21,625 bases of DNA from a virus. The stretch lies in the IMG/VR virus record IMGVR_UViG_3300043353_000012, positions 1-21,625 of that record. One strand, given 5' to 3'. Below are positions 1 to 21,625 of the stretch, piece after piece. The position numbers were made by a program, and so were the translations under genes. Every line of letters starts with the position of its first letter. Within the stretch, counting starts at the first letter, position 1. The notes under the pieces are model-generated. The model saw only the letters and a list, made by a program, of their open reading frames with translations, did not search any database and was not told where the DNA came from.

Positions 1-93
1 TCATCGCAAGCCAAAGCCGAGCGCGAATTAAGCGCCCGCAATGGCGGATCGTTGCTGGCCAGGAAGGAAATGAACGATGACATCCCCTTCTAA
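1..93 (+). CDS. C-terminal end of an SSB-like or recombination protein (5' partial)
   Basis: The first frame is open from base 1 to a TAA at 91-93 and gives about 30 residues ending in MNDDIPF. An acidic tail ending in D-D-I-P-F is the hallmark of bacterial and phage single-strand DNA-binding proteins, where the tip recruits partner enzymes. Some phage recombination proteins of the ERF or DUF669 type end in a similar way, so the exact family is open. The body of the protein lies outside the window. The gene overlaps the following nuclease by 17 bases. The nuclease ribosome binding site (AGGAAGG, 61-67) lies inside this gene, which suggests translational coupling. An SSB-like protein beside a nuclease fits a recombination module. 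Confidence 0.6.
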   Translation, partial: SSQAKAERELSARNGGSLLARKEMNDDIPF

Positions 94-817
94 CGTTCTC
101 GACTTCAATCCACCGGCGGTGTCGACTGTGAATACCTCGATCAATGCGGCGTTGGATGTGGCGGCGGCCATCGAGCAACGCGAGGAACGCCGCGACTATC
201 TCGGTGCCAGTGGGATTGGTTCGGAATGCCTGCGCAAGGTGCAGTTTGACTGGCAGCGCGAAAGCGTTCACGCCGCGCGCACTAAGCGGATTTTCAACCG
301 CGGTCATGCGTCGGAAGAAAAGGTTGCGGTGCAACTGGCGCTGGCAGGGTTCACGATCGAGCGCGGCACCGAGCGTACCGGCTTCACTGCAGTCGACGGC
401 ATGTTCAGGGGGCATTGCGACGGCATCATTACCGGCGGGCCTGCGATCGAGGATCTGGCCTATCCCTGTCTCTGGGAAAACAAGTGTCTGGGATCGAGCG
501 GCTGGAAAAAGATCGAGAAGGTTGGTCTGCGCGCGGCGTATCCGCAATATTACGATCAGGTGATGTTGTATCAGGCCTATTTGGGCCTCGATGAAAACCC
601 GGCGCTGTTCACCGTCGAGAATGCCGACACCTGTCATTTCCTTTGCCTGACGGTGCCATTTGATCCCGAGGCTGCGCAGGCTGCGTCCGATCGAGCCGTG
701 GCGGTGATCCGCGCTACCCAGGCTGGCGAACTGTTGCCACGCATCACCGAGAAGGGACCTACCGACTGGCGCTGCAAGATGTGTTCACACAGTGGGTTTT
801 GCTGGAGTGAACCGTGA
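77..817 (+). CDS. Cas4-like PD-(D/E)XK exonuclease with probable Fe-S cluster
   Basis: This 246-aa protein carries the core of the PD-(D/E)XK nuclease superfamily: GHCD with Asp115, the E-x-K pair Glu134/Lys136 in LWENK, and a QxxxY motif (Gln161 to Tyr165). One cysteine upstream of the core (Cys51) and three near the C terminus (Cys233, Cys236, Cys242) match the cysteine layout of Cas4/AddB-type nucleases, which bind a 4Fe-4S cluster. Such phage enzymes degrade or resect DNA ends and take part in recombination or replication. The ATG at 77 has a good ribosome binding site inside the preceding gene. The stop overlaps the next start by 4 bases (GTGA). There is no CRISPR array or cas gene nearby, so a recombination role is more likely than spacer acquisition. 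Confidence 0.82.
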   Translation: MTSPSNVLDFNPPAVSTVNTSINAALDVAAAIEQREERRDYLGASGIGSECLRKVQFDWQRESVHAARTKRIFNRGHASEEKVAVQLALAGFTIERGTERTGFTAVDGMFRGHCDGIITGGPAIEDLAYPCLWENKCLGSSGWKKIEKVGLRAAYPQYYDQVMLYQAYLGLDENPALFTVENADTCHFLCLTVPFDPEAAQAASDRAVAVIRATQAGELLPRITEKGPTDWRCKMCSHSGFCWSEP

Positions 818-2811
818 CCATCATCGACTTCAACCTTGCCAAGCGCCAGGACGAACAGTCCAAGGGCAACATCAATGCCGAGGCCATCCGCGATCGGCTC
901 AACGCCGACGCAGCTGGTTTCGTGCAATGGTTGTTCTCGGGCCGGGCGCTGATCGCGCGTGGTGAGGCGCGCGTCGGCGACGTCATGGGCACGCCCGGCG
1001 CATCGTTGCGGATATCTCTGTCAGGCGCCGACGCTGGCCTGTGGAAGGATCACGCCACCGAGGAAGGCGGTGATCTCATTGCGCTATACCGGCTAAATAT
1101 GGGCTATGCCGGCAATGCCGATTTCGTGCTGTCGCTGAAAGAACTCGCACGGGACTATCTCGGTGATACCATCGAGATCGAGCGACCGCCCTGGCGGCCG
1201 ACGCCGGCAGAAAAGATCGAGGCGGCCAAGGCCAGGCTTGGCACCAGGCCTCGCGACGACATGGCCGAGCTCGGCGCGCCCGTGGCCACCTACAAGTATT
1301 TCGATACCCGCGGCAATGTGCTGGCGTCGGTGGTGCGCTACGAGCCCGACGGCACCCGCGCCAGCAAGACGTTCCGTCCCTACTGTTTCCGAACCGTCGA
1401 GGGGCAGACGAAATGGATCAAGGGCGCGCCGGACCTGCGGCCGCTATACCGACTGCCCGAAGTGTCGCTGGCGTCGTCGGTGGTTCTGGTCGAGGGCGAG
1501 GGCTGTGCGGAAGCGCTGCACAGCGTCGGCGTGGTGGCAACCAGTGCTATGCAAGGCGCCCGCGCACCGATCGAGAAAACCGACTGGTCACCGCTATCAG
1601 GCAAAACGGTAACAATCTGGCCCGATAACGACGAGCCAGGCCGAAGCTATGCACAATTTGCATCGCAAAAATTAACATCGATCGGCTGTCGGGTAAAAAT
1701 CATCACGCCACCGGCCGACAAGCCGGCCAAATGGGACGCCGGCGATTGCGTGGCGGAAGGCGGTGACGTCGGCGCCATCCTGCTGATGGCGGTCGAGGTA
1801 GCCAGCCCGCCAAAACCGCGCATCCGCATCCTCGACCTCGATGAACTCGAGAACCTGGCGCCGCCGTCCTTCCTGATCGGCGACGTCCTGACAGAGGGCG
1901 GATTGTCGGTGCTCTGGGGCCGTTCCGGTGCGATGAAATCGTTCGTGGCTCTCGACATGGCCATGTGCATCGCCAGTGGACTGGCGTGGCACGGCAAGCC
2001 GGTCAAACAAGGCCTGGTGGTGTATCTCGCCGCCGAGGGCAGTCACGGCCTTGGTCGTCGCGCCATCGGCTGGCGCAGAACCCGCGGCCGCGACCTTTCC
2101 AAGCCGGCCTTTAAGCTGATCCCGCACGGCCTGGCGCTGACTGGCGACGATCTCAACGCGATGGTGGCGGCCATCCTGGCGCTCGGCATGCCCATTGTCC
2201 TGGTCGTGATTGACACCCTGGCCCGAACGTTCGGCGCCGGCGACGAAAACAAGCAGGCTGACATGAACGCCTATGTCTCGGCGGCCGATCGGCTGCGTGA
2301 AGCCACCGGTGCCCATGTCCTGATCGTGCACCATTCCGGTGTTCATGAGGACAAGCGCGAGCGCGGTTCCAATGTCCTGCGTGGCGCCGCCGATACCGTG
2401 ATCAAGGTTTCCCGAAAAGAAGACAATCTCGACATCATCAACCGTGGGCCCGAAGGAAAACAGAAAGACACCGAGGAATTCAAAACCATCAAATTACGGA
2501 CGCAGAAAGTGTTTTTCGAACAAGGTGAAACGGAGCAATCGACCCTGATCCTCAATCTTAGAGAAGACGAAGGATCGGCCGAGCCAGAGGGTGAGGCAAG
2601 GGATACTAGTTTGGGCAAAAACGAACAGAAAATAGTCGATTGCCTGAAGGTGGCAGAAACCGCTCTTGGGTATACGCGGCTGCTTGCCATGACGGGGATG
2701 AACGATGGTTCTATGAGCAGAACCCTCAGCAACCTTGTCGAGAAAGAAATCATCTCGGTCAACTTTGATGCGTCAGGGAACACGAAGCAATGGTCACTGA
2801 AACGTTCCTAG
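814..2811 (+). CDS. Bifunctional Toprim primase / RecA-fold helicase
   Basis: This 665-aa protein is a primase-helicase of the kind found in phages and plasmids. Residues 50-120 resemble the region just after a primase zinc finger (WKDHATEEGGDLIALY), but no zinc-binding cysteines are present. A Toprim domain spans about 220-300, with VEGEG (Glu227) and DND (271-273). A RepA/DnaB-like AAA domain spans about 350-540, with Walker A GRSGAMKS (369-376), Walker B around Asp467 (VLVVIDTLA) and HHSG at 506-509. A winged-helix-like segment closes the protein (about 600-655). The start is GTG at 814, overlapping the nuclease stop by 4 bases. It should synthesise primers and unwind DNA at the phage fork. 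Base composition falls sharply after about 2455, marking a possible module boundary. Confidence 0.85.
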   Translation: MTIIDFNLAKRQDEQSKGNINAEAIRDRLNADAAGFVQWLFSGRALIARGEARVGDVMGTPGASLRISLSGADAGLWKDHATEEGGDLIALYRLNMGYAGNADFVLSLKELARDYLGDTIEIERPPWRPTPAEKIEAAKARLGTRPRDDMAELGAPVATYKYFDTRGNVLASVVRYEPDGTRASKTFRPYCFRTVEGQTKWIKGAPDLRPLYRLPEVSLASSVVLVEGEGCAEALHSVGVVATSAMQGARAPIEKTDWSPLSGKTVTIWPDNDEPGRSYAQFASQKLTSIGCRVKIITPPADKPAKWDAGDCVAEGGDVGAILLMAVEVASPPKPRIRILDLDELENLAPPSFLIGDVLTEGGLSVLWGRSGAMKSFVALDMAMCIASGLAWHGKPVKQGLVVYLAAEGSHGLGRRAIGWRRTRGRDLSKPAFKLIPHGLALTGDDLNAMVAAILALGMPIVLVVIDTLARTFGAGDENKQADMNAYVSAADRLREATGAHVLIVHHSGVHEDKRERGSNVLRGAADTVIKVSRKEDNLDIINRGPEGKQKDTEEFKTIKLRTQKVFFEQGETEQSTLILNLREDEGSAEPEGEARDTSLGKNEQKIVDCLKVAETALGYTRLLAMTGMNDGSMSRTLSNLVEKEIISVNFDASGNTKQWSLKRS

Positions 2812-2820
2812 TGTGTTCAC

Positions 2821-2925
2821 CCTGCACTACCTGCAATGCAGGTAGTTTTGCAGGCTTGTGCAGGTACCTGCACCTGCACCCTCTCCCCCGAAGGGGGAGG
2901 GGCAGGGCAGGTAGCCAAGCGCAGG
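2821..2925 (+). repeat. Cluster of palindromes and GCAGGTA repeats (candidate origin or operator)
   Basis: This is the only sizeable gap in the replication region and lies just after the primase-helicase. It holds ten copies of GCAGG or its complement, at 2821, 2830, 2838, 2850, 2860, 2867, 2873, 2902, 2907 and 2921. Five of them extend to GCAGGTA/TACCTGC. Four of these five form two perfect inverted repeats: CTACCTGCA-A-TGCAGGTAG at 2827-2845 and the 16-base palindrome GTGCAGGTACCTGCAC at 2858-2873. Dense inverted and direct repeats beside a replicative primase are typical of iteron-type origins or of multi-site repressor operators. Which of these it is cannot be told from sequence alone. 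Confidence 0.6.
2880..2902 (+). other. GC-rich hairpin without T-tract
   Basis: CTCCCCC and GGGGGAG pair perfectly around a GAA loop (2883-2899). The stem extends to about ten pairs if one G-T pair is allowed. No run of T follows, so it is a poor intrinsic terminator. It may be an RNA hairpin upstream of the next gene, or part of the adjacent repeat cluster. Similar C5-GAA-G5 hairpins occur as scattered intergenic repeats in some alphaproteobacteria (from general knowledge). Confidence 0.5.
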
Positions 2926-2932
2926 TTACCCC

Positions 2933-3397
2933 ATGAACACGCTTGACCAGGCCACTCCGTCACCACGACCGACCGCATGGACTGCCGACCACGTTCGGGA
3001 ACGTCTGGTCGAGGCGGCCGAGATCGAACGCCGTCTGCCCGGCCTCGGAACCCGGCGCCTGCGCTCACCCTGGCCGGCCGACGTCAAGCATTCCTGGCAG
3101 GACATGGTCCACTGGGACGACACCAGGGACAGGGTGCTTGACCAATGGGAAAAGGCCAAGGGCGCCTATGCCTACGAAATCACCCGCATGGAAGAAGCCC
3201 AGGCCTGGCTCACATGGCTGCCAAAGGTCGATCACCAGTACCTCGAGGCATGGGCCGTCTGCACCGCACGGAACCTGTCCGTCCGTGCCATGCTCGACAA
3301 ACGCGGTTTCAAACGAACCACGTTCTACCGCACCATCGAACGTGCCACAGTCGTCATCGCCGATCAGCTCAACAAGCAAGGGGTAGCGGTGCGGTAA
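2933..3397 (+). CDS. DUF6362-like phage protein with C-terminal helix-turn-helix
   Basis: The 154-aa product begins with a Trp-containing helical segment (TAWTADHVRERLVEAAE, about 14-30) typical of DUF6362 proteins, which are common between replication and packaging genes in alphaproteobacterial phages. The C-terminal part (about 110-150, with SVRAMLDKRGFKRTTFYRTI) looks like a helix-turn-helix resembling sigma region 4 or resolvase-type DNA-binding domains. The family has no established function that I know of. Position and HTH suggest either a late-gene regulator or a DNA-binding partner of the terminase; both are inference. The ATG at 2933 has only a weak ribosome binding site (CAGG, 2922-2925). 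The next gene starts right after its stop. Confidence 0.65.
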   Translation: MNTLDQATPSPRPTAWTADHVRERLVEAAEIERRLPGLGTRRLRSPWPADVKHSWQDMVHWDDTRDRVLDQWEKAKGAYAYEITRMEEAQAWLTWLPKVDHQYLEAWAVCTARNLSVRAMLDKRGFKRTTFYRTIERATVVIADQLNKQGVAVR

Positions 3398-3616
3398 ATG
3401 GAGATCGATCAGGTCATCGATGCACTGGAAGACCAGAATAACACCATATCGCATTTGAGGCTGTTTCAGATCATCCAGCAGGCCGAGGCCGGGGACCGTG
3501 ATGCTGACTTCGCAGTGCGTGAACTTGCGATCGAATACCTCAGTCGTAGGAAGGAAATGCCCACCTCACTCGCCGCGTTCGTGCAAAGAGTTTTGCTGCA
3601 GGCATTGCATAAGTAG
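3398..3616 (+). CDS. Small hypothetical protein, 72 aa
   Basis: The ATG follows directly after the TAA of the preceding gene with no gap, so the two are probably translated together. The product is predicted to be mostly helical and acidic at the N terminus, with no cysteine and no membrane segment. I do not recognise a family. Its place between the DUF6362-like gene and the HNH/terminase genes suggests a small regulatory or packaging accessory protein, but nothing in the sequence proves that. Its G+C is lower than that of the head genes. Confidence 0.6.
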   Translation: MEIDQVIDALEDQNNTISHLRLFQIIQQAEAGDRDADFAVRELAIEYLSRRKEMPTSLAAFVQRVLLQALHK

Positions 3617-3628
3617 TCCCACAACATC

Positions 3629-3658
3629 TTGACATGCGGACACCTGGAACCACTATTC
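3629..3658 (+). promoter_or_regulatory. Possible sigma-70-type promoter upstream of the HNH gene
   Basis: A perfect TTGACA lies at 3629-3634 in the 93-base gap before the likely HNH start at 3710. A weak -10-like element (CTATTC or ACTATT, about 3652-3658) follows at a 17-18 base spacing. The -35 match is exact but the -10 is poor, so the call is tentative. The same TTG could be read as a start codon extending the HNH protein by 27 residues. Confidence 0.25.
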
Positions 3659-3709
3659 GCCACAGAAACAGGTAGGATTGGCGAACTACGCCTATCCCCA
3701 CATCCCCAC

Positions 3710-4024
3710 ATGGCACGATCCAGGTTTTACCTCACACCAGCATGGCAACGTGCGCGGTTACAGGCACTGCATGACAGTGGCTGGCGCTGCCTACGCTGTG
3801 GTGCATCCCTCATAGGCATGGGCAAGGCTGCCCATGTCCATCACCGCAAACCATTGGACAAGGCACCATCCTTGGGCACCGAACCACTTAACCTCAAGCC
3901 TGTATGCGTCGGCTGTCACAACGCCGAGCATGCGGACATGAAGCGCAACAAGTTCGGCTGTGATGTGAATGGACAACCGATCGACGCATCACATCCGTGG
4001 TTGAAGACCGGGGGGCGGGTGTGA
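3710..4024 (+). CDS. HNH endonuclease
   Basis: With ATG at 3710 the product is 104 aa and begins MARSRFYLTPAWQRARLQAL, the usual opening of phage HNH nucleases. Two CxxC pairs (Cys27/Cys30 and Cys66/Cys69) should bind a structural zinc. His44-His45 in HVHHRKP, Asn61 in LNLKP and His70/His74 form the beta-beta-alpha-metal active site. HNH proteins beside the large terminase are commonly needed for terminase cleavage at cos sites, which is the likely role here. An in-frame TTG at 3629 would give 131 aa, but the 27 added residues are unlike the family. Neither start has a clear ribosome binding site. The gene is poorer in G+C than its neighbours. Confidence 0.85.
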   Translation: MARSRFYLTPAWQRARLQALHDSGWRCLRCGASLIGMGKAAHVHHRKPLDKAPSLGTEPLNLKPVCVGCHNAEHADMKRNKFGCDVNGQPIDASHPWLKTGGRV

Positions 4025-4037
4025 AAATAACCGGGGG
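4007..4037 (+). repeat. Direct repeat ACCGGGGG near the HNH/terminase junction
   Basis: ACCGGGGG occurs at 4007-4014, inside the end of the HNH gene, and again at 4030-4037 in the 58-base gap before the terminase. The repeat spacing is 23 bases. Packaging sites often lie beside terminase genes, so a cos or terminase-binding element is conceivable, but two short copies are weak evidence. Confidence 0.3.
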
Positions 4038-4082
4038 TAGCGGCAAGAACGGCGCGCAAGTTTCGCGAGGAGTTAAAAGGGT

Positions 4083-5726
4083 TTGACCCTGCCTGGCGCG
4101 ACGATGCCGGTCCTTTATCGGGGGTCGAACACCGGTTCGCGCCTGTTAGCTGCCGAAAAACTTAAATCCCGCAAGAGGCCACAACGGCTGCCGTGGCACA
4201 AAAAAGGTTTGTCGCGGCTCGAGCGGGTGATGGCGTTCCTGGAATTTCTGCCGATCACCAAGGGCAAGCTGGCCGGCGAGAAAATGCACCTACTCGACAA
4301 TCAACGCGCATTCGTGGCCGAGCTGTACGGGCGCGAAGCCGACCAGGTGCGGCTCGGGATATTTTCGCAACCTCGCGGCAACGGCAAAACCGGACTGATC
4401 GCTGGCCTGATGCTGTGTCACCTGCTCGGGCCCGAGAGTGAGCCGCGTGGCGAGTGCTATTCGGCCGGCATCGATCGCCTGCAGGCCGGGCTGATTTTCA
4501 ACGAGATGGAAGCGATCATCGTCGACGTGCCCGAGTTCACGGCTCGCTGCAACATCCAGCGATTTCGTAAAGTGATCGAGGTGCTGGACGGCGACGGCAA
4601 GGGTTCGAAATACGAGGCACTGTCGGCCGACAGCCGCCGTGCGCATGGCCTGGCGCCGTCGTTCTGGGCCTATGACGAACTGGCGCAGACACGCGATCGC
4701 AACCTGCTCGACAACCTGCAGACAGCAATGGGCAAGCGCAAGCGTTCGCTCGGCCTGGTGATCTCGACGCAGGCGGCAAGCGACGTGCACCCGCTGTCGG
4801 AACTGATCGACGACGGCCTGCGCGGCAACGACAAAAGCATCGTGGTGCATCTGACCGCGGCGCCGGTTGATGCAGATCCGTTCGACCAGGACGTGATCCG
4901 CAGCGTCAACCCAGCATTCGATACGTTTCTCGACGCCAACGATATCTTTGCCGAGGCCGAGCGGGCGCGGCGGATGCCGTCGTTTGAAAGTGCGTTTCGC
5001 AACCTGCGCCTTAACCAGCGCATTGCGCCGCACGGCCGCAATCTGCTGTTTACGGCCGAGGCCTGGGCCGATGGGGATGCGGCGATCGACGATGGCATTT
5101 TCACCGATGGCCGGCCGGTCTATGGCGGCCTCGATCTGTCGGCCTGCATCGATCTGACGGCGCTGGTGCTGGCGGCCGAGGATGACGACGGCGTGGTGCA
5201 GTTCAAGCCGTTTGCCTGGACACCGACGGCGCGGCTCGAGGAACGCCAGCTTGTCGACCGCGCGCCGTACGACGTCTGGATCAAGCAGGGCTATCTCGCT
5301 GCGATCGAGGGTGCGGCGATCGACTACGATTTCGTGGCGCTCGAGCTCGGCCGGCTGTCGGAAAGTATGAACCTGGTGCGGGTTAATTACGATCGCTGGT
5401 CGATCAAGCATCTGCACCAGGCGCTGGCGCGTTACGGCGTTTCGGTGCCGCTGGAACCGTTCGGGCAGGGCTACGCCTCGATGGCGCCGGCGGTGAACGA
5501 GCTCGAGCGGCTGGTCGCCGCCAAGCGGGTCAGGCATGGCGGCGCGCCGATGCTGCGCTGGTGCTTTTCCAACGCGATCACGATCAAGGATGCCGCCGGC
5601 AACCGCAAGCTGGACAAGAGCAAAAGCTATTCGCGGATCGACGTCGCGGTGGCGGCGGTGATGGCGATCGGCGCCATGAAATGCCAGGACGCGCCGCCGG
5701 TCGAGATCGCGGCGATGATTGCTTAG
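4083..5726 (+). CDS. terL: Phage terminase large subunit (HK97-type)
   Basis: The 547-aa packaging motor has an N-terminal ATPase with Walker A QPRGNGKT (96-103) and Walker B with acidic pair WAYDE (196-199). Its C-terminal RNase H-like nuclease has acidic residues Asp351 in GGLDLS, Asp357, Asp437 in NYDRWS, and Asp520 in SRIDVAVAAVMA. It pumps DNA through the portal and cuts concatemers. The TTG at 4083 is preferred because GAGGAG at 4067-4072 sits 10 bases upstream; an ATG at 4104 is the alternative. No small terminase gene directly precedes it. Its stop codon overlaps that of the convergent minus-strand gene by 4 bases (5723-5726). Confidence 0.93.
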   Translation: MTLPGATMPVLYRGSNTGSRLLAAEKLKSRKRPQRLPWHKKGLSRLERVMAFLEFLPITKGKLAGEKMHLLDNQRAFVAELYGREADQVRLGIFSQPRGNGKTGLIAGLMLCHLLGPESEPRGECYSAGIDRLQAGLIFNEMEAIIVDVPEFTARCNIQRFRKVIEVLDGDGKGSKYEALSADSRRAHGLAPSFWAYDELAQTRDRNLLDNLQTAMGKRKRSLGLVISTQAASDVHPLSELIDDGLRGNDKSIVVHLTAAPVDADPFDQDVIRSVNPAFDTFLDANDIFAEAERARRMPSFESAFRNLRLNQRIAPHGRNLLFTAEAWADGDAAIDDGIFTDGRPVYGGLDLSACIDLTALVLAAEDDDGVVQFKPFAWTPTARLEERQLVDRAPYDVWIKQGYLAAIEGAAIDYDFVALELGRLSESMNLVRVNYDRWSIKHLHQALARYGVSVPLEPFGQGYASMAPAVNELERLVAAKRVRHGGAPMLRWCFSNAITIKDAAGNRKLDKSKSYSRIDVAVAAVMAIGAMKCQDAPPVEIAAMIA

Positions 5727-6037
5727 AGTGGCGGTGGCTTTTGCGCTTTGATGCAGAAAAAGGTGATCGACTGCATGTTGATCCTGGCGGAAATTTCGCG
5801 TCGAGCCGTCGCTGGATCGGCGATGAACCGTGTCGCCTCGGCCTCGGTGATGCGTTCGGCGATCACCGGGACCATGCAATTGCAGGCCGGCGCCTCGATC
5901 CACATCGGGTCATGGCAGCTTGGCACAAAATTCTGACGCACCCATGCCTGCGGATCGGTGCGGAATGATCCGGTGCCGGCCGTTGCGGTTGCAGTCAGAC
6001 AAAGCAAGGCGGCAATGCCGTGCAGAAGTTTCAGCAT
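5723..6037 (-). CDS. Small secreted four-cysteine protein, copy A
   Basis: This 104-aa product has a cleavable signal peptide (basic start, hydrophobic core, likely cut after ATA at about residue 20), so it should reach the periplasm. The mature part has four cysteines (Cys41, Cys52, Cys54, Cys95), including C-N-C in CNCMVPV, plus the motifs DPQAWVR and ERITEAE. The upstream minus-strand gene shares all of these, so the two are diverged tandem duplicates. GGAGG lies 8-12 bases before the ATG, and the gap to the upstream gene is only 16 bases, so they form an operon. The strand is opposite to every other gene here, as expected of a moron expressed apart from the lytic genes. I do not recognise the family. 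Confidence 0.75.
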   Translation of the reverse strand: MLKLLHGIAALLCLTATATAGTGSFRTDPQAWVRQNFVPSCHDPMWIEAPACNCMVPVIAERITEAEATRFIADPATARREISARINMQSITFFCIKAQKPPPL

Positions 6038-6053
6038 TGTGTAATTCCTCCGG

Positions 6054-6353
6054 TCACTTGCGCGGCATGCAGAGCATGCCGGCGCCCATAACGACCTTCA
6101 ACGTCCGCTGCTTGAAATCCGGTTCGTTGACGCGCGCGACGTCGGCCTCAGTGATCCGCGTTGCCAGCAACGGAACCATGCAGTCGCATTGCGCTACGGT
6201 TTCGGGGTCGGTGGGTGCCTTGCATCCTGGCGCCAGCGTATTGCGCACCCAGGCTTGCGGGTTGGCGCGAAACGATGCCGGATCCGCGTCAAACGCGACG
6301 GCCGGCGCGGTGAGGGCGCACGCGATGGCGGCGGCGAGGGCGAGGCGTTTCAT
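6054..6353 (-). CDS. Small secreted four-cysteine protein, copy B
   Basis: The 99-aa product starts at the ATG complementary to 6351-6353 with a clear signal peptide (MKRLALAAAIACALTAPAVA). It continues with FRANPQAWVR, then Cys44, C-D-C (Cys56/Cys58) in CDCMVPLL, TRITEAD, and Cys95 near the C terminus. These elements match copy A in order and spacing, and similarity is visible at DNA level too (for example around 5937-5968 versus 6244-6275). It is the first gene of the two-gene minus operon. Upstream extension of the frame to 6689 is possible but would bury the signal peptide, so the short form is chosen. Periplasmic action is inferred; superinfection exclusion or envelope modification are guesses. 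Confidence 0.75.
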   Translation of the reverse strand: MKRLALAAAIACALTAPAVAFDADPASFRANPQAWVRNTLAPGCKAPTDPETVAQCDCMVPLLATRITEADVARVNEPDFKQRTLKVVMGAGMLCMPRK

Positions 6354-6361
6354 GATGCCAA

Positions 6362-6406
6362 ACCGTAAGCACGCCGCCGGCGAGCCGACAACCGGGTTTT
6401 TACGGT
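6362..6406. promoter_or_regulatory. Inverted repeat ACCGTAA/TTACGGT between divergent genes
   Basis: ACCGTAA at 6362-6368 and TTACGGT at 6400-6406 form a perfect 7-base inverted repeat separated by 31 bases. It sits in the short gap between the minus-strand secreted-protein operon and the next + strand gene, where the moron promoter should lie. It could be an operator, but a 7-base repeat can arise by chance and no good -10 box is visible. Confidence 0.25.
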
Positions 6407-6428
6407 GATCACGAAGGAACACCGCAAC

Positions 6429-6683
6429 ATGTTGCTGGTGGCTGATCGCACCCGCGACGTCGACGTGATCGCGGCGATCGTCGACCATGTGCTGACCGAA
6501 AATCCCGATGCCACGCTGCTCGAGATCGAGATGTGCCTGCGCGACGGCGCTGGCCACAGTTACCTGATCGCGAACGGTCCGAAAATCGTGATCGGCATGC
6601 CGACGATGCTGGCCGAACTGGCAATCGCCGGCATTACGCCGGAACAGAACCGGGCCGCGCTCGCGGCCGCCACCAAGGAATAG
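6429..6683 (+). CDS. Hypothetical protein upstream of the capsid gene, 84 aa
   Basis: A start at ATG 6429 is supported by AAGGA (6414-6418) 10 bases upstream. An in-frame GTG at 6405 would give 92 aa but lacks a ribosome binding site and overlaps the inverted repeat. The product is an acidic, mixed alpha/beta small protein with one cysteine and a segment AGHSYLIANGPKIVIGMPTM. I do not recognise it. It ends 4 bases before the ATG of the protease-capsid gene, whose ribosome binding site (AAGGAA) lies within its final codons, so the two are probably coupled. A head-assembly accessory role is possible from position only. Confidence 0.6.
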   Translation: MLLVADRTRDVDVIAAIVDHVLTENPDATLLEIEMCLRDGAGHSYLIANGPKIVIGMPTMLAELAIAGITPEQNRAALAAATKE

Positions 6684-6687
6684 CAAC

Positions 6688-8586
6688 ATGCGCTATGCCG
6701 TCAAATCGGCGCCGCCTCCGGGTGTCGAGCCGCTGCAATTCGTCATGTCCGATGGTTCGATCGACCGCATGGGCGACGTGATCGAGCCGGGCGGCTGGCA
6801 ACTGACGAATTTCAAAACCCACCCGATCGCGCTGTTCAATCACGACAAAGATCAGATCATCGGCAAGTGGGTCGACGTTCGCGTCGAGGGCACCAAGCTG
6901 CTCGGCCGACTCGAGCTCGCCGCAGCCGGGACGTCGCCGCTGGTCGACACAGTGCGGGCGCTGGTCGATCAGAACATTCTGCGCGCGGTGTCGGTTGGTT
7001 TCCGACCGCTCGAGCAAAAGCCGCTCAACGAGGATGCCGACAAATATTTCGGTCCGTTCAAATTCATCAAATCCGAATTGCTCGAGTGCTCGCTGGTGGC
7101 GGTTCCCGCCAACCCGAACGCGCTCGCCACCGCAAAGTCGCTCGGTCTGTCCGGCGACTTCCTGTCCGAGGTGTTCCGCAAGACCGCGGGACCGACACCA
7201 CGGCCAGTTCCCGCCGCGCCTGGCAAATCTCTCGTGCCACAGGCAACGAAAATGAAAACCCTCTCCGAGCGCATCGAGAATGCGCAACAGAACCTCGTTT
7301 CCCTACGCGACCAACTGACCGGCATCACCAACGCCAGCGAAGAACCGGACGAAACCGCGCAGGCGCAAATCGACGAACTGACCGCGCAGATCGAGGCGCA
7401 ACAGAAATCGCTCGACGCGCTGGTCAAGGCGGAAGGCGGCCTTGCCGCGCGCACCTCGCCGCCGGCGCCGGCGGTGCAGCGACGTCAGATCGACGTCGTC
7501 GGCAAGAAATGCGAACCGCGCGACCATATCGTGCGGGCGATGGCGGTGCATTTCGTTGCCAAGATGACCGGCGCGCCGATCGATCACGTTTTGCGCGAAC
7601 GTTATCCCGGCGATGAAGGCACCGGCATTGTGCTGCGCGCCGCGGTGGCGCCGGCGCAAACTACGGTTGCCGGTTGGGCGGCCGAACTGGTCGGAACCGC
7701 AATTGCGGATTTTCTCAACCAGATGCCGATTATGGCGATCTATCCCAAGCTCGCCGGCAAGGGGCCGCGCTTCACGTTCGGCCGCAATGGCGTCATCAAG
7801 GTGCCGGGGCGCTCGGCCACGCCGAAAATCAATGGCTCGTTTGTCGGCGAGGGCCAGCCGATCCCGGTGCGCAAGCTCGGGCTGTCGGCCATCACACTGA
7901 CGCCGAAAAAGATGGCGGTCATCTCGGAATTCACGCGCGAGATGGGCTTGCACTCGACGCCGGCGATCGAGGGCGTGATCCGCCAGGCGATCAATGAGGA
8001 CACCGCCGAAGCGATCGACACCGTGTTGATCGACAACAACCCGGCAACTGTGATCCGGCCGGCCGGCCTGATTAACGGCCTGGTCGCGATCGGCGTGTCG
8101 GCGGCACCGACCCGGTTCGAAAAGATCGCCGCCGATATCCAGGCCTTGATGGCGCCGATCATCGCCGCGCGCGGCGGTCGCGACCTGGTGCTGTTGTGCA
8201 ACCCGGCGCAAAGCCTGGCGATGGATTGGGCGGTGACACCGGCGGGCACGTTCGTGTTCGCCGACAATGGTGCGCCTGGCATGCGCGGGCTTACGGTGGT
8301 GTCGTCGACCGTCGTGCCGGCGGCCACACTGATCATGCTTGATGCCGCGGATTTCGCATCGGTGACCGGCGACACGCCGGAATTCGACGTCAGCGACGTG
8401 GCGACGATCCATGAGGAAGACACCACACCGCTGCCGATCGGCACCGCCGGCGCACCGGCAACCGTCGCCGCACCGGCTCGCTCGCTGTGGCAGACGGCGT
8501 CGATCGGCATCCGCATGCTGCTCGATATGAACTGGTCGATGCGGCGCACGGGCATGGTGACGTTCATGACCGGCGTCACCTGGTAG
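6688..8586 (+). CDS. Fused HK97-family prohead protease and major capsid protein
   Basis: One uninterrupted 632-aa frame contains both proteins. Residues 1-160 are a peptidase S78-type prohead protease, with His52 in FNHDK, Ser102 in AVSVGF, and LLECSLVAVPANPNA at 131-145. A Pro/Ala-rich linker (165-187) leads to a helical coiled-coil-like stretch (189-250) resembling the HK97 delta (scaffold) domain. From about 265 to the end lies an HK97-fold major capsid protein. In HK97 these are separate genes, and the protease trims the delta domain after assembly. Here the protease would be covalently attached to every capsid subunit. The ATG at 7252 (residue 189) begins exactly at the delta-like domain and could serve as an internal start for free capsid subunits. 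Confidence 0.9.
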   Translation: MRYAVKSAPPPGVEPLQFVMSDGSIDRMGDVIEPGGWQLTNFKTHPIALFNHDKDQIIGKWVDVRVEGTKLLGRLELAAAGTSPLVDTVRALVDQNILRAVSVGFRPLEQKPLNEDADKYFGPFKFIKSELLECSLVAVPANPNALATAKSLGLSGDFLSEVFRKTAGPTPRPVPAAPGKSLVPQATKMKTLSERIENAQQNLVSLRDQLTGITNASEEPDETAQAQIDELTAQIEAQQKSLDALVKAEGGLAARTSPPAPAVQRRQIDVVGKKCEPRDHIVRAMAVHFVAKMTGAPIDHVLRERYPGDEGTGIVLRAAVAPAQTTVAGWAAELVGTAIADFLNQMPIMAIYPKLAGKGPRFTFGRNGVIKVPGRSATPKINGSFVGEGQPIPVRKLGLSAITLTPKKMAVISEFTREMGLHSTPAIEGVIRQAINEDTAEAIDTVLIDNNPATVIRPAGLINGLVAIGVSAAPTRFEKIAADIQALMAPIIAARGGRDLVLLCNPAQSLAMDWAVTPAGTFVFADNGAPGMRGLTVVSSTVVPAATLIMLDAADFASVTGDTPEFDVSDVATIHEEDTTPLPIGTAGAPATVAAPARSLWQTASIGIRMLLDMNWSMRRTGMVTFMTGVTW

Positions 8587-8606
8587 CGAAACCCGCCGGG
8601 TTGCGT

Positions 8607-8632
8607 GGTTGCGCAACTCGGCAACCTCTTTT
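8607..8632 (+). terminator. Weak intrinsic terminator or attenuator after the capsid gene
   Basis: GGTTGC (8607-8612) pairs with GCAACC (8621-8626) around an 8-base loop and is followed by TCTTTT. Just upstream, AACCC-GCC-GGGTT (8590-8602) forms a second small stem, and GTTGCGCAAC (8608-8617) is an alternative palindrome. The stem has only six pairs, so partial termination is the most that can be argued. It would lower expression of downstream genes relative to the abundant capsid protein. Confidence 0.35.
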
Positions 8633-8650
8633 GATGAAGGGAAAAGGGAC

Positions 8651-9364
8651 ATGACCGACCACGACGACAAGAAGCCCGGCGGCACACCGCTCGGCGCCGC
8701 ACGGCCAGGTGAAGGCGTGCACAAGCTCGGCGAGAAGCACGTCGACACGCGCCAGCATCCCGCCGCCGGCCAGGAAACCAACGCCAGGCACGACGACGAT
8801 AAGAAACCCGACACGCACCAGGGCGAACATGTGTCGACGTTTTCGCCGGAACAGTTGGCGACGCCGGCGCCGAACCTGGCCGGAAGCCGGCAGATGTACA
8901 TCATCGTCGGGCCATATAAGGGCTCGGTGCTGACCATGCCCGACGCCGAGGCGGAAGACGCTAAGGATAGCCATTGGGCGGTCGAGATGGACACCGTCGC
9001 GCCACCGTTCGACGCCGACAAGCCGCCCGAGCATGACCACGAACTATCAGAGGAAGATCGCGCCTATGCGGTCGAGGCCGCCGACGCCTGGGCGGCCAAA
9101 GTCAACGAGCCGCCCGACGAACCGCCGCCCGAGGGTGACGAAACCGAGGCGCAGCGCGAGGCACGCGAAAAGCGCAACGCCGACCGCAAGGCCGACCATG
9201 ACCGCCGCACCGCCGAACACGGCCGCCGCAAGGCAATGCATCCTGGCCGGCAACCAGGCGCCGGCTATGAAACGCGAACGGCCGACCATGATCCCGACGG
9301 CCGGCCGCCGAGCCGCAACCAGCCGACACCGGAGCCGCATAAGCCGGAACCGACAAAGAAGTGA
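8651..9364 (+). CDS. Charged, largely disordered protein between capsid and portal
   Basis: The 237-aa product starts at ATG 8651, which has a strong purine-rich ribosome binding site (GGGAAAAGGGA). A TTG at 8609 is the alternative but lies in the terminator-like stem. The sequence is very hydrophilic, rich in Asp, Glu, His, Lys, Arg and Pro, and mostly of low complexity, with repeated units such as HDDKKP. A short ordered segment (about 80-120, RQMYIIVGPYKGSVLTMPDA) could be a small beta domain. No family is recognised. Between capsid and portal it may be a head accessory or decoration protein, but that is positional inference. Its stop overlaps the portal start by 4 bases (GTGA). Confidence 0.65.
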   Translation: MTDHDDKKPGGTPLGAARPGEGVHKLGEKHVDTRQHPAAGQETNARHDDDKKPDTHQGEHVSTFSPEQLATPAPNLAGSRQMYIIVGPYKGSVLTMPDAEAEDAKDSHWAVEMDTVAPPFDADKPPEHDHELSEEDRAYAVEAADAWAAKVNEPPDEPPPEGDETEAQREAREKRNADRKADHDRRTAEHGRRKAMHPGRQPGAGYETRTADHDPDGRPPSRNQPTPEPHKPEPTKK

Positions 9365-11157
9365 GCCTGGTTTCGCGCATGATGGGCGCCTTTCGCGGCA
9401 AGGCTGCGGAAGGCGAATACCGGCCGGGACCGTATTTGCTCAACGACGGCGGCTGGCTGCCGGCCTCATGGGGCAAGTTCGCGAATTTCTGGCAAATGGG
9501 CTACGACCCGGTGCCGTTCGGGGCCGGCTCGGCAATGGTTGAGGCGTGCGTGTCGGCCTATGCGCAAACGCTGGCCATGTGCCAGATGAACCACTGGCGC
9601 GACCTCGGCAATGGTGGCCGCGACCGGGTAACGAATTCGGCGCTGTCGCGGGTAATGCGGGCGCCGAACGATTACCAGACCTCGAGCGATTTCATTCTCA
9701 ACGCGGTGCGCTCGCTGTACCTCGATGGCAACGCCTATGCGCTGGCGCTGCGCAACGATCGTTTCGAGATTGCGTCGCTGCACCTGATGCACCCGAACCG
9801 GTGTCGCGCCCAAACGTACGGCGGCGAGATTTATTACTCGCTCGGCGGCAATGGCGTGATCGACAGCCGCCTGGAAGTGCTCGAGCTCGGTCAATTGTCG
9901 GCGGTGCCGGCGCGCGACGTGTTTCATGTGAAACTGCAGACGCCGCGCGATATCCTCAAAGGCGAAACGCCGCTGACGGCTGCCGCATTGGCGATCGCCG
10001 CCAATAACGCCATGATGACGCAGGCGATCGCGTTCTATGGCAACCAGTCGCGGCCGTCGGGTGTGCTGCAGACCGACATGGTGCTGACGCCGGCGCAGGT
10101 GACGGAATTGCGCAGCCGGTGGGATGACCAAGCGCGCGGGCTCGCCGCCGGCGGCACGCCGATCCTGACCTCGGGCCTGAAATTCGAGCCGATCACGGTG
10201 AGCCAGGCCGACGCGCAATTCGCCGAGGCGATGAAACTCTCCGACCAGCAAATCGCCGAGGTGTTCCGGGTGCCGCTCGCCATCATCGGCTCGGAAGCGC
10301 AGCCGATGGGCTCGACCGAGGCGCTGATGGCGTTCTGGATCGGTGGCGGCCTCGGCTTTGCGCTGAACCAGGTCGAGCTCGCGATCGACCGGCTGTTTGG
10401 TCTCGCCAAGATCGACGGCGAGTATTCAGAATTCGATACCTCGATCTTGCTGCGCTCGGCGTTCCAGCAACGCATCGAGGGCCTGGCGCGGGCGGTGCAG
10501 GGCGGTATCTACTCGCCGAACGAGGCGCGCGCGCTCGAGGGCCTGCCGGCGGCCAAGGATGGCAACGAGCCCCGGGTGCAGCAACAGGTGGTTCCGCTCT
10601 CGGCCTGGGATAAGCAACCGCCGGCGCCGGTCGCGTCGCCGGCACCGCCGCCGACCGATCCCGGCGCCAACGATGCCACCGCCGGCAAGGCGCTGCTGGC
10701 GACCACAGCGGCCGTCATGGTGCGCGTGCTCGAGCGGCTCGACGACTACGGCAACGTGATCAAGTTCCCGACGCCGGTGCCGGGACCGCCAGGACCGCCG
10801 GGCGAGCGCGGCGAGGCCGGCCGCGACGGTCGTGACGGGCTGCCAGGGGAAAAGGGCGAACGGGGCGACCCTGGCGAAAGGGGCCCGGACGGGGCAGCCG
10901 GCGTCGCTGGTATGCCCGGCGAACGCGGGGCGCCTGGTGAGCCAGCCTATGCGGGGCAAGCCTGTGGGTTATGGACTGCGGCGGCAAACTACCGGGGAAT
11001 GGACGTGGTCGCCTGGAACGGTTCCGAATGGCGCGCCAGGTGCGAGAACCCGCAAGGCGAACCCGGCAAAAGCGATGACTGGTACCTCGGCGCCAAGGGA
11101 TCGCGCGGCAAGCCGGGCGAACGCGGGCCGCCAGGTCCGGCAGCGGTGACGGCATGA
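9361..11157 (+). CDS. HK97-family portal protein with collagen-like C-terminal tail
   Basis: Residues 1-415 are a typical HK97 portal, the dodecameric ring through which DNA enters the head. Visible family features include the N-terminal segment with ACVSAYAQTLA, LYLDGNAYAL, VFHVKLQTPRD, KGETPLTAAA, and IAEVFRVPLAIIG. After a Pro/Ala linker (418-440) come 18 perfect Gly-X-Y triplets (475-528), then a compact Trp/Tyr-rich module (529-576, NYRGMDVVAWNGSEW), and about six more triplets (577-594). Collagen-like repeats normally form trimers and are usual in tail fibres, not portals. The start is GTG 9361, overlapping the previous stop by 4 bases. The frame is continuous across the junction, so this is a true fusion unless the assembly is wrong. 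Confidence 0.9.
   Translation: MSLVSRMMGAFRGKAAEGEYRPGPYLLNDGGWLPASWGKFANFWQMGYDPVPFGAGSAMVEACVSAYAQTLAMCQMNHWRDLGNGGRDRVTNSALSRVMRAPNDYQTSSDFILNAVRSLYLDGNAYALALRNDRFEIASLHLMHPNRCRAQTYGGEIYYSLGGNGVIDSRLEVLELGQLSAVPARDVFHVKLQTPRDILKGETPLTAAALAIAANNAMMTQAIAFYGNQSRPSGVLQTDMVLTPAQVTELRSRWDDQARGLAAGGTPILTSGLKFEPITVSQADAQFAEAMKLSDQQIAEVFRVPLAIIGSEAQPMGSTEALMAFWIGGGLGFALNQVELAIDRLFGLAKIDGEYSEFDTSILLRSAFQQRIEGLARAVQGGIYSPNEARALEGLPAAKDGNEPRVQQQVVPLSAWDKQPPAPVASPAPPPTDPGANDATAGKALLATTAAVMVRVLERLDDYGNVIKFPTPVPGPPGPPGERGEAGRDGRDGLPGEKGERGDPGERGPDGAAGVAGMPGERGAPGEPAYAGQACGLWTAAANYRGMDVVAWNGSEWRARCENPQGEPGKSDDWYLGAKGSRGKPGERGPPGPAAVTA
10783..10944 (+). repeat. Collagen-like Gly-X-Y repeat, 18 triplets
   Basis: Every third codon encodes glycine across residues 475-528 of the portal product, with many Pro at X or Y and charged GER, GEK, GDP and GPP triplets. 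The regularity is perfect over 54 codons. A second run of about six triplets follows at 11089-11142, after a 48-residue spacer module. Confidence 0.9.
11089..11142 (+). repeat. Second collagen-like run, about six triplets
   Basis: GAK, GSR, GKP, GER, GPP and GPA triplets close the portal product (residues 577-594). The run is separated from the first by a small Trp-containing module of a type often found between collagen repeats in bacterial and phage fibre proteins. Confidence 0.8.
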
Positions 11158-11176
11158 TTATCGCGAGGGCGAAATC

Positions 11177-11713
11177 GTGAGTTCAATCAACAAAACCGAC
11201 CTCGACATCACGACGCTGCCGGCTGCGCTGTTGCCGCTGGCGAAGTCGCACCTGCGCGTCGACGGCACCTTTGACGACGCTTACATCACCTCGGCGATCG
11301 CGCGCGGTATCTCCTGGTTTGAGCGGGTGACGAACGTGTCGGTTAACCCGGTGACCTGGCTATGGTCGCCGGATCGTTTCGTCGACGGCCTGGCGCCGGT
11401 GCCGGTGTCGCCGGTGGATACGTTCACGGTCGACGCCGGCGGCGACGTCTCGGCCGACTATTCCATTGTGACCCTGTCGACCTATGGCGTCGGCATCTAT
11501 GCGTTATCCGGGGCCTATGTGGCTGGTATGGTGGTGACCATACCGACCGGATATGCCGATGCCACAGCGCTCGATCCTGGCATTCTCGACGCGGTGCTGC
11601 GCTACACCGCGCATCTCTACGAGAACCGCGAAATTCTGGTGATGGGATCGGATGCCACAACGCCCGGCTGGATGACCGACACCATCAGCACCTATTGGAT
11701 GCCGAGGGTTTGA
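11177..11713 (+). CDS. Head-tail connector protein (gp6 / phiE125 gp8-like)
   Basis: The 178-aa product has the usual layout of the connector family: an N-terminal helix with LPLAKSHLRVDGTFDDAYI, a Trp-containing second helix (GISWFERVTNV), a beta-rich middle, and a C-terminal helix with LDAVLRYTAHLYENRE. These proteins form the ring below the portal (adaptor), linking head and tail. The start is GTG 11177 with GAGGG upstream. The stop overlaps the next start (TGATG). The position right after the portal is the standard one. Confidence 0.85.
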   Translation: MSSINKTDLDITTLPAALLPLAKSHLRVDGTFDDAYITSAIARGISWFERVTNVSVNPVTWLWSPDRFVDGLAPVPVSPVDTFTVDAGGDVSADYSIVTLSTYGVGIYALSGAYVAGMVVTIPTGYADATALDPGILDAVLRYTAHLYENREILVMGSDATTPGWMTDTISTYWMPRV

Positions 11714-11934
11714 TGCGAACCGTCGAGCTGTTCCGCGATTTCGACTACCGTCTGCACCCGCGCCGCATGGTGCGGTTTCAGGGCGGTGTCATCTATGCCC
11801 GCGTGCTCGAGGCGGCCGCACAGGCGATCGAGCACAACGGCGCCGGCCGTATCATCGCCCCCGATGCGGCCGGCACTTATTCCACCCGCGATCTGACCGA
11901 CGCCAGCCATGCCTTCAGGCCTCGCAAGCGTTAG
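11713..11934 (+). CDS. Small hypothetical neck-region protein, 73 aa
   Basis: The ATG at 11713 overlaps the preceding stop by one base and has GAGG at 11704-11707. The product is basic (MRTVELFRDFDYRLHPRRMV at the start, RPRKR at the end) and has no cysteine or membrane segment. Its last 26 bases overlap the head-closure gene. Small basic proteins at this position recur in alphaproteobacterial HK97-like phages, but I know of no function. The tight overlaps on both sides are the main reason to believe that it is translated. Confidence 0.65.
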   Translation: MRTVELFRDFDYRLHPRRMVRFQGGVIYARVLEAAAQAIEHNGAGRIIAPDAAGTYSTRDLTDASHAFRPRKR

Positions 11935-12280
11935 CGGCGCGGGTGACCTGCGCTATCGGGTGACATTCGCCGAGCGCGACAGCGTCGAGGATGAATATGG
12001 CAACGTCACCACCGGCTGGATCGATCGCTTCACGGTGTCGGCCAACATCATCGCCAAGCTCGGCGGCGAGGCGGTCGATGCGGCGCGGCTGGCCGGCCGG
12101 CAGCCGGTCATCATTCGGGTGCGCAAGTCGCCGGATACGTCGCTGGTGACAACCGACTGGAAAGCCACCGACCAGGCCGGCCACGAATACAACATCCGGA
12201 CCGCTGTCGACCCCCTCGTCGGCGACAGCCAGCACGGGTTCTGGATCGAGATGTTCGCGGAAACCGGCGTCGCGGTATGA
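11909..12280 (+). CDS. Head-tail joining / head closure protein
   Basis: This 123-aa protein matches the phage head-tail adaptor (head closure, SPP1 gp16-like) family: an opening GDLRYRVTFAERDSVEDEYGN, a central beta barrel (VSANIIAKLGGEAVDAARLAGRQPV), and the end motif YNIRTAVDPLVGDSQHGFWIEM. Such proteins seal the DNA-filled head and form the docking ring for the tail. The ATG at 11909 lies inside the preceding gene. The stop overlaps the next ATG by 4 bases (ATGA). Gene order (connector, small gene, closure, tail terminator) supports the call. Confidence 0.85.
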   Translation: MPSGLASVSGAGDLRYRVTFAERDSVEDEYGNVTTGWIDRFTVSANIIAKLGGEAVDAARLAGRQPVIIRVRKSPDTSLVTTDWKATDQAGHEYNIRTAVDPLVGDSQHGFWIEMFAETGVAV

Positions 12281-12465
12281 CCACGAAAGAACTTGCCGCG
12301 CAGGTGATCGAGCAATTGCGCGGCACGCCGTTCGTGCTGGCGCTGATCGTGATCAACTGCATCGCGCTGGCCGGCTTTGCCTTCACGCTGCACGAGGTGA
12401 GTAAGGGTAATTCGCGCCGCGACGCCATGATCCAGGCGTGCATTGAAAGATCATCCAGGCCGTGA
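12277..12465 (+). CDS. Small single-pass membrane protein, 62 aa
   Basis: The start overlaps the head-closure stop (ATGA) and the stop overlaps the next gene (GTGA), so it is a coupled gene in the neck operon. Residues about 19-38 (FVLALIVINCIALAGFAFTL) form one clear transmembrane helix between short, charged, soluble ends with a cysteine at residue 55. Structural neck genes have no obvious need for a membrane protein. It might be a holin-like or inhibitory membrane protein, or an anchor for assembly. Nothing decides this from sequence. Similar small TM proteins seem to recur at this place in rhizobial phages (from memory, not checked). Confidence 0.7.
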   Translation: MTTKELAAQVIEQLRGTPFVLALIVINCIALAGFAFTLHEVSKGNSRRDAMIQACIERSSRP

Positions 12466-12875
12466 GCTATGCCGACCCGTCGCTGGAATTGCAAAAGGCA
12501 ATCGTGGCCACGCTCAAGGCCGACGCCGGCGTCAACGCCATCGTGGCCGGCCGCATCTATGACGCGGTGCCGGGCAGTGCGGTCAAGCCGTACATCTCGT
12601 TTGGTGCGTTCCAGTTATTGCCCGAACATGGTGACTGCCTCGACGGCGGCGAGGCGTTTGTCACGCTCGACGCCTGGGCCGCCGGTCCCGATACCGTGCA
12701 GGTGAAACTGCTCGGCACCGCGGTGGCCAGGGCGCTCGACATGGCCGCCATCGCTCTCGATGCGCCGCAGCGGTTGGTCGAAATGTCGATCGAGCAAACC
12801 CAGTACATGCGCGACCCTGACGGCATTACCGCACACGGTGTCATCACCGTGCACGCATGGACTGAACCAACCTAG
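12462..12875 (+). CDS. Tail terminator / completion protein (DUF3168-like)
   Basis: The 137-aa product matches the DUF3168 tail-completion family: LELQKAIVATLKADAGVNAIVAGRIYDAVP at the N terminus, a central KPYISFGAFQLLP, and a C-terminal DPDGITAHGVITVHAWTE. These proteins cap the tail tube and join it to the neck. The start is GTG 12462, overlapping the TM-protein stop by 4 bases. A strong terminator follows the gene. Confidence 0.82.
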   Translation: MSYADPSLELQKAIVATLKADAGVNAIVAGRIYDAVPGSAVKPYISFGAFQLLPEHGDCLDGGEAFVTLDAWAAGPDTVQVKLLGTAVARALDMAAIALDAPQRLVEMSIEQTQYMRDPDGITAHGVITVHAWTEPT

Positions 12876-12902
12876 CAAGCCGCAGCACCTCGAAACCTTC
12901 TC

Positions 12903-12934
12903 AACCCCTGCCGGGAAACTTGGTGGGGGTTTTT
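12903..12934 (+). terminator. Intrinsic terminator before the tail tube gene
   Basis: AACCCC (12903-12908) plus CC (12911-12912) pairs with GG (12922-12923) plus GGGGTT (12926-12931), leaving a small internal mismatch and an apical loop GGGAAACTT. Five T residues run from 12930 to 12934. It lies in the 75-base gap between the tail terminator and tail tube genes. No clear promoter is visible after it, so it probably allows read-through. Confidence 0.75.
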
Positions 12935-12950
12935 GCATGGAGCAATGACA

Positions 12951-13388
12951 ATGGCACAAGCGACGACCTATCCGTTCTCGAAATTCATGGTGAAGGTTGG
13001 CGATGGCGGTTCGCCGGAAATCTTCACCGATCCGTGCGGCCTGACGACCAAGGGTTTCACCCGAACCGCCAACCTCAACGACACCAACGTGCCGGACTGT
13101 GACGACCCCGACGCGCCATCCTGGCTCGGCCGCGACGTTGTCAGCTACCAGGGTGCGATCGCCGGTTCGGGCGTGGTGGCGCAGGAAAGCTATTCGACCT
13201 GGGAAGACTGGTGGAACGCCGGCGAGACCCGCAACGTCAGGATCGAGCTCGGCACACCGGTGGAATTCGCCTGGATCATGCCGGCTAAATTGCAGGAACT
13301 CGCAATCACCGCCGACCGCGGCCAGAAAGTCGACATGACAGTTGCGATCGTTTCCGACGGCGCCGTGGTTCCGGAGATCATTCCGTAA
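12951..13388 (+). CDS. Phage tail tube (major tail) protein
   Basis: The 145-aa product is a tail tube protein of the family common in alphaproteobacterial siphoviruses and gene transfer agents: FSKFMVKVGDG, then GLTTKGFTRTANLNDTNVPD, CDDPDAPSWLGRDVVS, and a C-terminal FAWIMPAKLQEL segment. It polymerises into the tail tube around the tape measure. ATG 12951 is chosen because GGAG (12939-12942) lies 8 bases before it; an ATG at 12945 is too close. The stop TAATG overlaps the next start by one base. A terminator precedes the gene. Confidence 0.88.
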   Translation: MAQATTYPFSKFMVKVGDGGSPEIFTDPCGLTTKGFTRTANLNDTNVPDCDDPDAPSWLGRDVVSYQGAIAGSGVVAQESYSTWEDWWNAGETRNVRIELGTPVEFAWIMPAKLQELAITADRGQKVDMTVAIVSDGAVVPEIIP

Positions 13389-13837
13389 TGAGCCAGGCCG
13401 ACGGCAAGATCACGCTGACCGAATGGGGCAAGCCGGTCGAGTTCCGGCTTGCAATCGGCGACTGCGAGCAATTGCAGGAAGTTATCAACCGCGGTCGCGT
13501 TGCACTCGGGCTGCCGGCGGTCGGGCCGACGGCGCTGTTCAAGCTGATGGCAACCGGTGACGCCTGGCCGCATGAAGTCCGTGAGGTGTTGAGGCTCGGC
13601 CTGATCGGCGCCGGCATGAAAACCGACCGCGCGCTGGTGCTGATTAAGCGCCACATTGAACCACCGGGCCAGTTCGTGCAGGCGAGCGCGATGGCTTGCG
13701 CGGTTCTCGGTGCCGCGCTCTACGGCGTGCCGGACGATCCCGTGGGAAAAGAACCGACGCCGGCGGGCGATCCGGAGACGCCGGCGACGACGGACCTATC
13801 CGGTTCTCCGAGCTCTACGGGCTCGGTGCTGCAATAG
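13388..13837 (+). CDS. Tail assembly chaperone, short form (G-like, GTA gp10-related)
   Basis: The 149-aa frame product resembles gene-transfer-agent gp10-type proteins (ITLTEWGKPVEFRLAIGDCEQL, helical LRLGLIGAGMKTDRALVLI). In siphoviruses the gene between tail tube and tape measure encodes the chaperone that coats the tape measure before tube assembly. The last 28 codons (after Lys121) are Pro/Thr/Ser-rich and look like the read-through end used only when no frameshift occurs. The slippery site GGGAAAA at 13744-13750 lies exactly in frame for a -1 shift into the following coding segment. Confidence 0.85.
   Translation: MSQADGKITLTEWGKPVEFRLAIGDCEQLQEVINRGRVALGLPAVGPTALFKLMATGDAWPHEVREVLRLGLIGAGMKTDRALVLIKRHIEPPGQFVQASAMACAVLGAALYGVPDDPVGKEPTPAGDPETPATTDLSGSPSSTGSVLQ
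13744..13786 (+). promoter_or_regulatory. Programmed -1 ribosomal frameshift signal
   Basis: G-GGA-AAA (13744-13750) fits the X-XXY-YYZ slippery heptamer in the frame of the chaperone gene. After a 7-base spacer, two copies of the self-complementary CGCCGGCG (13758-13765 and 13779-13786) can form an 8-pair all-GC stem with a 13-base loop. The spacing and strength are as expected for a stimulatory structure. The shifted frame opens directly into the conserved T-like segment. Confidence 0.85.
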
Positions 13838-14007
13838 GTTTGGCGCCGGACCAGGTGACGCGCTGTTCGTTCTGGCAATTTGCCGCCTGCGTCGACGGCT
13901 GGTCGCGGGTTCACGGCGGCGAGCCAAAACCGGAAGCGCCTAACGATGCCGAATTCGATGCGATGCTCGAGGCGTCGGCCGAGCACGAGGCGCGCCGTGA
14001 CCAATAA
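13750..14007 (+). CDS. T-like extension of the tail assembly chaperone, made by -1 frameshift
   Basis: The -1 frame continues for 85 codons after the slippery site to TAA at 14005-14007, giving a fusion of about 206 aa (121 from the first frame plus 85). The extension has a conserved-looking core (IRFSELYGLGAAIGLAPDQV, then FWQFAACVDGWSRVHGG) of the kind found in downstream chaperone partners, ending in a charged helix. It has no good own start: the only ATG in frame (13696) lies upstream of the shift site, has no ribosome binding site and would add an Arg-rich stretch. In lambda the analogous gpG-T is needed for tail assembly at a fixed ratio to gpG. Confidence 0.82.
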   Translation, partial: RTDAGGRSGDAGDDGPIRFSELYGLGAAIGLAPDQVTRCSFWQFAACVDGWSRVHGGEPKPEAPNDAEFDAMLEASAEHEARRDQ

Positions 14008-14395
14008 AAGCGTCGAGGCATTTCGCAGGCTGACCGTCGACATGCAAGCCAACATCTTAAAGGACGCGCTCGCCGAACTCGACGCACAAGCCGACGGCCT
14101 GGTGTCGCGCATGAAATCCGTCGTCGTGCATGGCCCGACCTCGGCGCTGGCGAACTCGATCCGCAAGGCGCCGGGCCGCCGCGAAACCCAGGTGCGGGTC
14201 ATGGCCGGCGGCGCTTCCACCACGCGATCCGGCGGCGGCAAACCATACGATTACGCGCGCGCGGTCGAATTCGGCACCGAGAAAGTCAGCGCGCAACCGT
14301 TCTTTTTCCCGACGTTCCGGCTGATGCGCAAGGCAATGCAAAGTTCGATGCGACGCAAGATCACCAAGCGCATCAAGCAATATTCTGCGGAGTAA
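13997..14395 (+). CDS. HK97 gp10-like tail completion protein
   Basis: Starting from GTG 13997, within the end of the chaperone extension, the product is 132 aa. The segment YDYARAVEFGTEKVSAQPFFFPTFRLM (split at about 84-110) contains the VEFGT and Pro-Phe-rich motif typical of HK97 gp10 family proteins, which link the tail to the neck. Upstream extension of the frame to 13880 would give an Arg-rich N terminus that merely shadows the chaperone gene. Its location after the chaperones, instead of before the tail terminator, is less usual for this family. The tape measure gene follows 3 bases after its stop. Confidence 0.75.
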   Translation: MTNKSVEAFRRLTVDMQANILKDALAELDAQADGLVSRMKSVVVHGPTSALANSIRKAPGRRETQVRVMAGGASTTRSGGGKPYDYARAVEFGTEKVSAQPFFFPTFRLMRKAMQSSMRRKITKRIKQYSAE

Positions 14396-14398
14396 GAG

Positions 14399-16048
14399 AT
14401 GGCCGACAACACCGCATCGCTGGTCGTCGCGCTGTCAGCGCAACTGACCAAATTTGAAAAGGACATGAAAGCGGCCGGCGTGATGGCCGACAATGCGGTC
14501 AGCGATATCGAGGACAAGTTTTCAAAGATGAACCCGCAGGCGGGTGCGTCGTTTTTGGGTAATCTGTTTTCCAACCTGGTCACCAAGGGGATCGAGACCG
14601 CGACCAAGGCGCTGACCGAATTTTATGATCGGTTCCTGACGCTGGAAAAGGAAAGCCGCATCCTCAGTTTGTCGATGGAAGACGTATGGGGATTTCAGGA
14701 AGCGGCGAAAGCCGGCGGCGCCTCGGTCGAGGAAGCAACTAAAAGCCTGCGTAATCTGGAAGTGCTGTTGGCCGGAATGCAACGCGGCGATACGAATTCG
14801 CTTACCAAATTGCTCGATGCCAACCCCGAAGCGATGCGCGGCGTAAATCGCGAAACCCTGACGCTGCAGCAGACCTGGCAACTTGTCGCCAACCTGATCG
14901 CCGATACGCGGATTGGTGTCGAGAAAATCGAAGTCGGGCGGCTCGCCGGCATGTCGGAGGATATGGCGCTGTCGCTCGACAAGGCTGGCGGCTCTTTTAG
15001 CGCGATGCAAAAGGCGGCGGCAGCTACCGCACCGCCACTGTCCGACATGGTCGAGAAAGCAAAGGAGTTTGATAGTTGGATGAAGTCGGCCGCCGACTGG
15101 TTCAAGGCGGATTTTGTCCGGTCGATGGAACGCTTTCGGGAAATCTATCTGGAATTCAAGGGGCTGTTTGGTGGCGTGGCGGCATCGAGCGGCCAGGCAC
15201 TGATCACCGGCGCCGCGGGCCTCAAGTCAGAAGCCGAGCGCAAAGCCGAGGGCCGGCTCAACACCGGGCCGGGCACGCAATTGCCAGCACAAGAACAGGC
15301 CGCGGCGCGCGCCGATGCTTACGAGCGCGAAACCCGCGCCATCGACAAACAAATCGCGGTGACGCAGGCGCAGGCGGCCACCGTCGGGGAAAGCGCCTAT
15401 GCGCAGGAGGAATACCGCGTTCAACTGGTGTTGACCGAAAAGGCGGTCGAGACCTATGGCGAGGTAACATCAAAGGTAAACGACGAAATCGCGTTGCAGG
15501 CGACGCGCGCGGCGCAGGCAAAGCAGGCACTGGCTGAACATCAATTCGCATTGCAACGGCTCAACTCGGCCAGCCAGGCGGTCGGCTCGGCGCTGTCGAC
15601 CGCGTTTGCCGACGCGATCGTGGAGGGCAAGTCGCTCAACGACGTGATGGCCTCGCTGATTAAGACGCTGGAAAAGGCGGCAATCAATTCGCTGGTTATG
15701 TCGTTCTTCACACCGGGCGCGGGGCAAAGCACTTCGCTGTTCGGAAGCCTGTTGCCGAAGTTTGCCGGCGGCACCGATAGCGCGCCGGGCGGCATGGCAA
15801 TGGTCGGCGAACATGGTCCCGAACTGGTCAACTTACCGCGCGGCAGCCAGGTGATACCAAACGACGTTTTGCGCTCTGGCAGTTCGGGCGGCTCGATCGT
15901 CTACTCGCCGGCGATCGACGCACGCGGGGCCTCGGTCGAGGCGGTGGCGCGGCTGGCGCAGATCATGGAACAGGACCGGGCCAGTTTCGCGAGCCGCACC
16001 GTGCAAACGATCCAGCAAGCGCGCCGCGGCCGGGTGCCTGGGCTGTGA
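14399..16048 (+). CDS. Tape measure protein
   Basis: The 549-aa protein is long, helical and Ala-rich. Its N terminus (SLVVALSAQLTKFEKDMKAAG) and C terminus (FAGGTDSAPGGMAMVGEHGPELVNLPRGSQVIPN, split over about 465-498) are classic for phage tape measures of the GTA/HK97 type. It sets tail length by stretching through the tube. At roughly 0.15 nm per residue, 549 residues would predict a tail of about 80 nm, which is short for a siphovirus. ATG 14399 has GGAGTAAGAG directly before it. The stop overlaps a small following gene by 4 bases (GTGA). No lysozyme-like or peptidase domain is visible in it. Confidence 0.9.
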   Translation: MADNTASLVVALSAQLTKFEKDMKAAGVMADNAVSDIEDKFSKMNPQAGASFLGNLFSNLVTKGIETATKALTEFYDRFLTLEKESRILSLSMEDVWGFQEAAKAGGASVEEATKSLRNLEVLLAGMQRGDTNSLTKLLDANPEAMRGVNRETLTLQQTWQLVANLIADTRIGVEKIEVGRLAGMSEDMALSLDKAGGSFSAMQKAAAATAPPLSDMVEKAKEFDSWMKSAADWFKADFVRSMERFREIYLEFKGLFGGVAASSGQALITGAAGLKSEAERKAEGRLNTGPGTQLPAQEQAAARADAYERETRAIDKQIAVTQAQAATVGESAYAQEEYRVQLVLTEKAVETYGEVTSKVNDEIALQATRAAQAKQALAEHQFALQRLNSASQAVGSALSTAFADAIVEGKSLNDVMASLIKTLEKAAINSLVMSFFTPGAGQSTSLFGSLLPKFAGGTDSAPGGMAMVGEHGPELVNLPRGSQVIPNDVLRSGSSGGSIVYSPAIDARGASVEAVARLAQIMEQDRASFASRTVQTIQQARRGRVPGL

Positions 16049-16164
16049 GGATCGTGGTCTGGTTGCAATGGTTTCGGGTTCTCGACGATCTCAACCGCGT
16101 GATGGCGGTTTGTGAAACCCGCGAGGAAGCCGAAGCCTACATAGCGGGGCAGAGCCTGGCATGA
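16045..16164 (+). CDS. Very small coupled protein, 39 aa
   Basis: A GTG at 16045 overlaps the tape measure stop (GTGA), and the TGA at 16162-16164 overlaps the next ATG (ATGA), so the frame fills the gap exactly. The product begins MRIVVWLQWFRVLDDLNRV and ends with an acidic, helical EAEAYIAGQSLA. It has aromatic and charged residues and a single cysteine. No family is recognised. The double 4-base overlap, repeated at most junctions in this tail operon, is the main evidence that it is a gene and not a spacer. Confidence 0.65.
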   Translation: MRIVVWLQWFRVLDDLNRVMAVCETREEAEAYIAGQSLA

Positions 16165-16799
16165 GCATCACCTATCCGATCAACCTATTGCCTGGCTTTC
16201 CCGGCTGGACGATCGGCTTTGACCTGAAATGGCGGCAAGAGCAATCGACGCTGGCAAGCGGGCGCATCCTGGTCAAAGACATGGGATCGCCGCTGTGGTC
16301 GCTGCGCGCGGCTACCAAGCCGTTATCCCCGAACAACCTCGACCAGTGGCGGGCCAGGCTGACCACGCTGGAAAACGGCTTGCAACAGTTCTGGGGCTAT
16401 CCCATGTCTCGCTGTTATCCGCAGGCATATCCGCGCGGCACCTGGCCGACCGGCAGCACGTTCAACGGCACTTGCGTATTGTCGGCGATCAACGCCAACC
16501 GTAAGGCGATCACGCTGCAGGCGCTGCCGGCCGGCTTCAAGCTGTCGGTCGGCGACTATCTGTCGATCGCGGGCGATCTCCACCAGGTGATGGAAGCCGC
16601 GACCGCTAACGGTTCCGGCATCACCGGCGAATTTGAAATCCGGCCGCATCTGTGGCCAGGCGTCAACGCGCCTAAACCTGGCGTCACCGTGAAACAGCCG
16701 GCTTGCCTGATGGCTGTGGTGCCGGGCTCGGTATCGTCGGACGCGCAAAGCGGCGGGTGGGGCGTGGTGTCGTTCCAGGCGATCGAGGCGCGGCTGTGA
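16161..16799 (+). CDS. Distal tail / baseplate protein
   Basis: The 212-aa product opens with SITYPINLLPGFPGWTIGFD and has an RQEQS segment, then LENGLQQFWGYPMSRCYPQA and a beta-rich C-terminal half. This order (FPGW, RQEQS, SPxxLxxWRARL, enlarged beta barrel) is that of a tail protein family following the tape measure in many alphaproteobacterial siphoviruses. By position it corresponds to lambda M or GTA gp12, that is, the ring where tube meets tail tip. Both ends overlap neighbours by 4 bases. Confidence 0.75.
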   Translation: MSITYPINLLPGFPGWTIGFDLKWRQEQSTLASGRILVKDMGSPLWSLRAATKPLSPNNLDQWRARLTTLENGLQQFWGYPMSRCYPQAYPRGTWPTGSTFNGTCVLSAINANRKAITLQALPAGFKLSVGDYLSIAGDLHQVMEAATANGSGITGEFEIRPHLWPGVNAPKPGVTVKQPACLMAVVPGSVSSDAQSGGWGVVSFQAIEARL

Positions 16800-17425
16800 G
16801 GGATATCAGCGCGGCCAACCTCGACGCGCTGCAAAAGCGCATCCTGATGCCGCGGGATTTCATTTGGTTTGTGGTGCGCAACCGCACCGACGGCACGCCG
16901 GTCACGGACGGTTACTGGTCGGACGTCGGATCGATATCAGCCGATATAGTCGATCCCGACACCGGCGGCGTCGTGACCCGCACCTGGGCCGGCGCCGGCT
17001 CGCTGATCCAGATTTCGGATATCCCGCTGGTATCGAGCCTGACGGTGCAGAATATCACCGTGACCTTGAGCCAGGTGGCCGACCGCGTGAACAACCTGGT
17101 GCGCGGCTATGACTGCAAGCAAGGCCGGGTCGAGATTTACCGCGGCCTGTTCGATCCCGAGACCCGCAAGATGGTGGCGGCGGCCACGCCGCGGTTTGTC
17201 GGCACGATCGACGAAGCACCGATCACCACGCCGGCCGAGGGTGAAAACGGCGACGTCACGCTGACCTGCACCTCGAACACCGTCGAGCTAACGCGCGCCA
17301 ATTCCGACACGCGATCGGACGCATCGCAAAAGCTGCGGCGTGCCAATGATGATTTTTTTGTCGACACCGCCGTCGTCGGCGATTGGCAACATTTCTGGGG
17401 CCGCGCCACCGGGGCGGTTTCATGA
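16796..17425 (+). CDS. Baseplate hub-like tail protein (GTA gp13 position)
   Basis: GTG 16796 overlaps the preceding stop (GTGA) and gives 209 aa; the longer in-frame ORF from 16703 only shadows the previous gene. The protein is beta-rich, with RDFIWFVVRNRTDGTPV near the N terminus, a YDCKQGRVEIYRGLFD segment in the middle, and a C-terminal DFFVDTAVVGDWQHFWGR. These features match tail proteins in the lambda L / GTA gp13 (DUF2163-like) position, which form the hub under the tail tube. Family assignment is by position and general resemblance. The stop overlaps the next ATG by 4 bases. Confidence 0.7.
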   Translation: MRDISAANLDALQKRILMPRDFIWFVVRNRTDGTPVTDGYWSDVGSISADIVDPDTGGVVTRTWAGAGSLIQISDIPLVSSLTVQNITVTLSQVADRVNNLVRGYDCKQGRVEIYRGLFDPETRKMVAAATPRFVGTIDEAPITTPAEGENGDVTLTCTSNTVELTRANSDTRSDASQKLRRANDDFFVDTAVVGDWQHFWGRATGAVS

Positions 17426-17880
17426 TCCGGCCGGGGGTTGTCGCCGACGTCGCGGCCGTGGTGACCATGCTGCGGCATTCGCGCCAGGCGGCCGGGTTCG
17501 ATCGCCGTGACAGCGTTACCGGGTTTAATTTTCCGTTTGATCCAGCGTATGCCGAGCGGTTGCTGTTGGTGCATCTGATGCCGCGGCATGTCTGCCTGGT
17601 GCTGGATATCGACGGCACAGCGCAAGGCGTGCTGATGGCTACCTATGCCGAGCATCCATTTGGGCCGGTGCGGCTGGCGCGCGAAACGGTGTGGTGGATC
17701 GAGCCGGAATACCGCGGTCGCGCGGCGGTTGAAATGCTCGACGCCTATGAAAACTGGGCGTGCGCCAACCATTGCCAGTTTATCGGCATGGCGGGCATGG
17801 GTGACGATCCCGACGTCGGCAAGCTCTACAAGCGGCGCGGCTACCGGATCGCCGAAACCCATTTCTTGAAGGCGGTCTAG
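17422..17880 (+). CDS. GNAT-family N-acetyltransferase in the tail operon
   Basis: ATG 17422 overlaps the previous stop (ATGA) and gives 152 aa. The fold reads as a GNAT: MIRPGVVADVAAVVTML as beta 1 and alpha 1, VLDIDGTAQGVLMA as beta 2-3, RETVWWIEPEYRGRAAVEML with the acetyl-CoA pyrophosphate-binding loop (94-105), and LYKRRGYRIAETHFLK at the end. The substrate is unknown. In lambda and GTA tail operons this slot usually holds an NlpC/P60-type peptidase (lambda K, GTA gp14), so a GNAT here is a notable replacement. It could modify a tail protein or a host target, or be a virion-associated structural relic. Confidence 0.82.
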   Translation: MIRPGVVADVAAVVTMLRHSRQAAGFDRRDSVTGFNFPFDPAYAERLLLVHLMPRHVCLVLDIDGTAQGVLMATYAEHPFGPVRLARETVWWIEPEYRGRAAVEMLDAYENWACANHCQFIGMAGMGDDPDVGKLYKRRGYRIAETHFLKAV

Positions 17881-20877
17881 GTGGCAATTTTTACCGCGCT
17901 GGCAACCTTCCTGCTTGCCGGCACCTTCCTGGCCGGAACGCTGGCGGTGCCGGCGCTGGCGCTCGGCCTCGGCCTCGCTGCCACGATCGGTGTTTCCTAT
18001 GTCATGAAGGCGCTGGCCGGCACGCCAGCGACACCGTCGACGCAGGATCATTTCAGCACGCAGGGATCGCTCGCCGCCGCTGGCGACGTGCCGCGATCGT
18101 TCGGGCTCGGCGTGCACATGACGGCGGGCTCGCTGGTCTATGCCAACGCCTGGGGCCAAAGCGGGCAGACGCCGAACGCCTATTTTACCCAGGTGATCGC
18201 GGTGTCGGATTTGCCGCGCGAGCGGTTGCTTGAAGTATGGGTTAACGGCGAACATTGCTCGCTCGACGGCGCGCCGATCGGTGACCTCGGCTATCCCGTC
18301 AGCCAATACAACAAGGCCGGCGCCGGTCACCTTTGGATTAAATATTACGACGGCACGCAAACCGCGGCCGATCCGTTGCTGGTCGGCAGCGTGGCCTCGG
18401 CCGATCGACCCTATGCCGGAACGCGGTTTGGCACCGGCGTGGCCTATGTCGTCGCAACCGCGCTGGTCGACGATACCTTGTTCACCGGATTTCCGACGTT
18501 CAAATTCGTGCTGTCGGGAATTCCGCTTTATGACCCGTCGAAAGACGACACCAACGGCGGTTCTGGATCACACCGCTATTCCGACCCGGCAAGCTGGGGC
18601 GGCGACGGCGACCTGTTGCCGGCGGTGCAGGCTTACAACATTCTGCGCGGCATCCGCTTCAATGGCGCCTGGGTGTTCGGCCTGCAAAACATGGTCGGCG
18701 CAGCGCGGCTGCCGGCGGCGAACTGGAACGCGCAGATCAACAAATGCCGTGCCACCGTGGTCGGGCTCGGCGGTCCCGAACCATCCTATCGCGCCGGCGG
18801 CCAGATCAATGTCGACGCGCAACCGGCCAACGCGATCGAAGCCATTCTAACCGCGTGCCAGGGCCGGCTTTCCGAAATCGGCGGGTTCTATAAAGTTCAC
18901 CTGGGTGCGCCTGATAGCCCATCATTTACCTGGACCGACGCCGACCTGTTGTCATCGGAACAGCAAACGTTCCGGCCGTTCTTCTCCCTGGCCGACAGCG
19001 TCAACGGCATCCAGGGCAAATATCCCGATCCCGGCCAGGGCTGGCAGACCGCGCCCGCGCCGCCGCTCTATCGCACCGATCTTGAGGCGCGGGACGGCCA
19101 CCGCCGGCTGATGGCGGCGCCGGCGTTCGATTTCGTGCCCTATCCCGAACAGGTGCAGCGGCTGCAGAAATCCGGCATCGAGGAAGCGCAGCGGGCCCGA
19201 ACCCATGTGCTGCCGTTCCCGCCGGCCTATTGGGTGGTCGAGCCTGGCGATGTCGGCACCTGGTCGAGTTTCCGCAACGGCTACACTAACAAGCTATTCC
19301 GCGTTGATAGCGTGGTCGATCGCGCCAACCTCGACGCGGTGTTCAACGTCACCGAAGTCGACCCGGCAGATTATTCCTGGGATCACACCGTCGACTATAC
19401 CGGCGTCGCGACCGGGCCGACGGTGTTTCCAAGGGTGCCGCCGCAAGGCGTGGTCGACTGGTACGCCGAGGGCTCGATACTCTATGACGCCGACGGCCTC
19501 GGCCGCCGCGTTGCGATCCGCATTGCCTGGGATGGCACCTTGCCGGGCGTGGTCGGCATACAATACGAGGTGCGGCTGTCGGCCGATCTATCCAGCGTGA
19601 CGCGCGGCCGAACCGACCAACTCGCCGCCGGCGCGCTGATGATTTCGCAGGGGCTGATCCCTCTCACGGCGTACCAGGTACGCGGGCAATACATTCCGAG
19701 TTCGCCGCGCGAAATGCTGTGGTCGGACTGGCTCGACGTGGTGACGCCGGCCGAGCCGGTGGCGAATATCCCGGCATGGATCGCGGTGCAGGTCACGTCG
19801 GTGATGGACTACCTAAGCGACCGCTTGGCCGAAGTCGAGCAACGCTTTGCGACCCTGCAGTCGACGCAGGGTCAGCGCAACTGGCTAGACCAGAAGGAAA
19901 TCCGCACGCAACTATCGGCCACCGCTGGCAATGCCTCGGCGGAAATCGACGATCTACAAGAGGTGATGGTCGACGCCGACACCGCGCTGGCGTCGTCGAT
20001 CAGCAATGTCGATGCCAAGTTCGGGCCGGCCTATTCCAGCGTCAACACCGTCACGAAGGCGGTTTCGACGCTTGAGGGTTACGCCGCCGCGCAATATTCC
20101 GTCACGCTCGACGTCAACGGTTATGCGACCGGCTTCAAGCTGATGAACTCGGGCACCTCGAGTTCGTCGGCGACGTTCGTGCAGGACAAATTTCAGATCG
20201 CGGCACCTGGTGTCGGCGGCGGGGCGCCGGTGCCGATCTTCACGGTTGCCAATGTCGACGGCGTGCCGAAGATCGCGTTCCGCGGTGACATGTACGGCGA
20301 CGGCACCATTGCCGGCGTTCGGCTAATTGCCGATACGATCACGGCCAGGGAAATCGGCGCGCAGGTCATTACCTCGGCCGAGATATTGGCGAACAGCATC
20401 AACGCTGATCGCCTGGTGACGGGTACGATCACGTCGGACAGTGGCAAGATTGGCGCGCTATCGTTGCGCAGTTTGAGCCTGGCCGATTTTGCGGTGGTGG
20501 TGCCGGTGGTGGAAACCCGCGGCGACCAGGTGGGTTCGCCCGTCAACCAACTGGCAAGTAGCGTCACGATTTCATTCGATAGTGTCGGGCTGGCCGGCAA
20601 ACCGCTGACCATCATCGCGGGCTTTGTCGGTCAAATGGCCTACACCGGCAGCGGTGGAACGCCAAATCTTGTACTGTATATCGACGGGGTTCAAATCCAG
20701 ACCATCGCGACAACCAACAGCTATGACTACTTTGCCTCGCTGGCGGGATCGCGGACGTTTACGGCAAACGGCGGCGCCGAAAGCCATACCGTGCAAGTGT
20801 ACTGGGTAACGAATAGCCCGACCGGCAACCCGGCCTTGGGCAGTCGAACCCTATGGGCGATGGTGGGCAAGCGATGA
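17881..20877 (+). CDS. Tail-tip / host-specificity protein (lambda J-like)
   Basis: The 998-aa protein starts at GTG 17881, right after the GNAT stop. Residues 1-45 form a long hydrophobic, Ala/Gly-rich segment like the membrane-like N terminus of lambda I/J-type proteins. The body (50-520) resembles central tail-tip proteins, with DVPRSFGLGVH, LLEVWVNGEH and IPLYDPSKDD. A fibronectin-like beta domain (525-625) is followed by a coiled-coil stretch (635-730). Next comes a J-type domain (770-830) with FQIAAPG, PIFTVANVDGVPKIAFRGDM and LIADTITAREIGAQ. A separate C-terminal beta domain (875-998) may bind the receptor. It should form the tail tip that contacts the host. Confidence 0.88.
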   Translation: MAIFTALATFLLAGTFLAGTLAVPALALGLGLAATIGVSYVMKALAGTPATPSTQDHFSTQGSLAAAGDVPRSFGLGVHMTAGSLVYANAWGQSGQTPNAYFTQVIAVSDLPRERLLEVWVNGEHCSLDGAPIGDLGYPVSQYNKAGAGHLWIKYYDGTQTAADPLLVGSVASADRPYAGTRFGTGVAYVVATALVDDTLFTGFPTFKFVLSGIPLYDPSKDDTNGGSGSHRYSDPASWGGDGDLLPAVQAYNILRGIRFNGAWVFGLQNMVGAARLPAANWNAQINKCRATVVGLGGPEPSYRAGGQINVDAQPANAIEAILTACQGRLSEIGGFYKVHLGAPDSPSFTWTDADLLSSEQQTFRPFFSLADSVNGIQGKYPDPGQGWQTAPAPPLYRTDLEARDGHRRLMAAPAFDFVPYPEQVQRLQKSGIEEAQRARTHVLPFPPAYWVVEPGDVGTWSSFRNGYTNKLFRVDSVVDRANLDAVFNVTEVDPADYSWDHTVDYTGVATGPTVFPRVPPQGVVDWYAEGSILYDADGLGRRVAIRIAWDGTLPGVVGIQYEVRLSADLSSVTRGRTDQLAAGALMISQGLIPLTAYQVRGQYIPSSPREMLWSDWLDVVTPAEPVANIPAWIAVQVTSVMDYLSDRLAEVEQRFATLQSTQGQRNWLDQKEIRTQLSATAGNASAEIDDLQEVMVDADTALASSISNVDAKFGPAYSSVNTVTKAVSTLEGYAAAQYSVTLDVNGYATGFKLMNSGTSSSSATFVQDKFQIAAPGVGGGAPVPIFTVANVDGVPKIAFRGDMYGDGTIAGVRLIADTITAREIGAQVITSAEILANSINADRLVTGTITSDSGKIGALSLRSLSLADFAVVVPVVETRGDQVGSPVNQLASSVTISFDSVGLAGKPLTIIAGFVGQMAYTGSGGTPNLVLYIDGVQIQTIATTNSYDYFASLAGSRTFTANGGAESHTVQVYWVTNSPTGNPALGSRTLWAMVGKR

Positions 20878-21296
20878 CGTTCGGAATTTACTATCGCGCC
20901 GCAGATGGCGAAATCCTCGGCTGGACAAATCAGCGCGACCCGGTCGCGCCTGACGGCATGAGCCTGGTGCAATTCGACGACCCGATCGATGTTGATCCGC
21001 TGCGGCAAAAGGTTCGTGACGGCGAGGTGGTAGACAAGACGGCAGCCGAACAGCGCGCGGCAAGATTGCCGACCTTGCGCGAAGTGCAGCAAGCGATATT
21101 CGCCGAACTGCGCCGCACCGATCCGCTGATGCTACCTGACTATCCCATATTGTCAGGCGAGCGACACGCCTGGACGGTTTACCGGCAAATGTTGCGCGAC
21201 CTCTCCGGCGATGCCGTGCATCGAATAAATTCATGGACGTTGCCGCCTGATGGCGTCGATCCAATTCTTGCTTTGCGCGAAAGGTTACAGCCATGA
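20874..21296 (+). CDS. Tail fibre assembly-like protein
   Basis: ATG 20874 overlaps the tail-tip stop (ATGA) and gives 140 aa. The N-terminal third is a small beta domain with Asp/Asn turns. A middle helix holds DKTAAEQRAARLPTLREVQQ. The C-terminal portion has TDPLMLPDYPILSGERHAWT followed by VYRQMLRDLS, a pattern seen in phage tail fibre assembly chaperones (DWTQLPD ... YRQALRD-type). Its location between the tail-tip gene and a tail fibre fits. The family link is by motif resemblance only. The stop overlaps the next ATG by 4 bases. Confidence 0.65.
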   Translation: MTFGIYYRAADGEILGWTNQRDPVAPDGMSLVQFDDPIDVDPLRQKVRDGEVVDKTAAEQRAARLPTLREVQQAIFAELRRTDPLMLPDYPILSGERHAWTVYRQMLRDLSGDAVHRINSWTLPPDGVDPILALRERLQP

Positions 21297-21625
21297 GCCT
21301 GCCAACCTATCAAACCGGCACGGTGTCGGTCGCCGCCAGCGGCACGGTGGTGACGCTGACCGGAGGGTTCTGGTCCGGCACCAATGTCAAGCAGGGCGAT
21401 TTCATATCGATCGGCGGATCGAGCGACGTTCTGATTACCGAGGTGACCGATGACACTCACCTGAAAATTGCGCCGTGGCCTGGCGCTGCGCAATCCGGCG
21501 CGGCCTATGTGATTTATCAGAACTATGTCGGCCGCGTGGTCGGTGTTGCCGCCGCCGAAGACGTCGGCATCATGCTCGAAAAGCTGCACACCGACGGGCT
21601 GCCGTTTATCCTCGGCGCCGATGAA
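21293..21625 (+). CDS. Tail fibre or spike protein, N-terminal part (3' partial)
   Basis: ATG 21293 overlaps the previous stop (ATGA). The open 111 codons encode a beta-rich start (MSLPTYQTGTVSVAASGTVV, then GFWSGTNVKQGDFISIGGSS, VTDDTHLKIAPWPG, SGAAYVIYQNY). This is the capsid-proximal adaptor domain found at the N terminus of many phage tail fibres and spikes, which attaches the fibre to the tail. The receptor-binding part lies past the window end, so host range cannot be read. The frame is still open at base 21625. Confidence 0.75.
   Translation, partial: MSLPTYQTGTVSVAASGTVVTLTGGFWSGTNVKQGDFISIGGSSDVLITEVTDDTHLKIAPWPGAAQSGAAYVIYQNYVGRVVGVAAAEDVGIMLEKLHTDGLPFILGADE

Follow-up and report, generated by a model that had tools for sequence, protein, structure and literature searches.

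What are two small minus-strand genes doing between the terminase and capsid genes of a phage? The question is raised by a virus record of 21,625 bases, the whole of which was analysed and is here called the window. Its features of interest are collected in Table 1. That the two ORFs, named A and B, lie at this place and that the genes flanking them are all on the plus strand was claimed by the original prediction and agrees with the coordinates, as does the 4-nt overlap of gene ends between the stop of B (5723-5725, minus strand) and the stop of TerL (5724-5726). Gene A is upstream of B in reading order, and because 16 nt separate the stop of A from the start of B, the two are probably read as a single operon. 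The other plus-strand genes in the window encode a Cas4-type exonuclease, a Toprim/AAA_25 protein, an HNH nuclease, the portal protein and tail proteins. Two smaller observations concern this plus-strand set: a 62-aa protein with one hydrophobic stretch and no PHROG match is encoded among the head-tail genes (12277-12465), and an acetyltransferase (phrog_1249, 3e-21) lies within the tail module (17383-17880).

Table 1. Features around genes A and B in virus record IMG/VR IMGVR_UViG_3300043353_000012 (21,625 bases)
Feature	Position	Strand	Remarks
TerL (terminase large subunit)	4083-5726	+	PF20441 7e-34, PF03354 2e-12; left slot border
Gene B	5723-6037	-	104 aa; paralogue of A; predicted cleavage ~ATA/GT; helical four-cysteine mature part
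Accessory slot, TerL to 92-aa gene	5727-6404		
Ribosome-binding site of B, GGAGG	6047-6051	-	9 nt before ATG of B
Gene A	6054-6353	-	99 aa; predicted cleavage ~AVA/FD; helical four-cysteine mature part
92-aa 'ADRT' gene	6405-6683	+	conserved, function unknown; right slot border
Prohead protease-major capsid fusion	6688-8586	+	PF04586 + PF05065

The two proteins are 45% identical over 65 aa (E 5e-16) and have the motifs SFRx[DN]PQAWVR, CMVP and RITEA in common, which bears out the claimed shared motifs and supports the view that A and B are paralogues with one ancestor. In the viral contig collection a sole further homologue was identified, P0003 in the 42 kb phage record L001, which is 66% identical to A and is the only copy of the family, an A-like one, in that phage. 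When A is compared with this homologue in the minus frame, dN/dS is 0.33 (NG86) or 0.23 (YN00), and 0.38 in a second alignment, and the substitutions at codon positions 1, 2 and 3 number 20, 18 and 41. Among the six frames compared, the minus frame is the only one that is free of stops in all of A, B and the L001 homologue, and it has the lowest dN/dS in the A-L001 and A-B pairs; in the B-L001 pair it is level (0.43) with antisense frame 1 (0.42), which shares third-codon positions with it and carries a stop in B. The codon-position G+C of both genes fits the genes of this phage. The 682-nt slot was also shuffled 2000 times with its dinucleotides preserved: 2% of the shuffled sequences had a single antisense signal-peptide-like ORF of at least 95 aa and none had two (0/2000), where signal peptides were recognized by a simple hydropathy rule, not by SignalP. 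By these comparisons of sequence, A and B are real genes with the minus frame under purifying selection; the overall minus-frame dN/dS against L001, 0.2-0.4, differs from the value near 1 that the original prediction had named as the sign of an unselected frame.

All three proteins retain the signal peptide and the four cysteines of the mature part. Signal peptides had been proposed for both A and B, and the sites found in their sequences are indeed of the AxA type recognized by SPase I (AVA/F in A, ATA/G in B). The mature part starts with FRx[DN]PQAWVR and continues with C, CxCMVP, TEA and the last C. The cysteines are C44-C56-C58-C95 in A and C41-C52-C54-C95 in B, so that the proposed order C, CxC, C is correct, but the spacing is not exactly matched, with 11-1-36 residues between the cysteines in A and 10-1-40 in B. 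There is one extra cysteine inside each signal peptide; in B and in the L001 protein it has Leu at -1 (ALLC), and ~7-9 residues follow before the AxA-type site. No lipobox with a lipidated N-terminal cysteine was recognized in the signal peptides. The signal cysteine therefore does not form a lipobox, and both proteins are expected to occur in soluble form in the periplasm.

The structure prediction that had been suggested for both proteins gave a helical fold without a structural match. The AlphaFold2 models, built on the three-sequence alignment, are all-helical with mean pLDDT 80 and 79 for A and B, and the mature domains are mostly confident. In the model of A, the CxC motif is located on helix 50-66 and C44 in the preceding loop, while the last helix (78-95) ends with C95; from these positions, two disulfides joining C44 and C95 to C56/C58 are plausible. 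Foldseek returned no PDB match for either protein (E <= 0.001) and no BFVD match for A.

How widely is this family distributed? Profile searches of A and B in Pfam, PHROGs, NCBIfam and PADLOC gave nothing credible, in Pfam even at E up to 10, in agreement with the earlier remark that the family was not recognized. With tblastn at E <= 1, no match was obtained for A in phage and plasmid records or for B in phage records, and relaxed searches up to E = 10 in phage/plasmid records gave chance matches only. A Sinorhizobium match (E = 8) was rejected, since it is located in no ORF having a signal peptide and the C...CxC...C layout. A profile search of genome contigs with the family alignment found no member. 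The HMM search of two samples of bacterial genomes, 663 in all (266 from the Bradyrhizobium group, 397 from the order), also found none; it was run without a positive control, with the same profile that found L001's phage at 5e-55. Two other genomes gave weak matches (E 0.04; an internal stop in one of them), which were taken as noise. The Bradyrhizobium-group relatives of TerL (36-50% identical) have no comparable A/B gene after TerL, and a generic scan of 839 kb of DNA for C...CxC...C together with a signal peptide retrieved the A/B family only. As far as these searches reach, the family is an orphan, with only one other virus found to carry a member. The original prediction had named absence of the ORFs, with signal peptide and cysteines, from relatives as refuting it; the presence found is narrow, namely the one homologue in L001. 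The proposal of an undescribed system of two paralogues is upheld in part: the pair is present in the window and belongs to no recognized family, but L001 has a single A-like copy, so that the family need not form a two-protein system everywhere.

The main result beyond the original prediction concerns the site. Related phages were gathered by terminase and by the 92-aa gene, and the gap between TerL and the 92-aa gene was read in each, which is the survey of the same slot that the original prediction had called for. In six phages (L009, L010, L023, L032, L062, L068) the slot is empty or the genes overlap (0-20 nt). In five (L006/L070, L066, L067, L069, L071) it measures ~180-205 nt and encodes a ~55-aa 2-TM protein in the sense direction, and in three (L004, L005, L011) it measures 260-380 nt and encodes other antisense exported proteins. 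The ~55-aa protein (MTLGLAYWVLMLVWLVF...), which has two hydrophobic stretches and no PHROG or Pfam match, could be a holin-like or an exclusion protein. The antisense exported or membrane-anchored fillings are A and B in the window, the A-like protein in L001, a 63-aa protein with two cysteines in L004/L005 and a 96-aa protein in L011; they represent three unrelated families, one shared by the window and L001, one by L004/L005 and one in L011. The slot ORFs of L004/L005 and L011 end 5 nt past the TerL stop. Between L004 and L005 the codon-position differences are 1/0/7 with one amino-acid change, and the minus frame there behaves as a coding frame should; such an antisense ORF arises by chance in 1.3% (L004) and 0.3% (L011) of shuffles. 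The slot proteins of L004 and L011 are unlike A/B, and the rest of the viral collection contains no relatives of them.

All occupied slots with the TerL/92-aa gene order encode a small membrane or exported protein. L004 and L006, whose TerL is 76% and 80% identical to that of the window, have other slot contents, whereas the more distant L001 (57%) shares A, and therefore the contents are exchanged independently of the terminase. From the sequences compared, the slot is a place where exported accessory genes are swapped and has been filled several times, and the accessory placement expected of a moron is seen in that close relatives have nothing or something else there. In the slot of L001, one A-like gene is followed by another two antisense ORFs (94 aa and ~229 aa; L001:6276-7159), for which no family was found. 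The 92-aa gene (L001:5656-5970) is also inverted in this phage and heads the antisense operon there. This gene has no known domain, and its three Bradyrhizobium-group chromosomal relatives are located away from terminase and capsid genes.

The signals for expression give a partial picture. Own ribosome binding sites had been claimed for both genes; this is true of B, with its GGAGG 9 nt before the ATG, but no Shine-Dalgarno sequence precedes A. No sigma-70-like promoter was found for A/B, by a scan that alphaproteobacterial promoters may not fit, and no terminator was found after B. The phage of L001 encodes a tyrosine integrase (PF00589, 2e-10) and a GH25 endolysin and is probably temperate. 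No integrase is present within the 21,625-nt window; a prophage setting for A/B is nevertheless plausible because their sole relative sits in an integrase-bearing phage. The phage of the window is probably a temperate siphophage of an alphaproteobacterium, the host being suggested by the relatives of this phage. Two side observations arise from the comparison with L001. An ATP-dependent DNA ligase domain (PF01068, 8e-21), likely an accessory gene, is encoded upstream of TerL in L001's phage (L075:6414-7034), and the portal ORF of the window (9361-11157) has a collagen-like repeat tail (PF01391, residues ~475-532) that in L001 is a separate ORF after the portal gene.

What function could such a pair perform? 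No homologue of known function was found for A/B, by sequence or by fold. Export, dispensability, exchange, antisense placement and selection together match the description of a moron, and it is tentatively proposed that the pair is a two-gene moron whose products act in the periplasm and most likely serve superinfection exclusion. Transcription from a separate A/B promoter would run against the structural genes, with expression presumably best in the lysogen, in which no late sense transcript is made. After export via Sec and removal of the signal peptide, each protein would form a small helical bundle with two disulfides in the periplasm, in which the first and last cysteines may pair with the CxC of the central helix. 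The bundles could then attach to some part of the envelope, the likeliest targets being an outer-membrane receptor or an injection-assisting protein, and superinfecting phages would be excluded by that binding. Two diverged copies could serve two targets or form a heterodimer. A stronger version would make the slot a hot spot dedicated to small exported anti-phage proteins, many of them antisense for lysogen expression, and A/B the first two-paralogue periplasmic exclusion system with a new helical disulfide fold; this version is rather unlikely to hold in full.

Lysis, toxin immunity and host fitness are further roles of exported accessory genes, and such roles were weighed against exclusion. 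It is unlikely that A/B are immunity or fitness factors of lysogenic conversion, such as inhibitors of the toxins or enzymes of competitors: as small, helical, periplasmic, cysteine-containing and paralogous proteins in a mobile slot they recall the T6SS immunity proteins of the Rap1a/Tai4 type, but Pfam gives no match at E up to 10, Foldseek gives no PDB match at E <= 0.001 although structures of that type have been solved, and no cognate effector gene is found beside A/B among the proteins scanned, which are a subset of the ORFs. A late role, in which A/B would be read from the minus strand late in infection as periplasmic regulators of holin, endolysin or spanins (similar to T4 RI) or as aids to virion release, is improbable. 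The slot is empty in six relatives and its function is therefore dispensable, the GH25 endolysin of L001's phage is ~21 kb away, and antisense orientation is ill-suited to co-expression with late genes, even if small exported proteins are typical of lysis control and the sense 2-TM protein in the same slot of five relatives is possibly holin-like. Quite improbable is another periplasmic role in infection, for example the blocking of envelope-based host defence or stress sensing by an A-B heterodimer; the divergence of the two paralogues, their shared operon and the purifying selection on them would suit it, but L001 has a single copy and PADLOC gave no match of weight. Finally, the reading that these are antisense frames open by chance in GC-rich DNA, with the plus strand as the true coding strand, can point to overlapping long plus-strand ORFs (5920-6408) and to the tie of antisense frame 1 in B-L001, but is refuted at the sequence level by the paralogy, the signal peptides, the stop in that frame of B, the dN/dS values and the shuffles, and retains hardly any probability.

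If superinfection exclusion is the right reading, comparing this slot across related phages would directly yield candidates for screens of superinfection exclusion or surface effects in soil alphaproteobacteria, where such functions are little known: small exported proteins for which the family libraries searched gave no credible match. A/B themselves present a small protein fold without a match in the structure libraries searched. The exchangeable slot suggests swappable helpers that alter the surface of the infected cell and perhaps keep other viruses out.

Among known systems, HK97 gp15 and P22 sieA are morons at variable sites that change the lysogen surface or block DNA entry. A and B resemble them as accessory genes at a variable site; however, gp15 and SieA are inner-membrane proteins, whereas A/B are predicted to be soluble in the periplasm and are read against TerL. 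The Rap1a/Tai4 T6SS immunity proteins are similar in being small, periplasmic and helical with disulfides, but A/B have no Pfam or Foldseek match and no adjacent effector was seen; membership in that group is not detectable by Pfam profile or Foldseek. A likeness in kind is also seen to Llp (T5), Cor (T1/phi80) and Rtp45 (Rtp), which are small exported periplasmic phage proteins encoded by accessory genes. These are small outer-membrane lipoproteins, as are the solved periplasmic exclusion proteins of the size of A/B, whereas A/B have SPase I-type signals and no usable lipobox, so that an Llp/Cor-type lipoprotein identity is ruled out. A/B further differ from them in the predicted helical fold, the four cysteines and the paired genes, and neither the PDB search by sequence nor Foldseek detected a relation, the presence of each of these structures in the libraries being unconfirmed. 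Llp of T5 binds FhuA from the periplasm (PMC9586334) and Rtp45 binds LptD (PMC12685063), in both cases for superinfection exclusion, and both have an intramolecular disulfide (PMC9586334, PMC12685063). By analogy, A and B may work like Llp and Rtp45 without being members of their families.
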